Made by a program: the position numbers and the translations under genes. This document shows positions 1 to 64,000 of a stretch of DNA of 64,000 nt, piece after piece. The stretch lies in assembly GCA_003612405.1 (NCBI GenBank), contig RAYR01000021.1:1-64000 (forward strand), read 5' to 3'. The DNA comes from a bacterium 0.1xD8-71 (GTDB taxonomy: Bacteria > Bacillota > Clostridia > Lachnospirales > Lachnospiraceae). Within the stretch, counting starts at the first letter, position 1, and the number at the start of each line of letters is the position of its first letter. The notes under the pieces were generated by a model that did not search any database, was not told the DNA's origin, and saw only the letters and a list, made by a program, of their open reading frames with translations.

Positions 1-1
1 T

Positions 2-259
2 GACGAGTACAAAGGTGACAGCGGAGTAGATGCATTACAATCTGAATATGACAGTTTATCGGAAGAAGATCAAGCGGCAGTCAATCGGATAGAGGAGAAC
101 TTAAAGAAAAAGCATCCCGAGTGGTTTGCCGACACCCCCTCCACAGGCACAGGCGAAGGCAATTATGAACATGTAGGCACCCCTGACAATGGTGAACTCC
201 CTCCATCTACATTTGGTCAAGGAGATTACTCAGGTTTAGAGGGTGGACAGGTATATTAA
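2..259 (+). CDS. C-terminal 85 residues of an unidentified element protein (start outside window)
   Basis: An open frame enters from the left edge and stops with TAA at 257-259. The visible tail is hydrophilic, first charged (around SEEDQAAVNRIEENLKKK) and then rich in Gly, Thr and Pro, ending in Tyr. No catalytic motif or membrane segment is visible and I do not recognise the family. It is followed immediately by a strong hairpin, so it is the last gene of its transcription unit, probably part of the element's transfer or maintenance module. Confidence 0.6.
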   Translation, partial: DEYKGDSGVDALQSEYDSLSEEDQAAVNRIEENLKKKHPEWFADTPSTGTGEGNYEHVGTPDNGELPPSTFGQGDYSGLEGGQVY

Positions 260-266
260 GCATTTA

Positions 267-313
267 GAAATGTGGAAAGCTACCGAACATTGTTTGGTAG
301 CTTTCCACATTTC
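267..313 (+). terminator. Strong hairpin after the partial gene
   Basis: A perfect 18-bp inverted repeat (267-284 with 296-313, loop of 11 nt) starts 7 bases after the stop codon. The downstream run is A/T-rich rather than a clean T tract, so it may act in both directions or mainly protect the 3' end. Confidence 0.75.
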
Positions 314-349
314 ACTAAAAAATATTTTTAATTTCGTTACAACATCTAT

Positions 350-378
350 TTGTAATTTCCGATGTTTCGCGGTATAAT
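350..378 (+). promoter_or_regulatory. Sigma-A promoter of the three-gene cargo operon
   Basis: TTGTAA at 350-355 and a perfect TATAAT at 373-378 are separated by 17 bp. The predicted start of transcription is near 385, about 25 bases before the preferred ATG at 410. An upstream in-frame ATG at 362 lies inside this promoter and is therefore not the translation start. Confidence 0.75.
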
Positions 379-409
379 AGAAAAAAAGGATAAGAGGGAA
401 TTAGTAAAT

Positions 410-853
410 ATGAGTCTTATAATTTATACAAATAGAAAAGACATACCTAGTGATGTACGATATATTCATTCTAATGATACATTCTTTAATTCTGTATCAT
501 TAAAAAATAGTGCAACAACAGAAAAAATACTTAAAGATATAGACAAAGCACAATATAATTCTCCGATAACATTCATAGGCAGAGATATGCAATTAGGAGC
601 ATTAAATAAAAACAATTTAAGCACAGGATGTAAAACATTGTTAAATATAATAAGCAATCCCGACAAGTGTTTTAATATAATTGAATGTGGCAAAAATGTG
701 TTGAGATTACTTCCGTTGATAACAACCGGACATATATTATGGGAATATCCGGTGTTGCATCTTATAGGAACATCAGAATGTGATATTATAATAGATAACA
801 AACACTTTATAGATTTTAAGCAGTTCTTAAGCTATGTAATGGATAATCATTAA
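410..853 (+). CDS. DUF4869-like protein, first gene of the cargo operon
   Basis: 147 aa. The start at 410 was chosen because the earlier in-frame ATG (362) sits within the promoter; AGAGGG lies at 393-398. The central part (residues about 40-100) follows the DUF4869 pattern as I remember it: a KILKDIDK stretch, a Leu-Gly before LSTGCKTLL (residues 70-78) and IIECGKNV (90-97). DUF4869 has no known function. There is no signal peptide or membrane segment, so it should be cytosolic. Twelve bases separate it from the P-loop gene, so the two are co-transcribed. Base composition is much more AT-rich than the chromosomal part of the window. The family match is from memory and would need a profile search. 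Confidence 0.6.
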   Translation: MSLIIYTNRKDIPSDVRYIHSNDTFFNSVSLKNSATTEKILKDIDKAQYNSPITFIGRDMQLGALNKNNLSTGCKTLLNIISNPDKCFNIIECGKNVLRLLPLITTGHILWEYPVLHLIGTSECDIIIDNKHFIDFKQFLSYVMDNH

Positions 854-865
854 AGGAGTAAGTAT

Positions 866-1258
866 ATGGTAATCAATACAATATTTAATGGGATAACTGT
901 AAATGTAGAACTAAATAAAGGTGTAAATTTATTAAGTGGGAACTCGGGGACGGGTAAAACATTGTTAATGCAAGCAATAGAATTGTATTGCTTAAATGAA
1001 GGTATTAGTTACACTTTTGGAAAATCAGAGTTTGCAAATTATGCCCCAGAACAAATTGTGAGCATTTGTTCAAATTCAGATGTAGTATTATTAGATAATG
1101 CAGACTTATATATAACAGAAGATTTATTAAAAGAAATAAAATGTGGAGACAAGTTGATAGTTATAAGTCTTAAAATATCTAATAAAATTAGTATGAAAAA
1201 TGTAAGAGAATACTTAGTTAATTATGAAAAAATGTATTTATCATTAGAGGAAATATAG
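866..1258 (+). CDS. Minimal P-loop NTPase (130 aa), second gene of the cargo operon
   Basis: A good ribosome-binding site (AAAGGAG) precedes the ATG. The protein has a Walker A motif GNSGTGKT at residues 25-32 following an N-terminal beta strand, and a Walker B-like VVLLDNAD at 73-80, with a predicted strand after it (KLIVISLK). It lacks the ABC signature, Q-loop and sensor domains, and at 130 aa it is far shorter than ABC, AAA+ or OLD ATPases (usually over 250 aa). It is therefore a bare nucleotide-binding core. It sits between a DUF4869-like gene and a 260-aa gene that starts 3 bases after its stop, which implies translational coupling and probably a shared complex. Confidence 0.7.
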   Translation: MVINTIFNGITVNVELNKGVNLLSGNSGTGKTLLMQAIELYCLNEGISYTFGKSEFANYAPEQIVSICSNSDVVLLDNADLYITEDLLKEIKCGDKLIVISLKISNKISMKNVREYLVNYEKMYLSLEEI

Positions 1259-1260
1259 GG

Positions 1261-2043
1261 ATGAAGAAGATTTTATTTGAAGATGCAAGCAATACACCAA
1301 GCTCAGTTTTACTGAATAGCTCAGTTTATGGGGAAAATATTTATTTTTCAGAGGGATGCAGTAAAATATTAGACAAGTGCATAAGTATAATGAATCCTGA
1401 TGATACAATTTATATTTTATATGATGTTTCACCTAATAATACAAATACAATAACAGGATATAATAAATTAAAGGAAGCTATTAGAGAGAATGGGCTTAAA
1501 AATGTATATGTTATACCTATAATTTGTATAGAATATTATATCTGTCAAATGTTTTATAAGTTTCATTATTTCAATTATAGTAAGAATTTAAGTGATTTAA
1601 TAGATAATTTAGTAAAAACCTTTAATTATAATGAAGTATTAGATAGAATTAGCAAGGATAAAAATTTATCAGAGTCACTGGAGCATATTTATAAACATAT
1701 AATTGAGAATCAAGGCATGATATGTATACATAATAAATTTAGGTATGATTCAAACGGTAAAACTAGAATCAAAAACGATCCTAGAGGTATCTTTTATGTA
1801 AAAGATTGTAACTGCGATAGACGCTATTGTAAAATAAATTCAACAGATAGTTTGGAATTGAAAGCCAATAGATTGTATACAGAACTTCCAATTTACATTG
1901 TAGATTCTAATGATAAACAAACAATATTGAAAGAAATGCAAATAGAAATTTATCCGACAACAATTGATGAAGTATTACAGAAACAACAGGATTTTTATGA
2001 TAACATATGTGAAGAAATGGGAATCAATTCAATCAAAGTATAA
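1261..2043 (+). CDS. Hypothetical 260-aa protein, possible TOPRIM/RloB-like fold, third gene of the cargo operon
   Basis: The ATG is 3 bases after the preceding stop. The N-terminal half shows an acidic residue after the first strand (ILFEDAS, E7), a strand ending in Asp (YILYDVS, D55) and a third hydrophobic strand followed by a Glu-containing helix (IPIICIEYYICQMF, E91). This spacing recalls TOPRIM/RloB or DUF4435 domains, but the second Asp of a DxD motif is missing (DVS), so the assignment is only an inference. The C-terminal half has a small Cys cluster (C183, C185, C190) that might bind metal. There is no membrane segment. A terminator follows at 2081. Confidence 0.5.
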   Translation: MKKILFEDASNTPSSVLLNSSVYGENIYFSEGCSKILDKCISIMNPDDTIYILYDVSPNNTNTITGYNKLKEAIRENGLKNVYVIPIICIEYYICQMFYKFHYFNYSKNLSDLIDNLVKTFNYNEVLDRISKDKNLSESLEHIYKHIIENQGMICIHNKFRYDSNGKTRIKNDPRGIFYVKDCNCDRRYCKINSTDSLELKANRLYTELPIYIVDSNDKQTILKEMQIEIYPTTIDEVLQKQQDFYDNICEEMGINSIKV

Positions 2044-2080
2044 AAGTAGTAAAATAGCATCAATTAAGTAAATCTAAGTT

Positions 2081-2117
2081 GGGCTTTTGCACATACATAG
2101 TGTGAAAGTCCTTTTTT
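2081..2117 (+). terminator. Intrinsic terminator of the cargo operon
   Basis: GGGCTTT (2081-2087) pairs with AAAGTCC (2105-2111), with a CAC/GTG inner stem, and is followed by six T. It closes the transcription unit that begins at the promoter at 350. Confidence 0.75.
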
Positions 2118-2186
2118 CATACCCAAAATTCATGTTGAAATAAAATTAAAAAAATTTAGAAATTTTGAAGAAAGGCAGGCAAGCAT

Positions 2187-3182
2187 ATGAAATTCCAATC
2201 CCACATCCCCAAAACCAAGCATACACTTATATTTCTATCAATATTCCTACTTGCATTAGCAATAGGCATCTCAATTCCATCAATAAAGGTTTATGCCACG
2301 GATGGTAACGCAGACGAAGGTGAATCCGATCAAGCCAGTGGTGAATATTCTGGTGGCCCCTCATATGCAAAGACTGGTTGGATAATGTACATAGTAGATA
2401 AAAATGGTACACCAGTTTCCGATGCAGTTTACATTTCCTGTGGTGGTGAACCACAAGGCATAAGATTTTTAACAACTCGCCTAGGTGGTCTAAATCCCCG
2501 TCAAGTAGCAGGACCGGTTCCATGGGTATCAGTTATTGGTGCTGATGGAGCCCCATTTGATAATGATCAAGATTTCAAAGGCATAGATATAAAGGACTGG
2601 CTGTTGGAGGATGATGGAGCAGGCACCAAGAACGTGTTTAACGTGGTTTCTGACTATTGGAGTGAGGATAAAGCCATAGCCATGGCAAAAAACAACCATT
2701 CCCTAATCCTAGAACCTTTCTACTGGATGACAATAGGCGGTCTGACAATATGCGCTACTGATATGAACTGGGGAATAGTATTGTCAACTGCGTACGGGGG
2801 AGGAAACTACGGTCCTCAACCCTTTACCCTTTTCACGAACACAATATTTCCACAGTGTGCAAGGTTTCAATACCCACAATTTGGTTTACAGACTAGCCCA
2901 AAATATGGTAAAGTCACCAATGCAGAAATGGTAACATACGCACTGGGAATTGAATCAATCACACCAAAAAATAGTGCCATACATACATACTGGGAGGTAT
3001 CCCCTGGCAACCCAGAGCCACGTATCCCCAATAAAACAGGAACATGTAACATCGTAAAGGGTTATTATAAAGAGAATCTCACTACAGGAGCAAAACAATC
3101 TATAGGAGTTTATTATGAATTAGGGGTAACAAGTAACATCATAGTAAGTGGCGAACCCACCTTTGAGTTAGTGGAGTGTTAA
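2187..3182 (+). CDS. Exported protein of the element, unknown function
   Basis: 331 aa with a clear signal peptide: basic N terminus, hydrophobic core at residues about 13-32 and a likely cleavage after VYA (residue 37). The mature protein starts with an acidic low-complexity stretch (DGNADEGESDQ) and continues as a Gly/Pro/aromatic-rich, probably beta-rich domain with few Cys. No sortase motif, no second membrane segment and no catalytic motif is seen. The start has an AAAGGCAGG ribosome-binding site. Its place just before Rep suggests an element surface function such as mating contact or exclusion, but that is inferred from position only. The family was not recognised. The protein may be a shortened form of a longer surface protein, since it ends without an anchoring domain. 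Confidence 0.65.
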   Translation: MKFQSHIPKTKHTLIFLSIFLLALAIGISIPSIKVYATDGNADEGESDQASGEYSGGPSYAKTGWIMYIVDKNGTPVSDAVYISCGGEPQGIRFLTTRLGGLNPRQVAGPVPWVSVIGADGAPFDNDQDFKGIDIKDWLLEDDGAGTKNVFNVVSDYWSEDKAIAMAKNNHSLILEPFYWMTIGGLTICATDMNWGIVLSTAYGGGNYGPQPFTLFTNTIFPQCARFQYPQFGLQTSPKYGKVTNAEMVTYALGIESITPKNSAIHTYWEVSPGNPEPRIPNKTGTCNIVKGYYKENLTTGAKQSIGVYYELGVTSNIIVSGEPTFELVEC

Positions 3183-3350
3183 TATTTTAATCGTCCAAAA
3201 CGTATTATTCAAAAATTAAATCATACCCCGTCAAATATCCCATCAAAAAGTTTCGTCAAAATTACCATATTGATTTTGGAATAACGCCTGTTTAGCTTTT
3301 CCCAACGCATCGGGCACAAGTTTACATAACAATAAAATCCGTCCAAATTC

Positions 3351-3386
3351 TTCTGCCATTCTGCCAATGGACGGCAGGATTTTTTT
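3351..3386 (+). terminator. Hairpin with T tract ahead of rep
   Basis: TTCTGCC (3351-3357) pairs with GGCAGGA (3373-3379) and is followed by seven T. A competing small hairpin CCATT/AATGG sits inside the loop. It lies 33 bases before the rep start, so it could terminate the upstream unit or attenuate rep. The stretch 3183-3350 holds no gene, only A/T-rich DNA with short GTCAAA repeats. Confidence 0.6.
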
Positions 3387-3419
3387 GTGCTACCCTACCC
3401 CAAAAGGGAGGGGACAAGA

Positions 3420-4358
3420 ATGGGCGTGGAATACATCGAAGGCGGATTCAAACTAAAAATCGGAAGAAGGCGGACGCAAGTAACGACATATGAGAATATG
3501 CCGCTACAAACGTCAAGCCCCATAAAAAAGGATAAGCAAAAGGAAATCAAACGAAACATTCCAAGCGACTATGCGAAATTTAACTATTATAATCGAATGA
3601 AAAAAAGGCGGCAGGAAATCCGCGAAATCTGCTGGAATAATTTCGATTTGCCCGATGTGGTAATGCTAACACTTACCTTTGACCAGAAAGGCAATGTAGA
3701 CAAGAACTTTACACAGCTTGAAGACGCACATCGAGAGTTTAAGAAGTTTATTCAGCGTGTAAACAGTCACTATGAGAATTTCCAATATCTTACAACATTT
3801 AGTAGACAAAGCAACGGAAATTGGCACTACCATGTAATGTGCAATTTCCAACATAGCATTGCCAATAAAGAAATTACGAAGCTTTGGAAGAACGGGATTA
3901 CTTATGTCTCTTATATAAATACACGAGAAAAGTACAATAGTGCGGTTCAGTATCTCACTCATAATATGGATGAATCAGCAGACGCATTAAAGGGGAAACA
4001 TGGGTATCTTTGTTCGCGGTCGGTTGAGCGGGATATCAAACTTGTTTCATGGAGAGCAGAGCAATCTGATGAGTTTGAGGAAGCGTTTCAAAAAGTGAAA
4101 CAGGAAAAGCATACAATTTTGTACGAGACCAGAAACCCGTTAGGAATCAAGGGAACCCGCGTAAACGAGGAGACAGGGGAGGCTTTCGAGGTGCATCTTC
4201 AAGACAGGGAACTCACTCCGGCACTAGAGTATGCGGGCTATGAGAAATGGGAAAGCATTTACACCCATCTGACATCTTCAGCGGATTTTTCAAACAAATT
4301 TAAGACGCTCAAGCCCGCCACACTCCGCCCTAAAAAATTCAAGCGGACTAATTCGTAA
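3420..4358 (+). CDS. HUH-type rolling-circle replication initiator (G2P/ORF2-like Rep)
   Basis: 312 aa. The start at 3420 follows a strong GGGAGGGG site; an earlier in-frame start at 3387 overlaps the terminator tail. The HUH endonuclease core is visible: motif 1 strand LTLTF (residues 83-87), motif 2 WHYHV with the metal-binding HYH (136-138), and a Tyr-bearing helix (QYLTHNM, candidate nucleophile Y178). Single-Tyr Reps of this kind nick one strand at a double-strand origin and become covalently attached to it. Its presence beside a serine recombinase suggests that the excised element replicates as a circle. The C terminus (about 230-312) is basic and may bind DNA. The family name rests on motif recognition; the nicking site was not identified. 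Confidence 0.8.
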   Translation: MGVEYIEGGFKLKIGRRRTQVTTYENMPLQTSSPIKKDKQKEIKRNIPSDYAKFNYYNRMKKRRQEIREICWNNFDLPDVVMLTLTFDQKGNVDKNFTQLEDAHREFKKFIQRVNSHYENFQYLTTFSRQSNGNWHYHVMCNFQHSIANKEITKLWKNGITYVSYINTREKYNSAVQYLTHNMDESADALKGKHGYLCSRSVERDIKLVSWRAEQSDEFEEAFQKVKQEKHTILYETRNPLGIKGTRVNEETGEAFEVHLQDRELTPALEYAGYEKWESIYTHLTSSADFSNKFKTLKPATLRPKKFKRTNS

Positions 4359-4589
4359 TAATGGCAGAACAGTATACCGCGACATTCGATTCAATTTAAT
4401 ATATACGTCCCCTCTAAAGCGTTGGTGGACACTGATTACAAAAGATGGCAAAGAGACAGTGTGAAAAAACGGATAACCAAGTCCTCTGGTCAGATAACAG
4501 TATGGTAAAGGTGTAAAGTAAAAACCACTGACAGCCAAAACAGCAATTATGTGATAGGAAAGCAAAAAATTTGATGGAGGGAAAGTGAA

Positions 4590-4838
4590 ATGTTTTACAC
4601 ACCGTTTCTTTATGAGATGAATCAATTAAGGATAGGCATACGCACGAATGTCAGACCATCAGCCACAATGACTTTGTGCTTTAGAAGTCCTCATGCCTCA
4701 TGTAAGACAGACAACTGGCTCGGCGGCAAGCTGCTCAGACTGTACACTGCTTATTACAGAAAAGTTATGCGGGAATCGGGAGGAAAATTCTGGGACACGG
4801 ATACGGGGAAGCAGGAGAAAGACTTGTATAACACTTGA
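4590..4838 (+). CDS. Small hypothetical protein of the element (82 aa)
   Basis: It begins after a good site (GGAGGGAAAGTGAA). The protein is basic, contains a central LLRLYTAYYRKVMRE helix and has no membrane segment. A second small gene starts 18 bases after its stop, so the two form a unit that ends at the terminator at 5077. Function unknown. The codon pattern and ribosome-binding site favour a real gene, but its shortness leaves doubt. The 231 bases before it (4359-4589) hold no convincing gene. Confidence 0.5.
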   Translation: MFYTPFLYEMNQLRIGIRTNVRPSATMTLCFRSPHASCKTDNWLGGKLLRLYTAYYRKVMRESGGKFWDTDTGKQEKDLYNT

Positions 4839-4855
4839 CGGAGGTAAACTGACAT

Positions 4856-5044
4856 ATGATGGGGATTAAATTAAAAAGCCAGCGCAGCGGTAACTGGATA
4901 GGCATAGCGATTGTTTATCCGAGTGGGGCAAGGGAAACAGTCGCAATGATTATGATGCCGCCGGACAATGACTGGCGTGCCACCATAGAATTTTATGACG
5001 AACTAATCAGATTATATAAAAAACGTCTCAGCAAATGTTTATAG
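4856..5044 (+). CDS. Small hypothetical protein of the element (62 aa)
   Basis: Preceded by GGAGG at 4841-4845. Two adjacent ATG codons (4856, 4859) can serve as start. The protein is short, with a probable beta-hairpin (NWIGIAIVYPSGARETVAM) followed by an amphipathic C-terminal helix ending in a basic patch (KKRLSKCL). No recognised domain. The intrinsic terminator 33 bases downstream supports this as the last gene of a two-gene unit. Confidence 0.55.
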   Translation: MMGIKLKSQRSGNWIGIAIVYPSGARETVAMIMMPPDNDWRATIEFYDELIRLYKKRLSKCL

Positions 5045-5076
5045 CTTATAATACTATCGGTATACAGCATTGACCG

Positions 5077-5115
5077 AAAAGAAAGCCTGCTCTCATATGC
5101 AAAGGCTTTCTTTTT
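5077..5115 (+). terminator. Intrinsic terminator
   Basis: AAAAGAAAGCCT (5077-5088) pairs perfectly with AGGCTTTCTTTT (5103-5114); the right arm itself ends in the T tract. It ends the unit of two small genes. Confidence 0.85.
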
Positions 5116-5309
5116 GCGTGTATGACAATATTCCCAGAATAAAGAAAAGAGAGATTTTTATACAAACCTCTATTTCTCATTTTATGAAATGCCAAAAATG
5201 GATTTTAATATTATTTTATGAAAACACAAATTTTGAGCCATCGGGTAAGTTTTATTTTTTTGAAAAAGGAATGAAAAAAAGGGAGTTCCAAGGAGGTCAG
5301 CGCGCAGAA

Positions 5310-5471
5310 ATGGAAAAGGTGGAGAAGATGGTGGAGAAAGTTTATCATTTTTCATTTGCCGGCATTGTCCGATGTGCAGACAACAATCCAATTTTTCAAT
5401 TAACCCGAATAGCGGCATGGTTTATGGGGCATTGGTCAAGGAACAGGGATAGCGATAGAGTAACAGGATAG
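5310..5471 (+). CDS. Possible small protein (53 aa), weakly supported
   Basis: An AGGAGG sequence at 5290-5295 lies 14 bases before an ATG at 5310, which is longer than usual spacing. The frame gives a short basic/aromatic peptide with a Trp-rich C-terminal half (AAWFMGHWSRNRD). The same frame is open further upstream, but that part runs through the terminator at 5077 and is not credible as coding. I list it because of the ribosome-binding site only. Confidence 0.25.
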   Translation: MEKVEKMVEKVYHFSFAGIVRCADNNPIFQLTRIAAWFMGHWSRNRDSDRVTG

Positions 5472-5715
5472 ACAATCACAATTCACCCAACGTAAATATC
5501 AGCCATGCCACAATCTGAAATATCAGCCGACTCCTAAAGAAAAATAACCGATACATATCGAATCAGTCGGTCTCGTCACACCGCTGTCAGACCTTTTTGC
5601 AAAAAACTTCGCCTCGTCCGTGTTCAGTGCGGACTCGTACCCATAAAACAGGGGGATATAGAAACAGGGCTTATGGATATAGGTGTTATCTTTTTATATT
5701 TTGGAGGTAACACTT
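5472..5715 (+). other. Gene-free stretch with short direct and inverted repeats
   Basis: No coding region is supported. An 11-bp direct repeat AAATATCAGCC occurs at 5494-5504 and 5518-5528 (24-bp period), followed by ACCGA/TCGGT and GTCCG/CGGAC inverted repeats up to about 5640. Such repeats can be regulator or recombinase binding sites on integrative elements, but no function can be assigned from sequence alone. Confidence 0.4.
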
Positions 5716-6033
5716 ATGTACTACAGCGGGGCAGATTCAGAACAGGTAAATAGTGCAGAATACGGGAAATCAAAGCCACATAACTATGTAAAGAGTAATC
5801 GGCTAAGAGATGTTTACATGGATTTAGGAACAGAGAACAAAATAGTTTGTTCGTTAACGTATCAAAACAGGCAAGTGCAGGTTACGCTTGCATTTCCAGA
5901 ACAGACAGACACGAAAGCGGAGCAGGATTTTGTCAGCAGGCTCAAAATGGTTTATCTTGAAAAAATCAAAACAGAGGCTTGCCAAAAGGGGAATTTGGCG
6001 TTACCATCTCCCACCACGAAGGAAAAGGACTAA
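5716..6033 (+). CDS. Small hypothetical protein upstream of the recombinase (105 aa)
   Basis: The start at 5716 is set by GGAGG eight bases upstream (TTGGAGGTAACACTT); an in-frame GTG at 5683 lacks a site. The protein has a hydrophilic N terminus, a predicted beta-strand pair (NKIVCSLTYQNRQVQVTLAF) and a helix near the C terminus. It is a type of small gene often found immediately before serine recombinases on Firmicutes elements, but I do not know its function. Its stop (6031-6033) is 20 bases before the recombinase start, so the two are likely co-transcribed. Confidence 0.65.
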   Translation: MYYSGADSEQVNSAEYGKSKPHNYVKSNRLRDVYMDLGTENKIVCSLTYQNRQVQVTLAFPEQTDTKAEQDFVSRLKMVYLEKIKTEACQKGNLALPSPTTKEKD

Positions 6034-6053
6034 GGAAATGGAGGAAAATGGTC

Positions 6054-7724
6054 ATGCCTAAAAAAGTGAGAACCTTGTTGAGAGTATCATCAAAGCAACA
6101 GTTACATGATGACGACATACCCATGCAGAGGGCGGAGGCGAAGCAGTACATAGCCAGGCGCGATGACTGGGAGTTTGACAGGGAGTATATTGAAAAAGCG
6201 GTATCGGCATACAAGAACAATGTGGAGGAACGGGAAGTTTTGCAGGAAATACTGTCGGATGCCCGTGACCATCAGTTTGATGTTCTGCTCACCTATATGT
6301 CGGACAGGATCGGCAGGCAGGAAGAATACAGCTTCTATGTCGCCACACTGAATCAGCTAGGCATAGAGGTCTGGACAATCAAGGATGGTCAGTTAAAAAC
6401 AGAGGAACATATAGACAAACTGTTAAACTATATCCGTTTCTGGCAGAACGAGGGGGAGAGCAAAAAGACAAGTATGCGTGTGAAAGATACACAGAAAGAG
6501 TTGGTAAAGTCTGGAAAGTTTGTGGGTGGAAAAGCGCCATACGGCTATCGGTTAGTCCCTTCCGGCATGGTCAGCAATCACGGGAGACTGCTCAAGAAAC
6601 TTGAGATTGTGGAAGAAAATGCACGGGTAGTCAGATTGATATACAGTCTGGCAGTCAATAAAGGCATGGGATATGAGAAAATAGCGAATGAGTTAAATGC
6701 GCGAAACATTCCGGCGATTACGACAGACAAGTGGAAAGCAGGAACCATAAGAAGTATCTTGACAAACCCTGTCTATATGGGCTATCTGGCAATAAACAGG
6801 AGAATCAACCATAACGGGTTTATCAGATTAGACAGGAAGGACTGGATTTATTCAGAGGAACAGATACCGGAACTTGTCATTGTTTCGCAGCAGACATGGG
6901 AGAAAGCGCAGGAAATCAGAGAAGCCCGAAAAAATAAAATCAATACCTCGAAACAGATATCCGCTAAGGAGTATAAAGAGCAGTACAATGTGCCGTTTTC
7001 TACAAAAGGGAAACTTGCCTTGATTGGTCTTGCCACTTGTGGATATTGCGGGAAACGCTTAAAGAACGGGAGTTATTGCAACCACTGGACGACAAAGGCG
7101 GGAGAAAAGAAAATATCCTACGCGGGCAGATATGTATGCCCGTCAAAATGTGAAAAGCGCAGCAGTTATTCGCAGAATTATCTGGAGGGGATCGTGTTTG
7201 GGGTGGTTGAAACTTATATGGAGCATCTGAGATCCATAGATATCACGGAAGAAATAGAAAAAATGCAAAGTCAGCAAAGACAGGGCATAGAGAAGGAACT
7301 GGGAACCATTCATAAAAAACAACAAACCTTACAAACAGATATCCGAACACTGGAAGAAAAGATACCAGAAGCAATCAGAGGGGAATATTATTTCAGTGCC
7401 GAGAAACTTTCTGCCATGATCAAGGAAAAGGAACAGGAAATGGTGGCGTTAGACAAAGAAGCGGAACAGGCAAAGAACAGGCTGTCACAGGTGGTAAATC
7501 AAAATAGCGATTTGGAGAAGTTTATCACCATGGTGCCAAATTGGAAGGAGGAATTTCAAAATGCAGATACGCAGACCAAAAAGATGTTGCTGTCTGCCCT
7601 CATTGACCAGATAGAGGTAAAAAACGATGATATCAACATCAAATTTAGGATACGACTGGAGGACTTTGTATTACTTGAAAGTATTGGTTTACCTACCACT
7701 CCGTGTATACCCTGTTCAGGGTAA
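6054..7724 (+). CDS. Large serine recombinase (integrase/excisionase of the element)
   Basis: 556 aa. The start at 6054 has GGAGG at correct spacing; ATG 6048 is too close. The resolvase-type N-terminal catalytic domain carries LLRVSSKQQ with the nucleophile Ser (S12) and the conserved DRIGR Arg motif. A recombinase domain follows (about residues 160-270), then a zinc ribbon with C329, C332, C362 and C366, and a long coiled coil (about 390-490) of the kind that controls the direction of recombination. Length and order match large serine integrases, which join attP to attB through a 2-bp crossover. The gene is at the end of the element, and its last codons overlap the disrupted chromosomal gene by 32 bases, so its natural C terminus is set by the insertion junction. 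Confidence 0.92.
   Translation: MPKKVRTLLRVSSKQQLHDDDIPMQRAEAKQYIARRDDWEFDREYIEKAVSAYKNNVEEREVLQEILSDARDHQFDVLLTYMSDRIGRQEEYSFYVATLNQLGIEVWTIKDGQLKTEEHIDKLLNYIRFWQNEGESKKTSMRVKDTQKELVKSGKFVGGKAPYGYRLVPSGMVSNHGRLLKKLEIVEENARVVRLIYSLAVNKGMGYEKIANELNARNIPAITTDKWKAGTIRSILTNPVYMGYLAINRRINHNGFIRLDRKDWIYSEEQIPELVIVSQQTWEKAQEIREARKNKINTSKQISAKEYKEQYNVPFSTKGKLALIGLATCGYCGKRLKNGSYCNHWTTKAGEKKISYAGRYVCPSKCEKRSSYSQNYLEGIVFGVVETYMEHLRSIDITEEIEKMQSQQRQGIEKELGTIHKKQQTLQTDIRTLEEKIPEAIRGEYYFSAEKLSAMIKEKEQEMVALDKEAEQAKNRLSQVVNQNSDLEKFITMVPNWKEEFQNADTQTKKMLLSALIDQIEVKNDDINIKFRIRLEDFVLLESIGLPTTPCIPCSG
7690..7720. other. Putative right attachment site (attR) of the element
   Basis: The minus-strand spore gene reads through codons for RVYTEW and stops at a TAG (7695-7693) that its homologues do not have as I remember them. 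Homologues continue with Tyr after Trp. The crossover therefore lies at or just left of 7695, and the attB half-site is in the GTATACACGGAGTGG region (revcomp of about 7697-7711). The exact core cannot be defined without the left junction. Confidence 0.55.
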
Positions 7725-8379
7725 AGGACATGATGGCCAGGGTATTGGCATAGATTGCATTTTCAGGCCAGGTGGCATAGATTTCCGAGGATACTACGTT
7801 CTTGATATAATCCCGGTAACGGACATAGTAATTACCGGCCGTGGAATCTGAGGGAACACCGTCGTGTACAATGATATATTCGGGGATGACGACACGACTT
7901 AAGACAATTTCGCCGGATTCGTCCATGGGTTTGATTTCATCTTCCGGAATCTTTGGCGGGTAATCACCGTAAAGTGTGTGATCCGGAATGGAGATGATTT
8001 CTTCTTCCTCCTGTGTCATCTCCGTGGGTGTCATTTCAATATTCTGGACGGCGGTTACATCCGGCAGTACTTCCACGCCGGATACAATGACAGGTTCATA
8101 TCCCGGTGCTGTGACGGACACGGTATATTCCGAGTAAGGCATGGGGGAGTTGGGAGTGAGACTGTACTGTAAGGGCGGCGTCTTTAAGTTGACGATATCG
8201 GTCTGCCCGGAGGAGTCTGTGGTCAGGGTTTCAACCGTACTGTCCGGTTCTCCGGTAAAGGAAATGTTGATAGATGCGTTTTGTATGGGGATTAATCCGA
8301 CATTGGCTGTGACATTAATCTGCAACCGGCCGGTGGTATCTTCGGCGTTTTGTGCACTTTTGAAAATGTTTTCTTCCAT
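7693..8379 (-). pseudogene. 5' part of a spore-type peptidoglycan-binding/cortex-lytic-like gene cut by the element
   Basis: 228 codons remain. The start at 8379 has GAGG six bases upstream on the minus strand. The visible part contains an N-terminal carboxypeptidase-regulatory-like beta domain (about residues 15-115, ending GYEPVIVSGVEVLP), an acidic linker, then PPKIPEDEI and a conserved block IPEYIIVHDGVP...YYVRYRDYIKNV...FTLNRVYTEW. I recognise this block from Clostridia peptidoglycan-binding proteins linked to spores; there it continues with EWYR and a long conserved region before a C-terminal peptidoglycan-binding domain. Here it stops right after Trp, where the serine-recombinase element begins. 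The remainder is predicted at the far end of the element. As it stands, the product lacks its C-terminal domains and is probably inactive. Confidence 0.75.
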
Positions 8380-8406
8380 TTGATACCTCATCAGTTCTCT
8401 TACCTT

Positions 8407-8415
8407 TAGGGTATG
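8407..8415 (-). promoter_or_regulatory. Possible mother-cell sigma factor -10 element (CATACCCTA)
   Basis: On the minus strand, CATACCCTA lies 28 bases before the start of the truncated spore gene and fits the CATAnnnTA pattern of sigma-K -10 elements (also close to sigma-E). The -35 element is not convincing, so this is tentative. It agrees with the sporulation assignment of the gene. Confidence 0.3.
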
Positions 8416-8424
8416 CAATTAAGG

Positions 8425-8454
8425 TTGCACATGCCACCTTATAAATGGTATACT
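8425..8454 (+). promoter_or_regulatory. Sigma-A promoter of the DUF5717 operon
   Basis: TTGCAC (8425-8430) and TATACT (8449-8454) with 18-bp spacing, ending 57 bases before the preferred start codon of the 1188-aa gene. It diverges from the truncated spore gene. Confidence 0.7.
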
Positions 8455-8511
8455 ATAACCAGTATGGTTAATTGTAAATTGTTATAAAATCCCAACATGG
8501 GGAGTGGAAAC

Positions 8512-11500
8512 GTGAGACAGGTAATTGAAGAAATCTTACAGGGCAAATTTAATGTTGATAACGGGTCTTTGGATTTTTCCTGCCCGCGCATTGAGTTGTC
8601 ACTCCATGCCGATACGGCCTGTGAGGGATTTTTTTTGGTATACGGCCCTAAGGGGCAGGTGACGGAGGGACATATAGTTTCCTCCGATCTTCGTATGGAA
8701 TGTGTTACCGAAATATTCAGCGGCAGTCAGGACGAGATCCTGTACCGGTTTGATGCCCGTGGAATGGAAGTAGGTGAGGAAGTCAGGGGAAGCTTCCATG
8801 TGATATCCAACCACGGGGAGTATTATCTTCCCTTCACGGTATCTATTGTGCCCGAGGTGATCGATTCCAGTCTGGGAAGCATCAAGAATCTGTTCCACTT
8901 CACCAATCTGGCAAAGAGCTGTTGGGAGGAGGCTGTAAAGCTTTTTTATTCCAGAGAGTTCAAGGAGGTGTTCACCGGTAATGACAGGCAGCACTATGCC
9001 GCCTATAAGGGGCTGTCCGCAGTGCCGGGCAATGAACATAATATGGAGGAATTTCTCTTAGAAATCAACAAGAAAAAGGCAGTGGAGTATATCCCTGAAG
9101 AGAAGGAAATCAAGATAGAGGATCCGTTGGAAACCACCCGTTATGCACTGGTGGTCAATCGAAACGGCTGGGGGTACACCCGTCTGAAGATTGCCGTGGA
9201 AGGGGAATTTCTACAGGTGAAAGAGGATGTGGTGTCAGATTCCGCCTTTCTTGGGAATATTTACCGGGTTTATTATTATGTGCAGCATGAGAAGCTTCAT
9301 GCCGGTAACAATTACGGCGCCATCCTGTTGATGCAGGAGCATGAGACAATCCGGATACCGGTTACGGTGGTCAGACATCCGGCGGGCAGAAAGCTTTTGG
9401 GATTGCAACGTGAAAAGAAGCGGCTCACGGTGGAAGTGATGGCTTATTATCAGGCTTTCCGGTTAAAGAAGATAGGGACAAAGACCTGGCTGACAGAGAC
9501 CAATAAGCTGCTGGGACGCATGGCGGAGATAGATGACAAGGATATCGCGGTGAAACTTTTCACGGCCCAGATGCTTCTCACGGAGGAGCGCTATAATGAG
9601 GGCAGATGGCTGATTGAGAAACAAAAAGAACAGGTGGAGATGAGAAAGGATACGGATCCGGCATTGTGGTGCTATTATCTGTATCTTACCACCCTGTATG
9701 GCAAGGACGATCCGTATGTAGATGAAGTGGCAGCCGTGGTGGCAGGAGTCTATGAGCGGAACCGGGGCAACTGGCGGATCGCCTGGCTTCTCCTGTACTT
9801 GTCGGAGGAGTATGTAAAGAGTCCTTCCCGCAAGTGGGTGCTTTTGGAGGAGCTGTTTGGTCATCATTGTACATCCCCGGTGATTTACATAGAAGCGTGG
9901 AATATTATCCGCGCGAATCCGGCGATGCTTATGAAGCTGGATCTGTTTGAACAGCAGATATTGCATTATGCGGTCAGGAATGACCTTTTAAAAGAGGATG
10001 TGATTCGGCAGATCGTATATCTGGCGCAGCATCAGCGCGGATATTCGGACAGTCTGTATAAAATCCTTGCGGGGTGTTATGAGAAGATGCCGGACAATGA
10101 AATATTGCAGGCAATCTGTACTCTGTTGATAAAAGGCAACTGCCGGGGAGAAAAGTATTTTGCCTGGTATCGTGCCGGCGTGGAGGAAAATCTGCGGATT
10201 ACGAGACTCTATGAATATTATATGATGTCGATTTCCCTGGAGTATGACGGGCCGCTGCCGAAGATGGTACTGATGTATTTTGCCTATCAGAGCGATTTAC
10301 ACTATGAGATTACAGCCTATCTCTATGCTTATGTTTACAGGCACAGGGAAGAACTGCCGGATGTTTATGTAAACTATACGGCGGCTATGGAACGTTTTGT
10401 CTTAGAACAGATCAAGCGGGGCAGAGTGAATAAAGATCTGGCCTATCTCTACCGTCATATCATCAGCCTGCCCATGATTGATGAGGAGAGTGCGCAGGCG
10501 TTGGCAGCGCTTCTCTTCGTGCGGGAGATCCGGGTGGATTCGGATAAGCTGAGAGAGGTGATTTTGTCCTATCCTTATCGAACAGATCAGAAGAGTTATC
10601 CGATTACGGGCGGCAGGGCACTGGTGCCTGTCTATGATTCCAACTGTAAGATTCTTCTGGGAGACGGGGAGGGGAACCGCTATACAGTGAGCATGGATTA
10701 TCGTGTGGAGACGCTGCTTAGTCCGGTAAGGCTGGCACTGATGATTTCGCCTTTTGTGCGCAATCACCTGGGATATGCCATATATATGTGTTATGAGTAC
10801 CAGACTACCTTTGTCATACAGGAGGACAATGCGGACTTATTTGCCCTGCTGGCGCAGTCGGAGCGGATTGAGGAAGATACCAGACGGACGATTCGCAGGA
10901 TGTTGGTTGACTTCTATTATGAAAAGGACAGGATGCGGGAACTGGATGATTATCTGCTTTCCCTGCATCCGGAAGAGGTACAGCCCAGAGACCGTAAGGA
11001 GATTGTGCGCTGTATGGTGAACCGGGGGATGTACGAGGAAGCCTATGAGTGGGTGTGCCGCTACGGTCCATACAGTATGGATGCCAAGACCCTTCTGAAA
11101 CTGTGCAGCAGGCTTTTGGATTTTCAGGAGATTGAAGATGACCCCCTGATGAAAGGTGTACTCTTCTATGTGCTGCAAAAAGGCAAATATGATGATAATG
11201 TACTGCATTATCTGGTGCGTTATTTTAATGGCAGCATCAAGGAAATGCGGGATGTGTGGAAAACAGCCGAAGCCTTTGGTGTGGATACTTACGGCTTGTG
11301 TGAACGGATGATTGTGCAGATGCTTTATACCGGCGCTCATGTGGGAGAAAAGATTGAAATCTTCCGTTCTTATAATAGAAGCGGCGGCAATGAGCGGCTG
11401 CGGGCGGCCTTTTTATCCCAGTGCTGCTATGATTATGCGATAGGGGAACAGATTACGGAATCTTATGTGTTTGAGAGTGTCTTGCAGCTGTATCTGGAAC

Positions 11501-12078
11501 AGGTGCCGCTTCATCTGGTCTGCAAGATAGCCTTTCTGCGTTATTATGCGGAGAACAGGCAGGATCAGACAGAACTGGTGAAGAAAGCCTGCATCGCTTT
11601 TCTGAAGGATCTCTTGTCGGAGCAGATTGTACTGCCGCTTTATAAAGAGTATCAGGGATATCTGCCGCAGATGGATGCCTATCTGGACAAGACCATGGTG
11701 GAATACCGGGCAGCTTCGGGCAGCAGGGCAGTCATCCATTATGTGATCCAGAGTGAAGGCGGCACGGAAGAAGATTACCGCAAGGAAGAGATGCGGGATA
11801 TGTTCGGAGGCATCTGTGTCAAGGAATTTGTGCTGTTTTTCGGTGAACGGCTTCAGTATTATATTACGGAGGAGACTGCCGGGGGAGAGCAGTTGACCAA
11901 GAGCGGCACCATCAATAAGAGCGATATTGGGCAGGAGAATTTTGAGAGTCGGTTTTCCATGCTCAATGACATCATGATCGGTAAGACTTTACAGGATTAC
12001 GATACCGTGGACAGTTTGTTGCAGGAATATTACAGACAGGATTATATGGTGAATGAGATATTTATGCCGCTTCGGTGA
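8512..12078 (+). CDS. DUF5717-family giant protein (1188 aa)
   Basis: The GTG at 8512 follows GGGGAG with 7-base spacing and gives MRQVIEEILQGKF; the ATG at 8497 has no site. The first about 120 residues look like a beta-sandwich (alternating strands, then YYLPFTVSIVPE). Residues about 130-1040 are mostly helical, with many Tyr/Leu-rich helix pairs as in TPR-like solenoids. A C-terminal domain of about 150 residues follows (from EGGTEEDYRKEEM). No signal peptide or membrane segment is seen, so it is cytosolic. I recognise the family as DUF5717, found in Lachnospiraceae, function unknown. It heads a four-gene block with an Hsp70/actin-fold protein, a TPR protein and a membrane coiled-coil protein, which suggests a scaffold working with an ATP-driven partner. 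Confidence 0.8.
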   Translation: MRQVIEEILQGKFNVDNGSLDFSCPRIELSLHADTACEGFFLVYGPKGQVTEGHIVSSDLRMECVTEIFSGSQDEILYRFDARGMEVGEEVRGSFHVISNHGEYYLPFTVSIVPEVIDSSLGSIKNLFHFTNLAKSCWEEAVKLFYSREFKEVFTGNDRQHYAAYKGLSAVPGNEHNMEEFLLEINKKKAVEYIPEEKEIKIEDPLETTRYALVVNRNGWGYTRLKIAVEGEFLQVKEDVVSDSAFLGNIYRVYYYVQHEKLHAGNNYGAILLMQEHETIRIPVTVVRHPAGRKLLGLQREKKRLTVEVMAYYQAFRLKKIGTKTWLTETNKLLGRMAEIDDKDIAVKLFTAQMLLTEERYNEGRWLIEKQKEQVEMRKDTDPALWCYYLYLTTLYGKDDPYVDEVAAVVAGVYERNRGNWRIAWLLLYLSEEYVKSPSRKWVLLEELFGHHCTSPVIYIEAWNIIRANPAMLMKLDLFEQQILHYAVRNDLLKEDVIRQIVYLAQHQRGYSDSLYKILAGCYEKMPDNEILQAICTLLIKGNCRGEKYFAWYRAGVEENLRITRLYEYYMMSISLEYDGPLPKMVLMYFAYQSDLHYEITAYLYAYVYRHREELPDVYVNYTAAMERFVLEQIKRGRVNKDLAYLYRHIISLPMIDEESAQALAALLFVREIRVDSDKLREVILSYPYRTDQKSYPITGGRALVPVYDSNCKILLGDGEGNRYTVSMDYRVETLLSPVRLALMISPFVRNHLGYAIYMCYEYQTTFVIQEDNADLFALLAQSERIEEDTRRTIRRMLVDFYYEKDRMRELDDYLLSLHPEEVQPRDRKEIVRCMVNRGMYEEAYEWVCRYGPYSMDAKTLLKLCSRLLDFQEIEDDPLMKGVLFYVLQKGKYDDNVLHYLVRYFNGSIKEMRDVWKTAEAFGVDTYGLCERMIVQMLYTGAHVGEKIEIFRSYNRSGGNERLRAAFLSQCCYDYAIGEQITESYVFESVLQLYLEQVPLHLVCKIAFLRYYAENRQDQTELVKKACIAFLKDLLSEQIVLPLYKEYQGYLPQMDAYLDKTMVEYRAASGSRAVIHYVIQSEGGTEEDYRKEEMRDMFGGICVKEFVLFFGERLQYYITEETAGGEQLTKSGTINKSDIGQENFESRFSMLNDIMIGKTLQDYDTVDSLLQEYYRQDYMVNEIFMPLR

Positions 12079-12130
12079 ATGACGGTCATAAGCGGGCCGG
12101 TGATGCGGCAGGGATAAGAAGGCAGAGAGT

Positions 12131-13444
12131 ATGTTCTTAGAGCACAAAGAAGAGGGCAAACTGCATAAAGGGAGTGTGTTGGTGGGCTATGATCTGGGAG
12201 AGCAGTATTCCCAGATAAGTTACTGTGTTTACGGCAATGAGGATGTGGATACGGTGGCCACAGTAGTGGGGACGAAGCAGTACAACATACCGACTGTGTT
12301 ATGTAAACGAAAAGGAGTCAATCAGTGGTTCTATGGCAAGGATGCGGTGAAAAACAGCGGACAGGAGGATATGTTTGTTGTGGAGAAGCTGTTATCCCTG
12401 GCCAGAAAAGGGGAGAAGATCGGACTGGATGGGGAGTCCTATGATCCGGTGGCATTGGTCACGCTCTTTATGCGGCGTAGTCTGACGCTGATGAATCTGA
12501 TTGCCTCTATTGAGAATATTGCGGCGATCATGTTCACAGTGGATGAACTGGATGACCGTATGGTGGAAATCCTGGCGCAGGCAGCAGCCAATCTGAATCT
12601 GAAGACTTCCCATATTTATTTTCAGAGTCATACGGAGAGTTTTTATTCCTTTATGTTGCATCAGCCGCCGGAACTATGGACATACCAGGTGATTGCCTGT
12701 GAACATGACGGCAGGCGGCTCAAAACTTACCGGATGGAATGTAATAAGCGGACGACACCTATTGTGACACTGATTGAGGAACAGATATATGAGACGCTTG
12801 TGATTCCGGAGGAGGATGAAGAAGAGCAGGTCAAGAAAGATGCTTTCCGCCTGGCAGATGAGAGGTTCCTGGGTATTCTGGAAAAGATGTGTGAAGGACG
12901 TATTGTCTCTTGTGCCTACCTTCTGGGGGATGGGTTCCGGGAGGACTGGAACGAACAGTCTTTACAGTTTCTATGTCATAACAGGCGGGTTTTCCAGGGA
13001 AATAATCTTTTCAGCCGGGGAGCGGTCTACGGGATTCTGGAGAAACTGGATCCCGGGGAGGCAGGCTTAAGTCATGTGTTCCTGGGGAAGGACAAGTTAA
13101 AGTCCAACATAGGTATGCATGTCATGCGGCAGGGGAAGGAGTCCTATTTTGCACTGCTGGATGCCGGGGAGAACTGGTATGAGATACACAGGGAATGTGA
13201 ATTCCTTTTAGGCGATGTGAAGAAACTGGAGTTTGTTGTCACGCCGCTTACCGGAAAGAATGTGGAGACCAGGGAAATACCGCTTGCGGGAGCAAAGGAG
13301 ACAGGTGCTCCGTTTACCAGATACAGGCTGGAAGTGGCTATGAGTTCACCGGATACCGTGCAGATTAAAGTAACGGACTTAGGGTTTGGGGAACTCTTTC
13401 CGGCAAACGGACAGGTGTGGGAGAAGTCCTTCCAGGTATCCTGA
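12131..13444 (+). CDS. DUF5716-family protein with Hsp70/actin-like ATPase fold (437 aa)
   Basis: The N terminus has the phosphate-1 pattern of the actin/Hsp70 superfamily (VGYDLGEQYSQISY, residues about 18-31), then a strand pair with NIPTVLCKR, as in Hsp70 where a Pro-Ser segment follows. A LLGDGFREDW segment (about residue 260) resembles the phosphate-2/adenosine Gly motif, and SRGAVYG follows the expected helix. After about residue 325 the protein becomes beta-rich (YFALLDAGENWYEI, later RYRLEVAMSS), comparable in position to an Hsp70 substrate-binding beta-sandwich. I place it in DUF5716. It lies 52 bases after the DUF5717 gene. A chaperone-like or assembly ATPase role is inferred; no substrate is known. 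Confidence 0.78.
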   Translation: MFLEHKEEGKLHKGSVLVGYDLGEQYSQISYCVYGNEDVDTVATVVGTKQYNIPTVLCKRKGVNQWFYGKDAVKNSGQEDMFVVEKLLSLARKGEKIGLDGESYDPVALVTLFMRRSLTLMNLIASIENIAAIMFTVDELDDRMVEILAQAAANLNLKTSHIYFQSHTESFYSFMLHQPPELWTYQVIACEHDGRRLKTYRMECNKRTTPIVTLIEEQIYETLVIPEEDEEEQVKKDAFRLADERFLGILEKMCEGRIVSCAYLLGDGFREDWNEQSLQFLCHNRRVFQGNNLFSRGAVYGILEKLDPGEAGLSHVFLGKDKLKSNIGMHVMRQGKESYFALLDAGENWYEIHRECEFLLGDVKKLEFVVTPLTGKNVETREIPLAGAKETGAPFTRYRLEVAMSSPDTVQIKVTDLGFGELFPANGQVWEKSFQVS

Positions 13445-13463
13445 CATATTTTTAATTTAGGCC

Positions 13464-13512
13464 GAGGCCGCGAAGCGGATCTCGTAAAGTTAATTTGCGA
13501 AGCAAATTTACT
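13464..13512 (+). other. Two consecutive GAA-loop hairpins between operon genes
   Basis: CCGC-GAA-GCGG (13468-13478) is followed by an 11-bp stem with one mismatch around the same GAA loop (13488-13498 with 13502-13512). There is no strong T tract. They could cause partial termination or mRNA processing between the DUF5716 and TPR genes. Confidence 0.55.
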
Positions 13513-13535
13513 TTTGGGAAAGGACGAAAGACAGT

Positions 13536-14381
13536 ATGAGTCTGATGATTCTGGGAACCGGCAGATATGCCGGGAATCCTTATTATGTGGAAAGATTTTA
13601 TGTAAACCTATATTCCGTGGAGGAACTGTGTTTCATGTTGGTGGATAAAGCGGAACTGCTGGATCAGGATATTATGCAGCGTGACATGGTGCGATGGCTG
13701 GATGAGGAGTGTGATCTGAGTGATCTGGCCCATGCACTCTATGCGCTTTTGAATCAGAAAGGATCCACGGCGGCTTATGTGGGCACCATATTGGAGTATG
13801 TATGCCTGTATCCCCCTGAGGTGATTGCCAGGACAGAGGAGATTGTAAGGGATAATGAGGGCTTAAGCCCCTATGAGAGACATAAGGCCAAGGCAGATTA
13901 TCTGTTGAAAGAGCGCCGGTATTTTGCGGCCATGGAACTGTATCAGAGTCTGCTGGCCCGGACACCGGATACGGAAAAGTTTTTGCAGGCCAGGATATTA
14001 CACAATCTGGGCGTGGCCTGTGCCGGTATGTTTATGTATGAGCAGGCGGCAGACTGGTTCATGAAATCTCATGAGACAGACAACCGGCAGGAAAGTCTGC
14101 TGCTGTATCTGGCCTCCCGGCGGATGAATCGTTCCGATAAGGAATACATAGACTATATTGCCGAGCATCCGGAATATCATGATGCGTCCCTGAAGGTGGA
14201 GCGCATGGTGGAGCGGGCGGCGGGCACTTTTGAAGGGTCGGACGAAAACCGTATGCTTGTAACACTGCAAGTATTTAAGGAAGAAGGAAATGGTGTGTTT
14301 GGCAATACGGCACCTTATTATAATGAGATTGAACGGCTGACAGCGGGGCTGAAAGAAGAGTACCGGGCATATACAGTATGA
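13536..14381 (+). CDS. TPR-like helical protein of the DUF5716/DUF5717 block (281 aa)
   Basis: Cytosolic, nearly all helical. Residues about 105-195 contain TPR-like helix pairs: AKADYLLKERRYFAAMELYQ, then ARILHNLGVACAGMFMYEQA, which carries the Gly/Ala small-residue positions, then WFMKSHETD. The N-terminal 100 residues form a separate helical region. No enzymatic motif. The gene lies 25 bases before the membrane coiled-coil gene and is likely in the same operon. A role as adaptor between the Hsp70-like protein and the other members is inferred from its repeats and position. Confidence 0.7.
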   Translation: MSLMILGTGRYAGNPYYVERFYVNLYSVEELCFMLVDKAELLDQDIMQRDMVRWLDEECDLSDLAHALYALLNQKGSTAAYVGTILEYVCLYPPEVIARTEEIVRDNEGLSPYERHKAKADYLLKERRYFAAMELYQSLLARTPDTEKFLQARILHNLGVACAGMFMYEQAADWFMKSHETDNRQESLLLYLASRRMNRSDKEYIDYIAEHPEYHDASLKVERMVERAAGTFEGSDENRMLVTLQVFKEEGNGVFGNTAPYYNEIERLTAGLKEEYRAYTV

Positions 14382-14408
14382 GTTTTGGCGAAATGATGGG
14401 AGACAATG

Positions 14409-15593
14409 ATGGGATTTATTAAGAAATTATTGGCCAGATTCCGTGGAGAGCCCTATGAGGACTTTGAGGAGGAACTCTGGGAGGAAGAAGAATCTGACAG
14501 ACAGATAGATTATAATAACAAAGAGCAGCGCAATGATTATGTGAGAAATTGTCTGGAAAAGATGGGAGATGCCACCAAGGAACTGGAGAATCTCACCTTT
14601 GAGTATAACATGGTGACCTCTTATCTGAAGGATATGGAGGAGATCGAGGCACTGCCGCCGGAGGAGAGCGAACAGCTGAAGGAGTGTGCCAAGCGGGTTT
14701 CTCTGTTACAGGACAGCAAGGCTGACTTTATGGGACGCCCCCATCGGATTACGGATGAGAAGTACCGTCTGATGGAGCGGATGGAAGATCAGGTGGAAGA
14801 AGGGTATCAGAAGCTCACCGAGGCGGAGGAGTATCAGGACCTGATCCGCAAGGATTTAAACCGTCTGGACGGTGAGAAGCATGCCTATCTGTATCGGAAA
14901 AGCGAGGTCATGCGGCTGATTGCAGATACAAAGGGTATGGCGGTGATCTGCGTGGTGGCGCTGGGATTGTGTATCCTTCTTCTGGTGCTGTTACAGTTTT
15001 TCCTGGATATGGACACGCAGATGGGATATTTTCTGGCGGCAGGAGCGGCCGCCATGGCCATCACCATCATTTATGTCAGGCATGTGGATGCCAGACGGGA
15101 ACTGCGCCGGGTGGAGACAGGAATCAATAAAATCATACTGTTGCAGAACAAGGTGAAGATCCGCTATGTAAACAACACCAATCTGCTGGATTATCTCTAT
15201 ATGAAATACGGAGTAAGGAGTGCCGAAGAACTGACGCAGATGTGGGAGAACTATAAGATAGAGAAGGAAGAGCGGGAGAAGTTCAGGCGGGCGGAGCTGG
15301 ATCTGGATTACTGCCAGCAGGAACTGTTAAATATCCTAAAATGTTATCAGATTCAGGATCCGGCTATCTGGCTGCATCAGACGGAGGCTATTTTAGATCA
15401 CAAGGAAATGGTGGAGATTCGCCATAACCTGATCATCAGGAGACAGTCTTTAAGAAGGCGGATGGATTATAATAAGGAAGTGGTGGCAGGATCTTCCCAG
15501 AAGGAGATCAAGGAACTGGTGGAGAAGTATCCCCAGTATGCCAAAGAGATCATGAAGACAGTGGAGGAGTACGAAGAGAAATTTCAGGGATAG
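14409..15593 (+). CDS. Membrane protein with long coiled coils (394 aa), last gene of the block
   Basis: The second of two adjacent ATG codons gives the best spacing to GGGAG. Residues 35-170 are a charged coiled coil, followed by two membrane helices (about 177-199 and 205-223) with a short extracytoplasmic turn, then a second coiled coil (about 225-390). Both long arms are therefore on the cytoplasmic side. This layout fits a membrane anchor for a cytosolic complex such as the three proteins encoded upstream. The N-terminal amphipathic basic segment (FIKKLLARFRGE) could also touch the membrane. No domain recognised. Confidence 0.7.
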   Translation: MGFIKKLLARFRGEPYEDFEEELWEEEESDRQIDYNNKEQRNDYVRNCLEKMGDATKELENLTFEYNMVTSYLKDMEEIEALPPEESEQLKECAKRVSLLQDSKADFMGRPHRITDEKYRLMERMEDQVEEGYQKLTEAEEYQDLIRKDLNRLDGEKHAYLYRKSEVMRLIADTKGMAVICVVALGLCILLLVLLQFFLDMDTQMGYFLAAGAAAMAITIIYVRHVDARRELRRVETGINKIILLQNKVKIRYVNNTNLLDYLYMKYGVRSAEELTQMWENYKIEKEEREKFRRAELDLDYCQQELLNILKCYQIQDPAIWLHQTEAILDHKEMVEIRHNLIIRRQSLRRRMDYNKEVVAGSSQKEIKELVEKYPQYAKEIMKTVEEYEEKFQG

Positions 15594-15676
15594 ACATACT
15601 AAGGGAGTATAGGGGCGGTAATCTGTCATCTGTGGAGAGACGGCGGAAATCCAAAACAAGGAAGGGTTAATTAAAT

Positions 15677-17101
15677 ATGGAACAGACAGATAAGCTTTCT
15701 GAGGAATGTGGTGTCTTTGGCATCTATGATTTCGACGGCGGTGATGTGGCCTCTACGATTTATTATGGATTATTTGCCTTACAGCACAGAGGACAGGAGA
15801 GCTGCGGCATCGCGGTCAGTGATACGGAGGGGCCTAAGGGAAAGGTTCTCAGCGCAAAGGAGATGGGACTTCTCAATGAGAATTTTACGCCGGCCACGCT
15901 GGAGAAACTGAAAGGAGATATCGGTGTAGGACATGTACGGTATTCCACAGCGGGCAGCAGTACAAGGGAGAATGCCCAACCCCTGGTCCTGAATTATGTG
16001 AAAGGTACGTTGGGACTTGCCCATAACGGCAATCTGATCAATGCGCGGCAGCTGCGAAAGGAGCTGGAGTATTCCGGTGCTATTTTTCAGACTACCATTG
16101 ATTCTGAGGTTATCGCCTATCATATTGCCAGGGAACGTCTGAACAGTAAGTCGGTGGAGGAAGCCGTGGGACGCGCCATGAAGAAGATTAAGGGAGCCTA
16201 TTCCCTGATTGTCATGTCTCCCCGGAAACTGATCGGCGCCAGAGATCCTTATGGATTCAAGCCGCTTTGTATCGGCAGGCGTGACAACGCTTATATTCTG
16301 GCTTCTGAGACCTGTGCTTTGGATACCATTGGCGCGGCTTACGTCAGGGATGTGGAGCCGGGTGAGATTGTGACGATTTCTCCCGGTAAAGGAATTGAAT
16401 CGGATCGGAGCATGTGTCTTAGTCCGCAGTGTCAGGGCAGATGTGTCTTTGAATATATTTATTTTGCCCGGCCGGACAGCCGGATTGACGGCGTCAGTGT
16501 CTATGAATCCCGGATCCGTGCAGGAAGATTTCTGGCAATGGATTCCCCGGCGGAAGCAGATCTGGTGGTGGGTGTGCCCGAGTCCGGCAACTGTGCGGCA
16601 TTAGGGTATTCTATGGAGTCCGGGATTCCGTATGGACAGGCCTTTGTGAAAAACGCCTACGTAGGGAGGACCTTTATCAGACCGGGGCAGAAGAGCCGGG
16701 AGAGCAGCGTGCAGGTGAAACTCAATGCCATCCGGGAAGCAGTGGCAGGAAAGAGAATCATCATGATTGATGACTCTATTGTGAGAGGGACGACGTCGGA
16801 TCGCATTGTCAGGATGCTGCGGGAAGCGGGAGCGAAGGAAGTACATATGCGGGTCAGCTCGCCGCCTTTCTTATATCCCTGCTATTTTGGAACCGATGTG
16901 CCTTCCCGGGAACAGCTGATTGCATATGAGCGTACAGTGGACGAGGTACGGCAGATCATCGGTGCGGACACCTTAGGATATCTGAAACTGGAGCGGCTTA
17001 GTGAACTGGCGGGAGGCAGGCCCATCTGCGTGGGATGTTTTACCGGCAAATATCCGATGGAACCGCCTGCGGAAGATATCCGCGGTGAGTATGATAAATA
17101 A
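15677..17101 (+). CDS. purF: Amidophosphoribosyltransferase
   Basis: Catalyses the first committed step of purine synthesis, PRPP plus glutamine to phosphoribosylamine. 474 aa, the normal length. The N terminus has a short propeptide (10 residues) before the catalytic Cys (C11, CGVFGIYDF), as in the Bacillus-type enzyme that is processed and carries an iron-sulfur cluster. The PRPP loop IDDSIVRGTT is at residues 364-373. Cys residues for a [4Fe-4S] cluster are visible, with C451 and C454 in the C-terminal CVGC motif. The start follows AAGGAAGGG. purB follows after 22 bases, so the two form a pair. No purine riboswitch or PurR box was recognised in the 83-base leader. Confidence 0.97.
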   Translation: MEQTDKLSEECGVFGIYDFDGGDVASTIYYGLFALQHRGQESCGIAVSDTEGPKGKVLSAKEMGLLNENFTPATLEKLKGDIGVGHVRYSTAGSSTRENAQPLVLNYVKGTLGLAHNGNLINARQLRKELEYSGAIFQTTIDSEVIAYHIARERLNSKSVEEAVGRAMKKIKGAYSLIVMSPRKLIGARDPYGFKPLCIGRRDNAYILASETCALDTIGAAYVRDVEPGEIVTISPGKGIESDRSMCLSPQCQGRCVFEYIYFARPDSRIDGVSVYESRIRAGRFLAMDSPAEADLVVGVPESGNCAALGYSMESGIPYGQAFVKNAYVGRTFIRPGQKSRESSVQVKLNAIREAVAGKRIIMIDDSIVRGTTSDRIVRMLREAGAKEVHMRVSSPPFLYPCYFGTDVPSREQLIAYERTVDEVRQIIGADTLGYLKLERLSELAGGRPICVGCFTGKYPMEPPAEDIRGEYDK

Positions 17102-17123
17102 TGAAGCAGAAAGGATTATGAGT

Positions 17124-18575
17124 ATGAGTACAGACAAATATGTAAGCCCTTTATCGGAGCGTTATGCCAGCGAACAGATGCAGTATATCTTTTCCCCGGA
17201 TATGAAATTCAGAACCTGGCGGCGGCTGTGGATCGCCCTGGCGGAGACGGAGATGGAACTTGGACTGAGTCAGAACGGGCAGCCGGTGATCACCCAGGAA
17301 CAGATAGATGAACTGAAGGCCCATGCGGAAGATATCAACTATGAGGTAGCCAAAGCCAGGGAGAAGGAAGTGCGTCATGATGTGATGAGCCATGTCTATG
17401 CCTATGGGCAGCAGTGCCCGAAGGCAGCGGGAATCATTCATCTGGGGGCCACCTCTTGTTATGTAGGAGATAACACGGACGTTATTGTGATGACCCAGGC
17501 GCTTAAACTGGTGAAACAAAAGCTGGTGAATGTGATTGCCGAGCTGGCGAAGTTTGCAGATACTTATAAGGATCTGCCCACGCTGGCCTTTACACATTTC
17601 CAGCCCGCACAGCCCACTACGGTAGGCAAGCGTGCCACGCTCTGGGCGCAGGAGTTTTGTCTGGACTTGGAAGACCTTGACTATGTGCTCTCCACCATGA
17701 AACTTCTGGGCTCGAAAGGAACCACCGGCACCCAGGCTTCTTTCCTGGAACTGTTTGACGGGGACCAGGAGACCATAGACAAGATTGATCCCATGATTGC
17801 AAAGAAGATGGGATTTGAAAAGTGCTATCCGGTATCCGGGCAGACTTATTCAAGAAAAGTGGATACCAGAGTCTGCAATGTTCTGGCAGGCATAGCGGCT
17901 TCCGCTCACAAGATGTCCAACGATATCCGGCTGTTACAGCACTTGAAAGAAGTGGAGGAGCCTTTTGAGAAGAGTCAGATCGGGTCTTCCGCCATGGCAT
18001 ATAAGAGAAATCCCATGAGAAGTGAGCGCATTGCTTCCCTGTCCCGGTTTGTGATGGTGGATGCCCTGAATCCTGCTATTACTTCCGCTACCCAGTGGTT
18101 TGAGCGGACACTGGATGATTCTGCCAATAAGAGACTTTCCATTCCGGAGGCGTTTCTGGCTGTAGACGGGATTCTGGATCTGTGTCTGAACGTGGTGGAT
18201 GGTCTGGTGGTATATGACAAAGTCATCACCAAACGCCTGATGAGCGAACTGCCCTTTATGGCAACGGAAAATATCATGATGGATGCCGTTAAGATGGGCG
18301 GCAACAGACAGGAACTGCATGAGAAGATCAGGGAACTGTCCATGATTGCCGGTGCCAATGTGAAACGGGAAGGGAAGGAGAATAACCTGCTGGAACTGAT
18401 TGCCCGGGAGCCGGCCTTCAATATGAGTAAAGAAGATCTGGAAAAGACCATGGATCCGGCTAAATATGTGGGCCGGGCACCGTTACAGGTGCAGAAGTTC
18501 CTGGAGGAGGTTGTAGATCCTATCCTGGAAGAAAATCGGGAACTTCTGGGTATGAAGGCACAGATTAACGTATAA
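17124..18575 (+). CDS. purB: Adenylosuccinate lyase
   Basis: Cleaves SAICAR and adenylosuccinate, releasing fumarate, in purine synthesis. 483 aa. The ATG at 17124 has AAAGGA at proper spacing; the ATG at 17118 is too close and earlier in-frame starts overlap purF. The fumarase/aspartase superfamily signature SSAMAYKRNPMRSE starts at residue 288. The length and the opening STDKYVSPLSERYAS resemble the longer, eukaryote-like ADSL group rather than the about 430-aa Bacillus form. In the signature, Ala replaces the usual Pro (SSAMPYKRNP), which is a mild variation. Encoded in one unit with purF; the terminator at 18599 ends it. Confidence 0.96.
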   Translation: MSTDKYVSPLSERYASEQMQYIFSPDMKFRTWRRLWIALAETEMELGLSQNGQPVITQEQIDELKAHAEDINYEVAKAREKEVRHDVMSHVYAYGQQCPKAAGIIHLGATSCYVGDNTDVIVMTQALKLVKQKLVNVIAELAKFADTYKDLPTLAFTHFQPAQPTTVGKRATLWAQEFCLDLEDLDYVLSTMKLLGSKGTTGTQASFLELFDGDQETIDKIDPMIAKKMGFEKCYPVSGQTYSRKVDTRVCNVLAGIAASAHKMSNDIRLLQHLKEVEEPFEKSQIGSSAMAYKRNPMRSERIASLSRFVMVDALNPAITSATQWFERTLDDSANKRLSIPEAFLAVDGILDLCLNVVDGLVVYDKVITKRLMSELPFMATENIMMDAVKMGGNRQELHEKIRELSMIAGANVKREGKENNLLELIAREPAFNMSKEDLEKTMDPAKYVGRAPLQVQKFLEEVVDPILEENRELLGMKAQINV

Positions 18576-18598
18576 AATGGAAAGTTTACATGAGAGAT

Positions 18599-18630
18599 AC
18601 CCTGCTGTTAAGGCGGGGTGTTTTCTTTTT
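18599..18630 (+). terminator. Intrinsic terminator of purF-purB
   Basis: ACCCTGC (18599-18605) pairs with GCGGGGT (18613-18619), one T-G wobble, then a T-rich tract. Confidence 0.8.
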
Positions 18631-18703
18631 CGACCCTTGAAAACAAACAGTTAGTTTGGACGAACTGCCGCTTTTTAATAGATGAAAAAACATGAAACAG
18701 AAC

Positions 18704-18732
18704 TTGCAGAGTAAGATGTAATGTGTTACATT
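18704..18732 (+). promoter_or_regulatory. Promoter with overlapping palindrome ahead of the CDF transporter
   Basis: TTGCAG (18704-18709), 17-bp spacer, TACATT (18727-18732). A palindrome ATGTAA-TGTG-TTACAT (18716-18731) overlaps the -10 and would suit a repressor, possibly a metal-responsive one. Confidence 0.5.
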
Positions 18733-18763
18733 AGAAAGAAACATAAAAAGGCAAGGTAATGAT

Positions 18764-19663
18764 ATGGAAATAGAGCAGGATTTTGAAAAGACGGCAATGC
18801 GGGTGTCTACAGTCAGTATCATAGCCAACTTTGTACTGACAGTGTTTAAGCTTGCGGCCGGTGTGATCGCACATTCCGGTGCGATGATTTCCGATGCCAT
18901 TCATTCGGCATCGGATGTGTTCAGTACCATAGTGGTTATCATAGGAATCAGAATATCCAGGAGAGATTCCGATAAAGACCATCCCTATGGGCATGAGAGA
19001 CTGGAGTGTGTGGCGGCTATAGTATTGGCCACTATTCTTGCCGCTACCGGCCTGGGCATAGGAGCTTCGGCGGTAAGAAAGATTGCAGGCGGTGATATGG
19101 ATGCCCTGGCAGTGCCGGGGATGTTGGCCCTTGTGGCGGCCTTTGTCTCTATTCTGGTGAAAGAAGCCATGTATCAGTATACAAGAATCTGTGCCAGAAA
19201 GATTGACTCCAGTGCGCTGATGGCGGATGCCTGGCATCATCGTTCCGATGCCCTTTCCTCCATAGGAGCCCTGATCGGTATTGCGGGAGCAAGACTTGGC
19301 TTCCCCATTTTGGATCCTGTGGCTAGTCTGGTGATCTGCTTCTTTATCGAAAAGGCGGCCTATGAGATTTTTATGGATGCCGTGGATAAGATGGTAGATA
19401 AGGCCTGTGATGAACAGACGGAGAAGGAGCTGACCAACTGTGCTCTGTCCCAGGAGGGAGTGCTTGGTGTGGATCTGCTGCATACCCGGGTCTTTGGCAA
19501 TAAGATTTATGTAGATATAGAAATCTGTGCGGACGGCAGCAAGACTTTGCGCTGTGCGCATGGTATTGCGGAGAGTGTGCATGATTCCATTGAGAAGAAT
19601 TTTCCCAAGGTGAAGCATATTATGGTACATGTGAATCCGGTGGAGACAGGTGGTAAAGAGTAG
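18764..19663 (+). CDS. Cation diffusion facilitator (CDF) metal efflux transporter
   Basis: 299 aa, normal CDF length. Exports divalent metal (Zn, Fe, Mn or Co) by proton antiport in the cytoplasmic membrane. Six membrane helices can be placed between residues about 15 and 205. The metal site is visible as HxxxD in TM2 (H47, D51, preceded by D44) and HxxxD in TM5 (H158, D162, preceded by D155). The C-terminal cytoplasmic domain (about 210-299) has the usual ferredoxin-like fold pattern with HTRVFGNKIYVDIEI. The TM2/TM5 set DxxHxxxD and DxxHxxxD does not settle metal choice. A Zn/Cd P-type ATPase lies 550 bases downstream with its own promoter. Confidence 0.92.
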   Translation: MEIEQDFEKTAMRVSTVSIIANFVLTVFKLAAGVIAHSGAMISDAIHSASDVFSTIVVIIGIRISRRDSDKDHPYGHERLECVAAIVLATILAATGLGIGASAVRKIAGGDMDALAVPGMLALVAAFVSILVKEAMYQYTRICARKIDSSALMADAWHHRSDALSSIGALIGIAGARLGFPILDPVASLVICFFIEKAAYEIFMDAVDKMVDKACDEQTEKELTNCALSQEGVLGVDLLHTRVFGNKIYVDIEICADGSKTLRCAHGIAESVHDSIEKNFPKVKHIMVHVNPVETGGKE

Positions 19664-19764
19664 TCTTCACCCCTTCCAACGATTGTTATGTAAACTAAAA
19701 TGTCAAAACATACCCTCAAAAATGCAATTCATACCAGAATCCACACTTTTGGGGATTTTTTTAT

Positions 19765-19770
19765 TATAAT
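19765..19770 (+). promoter_or_regulatory. -10 element of the first structured RNA
   Basis: A perfect TATAAT at 19765-19770 places transcription start at about 19777, exactly the first base of the long closing stem. The -35 region is weak. Confidence 0.55.
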
Positions 19771-19776
19771 GAGGTT

Positions 19777-19976
19777 ATGTCGGACACGGCAGGCCTCCAT
19801 TTCGAGTGTAGGCTGCACCTTAACCTTGGCGAAGCCAGCTGCAAGTATCAATGACCTTGACATGCGGTGAGGCAGCGTCTACCCCTTAAAACGATAAAAA
19901 CCTATGATTCAAGTACCTATACCTATAGACCTATGAGGACAGTGTACATCATCTGGGGGTCTGCCGTGTCTGACAT
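19777..19976 (+). ncRNA. Structured noncoding RNA of about 200 nt, family not settled (6S-like or raiA-like candidate)
   Basis: The first 23 bases (19777-19799) pair with the last 23 (19954-19976) in an unbroken helix with a few G-U pairs. The interior contains a second long-range stem (GTAG.CTGC with GCAG.CTAC, about 19812-19905), a TGGC-GAA-GCCA hairpin inside it, and a loop rich in CCTAT repeats. The 5' end of the helix coincides with the start predicted from the TATAAT box, so this looks like an independent transcript, not a leader. Length and the closed-rod outline resemble 6S RNA, and a CCTTAAAAC segment recalls its central bubble, but I cannot confirm it. SRP RNA, tmRNA, RNase P and T-box hallmarks are absent. 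The CDF gene lies upstream. Confidence 0.6.
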
Positions 19977-19987
19977 ATGGATGGAAG

Positions 19988-20016
19988 TTGCGTGTTTATC
20001 AATAAAAGAATATAAT
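19988..20016 (+). promoter_or_regulatory. Sigma-A promoter of the second structured RNA
   Basis: TTGCGT (19988-19993), 17-bp spacer, perfect TATAAT (20011-20016). It starts 12 bases after the end of the first RNA. Confidence 0.7.
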
Positions 20017-20022
20017 GGAAAA

Positions 20023-20126
20023 GACAACATCAGTTCTGGGAGGAGTACGGAAACGTATCGCCAGTGTCTCGGTTCACACATTGTAAATCCCGGAGGAACA
20101 CTTGGCGGCTGGTGTTGTCTTTTTTA
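20023..20126 (+). ncRNA. Second structured small RNA with its own promoter and terminator (about 104 nt)
   Basis: The ends form an 11-bp stem GACAACATCAG/CTGGTGTTGTC (one wobble), followed by six T, so the closing stem is also the intrinsic terminator. Inside are a 5-bp stem with a GAAA tetraloop (GTACG-GAAA-CGTAT) and an extended hairpin CGCCAGTGT/ACACTTGGCG continued by CTCGG/CCGGAG. A purine-rich strand (CTGGGAGGAG) is left unpaired in the junction and could bind a target or mimic a ribosome-binding site. The family is unknown to me. Because it ends in a terminator 14 bases before the zntA promoter, it does not look like a zntA riboswitch. Confidence 0.6.
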
Positions 20127-20139
20127 TTGCAAAAATCTA

Positions 20140-20168
20140 TTGACAAACAATTAAATAAATGTTTAAAT
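20140..20168 (+). promoter_or_regulatory. zntA promoter with CadC/ArsR-like operator
   Basis: TTGACA (20140-20145), 17-bp spacer, TTAAAT (20163-20168). The spacer contains the imperfect palindrome TTAAATAAATGTTTAA (20151-20166), which closely resembles the core of the known CadC operator. A repressor bound there would block RNA polymerase. The ArsR gene at 23390 is the obvious candidate. Confidence 0.55.
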
Positions 20169-20210
20169 GTTCATATAATAAAATAAAAACAGAGAAAGGA
20201 AAGTAATAGC

Positions 20211-22082
20211 ATGACTAAAAAACAAAAAAAGGTTCTTATCAGGATTCTTATTGCGGCGGTTTTGATGCCGGCCTGCTATTTTGTTCCTGTAGAAAATCCT
20301 TATCTGCGTCTATCTGTTTTCATGGTTCCTTATCTGATCATTGGTTATGATATCCTGCGCAAGGCGGTTCTGGGCGTGGTGCACGGAGAAGTGTTTGACG
20401 AGAATTTTCTGATGGCGGCAGCTACGGTGGGGGCCATTCTTCTGGGAGAATATATGGAAGGTGTAGCCGTAATGTTGTTTTATCAGATCGGGGAGCTTTT
20501 TCAAAGCTATGCTGTTGGCAAGAGCCGCAGAAATATTTCCAGTCTTATGGATATCCGGCCTGATTATGCCAACATAGAGGTGGACGGAAAGACCCGGCAG
20601 GTGGACCCTGACGAGGTGGCAATCGGCACCGTGATTCTGGTACAACCGGGAGAAAAAGTGCCTATAGACGGTGTGGTTACGGAAGGAAATGCCTCTTTGA
20701 ACACCAGTGCCCTGACTGGAGAGAGTCTCCCGAGAGAGGTGCAGGAAGGGGATGAAGTCATCAGTGGCTGCGTCAATATGTCCGGTGTGCTTAAGATCCG
20801 CACTACCAGAGAGTTTGGAGAATCCACAGTCTCTAAGATACTGGAGCTGGTAGAAAACTCCAGCATGAAAAAATCACGGTCGGAGAACTTTATTACCCGG
20901 TTTGCCAGATATTATACACCTGCGGTGTGTTATGGCGCGTTAGCACTGGCGATTCTGCCGCCGGTTTTCAATCTGGTTCTGGGGAATGAGGCCCACCTGG
21001 CACTCTGGGTCACACGTGCCTTGACGACCCTGGTGATCAGTTGTCCCTGCGCCCTGGTGATTTCTATTCCCTTAAGCTTCTTTGGCGGAATCGGCGGAGC
21101 TTCCGCCAGAGGGATTCTGGTAAAAGGATCCAATTATCTGGAGGCACTTTCCGAGACAAAGTATGTGGTCTGCGATAAGACGGGTACTCTGACACAGGGT
21201 GTCTTTGTAGTCACGGATCAGAAAGCGGCAGAAGGATTTACGGAGGAAGAACTGCTGGAAGCGGCGGCCTGTGCGGAAAGCTACTCCAATCACCCCATCA
21301 GCAAGAGTCTGCGGGAGGCATATGGTCATGAGATAGACAGAGAGAGAATCCGGGATGTGGAAGAAATCAGCGGTCATGGCGTATGCGCCTATGTGGATGG
21401 ACGAAGTGTGGCGGCAGGCAACAGGAAGCTGATGAACAAACTGGATATTGTGCCAATGGAGCCGGACAGGACAGGTACGGAAGTCCATGTGGCTGTTGAT
21501 GGTAACTATGCAGGGTATCTTCTGATTTCCGATATGGTGAAGCCGGGAGCGAAGCAGGCAGTCAGCGATTTAAAGAAGGCTGGCGTAAAAGAAATAATTA
21601 TGTTAACCGGAGATAGCAGGCCGGTGGCTGAGGCCGTAGCAGAAGAGCTGGGCGTGGATGTGGTAAAAAGTGAACTGTTACCGGCGGATAAGGTGGATGA
21701 GGTGGAGCGTCTCCTGGCACAGAAGGGCAAGAAAGAGAAACTTGCTTTTGTAGGGGATGGGATCAATGACGCACCGGTGCTTTCCAGGGCTGACCTCGGC
21801 ATTGCCATGGGGGCACTTGGTTCCGATGCGGCTATTGAGGCTGCCGATATTGTGCTGATGGATGACGATCCGGCGAAAATTGCCCTGGCCATGCGGATTT
21901 CCAGAAAGACGCTGCGCATTGTGCATCAGAATATTATCTTTGCGCTGGCTGTTAAGTTTTCCTGCCTGGTTCTGGGGGCCATAGGATTTGTCGGTATGTG
22001 GTGGGCAATCTTTGCAGATGTGGGGGTTATGATCCTCGCGGTGCTTAACGCGACAAGAGCACTCACTTTCCGCAAAAAATAG
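20211..22082 (+). CDS. zntA: Heavy-metal P1B-type ATPase (Zn/Cd/Pb efflux)
   Basis: 623 aa, ATP-driven export of Zn, Cd or Pb across the membrane. Motifs are complete: TGES (169-172, dephosphorylation loop), membrane CPC (C278-P-C280), DKTGT with the phosphorylated D322, the HP dipeptide (361-362) in the nucleotide-binding domain, TGD and GDGINDAP (515-522). The final helix has DVG, typical of the Zn/Cd subgroup (P1B-2). No N-terminal heavy-metal-binding CxxC domain is present, so it is a short form. AAAGGAAAG precedes the ATG. Regulated probably by the ArsR-type operator in its promoter. cadA would be an equally acceptable name. Confidence 0.92.
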   Translation: MTKKQKKVLIRILIAAVLMPACYFVPVENPYLRLSVFMVPYLIIGYDILRKAVLGVVHGEVFDENFLMAAATVGAILLGEYMEGVAVMLFYQIGELFQSYAVGKSRRNISSLMDIRPDYANIEVDGKTRQVDPDEVAIGTVILVQPGEKVPIDGVVTEGNASLNTSALTGESLPREVQEGDEVISGCVNMSGVLKIRTTREFGESTVSKILELVENSSMKKSRSENFITRFARYYTPAVCYGALALAILPPVFNLVLGNEAHLALWVTRALTTLVISCPCALVISIPLSFFGGIGGASARGILVKGSNYLEALSETKYVVCDKTGTLTQGVFVVTDQKAAEGFTEEELLEAAACAESYSNHPISKSLREAYGHEIDRERIRDVEEISGHGVCAYVDGRSVAAGNRKLMNKLDIVPMEPDRTGTEVHVAVDGNYAGYLLISDMVKPGAKQAVSDLKKAGVKEIIMLTGDSRPVAEAVAEELGVDVVKSELLPADKVDEVERLLAQKGKKEKLAFVGDGINDAPVLSRADLGIAMGALGSDAAIEAADIVLMDDDPAKIALAMRISRKTLRIVHQNIIFALAVKFSCLVLGAIGFVGMWWAIFADVGVMILAVLNATRALTFRKK

Positions 22083-22140
22083 TAGTGCCTTTCTTGCGCA
22101 TATGTGTTAGAATATAGAAAGTTACTGGAGGGGCTTTGTT

Positions 22141-22914
22141 ATGAGCACGAATTTGCGCAAGAGAAAGATTACCTATACAGTCATGATAGTCTCGGATGCT
22201 CCTGTGGCAAATCACAGGAAGATTCATGTCCGGACGGGCGCACTTGCGGTCGTTGGCTTTGTGTTGTTTGTGGCGGTTATCTGCTATGCGGTATATACCA
22301 CGATTACCATGCTTGGGACCATGGATCGAAGCGACAGACAGATTGAGCAGCTTGTTCAGTTAAAGGAGTTAAACGATCAGCTTGTTTCGGAGAATGAGAC
22401 TCTTGGAAGCCGGGTGGCTTCCCTGGAGGAGAATTTAAACCAGAGGCAGGCACAGGAACATGAACTGCTGGCAGCCCATGAAGAGGCTTATATTCCCAGA
22501 GGGTTTCCCATGAGCGGAAAGGCACAGATCAGGGAGGATACCGACCAGGGAGAAGATGCAGGAGATGCAGATGACGCAGAGCATAATGAGACTATAAAAA
22601 TTGTGGCGAAGGAAGAATGGAAAGAAGTCATTTTCGTGGCAGCGCAGGGCACCAAGGTAGTTGCCACCGCGCCGGGCACTGTGAAGGAAACCAGGGCGGC
22701 CGAAGGTGAAATCAGTTATGTCATTATCGACCATGGAAATGGGTATGTCACCACTTATCGTAATCAGGGTACTCCTATTGTGGAGGAGGGCAGTGAGGTT
22801 GTGAAAGGTGTGGCACTGTTTCTGGTGGGAGAAGACAATACGGAGACTGGTTACAGTATCCGCAAGGATGACAGTTACGTGGATCCCATGGAAATGATTG
22901 AAATCAAAGGATAG
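22141..22914 (+). CDS. Degenerate LytM/M23-fold membrane protein beside bactofilin (257 aa)
   Basis: A basic N terminus is followed by one membrane helix (about residues 34-57), an extracytoplasmic coiled coil (about 60-108), an acidic linker and a LytM-like domain (about 155-257) recognisable by GTKVVATAPGTV, VIIDHGNGYVTTYRN and VVKGVALFLVG. The metal ligands of active M23 peptidases are absent: no HxxxD in the first motif, and the HxH of the last motif is replaced by TGYSIRK. It should therefore not cut peptidoglycan itself but could act as an EnvC-like or scaffolding partner. The bactofilin gene starts 10 bases after its stop, a pairing known for M23 proteins and bactofilins in other bacteria. 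Confidence 0.8.
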   Translation: MSTNLRKRKITYTVMIVSDAPVANHRKIHVRTGALAVVGFVLFVAVICYAVYTTITMLGTMDRSDRQIEQLVQLKELNDQLVSENETLGSRVASLEENLNQRQAQEHELLAAHEEAYIPRGFPMSGKAQIREDTDQGEDAGDADDAEHNETIKIVAKEEWKEVIFVAAQGTKVVATAPGTVKETRAAEGEISYVIIDHGNGYVTTYRNQGTPIVEEGSEVVKGVALFLVGEDNTETGYSIRKDDSYVDPMEMIEIKG

Positions 22915-22924
22915 GGAGGAACTT

Positions 22925-23386
22925 ATGTTGGGTAAAAAGACGACAGATCAGATCAATGCGAAAATCAGCAGCATTATTGGATCTGACATGGTGGTGGAAG
23001 GCGATATCAAGGCAAAAGAGGCAGTCCGCGTGGAGGGCAGTGTGACCGGAGATGTGGAGACGGAAGGAGCGTTGATTATCAGTTCTACCGGTAAGGTAAA
23101 AGGTAATGTGAAGGGCAGTAATATCATTATCGGCGGTTCCGTGGAGGGCGATCTGACTTCCGGCGGCAGAACCGAAGTGGCTTCCACTGGTAAGGTGATC
23201 GGTAACATCCGTACCAAGAGTCTGATTGTAGATGAAAATGCGGTATTCCAGGGACAGTGTACGATGAACGCCGAGGGGCTGGCTTCTCTTGCACAGGCGC
23301 AGGCGGAACAGGAGACGAAGACTCAGGAAACCGATACAACGACTGAGCAGGACAATCGCAAAGACAATAAGTGGAATAAAAGATAA
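22925..23386 (+). CDS. Bactofilin (polymerising cytoskeletal protein)
   Basis: 153 aa. The start at 22925 has AGGGAGG upstream. The central domain (about residues 15-115) has the bactofilin right-handed beta-helix pattern: repeated VxG..xG.V runs such as GSVTGDVETEGALIISSTG and KGNVKGSNIIIGGSVEGDL. A disordered Gln/Thr/Glu-rich tail follows. Bactofilins form nucleotide-free filaments at the membrane and organise cell-wall enzymes. The adjacent LytM-fold gene is a likely partner. No membrane segment is present. Confidence 0.9.
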   Translation: MLGKKTTDQINAKISSIIGSDMVVEGDIKAKEAVRVEGSVTGDVETEGALIISSTGKVKGNVKGSNIIIGGSVEGDLTSGGRTEVASTGKVIGNIRTKSLIVDENAVFQGQCTMNAEGLASLAQAQAEQETKTQETDTTTEQDNRKDNKWNKR

Positions 23387-23389
23387 AGC

Positions 23390-23725
23390 ATGAAAGATAA
23401 GATAGATAAAGTATTGGAGAAAATGCCGGATCAGGAGGCATGTGCATGTACGGCGGAAATCTTTAAACAAGTCAGCGATGGAACCAGACTGCGCATTTTA
23501 TGGCTTCTATGTCACTGTGAGGAGTGTGTCAGCAATATTGCGGCCATGATGCAGATGAGTGATCCGGCTGTCTCTCATCATCTGAAACTTTTAAGAAAGA
23601 GCGGGTTGATTGTCAGCAGGAAAGATGGTAAGGAGACTTACTATAAGTTGGCAGATACGGATAAGGCGCAGCTTTTGCACCGCGTCTGCGAAGAGATGTT
23701 TATGATTTCCTGCCCTTTGCGATAA
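23390..23725 (+). CDS. ArsR/SmtB-family metal-responsive repressor
   Basis: 111 aa winged-helix protein. The DNA-recognition helix is visible as MSDPAVSHHLKLLRKSGL (about residues 61-78), followed by the wing (VSRKDGKETYYKL). Cys residues in the N-terminal CACTAE segment (C20, C22) and the CHCEECVSN stretch could form a CadC-like soft-metal site. Starts 3 bases after the bactofilin stop with a weak site, so it may depend on translational coupling. The likely target is the zntA promoter 3.2 kb upstream; the intervening cell-wall genes are an unusual separation. Confidence 0.85.
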   Translation: MKDKIDKVLEKMPDQEACACTAEIFKQVSDGTRLRILWLLCHCEECVSNIAAMMQMSDPAVSHHLKLLRKSGLIVSRKDGKETYYKLADTDKAQLLHRVCEEMFMISCPLR

Positions 23726-23757
23726 AGGCAAGTGATAAGAGGAAGGAAGGAAAGACT

Positions 23758-25080
23758 TTGGATCAGTTATCCTTGTTTGACAGAGAAATGCCGCAGCCAT
23801 TGGCGGCGAAACTGCGCCCGCAGAGTCTGGACGACTATGTGGGGCAGACGCATCTTTTGGGGAAGGGAAAAGTACTCAGACGCCTGATTGAGGGGGACCA
23901 GATATCCTCCATGATTTTCTGGGGGCCGCCCGGGGTGGGCAAGACAACGCTTGCCAGAATTATTGCCAATCAGACCAAATCTTCCTTTATTGATTTTTCA
24001 GCAGTGACAAGCGGCATCAAAGAAATCCGCACGGTCATGGAAGAGGCGGAGAAGAACCGCCAATATGGTATCAGAACCCTTCTTTTTGTGGACGAGATAC
24101 ATCGCTTTAATAAGGCGCAGCAGGATGCCTTTCTCCCTTTTGTGGAGAAGGGCAGTATTGTTTTGATTGGCGCAACCACGGAGAATCCATCCTTTGAGAT
24201 TAACAGCGCTCTTTTGTCCCGGTGCAAGGTGTTTGTGTTACAGGCATTGAGTACGGAGGATTTAAAAGGGCTGCTTGTACGTGCACTCAAGGATCCCAGA
24301 GGTTTTGGCAGCCAGAAAGTGGTGATTCCGGAACAGATGCTTGATATGATTGCGGAGTTTGCCAACGGCGATGCCAGAAATGCCCTCTCTACCCTGGAGA
24401 TGGTGGTATTAAACGGGGAGCTGAATGGGGAAGGGGTCATTACGGTTACCCAGGAAACCCTGGAACAGTGTACCTCCCGGAAATCCCTTCTGTATGACAA
24501 GAAGGGAGAGGAGCATTATAACCTGATTTCCGCACTGCACAAATCCATGCGTAATTCCGATCCGGACGCAGCGGTGTACTGGCTGGCGCGTATGTTGGAG
24601 GCAGGGGAAGATCCTCTCTATGTGGCCAGGCGTGTGGTGCGTTTCGCCAGTGAAGATGTGGGACTGGCCGATCCGCAGGCATTGCAGATTGCAGTAGCGG
24701 CCTATCAGGCATGCCACTTTCTGGGGATGCCGGAGTGTAATGTACATTTAAGCCAGGCAGTTATTTATGTGGCGCTGGCACCGAAGTCCAACGCCATGGA
24801 GGAAGCCTACAATGCGGCTAAGGCGGATGCCATAGAACATCTGGCGGAACCGGTGCCGCTGGTGATCCGCAATGGAGTTACCGGTCTGATGAGGGATTTA
24901 GATTACGGCAAGGGATATCAGTATGCCCATGACACGGAGGAAAAACTGACAAATATGCAGTGTCTGCCGGATGCCTTGTTGGGCAGGGAGTATTACCGGC
25001 CGGCCGGCATGGGCCAGGAAGCGCAGTTAAAACAGCGTTTGCAGGAGATTAAGGAGTGGAAAAAGGAACATGGCGCTTAG
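23758..25080 (+). CDS. rarA: Replication-associated recombination protein A (MgsA/RarA ATPase)
   Basis: 440 aa AAA+ clamp-loader-like ATPase acting at stalled replication forks. TTG start with GGAAGGAAGG at good spacing. Walker A GPPGVGKT at residues 56-63, Walker B with D112-E113 (LLFVDEIHRFNK), sensor 1 GATTENPSF and the C-terminal MgsA tetramerisation region (SEDVGLADPQAL, later EYYRPAGMGQEAQLK). Length is typical. The preceding ArsR gene ends 32 bases before. Confidence 0.95.
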   Translation: MDQLSLFDREMPQPLAAKLRPQSLDDYVGQTHLLGKGKVLRRLIEGDQISSMIFWGPPGVGKTTLARIIANQTKSSFIDFSAVTSGIKEIRTVMEEAEKNRQYGIRTLLFVDEIHRFNKAQQDAFLPFVEKGSIVLIGATTENPSFEINSALLSRCKVFVLQALSTEDLKGLLVRALKDPRGFGSQKVVIPEQMLDMIAEFANGDARNALSTLEMVVLNGELNGEGVITVTQETLEQCTSRKSLLYDKKGEEHYNLISALHKSMRNSDPDAAVYWLARMLEAGEDPLYVARRVVRFASEDVGLADPQALQIAVAAYQACHFLGMPECNVHLSQAVIYVALAPKSNAMEEAYNAAKADAIEHLAEPVPLVIRNGVTGLMRDLDYGKGYQYAHDTEEKLTNMQCLPDALLGREYYRPAGMGQEAQLKQRLQEIKEWKKEHGA

Positions 25081-25122
25081 ATAAAATAAGTATACCTTAT
25101 ATTGTATATAATAAATATTGAT

Positions 25123-25151
25123 TTTACTTATGATTAAAATTATTTTATAAT
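25123..25151 (+). promoter_or_regulatory. purA promoter
   Basis: TTTACT (25123-25128), 17-bp spacer, perfect TATAAT (25146-25151), 36 bases before the purA ATG. The whole 25081-25160 stretch is very A/T-rich. Confidence 0.65.
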
Positions 25152-25186
25152 CATGTTATCAGAAAGATCATGGGAGGAATCAATAT

Positions 25187-26479
25187 ATGGTAAAAGCAGT
25201 AGTGGGCGCCAACTGGGGCGATGAGGGAAAAGGAAAGATCACGGATATGCTTGCCCAGAAAGCGGATATTATCGTGCGGTTTCAGGGAGGCGCCAACGCG
25301 GGGCATACCATTGTCAATAACTATGGCAAATTTGCACTGCATACTCTGCCGTCAGGTGTTTTCTATGGACATACTACCAGCATCATCGGCAACGGTGTGG
25401 CATTGAATATTCCGATTTTAATGAATGAGATCAGATCCATTACGGAGAAAAACGTTCCCATGCCTAAAATCCTGGTGTCAGACAGATGCCAGATGGTGAT
25501 GCCGTATCATATTCTCTTTGATCAGTACGAGGAGGAGCGGCTTGGCGGGAAGTCCTTTGGCTCCACCAAATCGGGCATAGCGCCCTTTTATTCCGATAAA
25601 TTTGCCAAGATCGGGTTTCAGGTCAGCGAGCTTTTTGACGAGGCATTGTTACAGGATAAGGCAGAGCGTATCTGTGAGACGAAGAACGTTATTCTGGAGC
25701 ATTTATATCACAAGCCTGTCATAAAGCCGGAAGAACTGCTGGCAACCCTGAGAGAGTACAGGGAAATGATAGAGCCTTATGTGTGCGATGTGTCCGCTTA
25801 TCTGGATAAGGCATTAAAAGAAGGTAAGACCATACTGCTGGAGGGACAGCTTGGTACTTTGAAGGATCCCGATCATGGTATTTATCCTATGGTCACCTCT
25901 TCTTCCACATTGGCAGCCTATGGCGCCATCGGGGCAGGACTGCCGCCCTATGAGATCAAGGAGATTGTAACAGTATGTAAAGCGTATTCTTCCGCTGTGG
26001 GAGCGGGTGCCTTTGTGTCGGAAATCTTCGGGGATGAGGCGGATGAACTGCGCAGACGGGGAGGAGACGGCGGCGAATTTGGCGCAACCACAGGACGCCC
26101 CCGCAGAATGGGATGGTTTGACTGTGTGGCTTCCAAATATGGATGCCGTTTGCAGGGAACCACCGATGTAGCGTTCACGGTACTTGACGTACTGGGATAT
26201 CTGGATGAGATTCCGGTGTGTGTGGGATACGAAATAGATGGAGAAGTGACTACGCAGTTCCCGGTTACCTGTAAATTGGAGAAGGCGAAACCGGTACTGA
26301 AGAAGATGCCGGGATGGAAATGCGATATCCGGGGCATCCGCAGGTATGAGGATCTGCCGGAAAACTGCCGCAGATATGTGGAGTTTATCGAGGAACAGAT
26401 AGGCTATCCGATTACCATGGTCTCAAACGGACCAGGCAGGGAGGATATTATTTATCGTAAAAGTCCCCTGCAAAAGTAA
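25187..26479 (+). CDS. purA: Adenylosuccinate synthetase
   Basis: 430 aa. Makes adenylosuccinate from IMP, GTP and aspartate, the step before PurB in AMP synthesis. The GTP-binding NWGDEGKGK is at residues 9-17, with the catalytic Asp and Lys. NAGHTIV and the C-terminal SNGPGREDIIY close the fold. GGAGG precedes the ATG. It stands alone with its own promoter, 8 kb from purF-purB. A hairpin at 26508 probably ends the transcript. Confidence 0.96.
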   Translation: MVKAVVGANWGDEGKGKITDMLAQKADIIVRFQGGANAGHTIVNNYGKFALHTLPSGVFYGHTTSIIGNGVALNIPILMNEIRSITEKNVPMPKILVSDRCQMVMPYHILFDQYEEERLGGKSFGSTKSGIAPFYSDKFAKIGFQVSELFDEALLQDKAERICETKNVILEHLYHKPVIKPEELLATLREYREMIEPYVCDVSAYLDKALKEGKTILLEGQLGTLKDPDHGIYPMVTSSSTLAAYGAIGAGLPPYEIKEIVTVCKAYSSAVGAGAFVSEIFGDEADELRRRGGDGGEFGATTGRPRRMGWFDCVASKYGCRLQGTTDVAFTVLDVLGYLDEIPVCVGYEIDGEVTTQFPVTCKLEKAKPVLKKMPGWKCDIRGIRRYEDLPENCRRYVEFIEEQIGYPITMVSNGPGREDIIYRKSPLQK

Positions 26480-26507
26480 ATCCAGCATAGATAACAGATC
26501 AGAACAT

Positions 26508-26534
26508 AGTGTCCGTGGGAGCGGGCACTATTCT
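26508..26534 (+). terminator. Probable terminator of purA
   Basis: AGTGTCCG (26508-26515) pairs with CGGGCACT (26522-26529), one wobble; the tail is only moderately T-rich. Confidence 0.55.
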
Positions 26535-26669
26535 TATGATAGCCAAAACCGGCATGGTATGATAAGATAGTAGGGTATATCAGGAAAAATAAGAATGGTA
26601 TGAGGAAAAGGCGGATTGGAGAGAGCCGGACTTGGCATATGCTGTGCTTGATATGGAGTTATGTAAACT

Positions 26670-27557
26670 ATGAACAATCTGGAATATTATAAGGTGTTTT
26701 ACCATGTGGCGAAGACGGGAAGCCTGACGCTTGCGGCAGGAGAGCTGATGATCTCTCAGCCGGCGGTGAGTCAGTCCATAAAGCAGTTGGAGACGGCACT
26801 GGGAACGAAACTCTTCGTGAGGGCGTCCAGAGGTATCCGGCTGACCGGGGAAGGAGAACTGCTCTATCGTTATGTGGCCAAAGGATATGAGCAGATTGCA
26901 CTGGGAGAACAGCGCGTCAGGCAGATGCTGAATCTGGAACTGGGAGAGATTCATATTGGGGCCAGTGATATGACATTGCGGTTCTATCTGCTTCCCTATC
27001 TGGAAGTATTTCATGAACGTTATCCGGGGATCAAAGTGATTGTAAGCAATGCGCCGACACCGGAAACACTGATGAACCTGAAGGAGAATAAGATTGATCT
27101 GGGCGTGGTCAGTACGCCTTTTGAAAACAAAGAAAATCTGCGGGCGGTACAGGTGCGGGAGATTGAAGATGTGTTTGTGGCGGGCAGAAAGTTTATCCAG
27201 TACAAGAACCATATGCTGGATTTGCAGGAACTGGAAAAGATGCCGATTATTTATCTGGACGGCGCTACCAGCACAAGAAATTATATGGATTCTTTTCTGT
27301 CGCAAAACGGCGTGCATATTCAGCCGGAGTTTCAGCTGGCCACCAGTGATATGATCGTACAGTTTGCCATGCGCAATCTGGGGGTTGGATGTGTGGTGAG
27401 GGACTTTGCAGGAGACTATCTGGAGGATGGCAGGCTGTTTGAACTGCGGTTTAACAGGATTATACCCAAGCGGCATTTCAGTGTCATCACGAACCCCAAG
27501 AATCCCTTGTCAGCGGCGGCCCGTAATCTTTTAAAGTTGATGGAGGAGAATTTATGA
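26670..27557 (+). CDS. LysR-family transcriptional regulator
   Basis: 295 aa. N-terminal winged helix-turn-helix at residues 1-60 (YYKVFYHVAKTGSLTLAAGE, then SQPAVSQSIKQLE, FVRASRGIRLTGEG), then the periplasmic-binding-like effector domain (about 90-295, starting GEIHIGASDMTLR). The target and ligand are unknown. It overlaps the following HAD phosphatase gene by 4 bases (ATGA), so the two are co-expressed and may be functionally linked. Confidence 0.92.
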   Translation: MNNLEYYKVFYHVAKTGSLTLAAGELMISQPAVSQSIKQLETALGTKLFVRASRGIRLTGEGELLYRYVAKGYEQIALGEQRVRQMLNLELGEIHIGASDMTLRFYLLPYLEVFHERYPGIKVIVSNAPTPETLMNLKENKIDLGVVSTPFENKENLRAVQVREIEDVFVAGRKFIQYKNHMLDLQELEKMPIIYLDGATSTRNYMDSFLSQNGVHIQPEFQLATSDMIVQFAMRNLGVGCVVRDFAGDYLEDGRLFELRFNRIIPKRHFSVITNPKNPLSAAARNLLKLMEENL

Positions 27558-28159
27558 TTACAACAATTATATTTGATATTGGAAATGTGCTGGCGGATTT
27601 TGTGTGGGAGGAGCATTACAGGAGTTTTGGATATGATGAGGAAACTTTTATGAGGATTGCAAAGGCCACGGTCAAAAACCCTGCATGGAATGAGTATGAC
27701 CGGGGCATCCTCACGGATGAAGAAGTGATGCAGGAATTTATCAAAAGCGATCCGGAACTTGAGGATATTTTAAGAAAGGTATTGAAAAGCAAGAAAACCA
27801 TGGTGCGGCGCAATGATTATGCGATTCCCTGGATCAAGGAGCTGCAGGAAAAGGGGTATCGCTGTCTGTATCTGTCCAATTTCTCCAAAGCGTCGGAGAC
27901 AGATTGCGCGGAGGCGCTGGATTTTATTCCCTGTATGGATGGCGGTATCCTGTCTTACCGTGAAAAAGTCATTAAGCCCATGCCGGAGATTTATCAGCTG
28001 TTGATCGACCGCTATGAACTGGTGCCGGAAGAATGTGTATTTCTGGATGACACGGTGCGCAATCTGGAAGCGGCGCAGAAGTTTGGAATCCACACGATTC
28101 ATTTTACCAGTCAGGAGCAGGCAATCCGGGAATTGCGGGAACTTGGGGTCAATGCGTGA
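27554..28159 (+). CDS. HAD-superfamily phosphatase (YihX-like)
   Basis: 201 aa. Haloacid-dehalogenase fold with motif I FDIGNVL (nucleophile D8), motif II LYLSNFS, motif III Lys near EKVIKPMPEIY and motif IV VFLDDTVRNLEAA. The GNV form of motif I and the helical cap (about 18-80) resemble E. coli YihX, a sugar-phosphate phosphatase, but the substrate here is not predictable. Translationally coupled to the LysR gene. Confidence 0.85.
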   Translation: MITTIIFDIGNVLADFVWEEHYRSFGYDEETFMRIAKATVKNPAWNEYDRGILTDEEVMQEFIKSDPELEDILRKVLKSKKTMVRRNDYAIPWIKELQEKGYRCLYLSNFSKASETDCAEALDFIPCMDGGILSYREKVIKPMPEIYQLLIDRYELVPEECVFLDDTVRNLEAAQKFGIHTIHFTSQEQAIRELRELGVNA

Positions 28160-28202
28160 GAGAAACTATAACATAATGGTAGAGTTTTAACGGAGGATTA
28201 CG

Positions 28203-28952
28203 TTGGCGGATCAATTTGCAAGGACAAGAATTTTATTGGGCGGGGAAGCGATGGAAAAGCTTTCCGGGGCCCGGGTGGCTGTCTTCGGCATCGGCGGTGT
28301 GGGAGGCTATGTCTGTGAGGCCCTTGCCAGAAGCGGTGTGGGCGCCCTGGACTTGATTGATTCCGACAAGGTGAGCCTGACCAACCTGAACCGCCAGATT
28401 ATTGCCACCCATGAGACGATAGGCCGCTATAAGACAGAGGTGATGCAGGAGCGGATTTTATCCATCAATCCACAGGCTGCGGTGAAGGCTTATCAGTGTT
28501 TTTTTCTGCCGGAAAATGCGGGGCAGTTTTCTTTTGCGTCCTATGACTATGTGGTGGATGCAGTGGATACTGTGACGGCTAAGATCGCACTGGTTCTAAA
28601 AGCCCTGGAAGAGAATGTTCCTGTCATCAGCAGCATGGGCGCAGGCAACAAGCTGGATGCAAGCCGTTTCCGGGTGGCGGATATCTATGAGACAAAGGTC
28701 TGTCCGCTGGCCAGGGTTATGCGCAGAGAGTTAAAGAAACGGCATGTGGATCACCTGAAAGTGGTGTATTCAGAGGAGGAACCGGTATCTCCCAGGGGAT
28801 GTCACACCGGGGAAGATGAGAGCGTGGACCTCCTGCCGGACGGGGACAGTAAGGAGGAGCAGCGCAGGGCAGTTCCCGGCAGCGTGGCCTTTGTACCTTC
28901 TGTGGCAGGGCTGATCCTTGCGGGAGAAGTGGTGAAGGATTTAATAGAATAA
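28203..28952 (+). CDS. tcdA: tRNA threonylcarbamoyladenosine dehydratase (TcdA/YgdL)
   Basis: 249 aa E1-like enzyme that forms the cyclic ct6A modification at tRNA position 37. TTG start after GGAGG. The ATP-binding loop GIGGVGG is at residues 29-35, with DSDKVSLTNLNRQ (from 53) carrying the Arg and Asp of ThiF/MoeB enzymes, and the C-terminal SVAFVPSVAGLILAGEVV as in the family. It lacks the CxxC pair of MoeB-type zinc sites, as usual for TcdA. A strong terminator follows. Confidence 0.92.
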   Translation: MADQFARTRILLGGEAMEKLSGARVAVFGIGGVGGYVCEALARSGVGALDLIDSDKVSLTNLNRQIIATHETIGRYKTEVMQERILSINPQAAVKAYQCFFLPENAGQFSFASYDYVVDAVDTVTAKIALVLKALEENVPVISSMGAGNKLDASRFRVADIYETKVCPLARVMRRELKKRHVDHLKVVYSEEEPVSPRGCHTGEDESVDLLPDGDSKEEQRRAVPGSVAFVPSVAGLILAGEVVKDLIE

Positions 28953-28983
28953 TTATCAATTTCATATCATATTATCTTTAAAC

Positions 28984-29035
28984 TGGCATTGTTAAAAATA
29001 TCAAAACTGGATATTTAACAATGCCATATTTTCTT
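28984..29035 (+). terminator. Strong intrinsic terminator after tcdA
   Basis: TGGCATTGTTAAA pairs with TTTAACAATGCCA over the outer 13 bp and ATATC with GATAT inside; the hairpin spans 28984-29026 and is followed by a T-rich stretch. Confidence 0.85.
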
Positions 29036-29090
29036 TATAATTCCAGTCAGATACTATAGACAGGAATATTTAAAGAAGGAGAAGAGCAAA

Positions 29091-29966
29091 ATGAGTGAAG
29101 AAAGATATGTATTGAACAAGCAGTTGGCCCAGATGTTGAAGGGCGGTGTCATTATGGATGTGACTACGCCACAGCAGGCACAGATTGCCCAGGAGGCGGG
29201 CGCCTGTGCGGTGATGGCGTTAGAGAGGATTCCGGCGGATATCCGTGCGGCAGGCGGGGTCTCCAGAATGAGCGACCCGAAGATGATCAAGGGAATCCAG
29301 GAGGCCGTATCGATTCCGGTGATGGCCAAGTGTCGGATCGGTCATTTTGTGGAGGCACAGATTCTGGAAGCCATCGAGATCGATTATATTGATGAGAGTG
29401 AAGTGCTGTCCCCGGCGGACGATGTATACCATATTGACAAGAGAGCGTTCCGGGTGCCTTTTGTGTGCGGCGCCAAAGATCTGGGGGAGGCACTTCGGCG
29501 TATCAATGAAGGCGCATCCATGATCCGTACCAAGGGAGAGCCGGGCACCGGGGATGTGGTGCAGGCAGTGCGGCACATGCGCAGGATGAACAGCGAGATT
29601 GCCAGGATCACTTCCATGCGGACAGACGAACTCTACGAGGAGGCCAAACAGCTTTCCGTGCCCTTTGCGCTGGTGGAGTATGTACACGACAACGGACGGC
29701 TGCCGGTGGTGAATTTTGCGGCAGGGGGTGTGGCCACCCCGGCGGATGCGGCGCTGATGATGCAGTTGGGAGCAGAGGGTGTCTTTGTGGGATCCGGCAT
29801 CTTTAAGTCGGGCAATCCAAAGAAACGCGCAGCGGCAATCGTACAGGCAGTGACCAACTACCAGGACAGCAGGATGTTGGCAGAGTTGTCGGAAGATCTG
29901 GGAGAAGCAATGGTGGGCATCAATGAACAGGAGATTGCCCTTTTAATGGCGGAACGGGGCGTGTGA
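29091..29966 (+). CDS. pdxS: Pyridoxal 5'-phosphate synthase, PdxS subunit
   Basis: 291 aa. Condenses ribose 5-phosphate, glyceraldehyde 3-phosphate and ammonia to pyridoxal phosphate. The (beta/alpha)8 barrel holds D23 (IMDVTTPQQ) and the Schiff-base Lys K80 (VPVMAK-type segment [12 protein letters not shown]). The conserved [12 protein letters not shown] is present. GGAG precedes the ATG. pdxT starts one base after its stop codon, giving the standard two-subunit complex. Confidence 0.97.
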
Positions 29967-29967
29967 T

Positions 29968-30543
29968 ATGGGAGCTGTGAAAAAGATAGCTGTGCTTTCC
30001 GTGCAGGGCGCCTTTGCGGAACAGGAAAAGCGGATTGAGGATCTGGGAGCGGAATGTATTGAAATCAGACAGAAAGCGGATCTCATGCAGGATTTCGATG
30101 GAATGATTCTGCCCGGCGGAGAAAGTACCGTGCAGGGAAAACTCCTGACAGAATTGGGCATGTTGGAACCCTTGCGGGACAGAATACGAAGCGGCCTTCC
30201 GGTTCTTGGTACCTGTGCGGGGCTGATTCTCCTGGCAGGTGAACTGGGAGGCGGCGAACATGGCTGGCTGGGCACACTGCCCGTACGGGTACGGCGCAAT
30301 GCCTATGGCAGGCAGTTAGGCAGCTTTCATGTGAGAGAAGTATTTCAGGGAATCGGCAGGATTCCCATGACTTTTATCCGTGCACCCTATGTGGAATCTG
30401 TCACGGAAGGGGTGGAGATACTTGCCACAGTGGACAACCGGATTGTGGCCGTACGGTATGCAAATCAGATAGGCATAGCCTTTCATCCGGAACTGGATGA
30501 GGACGAGAGCATCCATAAGATGTTTCTTAGTATATGTTTATAA
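29968..30543 (+). CDS. pdxT: Pyridoxal 5'-phosphate synthase, glutaminase subunit PdxT
   Basis: 191 aa. Supplies ammonia from glutamine to PdxS. Class I glutaminase motifs are intact: GGES (50-53), the nucleophile C83 (GTCAGLILLA) and the H173/E175 pair (FHPELDED). Located directly behind pdxS. Its stop is 5 bases from the stop of a convergent small membrane protein gene, with no obvious terminator between them. Confidence 0.96.
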   Translation: MGAVKKIAVLSVQGAFAEQEKRIEDLGAECIEIRQKADLMQDFDGMILPGGESTVQGKLLTELGMLEPLRDRIRSGLPVLGTCAGLILLAGELGGGEHGWLGTLPVRVRRNAYGRQLGSFHVREVFQGIGRIPMTFIRAPYVESVTEGVEILATVDNRIVAVRYANQIGIAFHPELDEDESIHKMFLSICL

Positions 30544-30548
30544 GGTTT

Positions 30549-30902
30549 TTAATCTGTTTGCGATGGGTCAGTATTTTCCGGGGATTGATCCGCAGACATA
30601 TTTTCCGGTTTCAGGTTGGTGCCGGTGTACTTGTCGCTGTGCAGCATATCCAGGGAGGCCATATTGTGTTTGTCGCGGTAGATGCCGTAAAGCCAGATAT
30701 AGATCCACAGTAAGATGGGCAGGGCAATCGTCATCAGCAGACAGCCTGCAAACAATCTGCCCGCATCCCCCAGGTCGAGGAAAGCCACGATCAGGGTAAT
30801 CACATACATGGCGGCTAACAGGAAGACACAGATAAGCGCCGCAATCTGTTTGGGTGTTCTTTTCCGGGTAGGTTGACGGTTATCAGGAGAGGATTGTTTC
30901 AT
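30549..30902 (-). CDS. Small two-helix membrane protein (117 aa)
   Basis: Minus-strand gene with AAAGGAA before the ATG. A basic hydrophilic N terminus is followed by two membrane helices (about residues 19-42 and 49-73), then a cytoplasmic hydrophilic tail with HNMASLDMLHSDKYTG. I recall similar small proteins next to unrelated genes in Lachnospiraceae, without known function. Converges on pdxT. Confidence 0.65.
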   Translation of the reverse strand: MKQSSPDNRQPTRKRTPKQIAALICVFLLAAMYVITLIVAFLDLGDAGRLFAGCLLMTIALPILLWIYIWLYGIYRDKHNMASLDMLHSDKYTGTNLKPENMSADQSPENTDPSQTD

Positions 30903-31096
30903 GGGGATTCCTTTCTTTGCCGGGTCTACGCAGTGGGACTTGAAAATCTTCGGTGTCCCGTCTACGGGTTTCGCTCTATGCAGTGTACCATATTTCCTAT
31001 GGAAAAGAAAGTGACAAAAGGGGAAATTTCCGTTATGATAGAGTCAGCTGGGAAAGGGGTTTCCGGAAAAAGAATGAATTCACAGGAGACAGGCAT

Positions 31097-33652
31097 ATGG
31101 AGAAACAGATTTTAAACAGTGATAACTGGAAGATGCAGATTGTGGGAGAGAATGTTTATGGGATTACACAGGAAGAAATTCCGGCCGTGATTCCCGGTTC
31201 CGTCTATGGCAATCTGCTGCTTCAGGGATTGATTCCGGATCCTTACGATGGAATGAATGAATTGACGGCATTGAAACTGATGGAGAATGATTTTCGGTTT
31301 CGGACGGTTTTTACCCTCACCAGGGAACAGGTTGAGAGTGATTTTCTGCTGCTTCGATTTGACGGGATAGATACCCTGGCGGATATTTATCTCAATGATG
31401 TTCTGCTGGGACATGCTGATAATATGCATCGTGTCTGGGAGTTTGTCATAGAGGAAACCGCCAGAACGGGAGAGAATGAACTGCGGGTAGAGATTGCCTC
31501 CCCTACGCGCTTTATCAAGGCGGAAAATGAGAAGGTCTATACAGGCGGGTCTACGGATAGTATGCAAGGATTTCCCCATCTTCGTAAGGCACACTGTATG
31601 TTCGGCTGGGATTGGGGGCCGAGACTGCCTGATGCCGGTATTTTCCGGGAAGTTTCGGTTTTGTCCGGCCAGAAGGCAAGGCTGGAACAGGTTTATATAA
31701 CACAGAACTGGGGAGAGCAGGAAGAGAAGGCAGCTGCAACGAAAGCGCCGGGAGAACAGGAAACAGACAGCGTCACCTTGCAGTATGCTGTGACGGTGGA
31801 AGACTTTGCGGCGGCGGATTATGAGATCAGGATTGCCCTCTATGACGAGCAGGGGTCTCTGGTGGCGGAGAAATCCTCTGCCGGGGATTTGAGCACGCAG
31901 CAGGCAGAAGGACAGCCGGCTGCCGCAGCCGGCTGGGACACCATTACGGTGGAGCATCCGAAGCGCTGGTGGCCCCATGGGTATGGAGAACAGACGCTTT
32001 ACCGTGCGGAAGTGCTGCTGCTGGATGCAGAAGGAAATCTTCTGGACACCTGGAGCCGCAGGATAGGACTGCGTACCATGACCATCAATACAGAGGAAGA
32101 TGAGTGGGGACAGTGTTTTGCCCACGAGGTCAATGGTGTGAAGATTTTTGCCATGGGTGCCGACTATATTCCGGAAGATAATATTCTATCCAGAGTGACT
32201 AAAGAACGTACCCGCAGGCTGTTGGAGGATGCAGTGGCGGTGAATCATAACTGTATCCGTGTCTGGGGCGGCGGTTATTATCCGGAGGACTGGTTCTTTG
32301 ACGCCTGCGACGAACTGGGACTGATTGTGTGGCAGGATTTCATGTTTGCCTGTGCCTCCTATGAGCTGGATGATGCGTTTGCCCGCAACGTCAGCGAAGA
32401 GATCCGGGATAATGTGCGGCGGATCAGGCATCATGCCTGCCTGGGTATCTGGTGCGGTAACAACGAGATGGAAACCCAGACTTTAGACAAGGCCTGGAAT
32501 CCTTCGATCAAGCAGAAATATGATTATATCAAACTCTTTGAATATATCATACCGAAGATTCTGGAAGAGGAAGATCCGGCTACATTCTACTGGCCTTCGT
32601 CTCCGTCTTCCGGCGGCAATTATGATAATCCCTGGGACGAGAACCGGGGTGATACCCATTACTGGGAAGTGTGGCATGGCAACAAACCTTTTACGGACTA
32701 CAGGAAATATTACTTCCGTTACATGTCCGAGTTTGGCTTCCAGTCTTTCCCATGTCTGAAGACAGTGGAGAGCTTTACCAGGCCGCAGGACCGCAATGTT
32801 TTCTCCCGGGTAATGGAGATGCACCAGAGGAATACGGCGGCCAACGGTAAGATTATGACGTATATGTCGGCCACCTATCTATACCCGAAGAATTTTGAGA
32901 TGCTCCTATATGCGTCCCAGCTTCTCCAGGCAGATGCCATCCGCTACGGGATCGAGCATTTCAGAAGGCATCGGGGCAGATGTATGGGCACGGTGGTATG
33001 GCAGCTTAACGATATCTGGCCGGTGGCTTCCTGGGCCAGCATTGATTACTTTGGCCGGTGGAAAGCCCTGCATTATGCGGAAAAAAGAGCCTTTGCCCCG
33101 GTGATGATATCCTGCGAGGAAGTGGGAGAACTCAGCGAGAGACCTTACTGTGTGGCCCAGCCGGAGCCGATTCAGGTATCGGCTGCCCTGCATGTGGCCA
33201 ATGAAACCATGGAGCCTGTCAGCGGCACGGTGAAGTGGGAACTGCGGAAGGCTTCCGGGGAAGAGATTATGGCAGGACGGCAGGAAGTGACCGTGGCAGC
33301 ATTGTCAGGGCTTTGGCTGGAGAAGATGGATCTGTCTGCGTACAATGAGCTGGAAGTTTATATAAGTTATTCATTTGTACAGGGAGAACATGTGGTATCG
33401 GAAAATACCAGTCTGTTTACGGCACCCAAACACTTCCCGTTCCAGGATCCCGGACTTACCATGAGAAGGGAAGGGAATACTCTGGTGGTAACTGCACAGA
33501 CTTATGCCAGAAGTGTTTCCATTGAGGGGATAGACGGCGATGTGAAACTGACCGATAATTTCTTTGATATGAATCCTGGAGAAAAACGTGTTGATATCTT
33601 AGAAGGTGACGCGAAAGAATTTAAACTGCTGTCAGTGTATGATATTGCATAG
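31097..33652 (+). CDS. Beta-mannosidase, glycoside hydrolase family 2
   Basis: 851 aa. The start at 31097 has AGGAG at 8-base spacing; upstream in-frame starts lack sites. The GH2 layout is a sugar-binding domain (about 1-180), an Ig-like domain (about 190-320), a TIM barrel (about 330-690) and C-terminal beta domains. The acid/base is E457 (WCGNNEMET) and the nucleophile E545 (MSEFGFQS), both in the pattern of beta-mannosidases, and RVWGGGYYPED matches that subgroup. No signal peptide, so it acts in the cytoplasm on imported oligosaccharides. No transporter or sugar regulator is adjacent. Confidence 0.92.
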   Translation: MEKQILNSDNWKMQIVGENVYGITQEEIPAVIPGSVYGNLLLQGLIPDPYDGMNELTALKLMENDFRFRTVFTLTREQVESDFLLLRFDGIDTLADIYLNDVLLGHADNMHRVWEFVIEETARTGENELRVEIASPTRFIKAENEKVYTGGSTDSMQGFPHLRKAHCMFGWDWGPRLPDAGIFREVSVLSGQKARLEQVYITQNWGEQEEKAAATKAPGEQETDSVTLQYAVTVEDFAAADYEIRIALYDEQGSLVAEKSSAGDLSTQQAEGQPAAAAGWDTITVEHPKRWWPHGYGEQTLYRAEVLLLDAEGNLLDTWSRRIGLRTMTINTEEDEWGQCFAHEVNGVKIFAMGADYIPEDNILSRVTKERTRRLLEDAVAVNHNCIRVWGGGYYPEDWFFDACDELGLIVWQDFMFACASYELDDAFARNVSEEIRDNVRRIRHHACLGIWCGNNEMETQTLDKAWNPSIKQKYDYIKLFEYIIPKILEEEDPATFYWPSSPSSGGNYDNPWDENRGDTHYWEVWHGNKPFTDYRKYYFRYMSEFGFQSFPCLKTVESFTRPQDRNVFSRVMEMHQRNTAANGKIMTYMSATYLYPKNFEMLLYASQLLQADAIRYGIEHFRRHRGRCMGTVVWQLNDIWPVASWASIDYFGRWKALHYAEKRAFAPVMISCEEVGELSERPYCVAQPEPIQVSAALHVANETMEPVSGTVKWELRKASGEEIMAGRQEVTVAALSGLWLEKMDLSAYNELEVYISYSFVQGEHVVSENTSLFTAPKHFPFQDPGLTMRREGNTLVVTAQTYARSVSIEGIDGDVKLTDNFFDMNPGEKRVDILEGDAKEFKLLSVYDIA

Positions 33653-33663
33653 AACATGTAAAG

Positions 33664-33694
33664 AGGCCGCCACCAGATTGGTGACGGCCTTTCA
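33664..33694 (+). terminator. Terminator after the beta-mannosidase gene
   Basis: A 12-bp stem with one mismatch (33664-33675 with 33679-33690) around a 3-base loop, followed by TTTC. Confidence 0.75.
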
Positions 33695-33791
33695 TAGGGG
33701 AGGATAAGTATTTTACTTTCTCTTTGGTAACCATCAAAGGAGGGGGTCCATTGACTATTAAGTAGTATGGACGGCTTTTGGGGGAATATAC

Positions 33792-33872
33792 ATGGCAGGC
33801 AAAAATATTTTACTTTTCTTACGAAATGTTATATACTTAGGTGGCAAAACAGATTGTCCTTATGTGGGATGA
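33792..33872 (+). CDS. Possible microprotein of 26 residues
   Basis: The frame starts MAGKNILLFLRNVIYLGG and ends in CPYVG. It is amphipathic to hydrophobic in the first half and has one Cys. It has a well spaced ribosome-binding site (GGGGGAA), which is the only positive evidence. A sigma-A-like promoter lies within it, so it could be a chance frame. Confidence 0.25.
   Translation: MAGKNILLFLRNVIYLGGKTDCPYVG
33809..33837 (+). promoter_or_regulatory. Promoter of the SEC-C protein gene
   Basis: TTTACT (33809-33814), 17-bp spacer, TATACT (33832-33837); transcription should start near 33844, about 60 bases before the gene. Confidence 0.55.
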
Positions 33873-33906
33873 CTGTATATTATTAGGATAAAAGGTGGTA
33901 ATGACG

Positions 33907-34413
33907 ATGGCATTATTAAAACAGTGGCGTGATATGGCGTATTCCGAGACGGCAAACAAAGGCGATCTGCAAAGACTCTGGGCCGATTATTTTCAGAAAG
34001 AGAAAGAGATTTATGCGCAGCTTTTAAAGACACCCGACAAGGAAGTGAAGGGCACAGTCAAGGAGCTGGCAGATAAATATGAAGTGGAACTGATGACCAT
34101 GGTGGGCTTTCTGGACGGCATCAATGACAGCTTGAAAAAGCCCAATCCCATCGAGGAGATGGAGGAGGATACCAAGGTAGGTCTTGGTTTTGACAAGGAG
34201 CTGCTTTATAAAAATATGGTAGCGGCGGGTGCAGACTGGCTTTATGAGCTGGAAGAGTGGAATGATATCTTTGATGAGGATACCAGAAAGGCACTCTACA
34301 GGGAGCAGAAGCAATCCACCACAGTCCGTAAGGAGAAAAGGGTTTATCCCAATGATCCCTGTCCCTGCGGCAGCGGCAAGAAATATAAGAAATGTTGTGG
34401 TAAAAATGCATAA
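33907..34413 (+). CDS. SEC-C metal-binding motif protein (168 aa)
   Basis: The third of three possible starts (GTG 33895, ATG 33901, ATG 33907) has the best spacing to GGTGG. The body is helical and acidic. The C terminus has a classical SEC-C zinc motif, C152-P-C154 ... C163-C164 ([15 protein letters not shown]), as found at the end of SecA and in many stand-alone proteins. Function of the stand-alone form is unknown; an adaptor or ribosome-linked role has been proposed for the motif. It overlaps the next gene by 8 bases. Confidence 0.8.
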
Positions 34414-34870
34414 CGGGTTAAAAAAGACTGCATCCCGGACCAAACAGGCAGTAGAGACTTTCTATGAGGGATACAATTGTGCCCAGTCAGTTTTTGCGAC
34501 CTATGCGGACTGTTTTGGAATGGACCGGGAGATGGCATTTAAGATGTCCAGTGCCATGGGTGCCGGCGTGGGCAGAATGAGAGAGGTCTGCGGAGCCGTA
34601 TCTTCCATGGCCATGCTGGCCGGTCTGAAAGAAGGCAATGCCAATCCTGAGGATGAGGAGGCCAAAGAGCGGATTTACCTGCGGGTACGGCAGATGAGCG
34701 AACGGTTCCGGCAGGAGAACGGCAGTATCATTTGCAGAGAACTTCTGGGCATCACAGAGGCGGAGGAAAGTGCGAAACCGCAGCCGCGTACCAGGGAATA
34801 TTATGAGTCAAGGCCCTGTCCTCATCTGATCGAGTGTGCGGCCAGGATTATTGAAGAGGAACTGCTGTAG
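34406..34870 (+). CDS. C_GCAxxG_C_C family protein (possible redox/metal protein)
   Basis: 154 aa. The ATG at 34406 overlaps the end of the SEC-C gene, so translation is coupled. The family pattern is visible: GYNCAQSVF (C25), C36, [17 protein letters not shown] (C62), then a CRELLG Cys and a final [13 protein letters not shown]. All family Cys are present. Members are small cytoplasmic helical proteins, frequent in anaerobes, assumed to bind metal or take part in redox reactions; the exact role is unknown. Confidence 0.85.
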
Positions 34871-34911
34871 ATACTGTGGAGCGGGCATCAAAAGAAATAT
34901 TTGAAAAACGC

Positions 34912-34940
34912 TTTACTTTTATAAAAATATGGCATAGAAT
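34912..34940 (+). promoter_or_regulatory. Promoter of the thrS T-box transcript
   Basis: TTTACT (34912-34917), 17-bp spacer, TAGAAT (34935-34940). Confidence 0.6.
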
Positions 34941-34946
34941 ACGAAT

Positions 34947-35205
34947 AACAGATATGGAACAACACGTTGACGAGAAGAGTAAAATGCGGAAAGTATCAGA
35001 GAGAGGCGCCCTGTGCTGAAAGCGCTTTTGCCGGAAACATTTGAAAACTAACTCCGAGTGGCCCCAATCCGGCCCGTTGGCATACGTTACAGCCTAATGA
35101 GAGGCTCTGGTAAGACGTCCGAGAGGAAGGCGAAGGCGCACAGGGCAAGCGAGGTGGAACCGCGTAAATTACGTCCTCTGCACTATCAACCGATAGTGCA
35201 GGGGA
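34947..35205 (+). ncRNA. T-box leader (threonyl-tRNA responsive riboswitch)
   Basis: The conserved T-box sequence AGGTGGAACCGCG is at 35152-35164. It is followed by the terminator stem CTGCACTATC/GATAGTGCAG (about 35178-35201) with a T6 tract. Upstream, the stem I region contains the expected GAGA/AGAGTA and GGAA elements. Uncharged tRNA binding exposes the antiterminator and allows transcription into the 77-aa gene and thrS. Threonine specificity follows from the downstream gene. I could not fix the specifier codon; ACT triplets at about 35045-35052 are candidates only. Confidence 0.92.
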
Positions 35206-35238
35206 TTTTTTATACAATGAGAAAAGGAGGATAATACT

Positions 35239-35472
35239 ATGAATATCACAGAATTAAAGGAGCGAACTACACAGCTGCTGGAGGAAAATGTAACACTCAG
35301 CAAATTAAATTTTGCATTGCTGGGAGCGGTTTTGCTGCTGGCAGGGATTTGTCTGGGAATGCTGGCAGCCCCGCTCACACATGGGATTACAATCGGCAGT
35401 CATAACGGCTGCAACAATGGCAACAATAATGGCAATGAAAGTGGAAACAGCCACACGAATAGTGATAAGTAA
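35239..35472 (+). CDS. Small membrane protein with Asn/Gly-rich tail, between T-box and thrS (77 aa)
   Basis: A strong AAAAGGAGG site precedes the ATG. A short amphipathic helix (LKERTTQLLEENVTLSKLN) is followed by one membrane helix (about residues 25-46) and an Asn/Gly/Ser/His-rich tail (NNGNNNGNESGN), presumably outside. It is under T-box control together with thrS, 32 bases downstream. No family recognised. The low-complexity tail and the constitutive position before thrS suggest a lineage-specific protein. Confidence 0.65.
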   Translation: MNITELKERTTQLLEENVTLSKLNFALLGAVLLLAGICLGMLAAPLTHGITIGSHNGCNNGNNNGNESGNSHTNSDK

Positions 35473-35504
35473 AGGCAGTTTTTCAGAGAGGAAAGGTGAA
35501 AATC

Positions 35505-37469
35505 ATGATAATTACGCTAAAAGACGGCTCCAGCAAGGAGTATGCGCAGGCGATGAGCATTTATGACATCGCTCTTGATATCTCGGAAGGACTGGCACGG
35601 GTGGCCTGTGCCGGTGAAGTGGACGGTAAGGTGGAGGATTTACGGACAGTCATCGATCAGGACTGTAATTTAAATATTCTCACCGCCAATGATCCGGAGG
35701 GGTTAAAAGTGGTCAGACATACCACTTCCCATGTGCTGGCGGAGGCGGTAAAGCGTCTGTTCCCGGAGGCAAAGGTGACCATTGGGCCTGCCATTGAAGA
35801 TGGATTTTATTATGATTTCGACGCACAGCCTTTTTCCAGGGAAGACCTGGATAAGCTGGAAGCGGAGATGAAGAAGATCATCAAGGAAGGACATAAACTG
35901 GAGCGGTTCACTCTGCCCCGCAATGAAGCAATCCAGTACATGAAAGACAAGGGTGAGCCTTATAAGGTGGAGCTGATTGAAGATCTGCCGGAGGATGCGG
36001 AGATTTCCTTCTATGACCAGGGCGGCTTCGTAGATTTGTGTGCCGGCCCGCACCTGATGAGTACGAAGAACATTAAAGCCTATAAGCTGATTTCTTCTTC
36101 CATGGCCTACTGGCGGGGAGATTCCAACAGGGCGCAGCTTCAGCGTATCTACGGCACGGCTTTTGCCAAAAAAGAAGAACTGGAAGCGTATCTGGCACAT
36201 CTGGAGGATATCAAACGCCGGGATCACAATAAGCTCGGCCGGGAGATGGAGCTGTTTACCACAGTGGATGTGATCGGACAGGGGCTGCCCCTTCTGTTAC
36301 CTAAGGGCACCAAGATGGTCATGAAATTACAGCGCTGGATCGAAGATCTGGAAGACAAAGAGTGGGGTTACGTGAGAACGAAGACACCGCTGATGGCCAA
36401 GAGCGATCTGTATAAGATTTCCGGACACTGGGATCATTACAAAGAAGGCATGTTCGTGCTGGGGGATGAGGAAAAGGATAAAGAAGTCTTTGCCCTGCGT
36501 CCGATGACCTGTCCTTTCCAGTATTATTGCTACAAAAATACACAGCACTCCTATCGTGACCTGCCCATTCGTTATGGTGAGACTTCTACCCTGTTTAGGA
36601 ATGAGGATTCCGGCGAGATGCATGGCCTGACCAGAGTAAGGCAGTTTACGATTTCAGAGGGACACCTGGTTGTACGTCCTGATCAGATGGTGGAGGAGTT
36701 TAAAGGATGTATCGCTCTGGCAAAATATATTATGTCAACCTTGGGGCTGCTGGATGATATTACCTGGCATTTATCCAAATGGGATCCGGAGAACCCGGAA
36801 AAATATATCGGAGAACCGGAAGTCTGGAATGAGACAGAGGCGCACATCCGCAATATTCTGGAAGAACTGGAACTTCCCTTTGTAGAGGATGTGGGTGAGG
36901 CGGCTTTCTATGGCCCGAAAGTGGATATTAATGCCAGGAATGTATATGGCAAAGAGGATACCATGATTACCGTACAGTGGGATGCCCTTTTGGCGGAGCA
37001 GTTCGATATGTATTTCATCGATCCTAATGGGGATAAGGTTCGCCCATATATTATCCACAGAACATCCCTGGGCTGTTATGAGCGTACCCTGGCCTGGCTG
37101 ATCGAGAAATATGCGGGCAAGTTCCCTACCTGGCTGTGTCCGGAACAGGTGCGCGTCCTGCCGATTTCCGAAAAGTATGAGGAGTATGCGGAGGAAGTGA
37201 GAAAAGAACTGGCCAGAAATGATGTGGATGTGACGGTGGATAACCGTTCCGAGAAGATTGGCTTTAAGATTCGGGAAGCCCGTCTGAATAAAGTGCCTTA
37301 TATGCTGGTAGTGGGAGCCAATGAGGCGGAGGAGAAGACTGTATCTGTCAGAAGCCGTTACGCGGGAGATGAGGGCGTGAAACCTCTTGGAGATTTTATT
37401 GACCAGATCTGCAAGGAAATCCGGACGAAGGAGATTCGTAAAGAAGAGGTTACAGAAGAAGGGAAATAA
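35505..37469 (+). CDS. thrS: Threonyl-tRNA synthetase
   Basis: 654 aa. The ATG at 35505 (MIITLKDGS) matches usual ThrRS starts; a GTG at 35496 is possible. Domains: TGS (1-60), editing domain with HxxxH (H72, H76) and a Cys-His pair (VDLCAGPH), class II catalytic core with MTCPFQYYCYKN (zinc Cys), RFRNE-type motif 2 (TSTLFRNEDSG) and motif 3 (TSLGCYERTLAW), and the anticodon-binding domain (about 540-640). Charges tRNA-Thr. Regulated by the T-box upstream. A membrane glycosyltransferase gene starts 9 bases after its stop and may share the transcript. Confidence 0.96.
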   Translation: MIITLKDGSSKEYAQAMSIYDIALDISEGLARVACAGEVDGKVEDLRTVIDQDCNLNILTANDPEGLKVVRHTTSHVLAEAVKRLFPEAKVTIGPAIEDGFYYDFDAQPFSREDLDKLEAEMKKIIKEGHKLERFTLPRNEAIQYMKDKGEPYKVELIEDLPEDAEISFYDQGGFVDLCAGPHLMSTKNIKAYKLISSSMAYWRGDSNRAQLQRIYGTAFAKKEELEAYLAHLEDIKRRDHNKLGREMELFTTVDVIGQGLPLLLPKGTKMVMKLQRWIEDLEDKEWGYVRTKTPLMAKSDLYKISGHWDHYKEGMFVLGDEEKDKEVFALRPMTCPFQYYCYKNTQHSYRDLPIRYGETSTLFRNEDSGEMHGLTRVRQFTISEGHLVVRPDQMVEEFKGCIALAKYIMSTLGLLDDITWHLSKWDPENPEKYIGEPEVWNETEAHIRNILEELELPFVEDVGEAAFYGPKVDINARNVYGKEDTMITVQWDALLAEQFDMYFIDPNGDKVRPYIIHRTSLGCYERTLAWLIEKYAGKFPTWLCPEQVRVLPISEKYEEYAEEVRKELARNDVDVTVDNRSEKIGFKIREARLNKVPYMLVVGANEAEEKTVSVRSRYAGDEGVKPLGDFIDQICKEIRTKEIRKEEVTEEGK

Positions 37470-37478
37470 TTACCAAGA

Positions 37479-39194
37479 ATGAAAAGCAGGACAAAAATTT
37501 CCATAAAGGATGCTTTTGGATGGTTCTTTATTGGTATCAGCGTGTTGATGCTTGGAAAGAGCATCGCACTGTGTTTCAGTCATGATATCTGGTATGACGA
37601 ACTGTTCACCGTGGGAATGATCGAACATTCCTACGGTGAACTGATTCGCTTTACAGCGGCAGACGTCCATCCGCCGTTGTATTATTGTGTAACAAAATTG
37701 TTTGCAGATTTATGTAAACTAATTATACCAGGGGCAGTGACTGTCATTCCGGCAAAGCTTGCGTCGGTACTGCCTTATTTCATCCTGCTTCTTTATAGTG
37801 TGACATGGATCCGCAAGCGGTTTGGCATCTTTACTGGGGGCATGTTTCTTTTCTGTGCGATTGCCATGCCGCAGATGCCTGCTTATACGGTGGAAGTGCG
37901 GATGTATGGCTGGGCCCTGTTGTTTGTGACGGCGGCATTTTTACATGCTTATGGATGTGTGACGGCGCCGCTTTCATGTGCAGATGGCCGTATAGAGGAG
38001 GAGAGAGGACGATTTGTTCACGGCATGGCCCTTGTAATATACGGACTGGCGGCGGCCTATACTCAGTACTTTGCCTGCGTGGCGGTAGTGATGGTATATC
38101 TGTATGTATTGATTGCATTTTGGTGCCGGGATAAAAGACGTATCAGGGAATGGTGCCTGTATGTGATGGTGTCCGTCGTCGGCTATATTCCCTGGCTTTT
38201 TGCCCTGACGGGACAGATCTCGGCAGTCAGTGAGAATTACTGGATCCTGCCCCTGACCTGGCGGTCGCTGGGAGGGTGCGTCAAATTCCTGCTGAAACCG
38301 GCTTTTCAAAAGGAAACCTGGAATGTGATTCTGGCAGTTGTGCTGTTTGTGCTGTATGCGGAAGTGGTCGGAGATAGCCTCTTCCGCTATGTCAGATATT
38401 GTAGAAGAATAAAAAATGAAAATAAAAATCCTGGTTTTATCAGCAATATGGAAAAACTATACCATAATGGAAGAGTTATACATGCAATTGCCGCACTGGG
38501 CGTACTGGCTGGCGTGGTCCTATTTGGATTTGCAGCATCTATTCTGATCCGGCCGGTGTTTGTGTATCGCTATATGATTCCGGCAATGGGATGTTTCTGG
38601 CTTTGCTTTGTTATCTGTCTGGATGGATTATTATGTAAACTAGATATCACCCTCTTATTACAAAAAGAAAGAGGGAAGACAGAGAAAGGAAAAGGCAATA
38701 GATATTTACCCCTGATTAAGAAGGGACTATTTCTCGTAGTCATCATGTTTCTGATAATCGGCCTGCGTGATTACCGTGCTTTTCTTGGAGAAGAAGAGTA
38801 TAAGATAAAACTGATGAAGGATACGGAGGCGGCCCTTTCACAGATTGGACCGGAGGACATCGTGATTTATAATTTTGATCAGGTACAGGCTGTGACATCT
38901 TATTACCTGGAAGACGGGACAGAACGTTATCTGTGGAATGGAGAGGCGGAGAAACTCATACAGGAAATCATCGGGCCCTGCAAGACAGTGGAAACCGTGG
39001 AGACTATCAGGGCATGGTTGGAAGACAGCAATGACCAGGCGCAGAGAACAGACCGCAAGGTCTGGTTTATAGGCAGCTTTAACAGCCGTGAAGATATTGT
39101 GGCACAGTGGCGGGAAGACGGGCTGACTGTGGAGGAGAAAGGCAGTTATCTGTTGGAACGATACTGGTTTAATTTATATGAAATCAGCTTATAG
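37479..39194 (+). CDS. Multi-pass membrane glycosyltransferase, GT39/ArnT-like (571 aa)
   Basis: About ten membrane helices. The first extracytoplasmic loop carries the acidic pair of GT-C enzymes (DIWYDELFT, D40-E41) and, after the second helix, VHPPLYY (H64), the pattern of dolichyl/undecaprenyl-phosphate mannose transferases and ArnT. The C-terminal about 150 residues form a soluble extracytoplasmic domain. It would transfer a sugar from a polyprenyl-phosphate donor to a surface acceptor; donor and acceptor are unknown. It sits directly behind thrS, with only a weak site. Confidence 0.75.
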   Translation: MKSRTKISIKDAFGWFFIGISVLMLGKSIALCFSHDIWYDELFTVGMIEHSYGELIRFTAADVHPPLYYCVTKLFADLCKLIIPGAVTVIPAKLASVLPYFILLLYSVTWIRKRFGIFTGGMFLFCAIAMPQMPAYTVEVRMYGWALLFVTAAFLHAYGCVTAPLSCADGRIEEERGRFVHGMALVIYGLAAAYTQYFACVAVVMVYLYVLIAFWCRDKRRIREWCLYVMVSVVGYIPWLFALTGQISAVSENYWILPLTWRSLGGCVKFLLKPAFQKETWNVILAVVLFVLYAEVVGDSLFRYVRYCRRIKNENKNPGFISNMEKLYHNGRVIHAIAALGVLAGVVLFGFAASILIRPVFVYRYMIPAMGCFWLCFVICLDGLLCKLDITLLLQKERGKTEKGKGNRYLPLIKKGLFLVVIMFLIIGLRDYRAFLGEEEYKIKLMKDTEAALSQIGPEDIVIYNFDQVQAVTSYYLEDGTERYLWNGEAEKLIQEIIGPCKTVETVETIRAWLEDSNDQAQRTDRKVWFIGSFNSREDIVAQWREDGLTVEEKGSYLLERYWFNLYEISL

Positions 39195-39271
39195 TATAGA
39201 ATCCCGTTTCCTGTCCATACTAACTTATGATAGATTAAACGCTGCGCAGACAAACAAATCAGGAGGTTATT

Positions 39272-39586
39272 ATGGCGGAATTAAAATGTGGTGTAGAAAA
39301 CTGTACCTATAATCAGGATGACTATTGCTGTAAAGGAGATATCATGGTGGCTGGCAGCCACGCAGATACTTGTGACGGGACATGCTGTGAGAGTTTTTCC
39401 CAGAGACGGGAAGATTCTTATGTCAGTTCCCTGGATCATCCCTGCCGGACGATAAGCATTGACTGCGAGGCCGTCAAATGCGTATATAATACCAATTACA
39501 AGTGCCACGCAGAACATGTGGATATCAGAGGCTGCGGTGCCTGCGACTGTAAGGAGACCCAGTGCGCGACCTTCCGCGAATCATAG
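39272..39586 (+). CDS. Tandem DUF1540 protein (104 aa, Cys-rich)
   Basis: Strong AGGAGG site. Two DUF1540 repeats: residues about 3-42 (CGVENCTYNQDDYC, then CDGTCCESF) and 61-101 (CEAVKCVYNTNYKC, then CDCKETQCATF). Each has the CxxxxCxYNxxxxC core and probably binds metal through its Cys. The family is widespread in Clostridia and has no established function. Stands alone between the membrane glycosyltransferase and a lipoprotein. Confidence 0.88.
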   Translation: MAELKCGVENCTYNQDDYCCKGDIMVAGSHADTCDGTCCESFSQRREDSYVSSLDHPCRTISIDCEAVKCVYNTNYKCHAEHVDIRGCGACDCKETQCATFRES

Positions 39587-39761
39587 TGTGAGAAGAAGCT
39601 GAGGTTCTGAGATGGCGGCGGGTGAAAGACACAAATTGTCAATTGCCTGCCGCATGTTTTATGTGGTAGAATTGAGAGGATGCAAAGTTGTGCCGGAGCG
39701 TCACAGCTTTGTGGGATGGTATTGTTACATTTCACATAAACGTTCCAGAATGAGGATTCCT

Positions 39762-40493
39762 ATGAACATAAGAAAAACAAGCGTTTTACTCCTGCTTTTG
39801 GGATGTCTTGGTATGATGTCCGCCTGTGGGAAGGATGAGACAGTACCTGCAAATGCGCAGGCAGAGGGGATGGAAGAAGCGCAGATGCGGGAAGAACCAT
39901 CCGATGAGGAGTCAGTGTCCCCGGAGGAAGAGACAGATAATGGACAGACAGAAACAGAAGATATTTCCGATACTGAGGAGATAATCGTGGAAGAGCCACT
40001 CAAAAGCCAGCTGACGGCGGAACTTCTGGAAGAAAACAATTTGGATCCTTCCGTGGTGGAGGAGACTCGTGTCACCAAAGGATGCAGCTTTACACTGCCG
40101 GAAGAGTTTGAACCCGCAGAAGATATGGAAGGAATGTATGTGACGGGCCGTTATCCTATAGATGCCTCTACTATTTATTATGCAGAGCTTGAGAAAGATA
40201 CGGTATTGCAGCTGATGACCGAGGAATCATTTACACAGCAGATTCAGGAGAATTTAGAGGAAATCTATGGTGAAGAGGTAGAAGTGACCATAGACAGCTT
40301 TGAACAGATCAAGATGCAGGGATATCCAGCCTTTAAGATACTGTGCCATTACCAGGTGGGAGATGTTAAAGTCACCCAGCTGGAATATGCCATTAATGCA
40401 GATAAAAGCTATGTGATCACTTATTCCCAGACCGGGGATTATGACCGGATGGAAGAGTATGAGGCAAGCGCTGAGACGATAAAGGTGGAATGA
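39762..40493 (+). CDS. Putative lipoprotein (243 aa)
   Basis: The start at 39762 follows GAGGA. The signal peptide NIRKTSVLLLLLGCLGMMSAC ends in a lipobox-like MSAC with C22. A long Glu-rich linker (to about residue 85) leads to a mixed alpha/beta domain (about 95-243). The Met instead of Leu in the lipobox weakens the prediction slightly. No known domain recognised. The 5' frame upstream of 39762 is open but lacks sites and a sensible signal peptide. Confidence 0.65.
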   Translation: MNIRKTSVLLLLLGCLGMMSACGKDETVPANAQAEGMEEAQMREEPSDEESVSPEEETDNGQTETEDISDTEEIIVEEPLKSQLTAELLEENNLDPSVVEETRVTKGCSFTLPEEFEPAEDMEGMYVTGRYPIDASTIYYAELEKDTVLQLMTEESFTQQIQENLEEIYGEEVEVTIDSFEQIKMQGYPAFKILCHYQVGDVKVTQLEYAINADKSYVITYSQTGDYDRMEEYEASAETIKVE

Positions 40494-40567
40494 ATGAAAA
40501 AAATAATAGCATTAAGAGAGTTTTATGCTAAATTATCTATACAGAGATATTCTTTAGATGTTCTCAA

Positions 40568-40596
40568 TTGACTGACATTTTTTGGAGATATATAAT
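40568..40596 (+). promoter_or_regulatory. Strong sigma-A promoter with structured leader
   Basis: TTGACT (40568-40573), 17-bp spacer, perfect TATAAT (40591-40596). The transcript should begin near 40603 and its 86-base leader can form ATAAGG/CCTTAT and CCGGC/GCCGG hairpins before the AAAGGAGG site of the exported protein gene. Confidence 0.75.
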
Positions 40597-40688
40597 ATTG
40601 TCTGATAAGGGGAATACAGATCCTTATGCCGGCCGAAACCATGTGCCGGTTCAACCACACTTGAGGCATCTAAAGGAGGACTTAGACA

Positions 40689-41213
40689 ATGAAGAAATTT
40701 TTAGCGTTAACTTGTGTTTTAGCACTTGCGTTCTCTACCACAGTATGTGCAGCAGAGACAGTAGTACCTGCAAAAGATTTCCCGATACTTGACAAATTGG
40801 CAGAAGAGGTAGATAAATCCCTTCCGGAGTACACATCCAATGCAGTATGCGAGATGGATGGTGTTGAGGATCTGGCAACGATCGCACAGGGCGATGGATG
40901 TGTCCTTGATGGTCAGCTGACTAGTGCTACCTTTATCGTGGATAAGGTAGATGTAGGTGCAATCAGATATGCACAGGAAAAGGCGGCTTCTGTTGGCGGT
41001 AATATGCTTACCGTAGTGGAAGTGACAGCTCCTGGCGTTGATATTGTCAATGCGGTAGTGCCTTTTACGGTAGAAGGCGTTAAAGCTGGTGATACTGTTT
41101 CCGTATTCAAATCTGTTAAGGGTGAATGGCAGGCAGTAGAAGTGACATCAGTAGCAGATGATAATGTTACGATCAAAGTTGATTCCGCTGGTATCTTTAC
41201 TTTTATCAAATAG
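40689..41213 (+). CDS. Exported protein of unknown function (174 aa)
   Basis: A perfect AAAGGAGG site and a strong promoter suggest high expression. Signal peptide KKFLALTCVLALAFSTTVCA with cleavage before AETVV (about residue 21-22). The mature part is rich in Val, Asp and Thr, probably beta-rich, ending GIFTFIK; no anchor or catalytic motif. Bounded by its own promoter and a strong terminator, hence monocistronic. The family was not recognised. Confidence 0.7.
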   Translation: MKKFLALTCVLALAFSTTVCAAETVVPAKDFPILDKLAEEVDKSLPEYTSNAVCEMDGVEDLATIAQGDGCVLDGQLTSATFIVDKVDVGAIRYAQEKAASVGGNMLTVVEVTAPGVDIVNAVVPFTVEGVKAGDTVSVFKSVKGEWQAVEVTSVADDNVTIKVDSAGIFTFIK

Positions 41214-41288
41214 GAAAGATAAACAGGATTCTTATTTGGGGTTTACCCGTTGAATCTGAGACGATTATTTCATGACAAGTGTGGGTTT

Positions 41289-41335
41289 ACAAGCCGGTCT
41301 CTTATGATAAAGATGACCGGCTTGTTTATTTTTGT
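41289..41335. terminator. Bidirectional terminator between convergent genes
   Basis: ACAAGCCGGTC (41289-41299) pairs perfectly with GACCGGCTTGT (41315-41325), followed by TTATTTTT. The stop codon of the convergent XRE gene lies in the tail, so the hairpin can serve both strands. Confidence 0.85.
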
Positions 41336-41610
41336 TTCCGGATATCATCGATAATCGCGGTGATGTGGGCTAATTCATAGTCCGTGAGACCGCTGATTTC
41401 TATGTAGTTTCTCTCTTCCAATCCCAACATATAATCCGTGGTGACACGAAAATAGTCACAGATACGGATCAACATGTCGATCGAAGGCTGTATATTGTTA
41501 TTTTCCCAGTTGGAAATACTCTGCTTAGTCACGCCCAGCGCTTTCGCCAGATCTACTTGAGAGATGTTCCTTGCCATGCGCAGACGCCGGATATTTTCGT
41601 TGAGTGTCAT
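41326..41610 (-). CDS. XRE-family transcriptional regulator (94 aa)
   Basis: Minus strand, with AAAGGAG before the ATG. Helix-turn-helix at residues about 8-62: LRMARNISQVDLAKALGVTK, QSISNWENN, then MLIRICDYFRVTTDYMLGL. A short C-terminal helix region (ISGLTDYELAHITAII) may dimerise. It is divergent from the coiled-coil protein gene at 42043 and could control the promoters between them or itself. Confidence 0.9.
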   Translation of the reverse strand: MTLNENIRRLRMARNISQVDLAKALGVTKQSISNWENNNIQPSIDMLIRICDYFRVTTDYMLGLEERNYIEISGLTDYELAHITAIIDDIRKQK

Positions 41611-41684
41611 ATGGTACTCCTTTGTTGCTCACAGATAACGAGTCTTTGGAAGTCTATGATTTATGTACTGTTATAAAAAGAAAT

Positions 41685-41747
41685 TTGACAGAGTAAAAAT
41701 ACTGTAGTATATTATTATTTGACAAAATTATAGTAAAATGATATTAA
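41685..41747 (+). promoter_or_regulatory. Two tandem sigma-A-like promoters in the XRE/coiled-coil intergenic region
   Basis: TTGACA (41685-41690)-17-TATATT (41708-41713) and TTGACA (41719-41724)-17-TATTAA (41742-41747). They point toward the gene at 42043, giving long leaders. Confidence 0.45.
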
Positions 41748-41826
41748 TAATATCTTATAAAAATGGATAAGATGGAACATTGACAATTTTATATCTTATA
41801 TTAGGAAAACAAAAATACTTAGTATA

Positions 41827-41884
41827 AACGAAAAAACGTTTCGTTAAAATTTTACTTGCGTTTCCTTTGAAAATGTGTTAGATT
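41827..41884 (+). promoter_or_regulatory. Operator-like inverted repeat and proximal promoter of the coiled-coil gene
   Basis: AACGAAA-N5-TTTCGTT (41827-41845) is a perfect 7-bp inverted repeat just upstream of TTGCGT (41856-41861)-17-TAGATT (41879-41884). It may bind the divergent XRE protein. From about 41891 to 42042 the leader can form TCGCACA/TGTGCGA, GTGTC/GACAC and GGCGGA/TCCGCC stems, with no gene inside. Confidence 0.5.
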
Positions 41885-42042
41885 AAGGACATGAAATCTA
41901 TTCTCGCACAATAACATTCTAAATTCAGATGTGCGATGCATCGAGTAATTCGGTGTCCGGCTTTTCGCCAGGGATTCATGACACATTTATCACATGGCGG
42001 AAAGTGAAATGATCCGCCGACACACAAAAGGAGGACGAAAGT

Positions 42043-42408
42043 ATGGTAGACAGAGAAATGTTGGAGGCAATGTCTGATTTAATGGATCAGAAATTAGATC
42101 AGAAACTAGGACCGGTTTTTGAGAGGATGGATAAACTGGAATCGGATGTGAGGCACATTAGTGCGGTTCAATTGGAGACGGTTTGCGGCAGGTTGGATAA
42201 ATTGGAATCAGATATGAAATATGTCAGGGTAGTGCAGTTGGAGAATGGCGTGATTCCACGCTTAAATACGATAGAGGAATGTTATTTGGATACTTCGCAA
42301 AGATATATAGACAAAACGGATCAGATAGATAGGATGGAGCTGCATATTGGTGCTTTGGAAACTACGGTTGAGAATCACAGTGCGAGGCTGAACCAGTTAT
42401 CTGTTTAG
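42043..42408 (+). CDS. Coiled-coil protein with internal repeat (121 aa)
   Basis: Strong AAAGGAGG site. All-helical and charged. A 17-residue unit occurs twice, at residues 29-45 (MDKLESDVRHISAVQLE) and 51-67 (LDKLESDMKYVRVVQLE), continued by further heptads to the C terminus. No membrane segment. Similar short coiled-coil proteins are common in Lachnospiraceae without known role. The complex upstream region suggests that expression is tightly controlled. It is separated from the glycan locus by a strong terminator. Confidence 0.65.
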   Translation: MVDREMLEAMSDLMDQKLDQKLGPVFERMDKLESDVRHISAVQLETVCGRLDKLESDMKYVRVVQLENGVIPRLNTIEECYLDTSQRYIDKTDQIDRMELHIGALETTVENHSARLNQLSV

Positions 42409-42457
42409 AGGTGAAGGTAAGGATTAGAGATTAAAAGTATATAATAATAGTCATGGA

Positions 42458-42503
42458 AACTCCCAATATAAGATATGAGATTGTCTTATGTTGGGAGTTT
42501 TTT
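42458..42503 (+). terminator. Intrinsic terminator before the glycan locus
   Basis: AACTCCCAATATAAGA (42458-42473) pairs with TCTTATGTTGGGAGTT (42484-42499), then a T6 tract. Confidence 0.85.
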
Positions 42504-42526
42504 GTGTGGGAAGGGGAGGATAGCAG

Positions 42527-43699
42527 ATGGAAGATAAGCGGAAAAAGAAACTTTTAGTGACTGCTTCCACCTTTCCCAGATGGAAAGATGATACAGAACC
42601 ACGGTTTGTACTTGATCTGGCGTCACATATGACAGATGAATTTGATGTGACGGTACTTGTTCCAGCGGCACCTGGAGCAAAGAACAGAGAAGTGTTGGAA
42701 GGCGTAGAGGTAATCAGATATCATTATTTTCCGGTTCATAAATGGGAAACGCTTTGCTATCCGGGAGCCATTGTGCCCAGAATCAAAGAGAAGAAAATAA
42801 GGGCTTTGTTAGTGCCTTTTTTATTGTTGTCTTTGTATTTTCATTTGTGGAAGATACTGCCGGAATATGATGTCGTTCATGCACATTGGTTGATTCCCCA
42901 GGGCATTGTGCAGTCCTTTTTTAAGAAGCCTTATATTGTGACGGGCCATGGCGGGGATGTGGTGTCGTTAAATAAAGGAATTATAAAGAAACTAAAAATG
43001 AAATGTTTGAGGAAGGCCGGACGGGTTACCGTTGTTTCAGAGTATTTGAAGAAGAGAGTACAGGAACTGGTGCCGGAGATTGAGCCTGAGGTTATTTCCA
43101 TGGGTGTGGATACGAGAAAGTTTGGAAGGCAGTATCGTGTGGAGAATTATTTTGGGCAGGGGGATAAGAAAGTTGTTTTATTTGTGGGGAGACTTGCAGA
43201 AAAGAAGGGTGTTGCTTATCTGATTGAGGCAATGAAGCAAATTGATGCATTGCTTGTAATCGTAGGGAATGGGCCTTTAAGAAAAACATTGGAAGAACAG
43301 GCAGAACAGGTTGGAAAAGACAGGATACGTTTTCTTGGAGAAAAAACGCATGAAGAATTAAAGAAGATTTATGCTTCAGCAGATATCTTTGTGGCACCAT
43401 CGGTTACGGCAAAGGACGGAGATCAGGAGGGGCTTGGGCTTGTTCTGTTGGAAGCCATGGCTTCCGGTTTGCCGGTAGTTGCCAGTAAAAGTGGCGGAAT
43501 CACACAGATTATCAAAGATGGTGAGAATGGTTTGCTATGTGAGGAAAAGTGTGTGTGGCAGTTGGCGGAAAATATTTGTGCATTATTGAATGATGAGTGT
43601 TTATATAAAAAGATTGCGGAAAACGGGAACAGAACAGTAAAAGCGTATGATTATGTTCAAACAACAGAAAAATATATGCAAATAATCAATCATATGTAA
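42527..43699 (+). CDS. Glycosyltransferase family 4 (390 aa)
   Basis: First gene of the glycan locus; GGGGAGGA site. GT-B fold: N-terminal Rossmann domain (HAHWLIPQGIV, TGHGGDV) and a C-terminal domain with VLFVGRLAEKKGV (about 206-218) and the nucleotide-sugar Glu motif EGLGLVLLEAMASGLPVVAS. Retaining transferase acting on a growing lipid-linked glycan at the cytoplasmic face. Donor sugar not predictable. Composition is less AT-rich than the genes that follow, so it may be an older member of the locus. Confidence 0.92.
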   Translation: MEDKRKKKLLVTASTFPRWKDDTEPRFVLDLASHMTDEFDVTVLVPAAPGAKNREVLEGVEVIRYHYFPVHKWETLCYPGAIVPRIKEKKIRALLVPFLLLSLYFHLWKILPEYDVVHAHWLIPQGIVQSFFKKPYIVTGHGGDVVSLNKGIIKKLKMKCLRKAGRVTVVSEYLKKRVQELVPEIEPEVISMGVDTRKFGRQYRVENYFGQGDKKVVLFVGRLAEKKGVAYLIEAMKQIDALLVIVGNGPLRKTLEEQAEQVGKDRIRFLGEKTHEELKKIYASADIFVAPSVTAKDGDQEGLGLVLLEAMASGLPVVASKSGGITQIIKDGENGLLCEEKCVWQLAENICALLNDECLYKKIAENGNRTVKAYDYVQTTEKYMQIINHM

Positions 43700-43742
43700 G
43701 GATAGCGCCAGAGCATACATTTGACAGGGAGTATAAAGGGAA

Positions 43743-44498
43743 ATGAGTATCACAAGACGAGGATTTCTCTATCAGAAAAATGGAAAAATCAGAGTTGATC
43801 ATGAAAAGACAAATTCCATATTATTGAATAATCTGCACATAGATTTGTTGTTGAAGCACAACCAGTATATGAAAGGTATTTTGCTGGATGCCGGATGTGG
43901 TGAAAAACCATACAGCTTGATTTATGAAAAAATAACAGAAAAAAGTATAGGAGTTGATGTTGAATATGGTATTCATGACCAAAAAGCAGTAGATGTTTTT
44001 GCATCCTTAGATCAACTCCCGTTTCCTGATTGTATGTTTGATACGGTACTTTGCACTAACGTCCTGGAACATATTGCGGAAAACGGAAAGGCGTTTTCTG
44101 AGTTATCAAGAGTTTTAAAAGATAACGGGTATATGATTTTGTCTGTGCCGTTTTTGTATCCGGCACATGAAATACCGCATGACTATTATAGATATTCTTT
44201 CTATGGATTAAAGTATCAGATGGAAAAGAATGGATTGACAATCAAAAAGATGATACCGTTAGGCGGTGTCGGAATGATGATTCTTGTCTATTGTAATTTA
44301 TTTCTATGTAAATTTCTTAAAATGAAAATGCTTAATTTTATAGCCTGTATTTTACAGGAAGGTGTATATAAAATTTATCGCGGAGTATGTCTCGATCATT
44401 TAATCAGTAAAGAGGATAAGGGAATGATGAAGATTATTTCGACAGGATACTTTATCGTTGCTCAAAAGTGTAGAAATAAGATTCAAGATCAGGGTTAG
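43743..44498 (+). CDS. Class I SAM-dependent methyltransferase (251 aa)
   Basis: SAM-binding motif I LLDAGCGEKP at residues 47-56, acidic motif II (GVDVEYG) and the NVLEHI helix of Methyltransf_11-type enzymes. The C-terminal part has hydrophobic stretches. In this context it most likely methylates a sugar of the surface glycan or its chain end. The gene lies 43 bases after the GT4 gene and is clearly A/T-rich. Confidence 0.8.
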   Translation: MSITRRGFLYQKNGKIRVDHEKTNSILLNNLHIDLLLKHNQYMKGILLDAGCGEKPYSLIYEKITEKSIGVDVEYGIHDQKAVDVFASLDQLPFPDCMFDTVLCTNVLEHIAENGKAFSELSRVLKDNGYMILSVPFLYPAHEIPHDYYRYSFYGLKYQMEKNGLTIKKMIPLGGVGMMILVYCNLFLCKFLKMKMLNFIACILQEGVYKIYRGVCLDHLISKEDKGMMKIISTGYFIVAQKCRNKIQDQG

Positions 44499-44558
44499 CA
44501 ATGTTTATAGAATAAATGCTTTATAGCTACACGAAAAGTATAAAAAGGAAGATATATT

Positions 44559-45692
44559 TTGAATGGAAAAATAGCGTTAAATTATATATATTTAAGTCCG
44601 CATCATGCGGGTGGCAAAGATCAGGTTGGACTTAATTTGCTCAAGGGGTTTTACGAAAATAAAGATATTTCAGATATATGTATTATATGTTTTGAATATT
44701 CGGAGAAATCGCTAAGATGTATTGCACCAGGGGCAGAAATTATAGTTTTAAAATCACCCAGAATACAAAATGAACTGCAAAGATATCTATATATTTGTTA
44801 TACAAATACTATTCTTATTCCTAAAATAATCAGAAAGTATAAGATATCTTTATTATTTCATTTGAGTTGCAATACAGGGATACATAAACAACGGGTAACA
44901 TCTGTGGTGTTACCACATGATATTAAACAGATTGCACATAGAAAATTGCCAGGACTTACTGTTCCGTTTTATAAATATATCTTATTTAAGATTATGTATT
45001 ATATGGACTTTAAATTAAATGATGGAATAATTGCGATAAGTGAGGTAGACAGAAGAGAGATACAGACCTGTTATCCCAGTTGTGCATCAAAAGTATTTCA
45101 GATCTATAATCCGATTGACTGTGCATGTTTTCATGAGAATGGTACTTGTGAAGCCCAAAATATTATTGCAATCAATCTGCAATTTTTACATAAAAACGTA
45201 ATTACATTAATAAAAGCCTTTGAAAAAGTAAAAGAAAAGATAGACGACAATCTGATTTTGGTAGGCGATGTTCCTGAACGAGTAAGTTTTTTAAAGGAAT
45301 ATGTAATTAAAAATAATCTCCAGAAACGAGTAAAGTTTACAGGTTTTCTTTCGGATAGCGAAAGAATATCATTGCTGCAAAAATCCAGATTATATGTTAA
45401 TCCAACACTTTATGAGGGCTTTGGAATGACAGCTGTGGAGGCAATGATTTTAGGAGTTCCCGTATTGGTTTCTAAAATAGAGACTAATTATGAAGTTACA
45501 CTTGGAATGTGTGAATATTATGAGCCGGCGGAAGATAGTGATATATTAGCTGCAAAAATACTGGAGTGTATGGATAAGCCAATAAAGGATATGGATTTGG
45601 AAAAAATTTCGCAACAGATATATGGAAAATATAATTATAAAATTATAGCAAAACAATATAGGAATTATTTTATGCGGATGATTGGGAAGTGA
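44559..45692 (+). CDS. Glycosyltransferase family 4 (377 aa)
   Basis: TTG start with AGGA at 9-base spacing; no in-frame ATG nearby. Opens with NYIYLSPHHAGGKDQVGLN as in GT4 enzymes that sense the acceptor near a Gly-rich loop. The C-terminal domain has NLQFLHKNVITLIKAFEKV, FTGFLSDSER and the Glu motif LYEGFGMTAVEAMILGVPV. Cytoplasmic enzyme of the glycan assembly line. Confidence 0.88.
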   Translation: MNGKIALNYIYLSPHHAGGKDQVGLNLLKGFYENKDISDICIICFEYSEKSLRCIAPGAEIIVLKSPRIQNELQRYLYICYTNTILIPKIIRKYKISLLFHLSCNTGIHKQRVTSVVLPHDIKQIAHRKLPGLTVPFYKYILFKIMYYMDFKLNDGIIAISEVDRREIQTCYPSCASKVFQIYNPIDCACFHENGTCEAQNIIAINLQFLHKNVITLIKAFEKVKEKIDDNLILVGDVPERVSFLKEYVIKNNLQKRVKFTGFLSDSERISLLQKSRLYVNPTLYEGFGMTAVEAMILGVPVLVSKIETNYEVTLGMCEYYEPAEDSDILAAKILECMDKPIKDMDLEKISQQIYGKYNYKIIAKQYRNYFMRMIGK

Positions 45693-45751
45693 TGTTTGAA
45701 TAGTCAAAATATTATAAAGAATTTTTGTCGGAAAGAGAATGTTAATATTTT

Positions 45752-46609
45752 ATGATAAGCGTGATAGTGCCTTTATATAAAGGTGGTAAATATATACCAT
45801 CTATTATTGAAAATGTGTATCAAATGATGAAATATCTAAAATCTAAGAAACCAACAGAAGAGGTAGAGTTGATTTTTGTAAATGATTATCCAGAAGAAGT
45901 GATAGACAAAATTACAAAAAAGGAAATGAAAATTACGTTTCTCTTTCATGCGGCAAACTCTGGAATACATCAGGCAAGAATAAGTGGATTAGAAGCAGCA
46001 AAAGGAGAATATGTTTTATTTCTTGATCAGGATGACTATGTGGAAGAAGATTTTTTGTATTCACAATTAGAAGCAATTAAAAATAGTGATGTGGTTGTTT
46101 CAAATGGCTTCAGGGATTTTGGAAATTATAAGAAAAAACTCTACAAATACAGCTTTACGAGAAAGTTGATTTCAATTCCTTTTTTTTATATTTACGGGAC
46201 GGATATGATTTTTTCACCAGGACAATGCCTGATAAAAAGCAATTCAATACCGGTGGATTGGAAAAATCATGTGATGAAAACAAGTGGTTGTGATGACTAT
46301 TTCTTATGGATATTGATGCTAAATTGTAATTGTCAAATAACTACGAATTTTACTGCTAATTATTATCATAGAGAAACTCAAAAAAATTATTCCAATTCAC
46401 GAGACAGAATGTTGGCATCATTGGAAGAGATGATAGAGATATTAAGGCATTTTTCCTATATTGAGGAAAGAAGTATAAATATTTTACATAAGAGACTGGA
46501 AATTAAAAAGGCGCAGGATAAATCAAGAAAAGAATTAATAAAAAAATTGCTTCAAAATCCTGCTATCTGTGCAGCTGCTTTGTTATATAAGTTATGTGGA
46601 TATTATTGA
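45752..46609 (+). CDS. Glycosyltransferase family 2 (285 aa)
   Basis: GT-A fold: MISVIVPLYKGGKYI at the N terminus, an Asn/Asp nucleotide site (FVNDYPEE) and the metal-binding DQDD at residues 92-95 (VLFLDQDDYV). The C-terminal helices contain a hydrophobic end that may touch the membrane. Inverting transferase of unknown sugar. No clear ribosome-binding site precedes the ATG. Confidence 0.87.
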   Translation: MISVIVPLYKGGKYIPSIIENVYQMMKYLKSKKPTEEVELIFVNDYPEEVIDKITKKEMKITFLFHAANSGIHQARISGLEAAKGEYVLFLDQDDYVEEDFLYSQLEAIKNSDVVVSNGFRDFGNYKKKLYKYSFTRKLISIPFFYIYGTDMIFSPGQCLIKSNSIPVDWKNHVMKTSGCDDYFLWILMLNCNCQITTNFTANYYHRETQKNYSNSRDRMLASLEEMIEILRHFSYIEERSINILHKRLEIKKAQDKSRKELIKKLLQNPAICAAALLYKLCGYY

Positions 46610-46678
46610 AGGAAAAACTTAAGGCTTATTTGGAAAGAAGTAAGATAATAACAAAAGAATATATGGGAGTATGATTTT

Positions 46679-47776
46679 ATGAGAAAAACACAGGTGCTTG
46701 CTTATTATTTACCTCAATTTCATGAGATAGATGAAAACAATGCATGGTGGGGGAAAGGATTTACGGAATGGGTTAATGTAAAAAAAGGTAAGCCTTTGTA
46801 TCAGGGACATTACCAACCGAAGGTTCCGCTGAATAAAAAATATTATAATTTATTAGACATTAGAACACTAAGAGAGCAGACTGAACTTGCACAAAAATAT
46901 GGGGTGGATGGTTTTTGCTATTATCATTATTGGTTTTCAGGGAAATTGCTATTGGAAAAACCGGCCCAGTTGTTATTAGAAAATAAAGATATTAATATTT
47001 CTTTTTGCTTTTCATGGGCAAATGAGACTTGGAGCAGACGATGGAATGGAGCTGATAAGGATATTTTAATACAGCAAAGTTATGGCGGAGAGAGTGAATG
47101 GGACGCGCATTTGGATTATCTTATCCCTTACTTCAAAGATGAACGTTATATTAAAATAGATAATAAGCCGGTATTGCTTTTATACAGAGCTTTTGAAATT
47201 CCAGAGTGTGACCGCATGATTGAGGTATGGAATCATAAATTAAAACAGGAAGGTTTTTCTGGAATATATATTATTGAAACATTAAATACAGTACAGACTA
47301 AATGGATACTGAAACAATCCGAGGCCTGTGTGGAGTTTGAACCGATGTACACGTTATATAAAAACAGGAAATATCGTATTATACATAGAACATACCGTTA
47401 TTTTGTAGGGAAATTTCGTTTATATAATATATTTGAATTTACACGGAGATTTGTGGATTACGATAGGATATGGAGAAAGATTTTAGCAAGAAAACAGACA
47501 GGAGGGAAAAAAGTTTTTCTGGGTGCATTTCCAAATTGGGATAACACTGCTAGAAGAGGAAATTCTGCTGTGGTATTTCGAGGAAGTTCACCGGAAAAAT
47601 TTAAATGCTATTTTACTGAACAATATAGGAAAAGTGTTGCTCTTGAAAATGAATTTATTTTTATTAATGCATGGAATGAGTGGGGAGAAGGAGCATATCT
47701 TGAACCGGATGAAAAATATTTATTTCAATATCTTGAAGCAGTAAGATATGCCAGAGAACAGGTACAAGGAGTTTAA
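46679..47776 (+). CDS. WbsX-like / GH99-like glycan enzyme (365 aa)
   Basis: Starts RKTQVLAYYLPQFHEID, then WWGKGFTEW, FCYYHYWFSGK, FSWANETWSRRW and INAWNEWGEGAYLEPD, the hallmark segments of the WbsX family, which is related to GH99. WbsX proteins occur in O-antigen and rhamnose-rich glycan loci and are thought to act as transferases or hydrolases on the glycan; the reaction is unproven. Length is typical and all family motifs are present. The methyltransferase gene follows after 5 bases. Confidence 0.9.
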   Translation: MRKTQVLAYYLPQFHEIDENNAWWGKGFTEWVNVKKGKPLYQGHYQPKVPLNKKYYNLLDIRTLREQTELAQKYGVDGFCYYHYWFSGKLLLEKPAQLLLENKDINISFCFSWANETWSRRWNGADKDILIQQSYGGESEWDAHLDYLIPYFKDERYIKIDNKPVLLLYRAFEIPECDRMIEVWNHKLKQEGFSGIYIIETLNTVQTKWILKQSEACVEFEPMYTLYKNRKYRIIHRTYRYFVGKFRLYNIFEFTRRFVDYDRIWRKILARKQTGGKKVFLGAFPNWDNTARRGNSAVVFRGSSPEKFKCYFTEQYRKSVALENEFIFINAWNEWGEGAYLEPDEKYLFQYLEAVRYAREQVQGV

Positions 47777-47781
47777 GATAT

Positions 47782-48537
47782 ATGAATATATCAACAGTTG
47801 TACAGCGATTGAAATCAATCAGAATTAGACGAATAAAGAAAGGATATTGTCCGTGTTGTGAAAGAAAAACTTTATTTGTTGCCATAGGTTACTGGCTTAG
47901 AGATGACTATAGATGTATTCGATGTAGAAGTATTCCGAGACAGCGGGCGCTTATGAAAGTCTTAAAAGAAAGGGTTCCGGATTATAACAAGGTTAATATC
48001 CATGAGAGTTCTCCATCGGGAGTATTATTTAATAAGTTTAAAGGTAATGAAAATTATACGTTCTCTTATTATTGGAAGGACAGGCCGTTGGGGACAGTGG
48101 TGGAAGAAACAGGAGCATGTAATCAGAATTTGGAAAATATGACATTTGAGGATGAAAAGTTTGATGTCTTTATTACACAGGATGTATTGGAACATATCTA
48201 TAATCCGGTTGCCGCTTTCTGCGAGATTGGCAGAGTGTTGAAACAAGGCGGAATACATATTTTTACTGTTCCACTATATCCTTTTATTAAAACAAGGCCC
48301 CGCATAAAAATAGAGGCTGGAGGAGAAATAAAAGAAATAATACCGGCAATCTATCATGGAGATCCTATTAATTCAAAAGGGTGTTTAGTTACTTGGGATT
48401 GGGGTGGAGATATTGCTGAATATATCTATCAGGCAAGCGGTATGCGAACAGAAATTATAGAATTCCCGAATAATAAAGAAAATTTTAGAAATGGTCTGGA
48501 AGGGGATTTTTTATATGTTTGTGTATCTTCAAAATAA
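47782..48537 (+). CDS. Methyltransferase with N-terminal zinc ribbon (251 aa)
   Basis: A zinc-ribbon-like start with C23, C25/C26 and C45, C48 (CPCC ... CIRC), then a class I SAM methyltransferase domain of the reduced Methyltransf_11 type (FDVFITQDVLEHIYNP, GRVLKQGGIHIFTVPLY). The glycine-rich SAM loop is replaced by HESSPSGVLF, typical of this subgroup. Likely modifies a glycan sugar. The next gene overlaps its 3' end by 23 bases. Confidence 0.78.
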   Translation: MNISTVVQRLKSIRIRRIKKGYCPCCERKTLFVAIGYWLRDDYRCIRCRSIPRQRALMKVLKERVPDYNKVNIHESSPSGVLFNKFKGNENYTFSYYWKDRPLGTVVEETGACNQNLENMTFEDEKFDVFITQDVLEHIYNPVAAFCEIGRVLKQGGIHIFTVPLYPFIKTRPRIKIEAGGEIKEIIPAIYHGDPINSKGCLVTWDWGGDIAEYIYQASGMRTEIIEFPNNKENFRNGLEGDFLYVCVSSK

Positions 48538-50281
48538 TTCGGAAAGAATTTATAGATTAGTAATGTTCTTAATCTGTGGATGTATCGTTATTTGGTCGTT
48601 AAGTTATCGCCTATGGGATAAACCAGGGTTATGGTTTGGTGATGAGTTTGGCTATTTTGCATCAGCGGCGTATGTGACAGGATTTGATTGGTCAAGTTTA
48701 GTCAGTGAACAGTTAGGTTATTATGGAATCGGATATGGTCTGTTTTTGATTCCTGGATTTCTAATCTGCAAATCGGCTGATGGGTTAATGGGCTATACAG
48801 TAATCCTAAATGTGTTTTTTAGCTTTATTTCCTATAATCTGTGTTGTAGACTTCTGTGGAAAATTAACAATAGAAATAGTTTTGGCCTTTGCTGTTTGGC
48901 GAGTATGATTGCAACGCTCTATATAAACAATATAGTCCAAATCCATATGGGATGGTCTGAAAGCATAAATATAATGATATATTGGCTTATATTAAATGCT
49001 TTTAGTAATGTGATTGAAAAATCAAGGATAGTGGATTATGTTGTTTTTTCGGTTGTACTAAGTTATGCAGTAATTATCCATATGAGAAATGTCCTTTTTG
49101 CTGTTGCGGGTGTTTTAGTATTAATTATCTATTTGTTGAAAGAAAAAAAGTTTGATTATAAAAAGTTAATAATATTTGGATGCGTTGCCCTGGCAGGGGC
49201 CGGAATCTTTTTTATTTCTAAGATGCTGGTTCAGAATACAGTGTGGGTATCGGGAGAAGAAATCTTAGTAAATGATGTTTCATCGGTTGTTTCCAATTTT
49301 CATGTTATAGGTCATTATAGTACATTGGTTGATTGGATGAAAAGCTTTTTATGTAAGTTATTTTATATTATTACCTCAACATTTGGTCTGATTGTATGTG
49401 GCAGTATATATGGCTTTTCACAGAAAAGAAACTATATTTTTTATTTGGCGTTTATAGGCTGCTTTTTGGAGTTTATATATACAGTTTATAGTATGCAGAT
49501 TTCGACAAGATATGATGCCATATACTATGGAAGATATTATGAACCATTTATTGGATTGATAATATGTTACAGTATTTTTTTCTTATTTGACTTATCTATG
49601 GGTAAAAGGAAGATTTTGCTTGCTTGTATAGCTGTTTTAACACTTTATAAAATTTGTTTTATAGTTGCAGAAAATATGAATACCACAATAATATCATATG
49701 GAGATTCCACAGGTGCAATCTTTCCCTGTATGTCCGGGATTGCGAAGTATATATTTCAAAAAGGAGTAGGCAGAGTTCCGGTTTCAGCATTTAGTGACAC
49801 AATATTATACATGGCTATTATATATGGTGTTGTGCTTATCTCTCATATGGTAACGAAAAGAAATAGTATAAATACCGTTGCATTGATATTTTTTTTAATA
49901 ATTATTATCGGTGTATGGAAGGAATCGTCAGAGGATGTTATTGATACGATGATTGCGTTTGAAGAGGAGCGATATGATGATGTTTATCCTGTGTATGATG
50001 CATTAAACATAACATGGAAGGAAAACGGGAATACAGACATATATTATTATTCAAGCGGAGACTACTCATCTTATGTCTTGGATTTACAGTTGTTAATAGG
50101 AAGAGAATCCATAAATAGTATTGGAACCCTTTCAAAGATAGATTGTTCTTCTAAAAATAATATATATATTGTACTTATGAAAACAGATTCTTTATATGAA
50201 AGTCAAAAGCAGGAAGTATTGCAAGATGGAGAATTGTTAGTTGAAACAGATATGATGACAATGTTTGTTTATAATAAATGA
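48515..50281 (+). CDS. Multi-pass membrane protein, GT39-like (588 aa)
   Basis: The start at 48515 has AAGGGG upstream and avoids a longer overlap with the methyltransferase gene. Twelve or so membrane helices. The first outside loop contains GLWFGDEFGYF (D43-E44), the GT-C-type acidic pair, followed by a second acidic/aromatic segment. The C-terminal 100 residues are soluble. It could add a side sugar from a polyprenyl-phosphate donor on the outer face; a Wzy-type polymerase cannot be excluded, and no other Wzy candidate is seen in the locus. Confidence 0.65.
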   Translation: MFVYLQNNSERIYRLVMFLICGCIVIWSLSYRLWDKPGLWFGDEFGYFASAAYVTGFDWSSLVSEQLGYYGIGYGLFLIPGFLICKSADGLMGYTVILNVFFSFISYNLCCRLLWKINNRNSFGLCCLASMIATLYINNIVQIHMGWSESINIMIYWLILNAFSNVIEKSRIVDYVVFSVVLSYAVIIHMRNVLFAVAGVLVLIIYLLKEKKFDYKKLIIFGCVALAGAGIFFISKMLVQNTVWVSGEEILVNDVSSVVSNFHVIGHYSTLVDWMKSFLCKLFYIITSTFGLIVCGSIYGFSQKRNYIFYLAFIGCFLEFIYTVYSMQISTRYDAIYYGRYYEPFIGLIICYSIFFLFDLSMGKRKILLACIAVLTLYKICFIVAENMNTTIISYGDSTGAIFPCMSGIAKYIFQKGVGRVPVSAFSDTILYMAIIYGVVLISHMVTKRNSINTVALIFFLIIIIGVWKESSEDVIDTMIAFEEERYDDVYPVYDALNITWKENGNTDIYYYSSGDYSSYVLDLQLLIGRESINSIGTLSKIDCSSKNNIYIVLMKTDSLYESQKQEVLQDGELLVETDMMTMFVYNK

Positions 50282-50288
50282 GGTTGGT

Positions 50289-51182
50289 ATGCTTGTAGTA
50301 AGTATTGGGTATGGATTGGGAAACCAGATGTTTGAGTATGCATATGTACAAAAATTAAGAAGTTTGTATCCTGATTATGAAATATTAATTGATACAGAGT
50401 ATGCGATTCCCAAAGCGCATAATGGGTATGAATTGAATAGAATTTTTGGGATAAATGAAAGGCAATGTACAATTCAGGACTTTTACAGACTTTCAGCTGA
50501 GTATCCGCATAATATTGATAATAAAGGGTTGTTTTTATTCATTAAGTATATAAGAAAGATACAAAAGCATGTATTAAAAAGGAAAAAATCATATATTCGC
50601 CAAGGTGATTATACAGAGTTTTTTCCAGAACTATTGAAGTTTGATAAATATGAATCTTTTTATATTCATGGAGTTTTTGCAAATGAGAAGTATTTTGAAG
50701 GTATCGAAGAAAAAATTAAAAAAATATATACCTTTCCAAATATTGAAGATAAACAAAATTTATATTGGAAACATAAGATTGAAAATGGCATATCTGTAAG
50801 TGTACATATTCGCAGAGGAGATTATATAGACTGGGGGTTGACGTTGCTTGGGGATGAGTATTATGAACAGGCGATTTCTGTAATCAGAAATGCCTGCAAA
50901 AATCAATGTGAATTTTATGTGTTTACGGATGATGTGGAGTGGGCTAGAGAAAAATATAAAGACAGGCAGGGTTTTTATGTTGTTACCGGGAACAAATCCG
51001 AAAATTGTTTCAGAGATATGCAACTGATGAGTTTATGTAAGCATAACATTGTAGCAAATAGTTCATTTAGCTTTTGGGGAGCATATTTAAATTCAAATCC
51101 AGCCAAAATAGTAGTCGCATCTAAAGAGCCATTTGATGGCTGTGTGAATTCATTTGCTTCTAAAGATTGGATTTTGATTTAG
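50289..51182 (+). CDS. Alpha-1,2-fucosyltransferase-like, GT11 (297 aa)
   Basis: The start at 50289 follows GAGG; earlier in-frame codons belong to the overlap with the preceding gene. GT11 motifs: GYGLGNQMFEYAY near the N terminus, VHIRRGDY at residues 172-179 (nucleotide-sugar Arg-Arg) and NIVANSSFSFWGAYL near the C terminus. Transfers fucose (or a related 6-deoxyhexose) from the GDP-sugar. No GDP-fucose synthesis genes lie in the window. Confidence 0.92.
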   Translation: MLVVSIGYGLGNQMFEYAYVQKLRSLYPDYEILIDTEYAIPKAHNGYELNRIFGINERQCTIQDFYRLSAEYPHNIDNKGLFLFIKYIRKIQKHVLKRKKSYIRQGDYTEFFPELLKFDKYESFYIHGVFANEKYFEGIEEKIKKIYTFPNIEDKQNLYWKHKIENGISVSVHIRRGDYIDWGLTLLGDEYYEQAISVIRNACKNQCEFYVFTDDVEWAREKYKDRQGFYVVTGNKSENCFRDMQLMSLCKHNIVANSSFSFWGAYLNSNPAKIVVASKEPFDGCVNSFASKDWILI

Positions 51183-52038
51183 TCTTTCATGGCGATCAGG
51201 CAGGTAAAATGAGTGAGGATGTTAGGTATGAGAGTAATGCATGGGATCTGGAATCTGATTTAGATGCTAAGAGCAGGGTGATAAAGAATCTTAATAAAAT
51301 AAGTAAAAAAATTGTATGGTTCAATTTTATAAGCAGAAAAAAGTACTTAAAAATTACCCGTGGTCAAATGGCATGAATGGAATCGATATACATTCGTTAG
51401 AAATAATCTGATCTGCCGATATTATATATTTAAATTGGATATGCAATATAGTTTCAATCAGAGAAATACAAAAATATTGAAGTTAGGGATTCCTGTGGTT
51501 TGGAAATGCCATGATCAATGGCCTATGACAGGAGGATGTCATTGCTCGGATAATTGTACAAAATGGAAGAGCGGATGTGGGAATTGTCATCTGCTTCAAT
51601 CCGAGAACGAAAAGGATAAATCCAGATACATCTTTACATTAAAGGAAAAGTGTTTTAGGGCAGAGATAATTCAGATGCTCAAACATGAATATCCGGATTT
51701 ATTGATTCGCAAGAGAAAATGGCATTATCTATAATCTGCCAGGAATGGTTATGGAGGCGCTAGCATGTGCCACACCGGTTGTTGCCTTTAATGTCGGTGG
51801 TATTGTTGACATGATAGAACATATGATAAATGGCTATATAGCAGAATATATGAACTCTGAAGATTTATTCAAGGGGTTATTATGGATTATCAAAAATAAT
51901 GATAAAAATATTTTAGGTATGAATGGGAGAAAAACGGTTGTAGACAAATTCTCTCCAGAGATAGTTGCCAGTAAGTATTGTAATGTATATGCGGAGATTA
52001 CAGAAAGGCAAAAAATAAATTTTAAGGAGAACTCATGA
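51183..52038 (+). pseudogene. Remnant of a GT4 glycosyltransferase
   Basis: Pieces of one GT4 enzyme lie in different frames. Around 51480-51600 is IPVVWKCHDQWPMTGGCH, then NCTKWKSGCGNC, the N-domain signature of WcaC/GT4 enzymes. Around 51742-51860 is MVMEALACATPVVAFNVGG, the C-domain Glu motif, in another frame. About 200 residues normally found between them are missing, so a deletion plus frameshifts inactivated the gene. An earlier fragment (51167-51376) overlaps the end of the fucosyltransferase gene and may be its N-terminal or a neighbouring relic. Confidence 0.8.
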
Positions 52039-53201
52039 AGATTAAAAAAACTATAAAAGCATATTTAAGAAAACGTTTGAATGATAAATATTATATACAA
52101 AATCTTAATATAGATATAGAAAATGAGAAACAGAAGAAAGTATTGATTTGCTATTTAGATTATACGGCATTGCATAATCTGGAACATATTATGCATCCTC
52201 AGATATATGAGTTTTCAATTATGATTAAATATTTTTTGTCTCAAAATTATTGTATAGATATATGTCCCTATAATTATGAGTATCAGGAAAGGATCAAAGA
52301 TGATTACGATATAATAATTGGCTTGGGGGCAACATTTAGAACAGCAGTTCAAAAGAATACTTTAGCGAAAAAAATACTTTATTTGACGGAAAACCCACCA
52401 TTAATTGCGGAACAGTTGGAGAAGGCCAGAGTAGATTATTTCTATGAGCGAAAAGGGAAAAAAATACCTCTTGAAAGAAGTGGAGTATGCTTTGTTGAAT
52501 CGGATTTATATATAGCAGATTATCGAATTTGTGGCTCTAATAAACATCTATTGAATCAACCTAATACGTTTTTTTTATATTTTATTGGGTTGAAAAATCA
52601 AAATTTTAGTTATGATGGAAAAAGAAAGAATAAATATAATTTTTTATGGTTTGGAGGTCCGGCGGCAATCCATAAAGGATTAGATATATGTATGGATATA
52701 TTTGAAAGACATAAAGAGTGGAATTTGTATGTTGCAGGAATAACAGAGAAAAAATTAAAAACATATGGTATTCATGAGGGGATTTCCAATGTACATTTTC
52801 TTGGTTTTTTAGATGTAAATTCAAAGGAGTATATAGATATAGTAAATGAAACTGTTTTTATGATTCTTCCTTCATGTTCTGAATCATATTCCACGGCGGT
52901 ACTAACATCAATGAGGCATGGGTTGGTGCCTATTGTATGTCAAAATAATGGATTTGATGAATTTGAAGATTTGGTTTTTATTCTTAAAGATTATCATATT
53001 GAGTATGTTGAAAAAGAAATCATTAGGATTTTAGAAGACTATTCAATGGAAGAGTTGGAAAAAAGAAGCAAGGAGATTATGGAATTTGCTGATACAAATT
53101 TTTCAATGGGTAATTATAGAAAAGAACTGTATCAAATCTTAGATTTATATGTAAATGTGGGGGGGGGGGGGGAATATCAAGATGTAAAAGATTGTCTCTA
53201 A
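52035..53201 (+). CDS. Glycosyltransferase (GT1/GT4 group) ending in a poly-G tract (388 aa)
   Basis: AAGGAG site. The frame overlaps the remnant upstream by 4 bases. The C-terminal nucleotide-sugar domain is recognisable: NFLWFGGPAAIHKGLDI, VHFLGFLDVN, LPSCSESYSTAVLTSMRHGLVPIV. The N-terminal domain is less typical. After YRKELYQILDLYV the codons run into a 14-G tract (53159-53172) and stop 26 bases later. One extra G extends the protein by about 60 residues, one G less ends it after 4 codons. The catalytic region is upstream of the tract, so all forms may keep some activity. Confidence 0.82.
   Translation: MKIKKTIKAYLRKRLNDKYYIQNLNIDIENEKQKKVLICYLDYTALHNLEHIMHPQIYEFSIMIKYFLSQNYCIDICPYNYEYQERIKDDYDIIIGLGATFRTAVQKNTLAKKILYLTENPPLIAEQLEKARVDYFYERKGKKIPLERSGVCFVESDLYIADYRICGSNKHLLNQPNTFFLYFIGLKNQNFSYDGKRKNKYNFLWFGGPAAIHKGLDICMDIFERHKEWNLYVAGITEKKLKTYGIHEGISNVHFLGFLDVNSKEYIDIVNETVFMILPSCSESYSTAVLTSMRHGLVPIVCQNNGFDEFEDLVFILKDYHIEYVEKEIIRILEDYSMEELEKRSKEIMEFADTNFSMGNYRKELYQILDLYVNVGGGGEYQDVKDCL
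53159..53172 (+). repeat. Poly-G tract of 14 in a glycosyltransferase gene
   Basis: Fourteen consecutive G in a strongly A/T-rich locus. Such tracts mutate by slipped-strand mispairing. The reading frame of the gene changes just before its stop codon. Confidence 0.95.
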
Positions 53202-53352
53202 ATCATGGATATATGGTGAGTTGGTTAATGATTTTAAAATGGAGTGGTATGAATAGCGAAATTAAAATACTATACACGAGGATGGAAATAAAGATTGATG
53301 CAATTATATATAACACTAGAGGATTAAGTGAAAGCATTTGGAGGAAACGCAA

Positions 53353-54225
53353 ATGGATATGATACAGAATTTAAAATTATTAAAGAATAGAATATGCATT
53401 TATCCTGGGCATTATTATTCACCAATACCGTCTGTTCGTGAAATATTGAAACATGATGAATTATTTGATCATACGGTTCCAGAAGTTTTAGGGGTTAGTT
53501 TGAGATATGGACAGCAAATGGATTTGTTGGAAAAAAGTCAAGGATATTATGAGGAAGCCTTTTTAAATAAAAAAGAGTTGGGAAAATGTCGGTACCATTT
53601 TGAAAATAATTTTTATTCTTATGCGGACGGAATTTTTTATTATCTTATGTTGAGAAACTTATGTCCACATAAAGTCATTGAAATAGGTTCCGGTTTTTCT
53701 TCCGCGCTTTTGTTGGATGTGAATGAAAATATTTTTCATTCTGAAATAGAATGTACATTCATTGAACCATATACAAAGCGATTAAGATCGCTTCTTCATG
53801 AGAAAGATAAAATTCATATCATTGAGAAAAATCTACAGGAAGTAGAATATACGGTGTTTGAGTCATTACAGGCAGGAGATATTTTATTTATTGATAGCAC
53901 ACACGTAGTGAAAACAGGCAGTGATGTAAACTATATTTTTGCCACTATTTTGCCACATTTATCAGAAGGAGTTTATATACATTTCCATGATGTGTTTTAT
54001 CCTTTTGAGTACCCGAGGGAGTGGGTAATAAAAGGAAAAGCGTGGAATGAGGACTATATGCTCAGAAGTTTTCTGCAATATAATAGTGCTTTTGAAATTG
54101 TACTGTGGAATGACTATCTAATAAAAAAGAATCGGGATTATTTTAAAGAACATATGCCGCTTTGTTTGAAAAATTCCGGAGGGAGTATTTGGTTGAGAAA
54201 AACGGTAGGTAATGTAAAGGTATAA
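53353..54225 (+). CDS. Class I SAM-dependent methyltransferase, Methyltransf_24-like (290 aa)
   Basis: The ATG at 53353 has GGAGG at 8-base spacing. Motif I VIEIGSGFSSALLL (from residue 108), then CTFIEPYTKRL, GDILFIDSTHVV and YIHFHDVFYPFEYP, the pattern of the Methyltransf_24 group. Probably methylates a glycan residue. It is the third methyltransferase of the locus, so the polymer is likely heavily modified. Confidence 0.82.
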   Translation: MDMIQNLKLLKNRICIYPGHYYSPIPSVREILKHDELFDHTVPEVLGVSLRYGQQMDLLEKSQGYYEEAFLNKKELGKCRYHFENNFYSYADGIFYYLMLRNLCPHKVIEIGSGFSSALLLDVNENIFHSEIECTFIEPYTKRLRSLLHEKDKIHIIEKNLQEVEYTVFESLQAGDILFIDSTHVVKTGSDVNYIFATILPHLSEGVYIHFHDVFYPFEYPREWVIKGKAWNEDYMLRSFLQYNSAFEIVLWNDYLIKKNRDYFKEHMPLCLKNSGGSIWLRKTVGNVKV

Positions 54226-54261
54226 GCTACAGAGATTATAGATAGAGGTGCAAGAAAATAA

Positions 54262-56052
54262 ATGTTAAAAAATATACAGGCTGTACAGGATATTTTATCT
54301 CAAATAAATGCTATTTTAACTGGAAAACAGAAAAGAGATGCCATAATAGTACTTATTTGTATGATGATTGGTTCAGCGCTAGAACTGATAGGAGTATCTG
54401 CAATCTATCCTTTTCTTCTGGCCATGTTAAATATTGAAAATTTATATGATAAATGGTATATCAGATGGGTATATGGACTAGTACCTGATATTAAAATAAC
54501 AGACGTATTACTGCTTCTCGGCGGAATTATTATTTTAATATACATATTGAAGAATTTATTTCTGGTTTTTAACGCTTATGTTCAACATAGATATGCGGCT
54601 AAGTTCCGGTGTGAAGTTGCTACAAGAATGTTAGGCGCATATATGAAAAGGCCATATCAATTTTTCCTGAATACAAATAGCGGAGCGATTATGCGTGGAA
54701 TCACATCAGATATTTCAAGAGTTTATTACATTCTGCTGTATTCTATTACAATGTGTACAGAATTATTGACGATTACAGTGTTGGGTGTTTTTTTGTTTAT
54801 TATAGACTGGACATTGGCTTTGAGCGCAATGCTGTTAATCCTTGTTTGCTTTTTGACTATTACTCTTGGCTTTAAAGGCAGGATGAAAAAAGCAGGTAGT
54901 GTTATGTGGGAAGCTGAAGCATTAAAAAATCAGTATGGCTATCAGGCGATAAATGGAATTAAGGAAATTGTTGTATTAAATCGAAGAGAAAATTTTATAA
55001 ACCAATTCAACAAAGCAGCACTTTTAGAGCAAAAATCTACTATAAGTTATGGATTTATTGGTGCGTGTCCTGACCGAATACTGGAAGGAGTCTGTATCGG
55101 TGGTTTTATGGGAAGCGTATGTATTAAAATTGCATTGAAAGTGGATTTAAATACCTTTATCCCTGTAGTCGGTGCTTTTGCAATGACAGCATTTAGAATA
55201 TTGCCGTCTATTGCAAAAATTTCAAGCAGGATAAATGCAATTGTTTTTTATCGTCCCATGTTACAGAATGTATATAATAATTTGGAAGAAGTGAAAGAGT
55301 ATGAACAATCTTTAGAACAAGTGTGTATTTCCCAGAATAGTCAGGATGATAACATTCAATTTGTTAAAAGGATTATGGTTAAAAATATAAATTGGCGGTA
55401 TGAGAATTCTGAGAATGATGTATTACATAATGTAACTTTATATATTGATAAGGGGGAATCGGTTGCGTTTATAGGGCCATCTGGAGCAGGAAAAACTACT
55501 TTGGCAGATATTATCATGGGATTATTGATGCCGCAGTGCGGGAGCATTGAGATGGATGGAAACGATATTTTTTCAATGCTACAGCAATGGTCAAAAATTA
55601 TAGGATATGTGCCTCAGTCAGTATTTCTGATAGATGATACTGTTCGGAGTAATGTGGCATTTGGATTAGAGAAGGATGAAATATCTGATGAAAAAGTATG
55701 GGCGGCTTTAGAAGAAGCACAATTAAAAACTTTTGTTGAGAAGCTTCCTAAGGGACTTGATACGATAGTAGGGGAACGAGGAGTGAAATTTTCAGGTGGA
55801 CAGAGACAAAGAATTGCAATTGCGAGGGCATTGTATGAGAATCCTGAAATTTTGGTGTTGGACGAGGCGACATCAGCTTTGGATAATGAAACAGAAACGG
55901 CTGTTATGGAATCTATAGATGCGTTGCAGGGATCTAAAACTTTAATTATTGTGGCACATCGTCTTACCACAATTAGAAATTGTGACAGAATATATGAAAT
56001 CAAAGATGGCGCTGCTATTGAGAGGAGCAGGAGGGATATAAGTTTTACATAG
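54262..56052 (+). CDS. ABC-type flippase, PglK/MsbA-like (596 aa)
   Basis: A fused permease-ATPase. Six membrane helices lie within residues 25-330. The ATPase domain is complete: Walker A GPSGAGKTT (405-413), Q-loop (YVPQSVFLI), signature SGGQRQR (511-517), Walker B ILVLDEATSALD (D534, E535) and H-loop (VAHRLTT). The TMD with GLVPDIKI and the overall length resemble PglK, which flips lipid-linked oligosaccharides. It would export the glycan made by this locus. It is the only flippase in the cluster. Confidence 0.9.
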   Translation: MLKNIQAVQDILSQINAILTGKQKRDAIIVLICMMIGSALELIGVSAIYPFLLAMLNIENLYDKWYIRWVYGLVPDIKITDVLLLLGGIIILIYILKNLFLVFNAYVQHRYAAKFRCEVATRMLGAYMKRPYQFFLNTNSGAIMRGITSDISRVYYILLYSITMCTELLTITVLGVFLFIIDWTLALSAMLLILVCFLTITLGFKGRMKKAGSVMWEAEALKNQYGYQAINGIKEIVVLNRRENFINQFNKAALLEQKSTISYGFIGACPDRILEGVCIGGFMGSVCIKIALKVDLNTFIPVVGAFAMTAFRILPSIAKISSRINAIVFYRPMLQNVYNNLEEVKEYEQSLEQVCISQNSQDDNIQFVKRIMVKNINWRYENSENDVLHNVTLYIDKGESVAFIGPSGAGKTTLADIIMGLLMPQCGSIEMDGNDIFSMLQQWSKIIGYVPQSVFLIDDTVRSNVAFGLEKDEISDEKVWAALEEAQLKTFVEKLPKGLDTIVGERGVKFSGGQRQRIAIARALYENPEILVLDEATSALDNETETAVMESIDALQGSKTLIIVAHRLTTIRNCDRIYEIKDGAAIERSRRDISFT

Positions 56053-56100
56053 AAGCGTAAAGTGTTTAAAGTGTTAGGATGACATGAAAGGTAATTTCGC

Positions 56101-57141
56101 ATGAAAATATGTTTAAAGGCACTATCGGCAGCGCTAAGCAGCCTGATACTTGTTAATTTCTTATGCATGTTTTATTATTCAGCACCAGGTGATATATACA
56201 GGGACAACGGAGCAACAAAATCAATTAGGAGACCGAGTTCATATTATATTAATTCTACAGAAGGATTTGGTATTAATTATTTTGATAAAAATGGTTACAA
56301 CAATATGGCTGGTGAATTAGAAAGTCCATATGTTCTGATAATGGGGTCTTCTCATATGGAGGCAACATACGTTTCACAGGAAAAGAATACACCGGCAGTA
56401 TTGAATTCTTTGTTAGGAGGAACGAATCAGAAGCTTAGAGTCTATAATATTGCACATGCCAATAATCCATTGCCCGATCTTGTAAGAGGTTTTCAGGCTG
56501 GCATTGGGGAATTCCCGAATTCTTGTGCAGTCATTATGGAAATATCATCAACGTCTTTCTCAGTAACCGAATTACAAGATAGTTTGCAGCAGACAATTTA
56601 TGATCAAACTTCTGACGGGGCGTATTTATCCCAACATCTTACAGGTAAACAGCAATTAAGAAGCTCACTTGTTGGTTGGATGCCTTTTGCCAAATTTGTA
56701 TTAAACAGACAGTTGACGTCTATGGATCTGGGAATCGGGAATCCATTTGGCTTACTGAAAATAAATAATAAAGCAGAAGAACAATTTGATAGGGATGCCT
56801 ATGCAACTGTTTTAGATGATGTTTTTTCCATGATTCGTAATGAATATAGTGGGACTATTGTTGTTTTATATCATCCTGAAGTGGTGTTAGTGGGGGAAGA
56901 GATGATAATAGTCCGTAACGAAAATACATATGATATTTTTCGATATGCCTGTGAGGACAATGATATTTTTTTCCTTGATACAGGAGACGCCTTTTTAAAG
57001 GCGTATGAAGATAATTATACAGTACCATATGGTTTTAATAATACTTCACCAGGCAGCGGACATCTAAATGCAGATGGACATAGAATAGTTGCGTGTGAGC
57101 TTTATCAGGCTTTAAGCGAATTGCAGGAGGATTGGAAATGA
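56101..57141 (+). CDS. SGNH-hydrolase-like secreted/anchored protein (346 aa)
   Basis: An N-terminal hydrophobic segment (about residues 8-28) acts as signal anchor. The SGNH/AlgX-like fold is suggested by LIMGSSHMEATY (candidate Ser at 83-84), an internal Asn segment (NIAHANNPLP) and GHLNADGHRI (H321 and H327 as candidates for the His). Such proteins often work with MBOAT acyltransferases in O-acetylation of polysaccharides, and the MBOAT gene overlaps its stop by 4 bases. The Asp of the last motif is not obvious, so activity is not certain. Confidence 0.75.
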   Translation: MKICLKALSAALSSLILVNFLCMFYYSAPGDIYRDNGATKSIRRPSSYYINSTEGFGINYFDKNGYNNMAGELESPYVLIMGSSHMEATYVSQEKNTPAVLNSLLGGTNQKLRVYNIAHANNPLPDLVRGFQAGIGEFPNSCAVIMEISSTSFSVTELQDSLQQTIYDQTSDGAYLSQHLTGKQQLRSSLVGWMPFAKFVLNRQLTSMDLGIGNPFGLLKINNKAEEQFDRDAYATVLDDVFSMIRNEYSGTIVVLYHPEVVLVGEEMIIVRNENTYDIFRYACEDNDIFFLDTGDAFLKAYEDNYTVPYGFNNTSPGSGHLNADGHRIVACELYQALSELQEDWK

Positions 57142-58546
57142 ATTTTTTATCTTCTGCCTTTATTATTTTTATGATAGTACTTCTTGCTTTGCTTTGTATA
57201 ACAAAACAAGAGGAAACACGCCAAATTATATTATTAATTGCAAGTTATTTGTTTTATGCTTATGCAGATTGGCGCTTTTTAGGAATATTATTGATCCAGA
57301 CGACAATTGCATATTGCACAGCGAGAATCATTGATCATAATGAAAGAAAAGGAAAGGGGACGGGGGTAACACTGGCTATAGGAATAGTGAGTTGTATTGG
57401 AATATTATCAATATTCAAATATAGTAATCACGTTGTTCCATGCTTTATAAAAAATAATGGGGGGGAGCAAAGATTGCTTTACCGCTAGGAATATCATTTT
57501 ATACCTTTCAAGCGCTTAGTTATATTATTAATATATACCAGAAGCGACAGCCTGTAGAAAAATTATTTGTGAAAGTGGCTTTATATATCGGTTTTTTTCC
57601 ACAGATTACTTCGGGTCCGATTGTAAAAGCACATGATTTTTTCGTGCAATTGGAGCAGATGCATCCGATGAAAAAGCAGAATATTATTGCAGGTGCACAG
57701 ATTTTTCTGATGGGAATTGTTAAGAAAACCGTAATAGCAGATCGTTTGGGCAGGTCTGTGGATGCTGTATACGCTGCACCGACGGCCTATAGTGGAATAT
57801 CAATTTTGCTTGCGACAATCGCGTATACGATGCAGATATATGCCGACTTTTCCGGCTATTCAGATATGGCAATAGGAGTTGCAAAATGTATAGGCTATGA
57901 TTTGGGGAAAAATTTTAATATGCCCTATATTGCACATAACCCATCTGAGTTTTGGAGGCGTTGGCATATTAGTTTATCAAGTTGGTTTAGGGAGTATGTT
58001 TATTTCCCGCTTGGAGGGAGTAGAGGAAAATTAATAAAAACTTGCAGGAATCTGTTTCTGGTAATGTTTTTAAGCGGTATATGGCATGGGACGGGAATCA
58101 CATTTATTTTATGGGGATTATATCACGGAATTGGAGTGGCTGCTCATCGAGTATTTGCGGAAGTGGTTAATAGACAGAGATGGCAGATAAAGTCTGTTTT
58201 GGGCCAAAAGATAGCCGGAGGGGTCTCTATCTTGTGCACTCTGGTGTTTGTCAATATTGGCTGGATTTTATTTCGTTCAGACACAGTAGATACTATAGGG
58301 ATTATATTACATAGAATATTTACCAGGGCTAATGGTGTTGAATATATTTATGTCTTTACAATATTGTTTATGATTCTTTTTATCATAGTGAATATTTATA
58401 CTCTTATCAAGAAGCAAGGTAATGCAGAGTATATTTTTCTTGACTATAATAAATTTTCGTCTTGGTTTATTTTGTGGACAGTTATTTTTCTTATTTTAGT
58501 ATTTTTCTATCCGGGAGAAGCAGAGTTTATTTATGGAAAATTTTAA
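57138..58546 (+). pseudogene. MBOAT O-acyltransferase, out of frame at a poly-G tract (phase-off or broken)
   Basis: Start at 57138 with AGGAGG. The first part (to about 57465) encodes the usual MBOAT N terminus (LIASYLFYAYADWRF, SIFKYSN). After the 7-G run the frame runs into a stop at 57486-57488. The second part continues in another frame from IALPLGISFYTFQALSYI to FGKF-type end at 58546, including the catalytic His segment WHGTGITFILWGLYHG. One extra G (8) would join both parts into one protein of about 470 aa. MBOAT enzymes acetylate surface polysaccharides together with SGNH partners such as the one encoded upstream. Confidence 0.85.
57459..57465 (+). repeat. Poly-G tract of 7 at the MBOAT frameshift
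   Basis: Seven G at exactly the position where the two MBOAT reading frames separate. Eight or five G would restore the frame. Confidence 0.9.
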
Positions 58547-58656
58547 TACAGATACCATGATTAAATTCAGAAGGAGTGATTTCTAGTAAGAAAGAGCTAT
58601 CATATTGTTATAGAGCGGCGCTTGCAGATTACCGTTTTTATTTATATAAAAAATAG

Positions 58657-58685
58657 TTGACAAATAGGAAATGATTCTATAAACT
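58657..58685 (+). promoter_or_regulatory. Promoter and conserved leader of Rpn copy A
   Basis: TTGACA (58657-58662), 17-bp spacer, TAAACT (58680-58685). The leader (about 58692-58834) has two adjacent hairpins, AATGTAC/GTACATT (58710-58728) and GACAG/CTGTC (58731-58743). Nearly the same leader precedes copy B. Nothing else is seen in 58547-58656. Confidence 0.55.
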
Positions 58686-59803
58686 ATACCTATCAAAGAA
58701 ATTCTACCAAATGTACACTTCGTACATTCAGACAGTTTCTGTCAGATTTTCTGATGATCCAATCAAATATGGCAGGAACGGGAATGACGAAAGAAGCGCA
58801 TAACGTGTCCTGCAACAACAAGGGAGGGCAATTTATGCAGAGTACAAAAGGAAAAAGGCCCAAAGAGCGGCCGGTCACAGTAAGTTTTAAAACATGGTAC
58901 GACCGGAGGTTCCGGGCGGGACACTTTAGATGGCTGGGACGCCGGAAAGTCCAGAGACAGATCAAGGACAGACTTTTTCGGTTTTTATTTGAAAAGGACA
59001 AAGAAGCCCTGCTGGCATTATACAATGCCCTGAACGGCACAGACTATCAGGATACCGCCGACTTAAGAGTGGTGACGATAGAAAACGTCGTGTATGTAGT
59101 GATGAAAAATGACCTAGCGTTTGTGATTGCAGGGACGCTAAATCTCTATGAACATCAGAGCACCTACAATTCCAATATGCCGGTGCGGTTCCTGATCTAT
59201 CTGGCGGAAGAGTACCAGAAGCTGCTCAATAAAGCAGAAAGGTATATCTACGGATCAAAGCAGGTCATGTTACCAACCCCTCAATGCATCGTGTTCTATA
59301 ACGGAGAAAAAGAGATGCCGGAGGAGAAGATCTTAAGCCTGTCGGATGCCTTTGAGAACCAGAAGGTAAAGGCAAGCGTGGAATTAAAGGTGCGGATGCT
59401 GAACATCAACCATGGGAAGAACCGGGAACTGATGGAGAAGTGCCATGTACTGGAGGAATATGCCCGATTTGTGGAGACAGCCAGACAGTATGTGGCGGAG
59501 AGCAGTGCGTATCAGGAGGCATTGAATCTGGCAGTTGACTACTGCATAGACCATGGTATTTTATCAGAATTTTTACAAAGATATCGGGCGGAGGTGTTAG
59601 GGATGCTGTTGGAAGAGTTCGATGTGGATAAGTATGAGAGAACCCTTAGAGAGGAAGGGCGAGAAGAGGGATGGGAAGAAGGGCAGGAACAGATGGCCAG
59701 ATTAAATGAGAAGCTGTTGGAGTTAAACCGGCTTGAAGATTTGAAGCGCATGTCAAAAGACGCAGATTATCGGAAACAACTGTTTCGGGAGTTCGGATTA
59801 TAG
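58684..59803 (+). repeat. Direct repeat copy A (leader plus Rpn gene)
   Basis: Highly similar to 62977-63973, which has the same orientation. Similarity begins in the promoter region, spans the leader and most of the gene, and fades in the last 40 codons. The pair encloses the 925-aa fusion gene. Confidence 0.85.
58835..59803 (+). CDS. Rpn-family / PD-(D/E)XK nuclease family transposase-like protein (322 aa)
   Basis: The start at 58835 follows AGGGAGG; earlier in-frame ATG codons (58754) lie in the leader. The N terminus is basic. The nuclease core is suggested by FLFEKDKEALLALYNALNG, then D93 in MKNDLAFVI and E106-x-Q108 in LYEHQSTYN, with the family segments RYIYGSKQVMLPTPQ and IVFYNGEKEMPE. 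A C-terminal charged coiled coil follows (EEGREEGWEEGQEQ). Rpn proteins promote RecA-independent recombination, and the family is often labelled putative transposase. Intact in this copy. Confidence 0.85.
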   Translation: MQSTKGKRPKERPVTVSFKTWYDRRFRAGHFRWLGRRKVQRQIKDRLFRFLFEKDKEALLALYNALNGTDYQDTADLRVVTIENVVYVVMKNDLAFVIAGTLNLYEHQSTYNSNMPVRFLIYLAEEYQKLLNKAERYIYGSKQVMLPTPQCIVFYNGEKEMPEEKILSLSDAFENQKVKASVELKVRMLNINHGKNRELMEKCHVLEEYARFVETARQYVAESSAYQEALNLAVDYCIDHGILSEFLQRYRAEVLGMLLEEFDVDKYERTLREEGREEGWEEGQEQMARLNEKLLELNRLEDLKRMSKDADYRKQLFREFGL

Positions 59804-59839
59804 AGAACGATTAAACTAAATACAATGCAATCATTATTG

Positions 59840-59898
59840 AAAATCCCAATATGGAGTAAGCTTTTTTATAAAAGGCGTATTTCATATTGGGATTTTTT
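59840..59898 (+). terminator. Terminator after Rpn copy A
   Basis: A perfect 14-bp stem AAAATCCCAATATG (59840-59853) with CATATTGGGATTTT (59883-59896) and a T-rich end; loop of 29 nt. Confidence 0.8.
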
Positions 59899-60054
59899 AT
59901 GTGGAAAATTGAATTGTGGAAAAAATTATAAAAGCTCAATGAAATATGTAATAGATTAGTGACTTGTAATCTATAATATGGTAAAATATTTTTATAAAAA
60001 TAGTTGTTATATAGAGAGCTGCTTTATACCATCAGAAAAGGGAATCAAGGCACT

Positions 60055-62832
60055 ATGGAAAGCGGAAATATAAATGAATTCAGATTAAGAGATTATGTAC
60101 AGGTTTTTGAGAAAACTTTGAATTATATGGCGGGGGCTATTGTTGCGGCCATGATTGCCGGCATTTGTCATATTGTTTCTGATCCGAATATGCATCTGAC
60201 AATAGATACGATGTTTAGAATGATTCAGGATCTGCATAAGAATCCACAAGAATTTTTCTGCCTTATAACATCCGTATTATCTACTCTGCCATATTATTTT
60301 TATTATTGCCTGAAAGACAATACAGGGTGGAACGCATGCAATGGGAAAAGAGATAACAAGGGACTGAGAAAAATATATGTTTTATATGAATTTGGCATAA
60401 TGTGTCTTTTATATTTATTGATGAAGGACGACATGTCTTTTTCTGCTTCTAAACTTCTTATCTCTGTTATTAACATAGTTTTAACGTTTACATATCTCTG
60501 TTTTATGATAAAGGACAGAAGAAAAGAGGAGCGGATTGGTTATTTCCTTGTCACGATAGCCCTGTCAATCATTATATTTGGTGGATTGTGTTGGAACAGC
60601 TGGTGTAATCTGATACAAAACAGGAGTAATCAAAATTATTCAATCATATTATTGGTAATACTCTTCTGGCTCAACTCTGCTTTTAATCTGGGATTTCTTG
60701 TCAGATCAGACTCCAGTGATGAATCGGGAATTATTTCCAACCGCAAGAAGATTATGATTCCCATTATTACTATGTCTATCTATACGGTTACGATTATTTA
60801 TTGTTTCTATTATTCAGGTGGCGACTGGAAGATTATGGTCACAACAGCAGTCTATGTGACAGTATATGAAGTGGTTATATCGTTATTAAAGTGTAAAAGA
60901 GAGATAGTCAAGATGTTCTGGTGTGCTGTTTCCTTTGTATTATTTGTGTTTGTAATGCCCGCAGTAATCTGGCAGAGCAATAAACTGTCAGATGAATTGG
61001 CGTTGAACTGGCTGATTTTAGTAGGTGTCAGTATCTATATGGCAGCAATAAAATATTGGGGGTATATTATTAAATATCTGTTTTCCCAAAAAGAGAGAAG
61101 CCAGTCAACAGTAAAAACAATGAATATGATGATCTGGTTTCGGAATAGTATCCTTGGGAGCATGGTTTTTATTGCGAGTGTCCTTTGGATCAGTAAGAAA
61201 TATTATATGATGCTTTTGGTGATAACAGCATGTTCTATAGTATCGGAAATATTCATCAGCTACACGTTTGACAGACAGATAAAGAATACAGATAAAGCGT
61301 ATTTGGCAGGCAGAATCATGGAATTTATTTCTATCACAGCACCTATATGCACTTTTATTATAATAAATGTATTTGAACTTCCATTTGTACAAAATGGCAG
61401 AGCTCATGCAAAACTGCCGGTAGAAATTATCTTACCAATAGATGGAGTGATGCTGGTTGCAAATATAGGATATGTTTTGTATCAGTGGGATAAGGGAGGC
61501 ATAAAAAAGGATAAGGGTGACAGAAATGAGGACATAGAAATATCCAAAAAGGCCATATTTTCCACTGTCTATAAATATATAAAAAGATTATTCTACCATA
61601 TACAGGATGCTTTACCAAATCGAAGTATAGTCAATTTATGTGGAATAGTTGGAATATCATGTGCCTATATGGTAGTGCAATTCTTTGTAGAAATAAGATT
61701 TTTTCCTGTTTTGGATATGGGGATATGGGGATTTGCATTAATAAAAGGGATTTTTATTGCAGATTGGTGCATTTTGTCAAAGCGACTGACGGATTATTAT
61801 ATTAAAAAAGTAAAATTGGGGAGGCATGTGATGGAATTTAAGGGTTTTTTCGAGGAGAGTTGGAAAGAATGTATGGGTACACTGGATGAATTTAAAGAAA
61901 GTAATGCAAAGCAGTTCTTCTTGGGAAGCCGTATCAGGCCAATTTTATTTTTTATGGGAAGCAGCTATGGCAGGTATGAGAGCCTTAAGGAGGAAGAGTA
62001 TCGTCAAATAGCAAAGGCCGCCTGTAGTCTGGAATTAATTCATAAAGCATCGATTGTATTGGATGATTATCTGGATGGTGATAGGATGCGTAATGGAGAA
62101 GAATCGGTTTATGAACAATATAATGAGGAAATCAATTCTTTATTTTTAGTGGTAAATGCTATGCTGGCGAAGGCGCAGATAAACTTTATGGAATGTAAGG
62201 ATAGTTATAAATGCAGTGAAAGTATTATGCTGGAGAATTCCCGTAGATTATCTGAAATAATTTTTGATCTGAGCAGGGGATGTTATAAAGAGCTGGCCCG
62301 GGGAGCATATGAGAATCAGAGTGAAGAAGAAATCAGGACGATTATTTCGCTTGAAACGGTATCTCTGATTCAGGGAAGCGTAGAGTTGGGATACAGAAGC
62401 TTTCATGATGGATATGGGGATAGAGATTATGAAAGTCTGGTACGTTTGGGAGAGGCATTTGGATATATTTTTCAGTATCTTAATGATTTGGAGCCTTTCA
62501 GTCAGAGAAAATCATATGAGGATAGTAAGGGAACAATAGATTATTTTGATCATGGAAAGAAAAATGTAGCTGTTTTATGCTTGTATGGGAAAGTTACTGA
62601 TGAGGAAAAGAGAAAGATTAATGTGGAAAATTATGAAGAAATATTACAGTTCTATCAGGATTATAATGTGGAAAAAGATATTATAGATAAGGTGAAGATT
62701 GAAATGGAGAAGATAAAAGAATGTTTATCAGACTTGGAGCGGGGAAATGTGAACTGGGTCGGAGCTTTTAGGGAACTGTTTAACATGGCACTGGAGAAAA
62801 AGGGTTGGGGAAAGAAAGTTCCATTGCTGTAG
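60055..62832 (+). CDS. Polytopic membrane protein fused to an isoprenyl diphosphate synthase-like domain (925 aa)
   Basis: ATG at 60055 with a weak AAGG site; an upstream TTG (60004) is less likely. Residues about 20-590 contain roughly fourteen membrane helices in a pattern I do not recognise. The C-terminal about 310 residues resemble trans-polyprenyl synthases: the first Asp-rich motif is intact (DDYLDGDRMRNGEE, D670, D671, D674), preceded by ELIHKASIVL. The second Asp-rich motif is degenerate (YLNDLEPFS, N810-D811-L-E-P), yet a basic segment (HGKKNVAVLCLYG) follows. Degenerate second motifs are known from enzymes with altered chain or acceptor use, such as ComQ-type peptide prenyltransferases. 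Its function here, for example making or attaching an isoprenoid at the membrane, is inference. Own terminator; flanked by Rpn repeats. Confidence 0.72.
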   Translation: MESGNINEFRLRDYVQVFEKTLNYMAGAIVAAMIAGICHIVSDPNMHLTIDTMFRMIQDLHKNPQEFFCLITSVLSTLPYYFYYCLKDNTGWNACNGKRDNKGLRKIYVLYEFGIMCLLYLLMKDDMSFSASKLLISVINIVLTFTYLCFMIKDRRKEERIGYFLVTIALSIIIFGGLCWNSWCNLIQNRSNQNYSIILLVILFWLNSAFNLGFLVRSDSSDESGIISNRKKIMIPIITMSIYTVTIIYCFYYSGGDWKIMVTTAVYVTVYEVVISLLKCKREIVKMFWCAVSFVLFVFVMPAVIWQSNKLSDELALNWLILVGVSIYMAAIKYWGYIIKYLFSQKERSQSTVKTMNMMIWFRNSILGSMVFIASVLWISKKYYMMLLVITACSIVSEIFISYTFDRQIKNTDKAYLAGRIMEFISITAPICTFIIINVFELPFVQNGRAHAKLPVEIILPIDGVMLVANIGYVLYQWDKGGIKKDKGDRNEDIEISKKAIFSTVYKYIKRLFYHIQDALPNRSIVNLCGIVGISCAYMVVQFFVEIRFFPVLDMGIWGFALIKGIFIADWCILSKRLTDYYIKKVKLGRHVMEFKGFFEESWKECMGTLDEFKESNAKQFFLGSRIRPILFFMGSSYGRYESLKEEEYRQIAKAACSLELIHKASIVLDDYLDGDRMRNGEESVYEQYNEEINSLFLVVNAMLAKAQINFMECKDSYKCSESIMLENSRRLSEIIFDLSRGCYKELARGAYENQSEEEIRTIISLETVSLIQGSVELGYRSFHDGYGDRDYESLVRLGEAFGYIFQYLNDLEPFSQRKSYEDSKGTIDYFDHGKKNVAVLCLYGKVTDEEKRKINVENYEEILQFYQDYNVEKDIIDKVKIEMEKIKECLSDLERGNVNWVGAFRELFNMALEKKGWGKKVPLL

Positions 62833-62852
62833 ATAAATAAGTCTTTTTAACA

Positions 62853-62896
62853 AATAGCTGTCAGTGTGCTTGCTTAAAGCAGTTGATGGCTATTTT
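62853..62896 (+). terminator. Terminator-like hairpin after the fusion gene
   Basis: AATAGCTGTCA (62853-62863) pairs with TGATGGCTATT (62884-62894) with two wobbles, an inner TGCTT/AAGCA stem and a TTTT end. The rest of 62897-62949 is A/T-rich with no gene. Confidence 0.65.
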
Positions 62897-62949
62897 GCTA
62901 TTTAATTGTATTATTGAACAATTAATATTAAAATTTCGCCCAAAAATAA

Positions 62950-62978
62950 TTGACAAACAATAAAACATCTTATATCCT
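62950..62978 (+). promoter_or_regulatory. Promoter of Rpn copy B
   Basis: TTGACA (62950-62955), 17-bp spacer, TATCCT (62973-62978), followed by the same two hairpins as in copy A (AATGTAC/GTACATT at 63005-63023). Confidence 0.5.
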
Positions 62979-63973
62979 ATACCTATCAAAGAAATTCTAC
63001 CCAAAATGTACATTTCGTACATTCAGACAGTTTCTGTCAGATTTTCTAATGATCCAATCAAATATGGCAGGAACGGGAATGACGAAAGAAGCGCATAACG
63101 TGTCCTGCTATCAACAAGGGAGGACAGCTTATGCAGAGTACAAAAGGAAGAAAAAGGCCCAAAGAGCTGCCAGTCACAGTAAGCTTTAAAACATGGTACG
63201 ACCGGAGGTTCCGGGCGGGACGCTTCGGATGGCTGGGACGCTGGAAAGTCCAGAGACAGATTAAGGACAGGTTTTTCCGGTTCTTATTTGAAAAGGACAA
63301 AGAAGCCCTGCTGGCATTATAACATCAGAGCACCTACAATCCCAACATGCCGGTGCGGTTCCTGATCTATCTGGCGGAAGAGTATCAGAAATTGCTCAAT
63401 AAGGCAGAAAGGTATATCTACGGATCAAAGCAGGTCATGCTGCCAACCCCTCAATGCATCGTGTTCTATAACGGAGAAAAAGAGATGCCGGAGGAGGAAA
63501 TCCTAAGCCTGTCGGATGCTTTTGAGAACCAGAAAGTAAAGGCAAGCGTAGAACTGAAAGTGCGGATGCTGAACATCAACTATGGGAAGAACCGGGAACT
63601 GATGGAGAAGTGCCATGTATTGGAGGAATATGCCCCGTTTGTGGAGACAGCCAGACAGTATGTGGCGGAGAGCAGAGACTATCAGGAAACACTGAACCTG
63701 GCGATCGACTACTGCATAGATCATGATGTTTTATCGGAGTTTTTACAAAGATATCGGGCGGAGGTGTTAGGGATGCTGTTGGAAGAGTTCGATGTGGATA
63801 AGTATGAGAGGACTATTAGAAAAGAAGGAATAGAAGAAGGGAATGAGCGAGGAACTGAATGTTCTTTTAAGCTGGTGCAGAAATTGCAAGAGCAAAATCG
63901 TATGGAAGATTTGGACCGAGCGGTGAGGGAACCTGACTATCGGAAGAAATTGTTCGGGGAGTTTGGGCTGTAG
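62977..63973 (+). repeat. Direct repeat copy B (leader plus disrupted Rpn gene)
   Basis: Matches 58684-59803 apart from a 129-bp deletion, scattered substitutions and a diverged 3' tail. Confidence 0.85.
63131..63973 (+). pseudogene. Disrupted Rpn-family nuclease gene (copy B)
   Basis: Starts with AGGGAGG and ATG at 63131. It follows copy A until LLAL, then hits a TAA at 63320-63322. Relative to copy A, the bases corresponding to 59022-59150 are missing. This 129-bp (43-codon) deletion does not shift the frame but creates the TAA at its junction. Beyond it the frame HQSTYNPNMPVR continues open to 63973. The deletion removes the part with D93 and E106 of copy A, so even readthrough would give an inactive nuclease. 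Short matching bases (TAT) at the edges fit slippage or microhomology. Confidence 0.85.
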
Positions 63974-64000
63974 AGGGTAGATAAACTGAAAGCATCGTTT

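Follow-up and report, generated by a model that had tools for sequence, protein, structure and literature searches.

What does a protein do that joins a long membrane domain to an isoprenyl-synthase-like domain, and is such an architecture genuine? The question is raised by a gene on the forward strand near the end of the window, the whole stretch of 64,000 nucleotides analysed here (contig RAYR01000021.1 of the Lachnospiraceae bacterium 0.1xD8-71). Its open reading frame (60004-62832) is open from a TTG at 60004, giving 942 aa, and encodes 925 aa from the ATG at 60055; the ATG is the better start, because AAGGGA and AAGG lie upstream of it and an in-frame Met of the homologue described below aligns there. 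Judged from sequence, the C-terminal half is a prenyl-synthase-type domain and a member of PF00348 (E 5.7e-19; score 68.8 bits, cut-off 27; match at residues 641-871 when numbered from the TTG). About 583 residues of helices precede it, so that the combination of both domains in one protein, as proposed in the initial annotation, holds (Table 1). No NCBIfam equivalog was found for the fusion protein, all matches being far below their cut-offs, and an AlphaFold model built on a two-row alignment (pLDDT 36.6) was too poor for use. The only other PF00348 gene of the genome is a short-chain synthase with a 300-codon frame and canonical motifs, located on another contig (G000:C2:71719-72435), which argues that the fusion gene is not the housekeeping synthase.

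Table 1. Features of the fusion gene and its flanks in the window
Feature	Position	Strand	Basis
Upstream direct repeat, around and within an Rpn/Transposase_31-type gene (ORF 58754-59803)	58649..59671	+	blastn; PF04754, E 4.9e-5
Hairpin followed by a T run, terminator-like, between Rpn-type gene and fusion gene	59840..59896	.	inverted repeat, 27 nt, 85%
Fusion gene	60055..62832	+	ORF and translation; full-length alignment to homologue
N-terminal membrane domain, residues 1-583	60055..61803	+	hydropathy scans
C-terminal isoprenyl-synthase-like domain, residues 584-925	61804..62829	+	PF00348; ND-clade alignment and tree
GSRIRP at the GGKRxRP site, Lys to Ser	61924..61941	+	alignment with 15 canonical synthase rows
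First Asp-rich motif DDYLDGDRMRNG (DDYLDGDRMR), intact	62062..62097	+	sequence, alignment
ET at the site of the KT pair, Lys to Glu	62353..62358	+	alignment
NDLEP, pseudo second Asp-rich motif	62482..62496	+	sequence, alignment
C-terminal tail KGWGKKVPLL	62800..62829	+	alignment
Downstream direct repeat, Rpn-type copy with internal deletion	62942..63842	+	blastn

The fusion is rare. It is present at full length in two of 77 genomes of the genus, its own and G300, and the G300 protein (926 aa) is 46% identical to it from end to end (925/926 residues), which argues against an artefact of sequencing or annotation. The initial annotation would have given up its reading for an artefact of annotation or assembly, or for a C-terminal domain without the prenyl-synthase fold; a homologous fusion exists, and by its sequence the domain belongs to PF00348. 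In the same set of 77, G334 and G303 match the enzyme domain only. Among 299 genomes of the family, own genome included, there was no further full-length fusion, and the other 19 matches (E 3e-10 to 9e-4) are confined to the C-terminal domain. A scan of one genome per species gave 17 loci, namely the G300 fusion, a remnant in UBA7050, 13 stand-alone enzymes and two canonical archaeal synthases; within these, L037 was taken as the G334 locus and L041 as the G303 locus. The UBA7050 remnant is C-terminal, with 52% identity over domain residues 147-339 and nothing to be seen of the N-terminal part. As the full-length fusions found here number two, the conservation of the fusion is thinly documented.

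In a simple hydropathy scan, the window protein and its homologue each show 14-15 membrane helices, located in their first ~590-600 residues. Compared with Pfam up to E 10, the N-terminal domain matched no family (the best, AGMP_C at E 0.026, is below the cut-off), and it had no match among PDB sequences. Searched alone in 397 genomes of the family, it retrieved its own gene and one chance-like match with an internal stop (E 5e-4).

The enzyme domain is more informative. The lysines of the GGKRxRP motif and of the KT pair bind IPP and allylic diphosphates. Both are present in all 15 canonical synthase rows of our alignment; in the rows of the window domain and its relatives (hereafter the ND clade), the first is absent wherever there are letters (15/15), and the second is replaced by Glu in 15 rows and by Gln in two (n=17). 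The second Asp-rich motif starts with DD in 15/15 canonical rows and reads NDxE in 17/17 ND rows, and the first motif, DDxxDxDxxR, is kept in the 16 ND rows with letters at this site. The intact first DDxxD and degenerate NDLEP described initially are thus confirmed, with ND in every row of the clade. Canonical synthases (IspA, GGPPS) have the Pfam family and the first Asp motif in common with the window protein; with no second DDxxD and both lysines replaced, it falls outside the canonical trans-isoprenyl diphosphate synthases. In a 30-row tree, where 13 stand-alone and two fusion proteins were set against 15 canonical synthases, the ND clade is split from the latter at 100/100, a value to be read with the program's warning of long branches and uneven composition, and the tree leaves room for both placements of the fusion pair, within the stand-alone rows or as their sister group. 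The tree omits the fragments L032 and L041, and also L005 and L015, for which the ORF selected was without the motifs; no ORF passed the filter at four further loci (L004, L007, L008, L018), and L016 and L017 were likewise not included. A profile of the ND clade gave 397 bits for the Enterococcus member and 86 for the next-best protein among 147 related genomes. Members were found in Lachnospiraceae, other Clostridia, Lactiplantibacillus, Enterococcus, Streptococcus and Saccharibacillus. In the viral contigs scanned no relative was found; a 'phage' match considered as an ND type (MT839172.1) was rejected, being a canonical synthase with, by eye, an adjoining polA-like gene.

To our knowledge, few bacterial systems transfer a prenyl group to an acceptor other than IPP, and in this superfamily they are ComQ and PalQ. 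According to the accessible part of the source, ComQ needs its FARM, its pseudo-SARM must read NDxxx or GDxxx, and a change of Asn to Asp drastically lowers activity (PMC5331326); PalQ of Paenibacillus is described, again in the part available, as a second ComQ-like enzyme (PMC10853753). The window protein has the motif pattern of ComQ, an intact first Asp motif together with NDxxx. Because ComQ requires NDxxx for the prenylation of tryptophan, as far as that source goes, it is a good lead for a working model, and the altered acceptor that the initial annotation had suggested from NDLEP is probable. The likeness to ComQ (Bacillus, acting on Trp of ComX) and PalQ lies in the motifs, that is, a shared superfamily and first Asp motif and, for ComQ, the NDxxx second motif. 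In the available parts of their sources, both act on a peptide and are not described as membrane fusions, whereas the window protein has a membrane domain of 583 residues and no convincing peptide gene. The replacement of several active-site residues might instead denote a catalytically dead domain, serving as an isoprenoid-binding sensor on a membrane protein. This is quite unlikely, because the first Asp motif, distal Asp and Arg included, is intact in all 16 rows with letters although its loss would be expected in a dead enzyme, and ComQ is active with the same change in the second motif (PMC5331326, part available).

Another possibility is a terpene synthase derived from an isoprenyl diphosphate synthase (IDS), which would ionise FPP or GGPP and release a terpene or terpene alcohol without any acceptor, the membrane domain exporting or perceiving the product. 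The NSE triad, a terpene-synthase motif, includes Ser and Glu, and NDLEP is without the Ser and Glu of this triad, which speaks against such an enzyme. FAD-oxidoreductase and methyltransferase genes beside some of the relatives would be consistent with it, as would the loss of IPP-site residues with retention of the first motif. The same pattern is found in insect IDS-derived terpene synthases, where replacement of IPP-binding residues has been used to tell them from prenyl synthases, according to the part of the source available (PMC12376265). These enzymes are eukaryotic, and the likeness noted here is one of residues; the sandfly enzyme, moreover, keeps a conserved second motif (same source, in part), and prenyl transfer by ComQ depends on NDxxx (PMC5331326, part available). 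Given a second motif of ComQ type (NDxxx) and the loss of the lysines, we favour prenyl transfer to an acceptor other than IPP and regard terpene release as the main rival, although an unlikely one.

The surroundings of the gene bear on two further readings. The repeats reported on either side are real, consisting of two Rpn/Transposase_31-type copies in direct orientation, ~91% identical in two blocks (blastn), which are the immediate neighbours of the fusion gene. The gene is AT-rich (GC 0.355, GC3 0.36-0.37), similar to the island upstream (GC 0.337); GC3 is 0.54-0.59 in five long ORFs earlier in the window and 0.23-0.33 in four ORFs of the island. The initial annotation also placed a glycan locus next door and suggested a special lipid carrier for it. 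Glycan-type genes do lie upstream (mostly by eye); the adjacency does not stand, as the Rpn-type gene and the hairpin come in between. The G300 homologue, on a contig of 23.6 kb, is flanked by large repeat-rich genes of surface type and by genes of toxin-antitoxin type, with no glycan locus (both by eye), and the UBA7050 remnant comes after glycan-type genes (by eye) and an acyltransferase. A membrane-anchored polyprenyl-diphosphate synthase would fit the glycan-type genes in the window and before the remnant. With the GGKRxRP lysine and other residues constant in canonical synthases replaced, with such different company in G300 and with varied surroundings of the stand-alone relatives (by eye), we consider a lipid carrier the least probable of the readings weighed here.

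Prenylation of a peptide, also suggested initially, found hardly more encouragement. Neither a ComP histidine kinase nor a ComA regulator adjoins the gene, and a scan for small ORFs in both gaps gave no convincing ComX-like gene and one weak candidate, an ATG ORF of 31 codons (59978-60073) just upstream with Trp fifth from its end. This ORF overlaps the start of the fusion gene, is without a ribosome site, has its ATG abutting a TATAAT-like sequence and is without counterpart at the same place in G300. A target within the protein itself is conceivable, as KGW of the tail is kept in 3/3 fusion-type rows, with Trp eighth from the C-terminus, and the 13 stand-alone rows of the same alignment have a gap there. 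PF05952, used to search for ComX, had no match in the own genome and five genomes with stand-alone loci; since 14 control genomes, Bacillus subtilis included, were equally silent, this result is uninformative. At one stand-alone locus (L033), the enzyme and its neighbour (7941-9970) fill the space between two repeat arms (7899-7941 and 9947-9989), with no room for a precursor gene, and inspection by eye showed no histidine kinase next to such loci. A true ComQ-type peptide prenyltransferase, whose target would be a Trp in its own tail or in a small peptide, is thus very unlikely, in spite of the NDxxx pseudo-SARM.

What the stand-alone enzymes have beside them suggests why a membrane domain may be involved. 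Fifteen modules were examined, comprising the 13 loci of the one-per-species scan, a Streptococcus salivarius plasmid (L051) and the later-found L075; an S. equinus plasmid (L050), which shares 99.7% identity with L051 across the module region, was not counted. In all 15, the enzyme gene is convergent with a gene for a membrane protein of one family, with 329-426 aa and 5-8 helices each in a hydropathy scan. Inverted repeats bound the pair in 13/15; the contig ends inside the module in L039 and L041, and one repeat arm is at or near a contig end in L034, L036 and L045. The arms share a GATAAT-N5-ATTATC-like core with variants (14 arms), and exact repeats of at least 20 were present in the six real regions tested (6/6) versus 0/240 order-1 shuffles. 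A tyrosine recombinase (PF00589 and PF02899, which we take to be the XerC/D-type layout) is found beside or near ten modules (L033, L035, L036, L038, L040, L041, at ~0.9 kb, L042, L044, L051 and L075), and none was identified in L034, L037, L039, L043 and L045. Accessory genes occur in five of the 15, coding for a methyltransferase (L035, L039) or an FAD oxidoreductase (L036, L037, L038). L075 was retrieved by the partner profile alone from 348 genomes of the class of the Enterococcus, and enzyme, repeats and recombinase were then found present; the profile already included L051, a close relative of L075, which makes this a mild blind test at most. The same scan gave one further match, with internal stops (E 5.5e-4), and in a sample of 398 genomes of the phylum a partner profile gave one match over 96 positions (E 7.9e-5). 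In a comparison of six proteins with an anti-phage library, neither the ND enzyme nor the partner had a match; there were weak matches to PglX for the fusion (E 0.005) and to mad8 for the AAA-TPR protein of L054 (E 3.4e-4).

We considered whether the fused N-terminal domain is the stand-alone partner, once or twice over, and the profiles give no support, with an hhalign probability of at most 0.4% against 0.1-8.1% for unrelated control membrane proteins. Because the domain has no sequence similarity to the partner, the analogy between the two consists of gene linkage and fusion. The fusion, together with the constant pairing in the modules, suggests that whatever isoprenoid the ND enzyme makes or attaches is handled at the membrane.

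The stand-alone modules appear invertible, judging from comparisons between related loci. L051 (5849-7920) and L075 (3086-5160, outer repeat ends in both) are 90.3% identical in one orientation, and the adjoining recombinase matches in the other; the surroundings are not collinear, since in L075 a further flank of L051 sits at the opposite side of the module. The same change of sign is seen in L040/L044 and L036/L038, so that three pairs of related modules differ in orientation. No opposite orientation was found in L036/L037, L035/L039 and L033/L042 (L037 and L039 being without an identified recombinase), and L050 and L051 have the same orientation. The stand-alone modules alone share recombinase, inverted repeats and opposite orientations with known inversion switches driven by tyrosine recombinases (PsrA-hsdS of pneumococcus, invertons), and differ from them in that the apparent flipping unit is a convergent enzyme/membrane-protein pair. 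The window fusion is outside such a unit. No inverted repeat of 20 exact bases spaced by at least 1.5 kb was found in 59500-63400 or in L023, none brackets the fusion gene in the window or in G300, and its immediate neighbours in the window are Rpn-type copies, not a recombinase.

The predicted fold of the L033 partner best matches insect gustatory/odorant receptors, over ~302 of 337 residues, with rmsd of 5.3-6.2 and weak Foldseek E-values, and no sequence match to the 7TM ion-channel superfamily was found. Since the hydropathy scan finds 5-8 helices, the label 7TM comes from the structure model. This resemblance of one bacterial stand-alone partner to insect receptors is suggestive only. If it is nevertheless taken at face value, ND enzymes could make an isoprenoid signal that the partners perceive or conduct, the recombinase flipping the cell between enzyme and 7TM receptor-like channel as in a mating-type-like switch between sender and receiver, with the window fusion as a hard-wired version. 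We regard this scenario as doubtful. Since the stand-alone modules may express enzyme and partner in alternation, the idea of both as one machine is weakened.

Our best explanation, still a tentative one, is that the window protein is a membrane-tethered, ComQ-like enzyme of the ND clade that moves a prenyl group from an allylic diphosphate to an acceptor other than IPP, with the membrane domain handling acceptor or product. We infer the loss of IPP use, catalysis, the class of product and the role of the membrane domain as follows. The C-terminal domain would bind a prenyl diphosphate (GPP, FPP or GGPP) and Mg via its intact first Asp motif. IPP would not serve as acceptor, since both lysines (GGKR and KT) have been replaced, as has the second Asp motif, and the prenyl group would be passed to another acceptor to give a small isoprenoid or a prenylated lipid. 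The N-terminal membrane domain would present, export or sense the hydrophobic acceptor or product.

Neither the fusion nor the modules were described in the titles and beginnings of abstracts among the matches listed in a search of full-text literature, which includes few subscription papers and is weak evidence of absence. The ND clade would add a membrane-linked branch to the enzymes that transfer prenyl groups to acceptors other than IPP, and the fusion points to enzyme and membrane protein acting together. Should the partner truly be a receptor-like channel, bacteria would have a new division of labour, with a chemoreceptor-like protein and an isoprenoid enzyme on one inversion switch.

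A DltB-like MBOAT protein may be divided between two ORFs of the window (Table); the second scores 157 bits against TIGR04091, under the family cut-off, and the first is without a match in the Pfam search. At the end of the fusion gene, the C-terminal tail of fusion-type proteins carries KGW in all three fusion-type rows of the alignment, whereas the 13 stand-alone rows are gapped at this position. It is possible, if speculative, that this tail is a self-substrate. A 31-codon ATG ORF with Trp fifth from its end overlaps the fusion gene at its start; this small ORF lacks a ribosome site and is probably due to chance. UBA7050 (L032) retains no more of a fusion-type enzyme than a C-terminal remnant, which closes a gene cluster judged by eye to be glycan-type.

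Among the modules in which a stand-alone enzyme gene with an NDxE second Asp motif (ND enzyme) converges on a membrane-partner gene, that of L043 has a right arm at which the gene of a protein with a TIR domain (PF13676, E 7.9e-13) terminates. The L037 module contains two partner genes homologous to each other, showing that the receptor-like gene can undergo duplication.

On S. salivarius megaplasmids, one plasmid site, adjoined by a recombinase and pezAT, is occupied in three loci by differing convergent gene pairs that are flanked by a common repeat core. These alternative pairs suggest that the site holds invertible two-gene cassettes that are swappable.

Features of the window and of loci in other genomes
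Sequence	Coordinates	Feature
Window	57132-57488	First ORF, possible split DltB-like MBOAT protein
Window	57569-58546	Second ORF, possible split DltB-like MBOAT protein
Window	59978-60073	31-codon ORF
Window	62800-62829	KGW tail
L032	8032-8604	Enzyme remnant
L037	6790-7854	Partner gene
L037	8964-10109	Partner gene
L043	2927-2947	Right arm
L043	2946-4205	TIR-domain protein gene
L051	5849-7920	Possible cassette: ND enzyme/membrane partner
L053	4178-5944	Possible cassette: hypothetical protein/methyltransferase
L054	2459-6026	Possible cassette: SHMT-like enzyme/AAA-TPR protein
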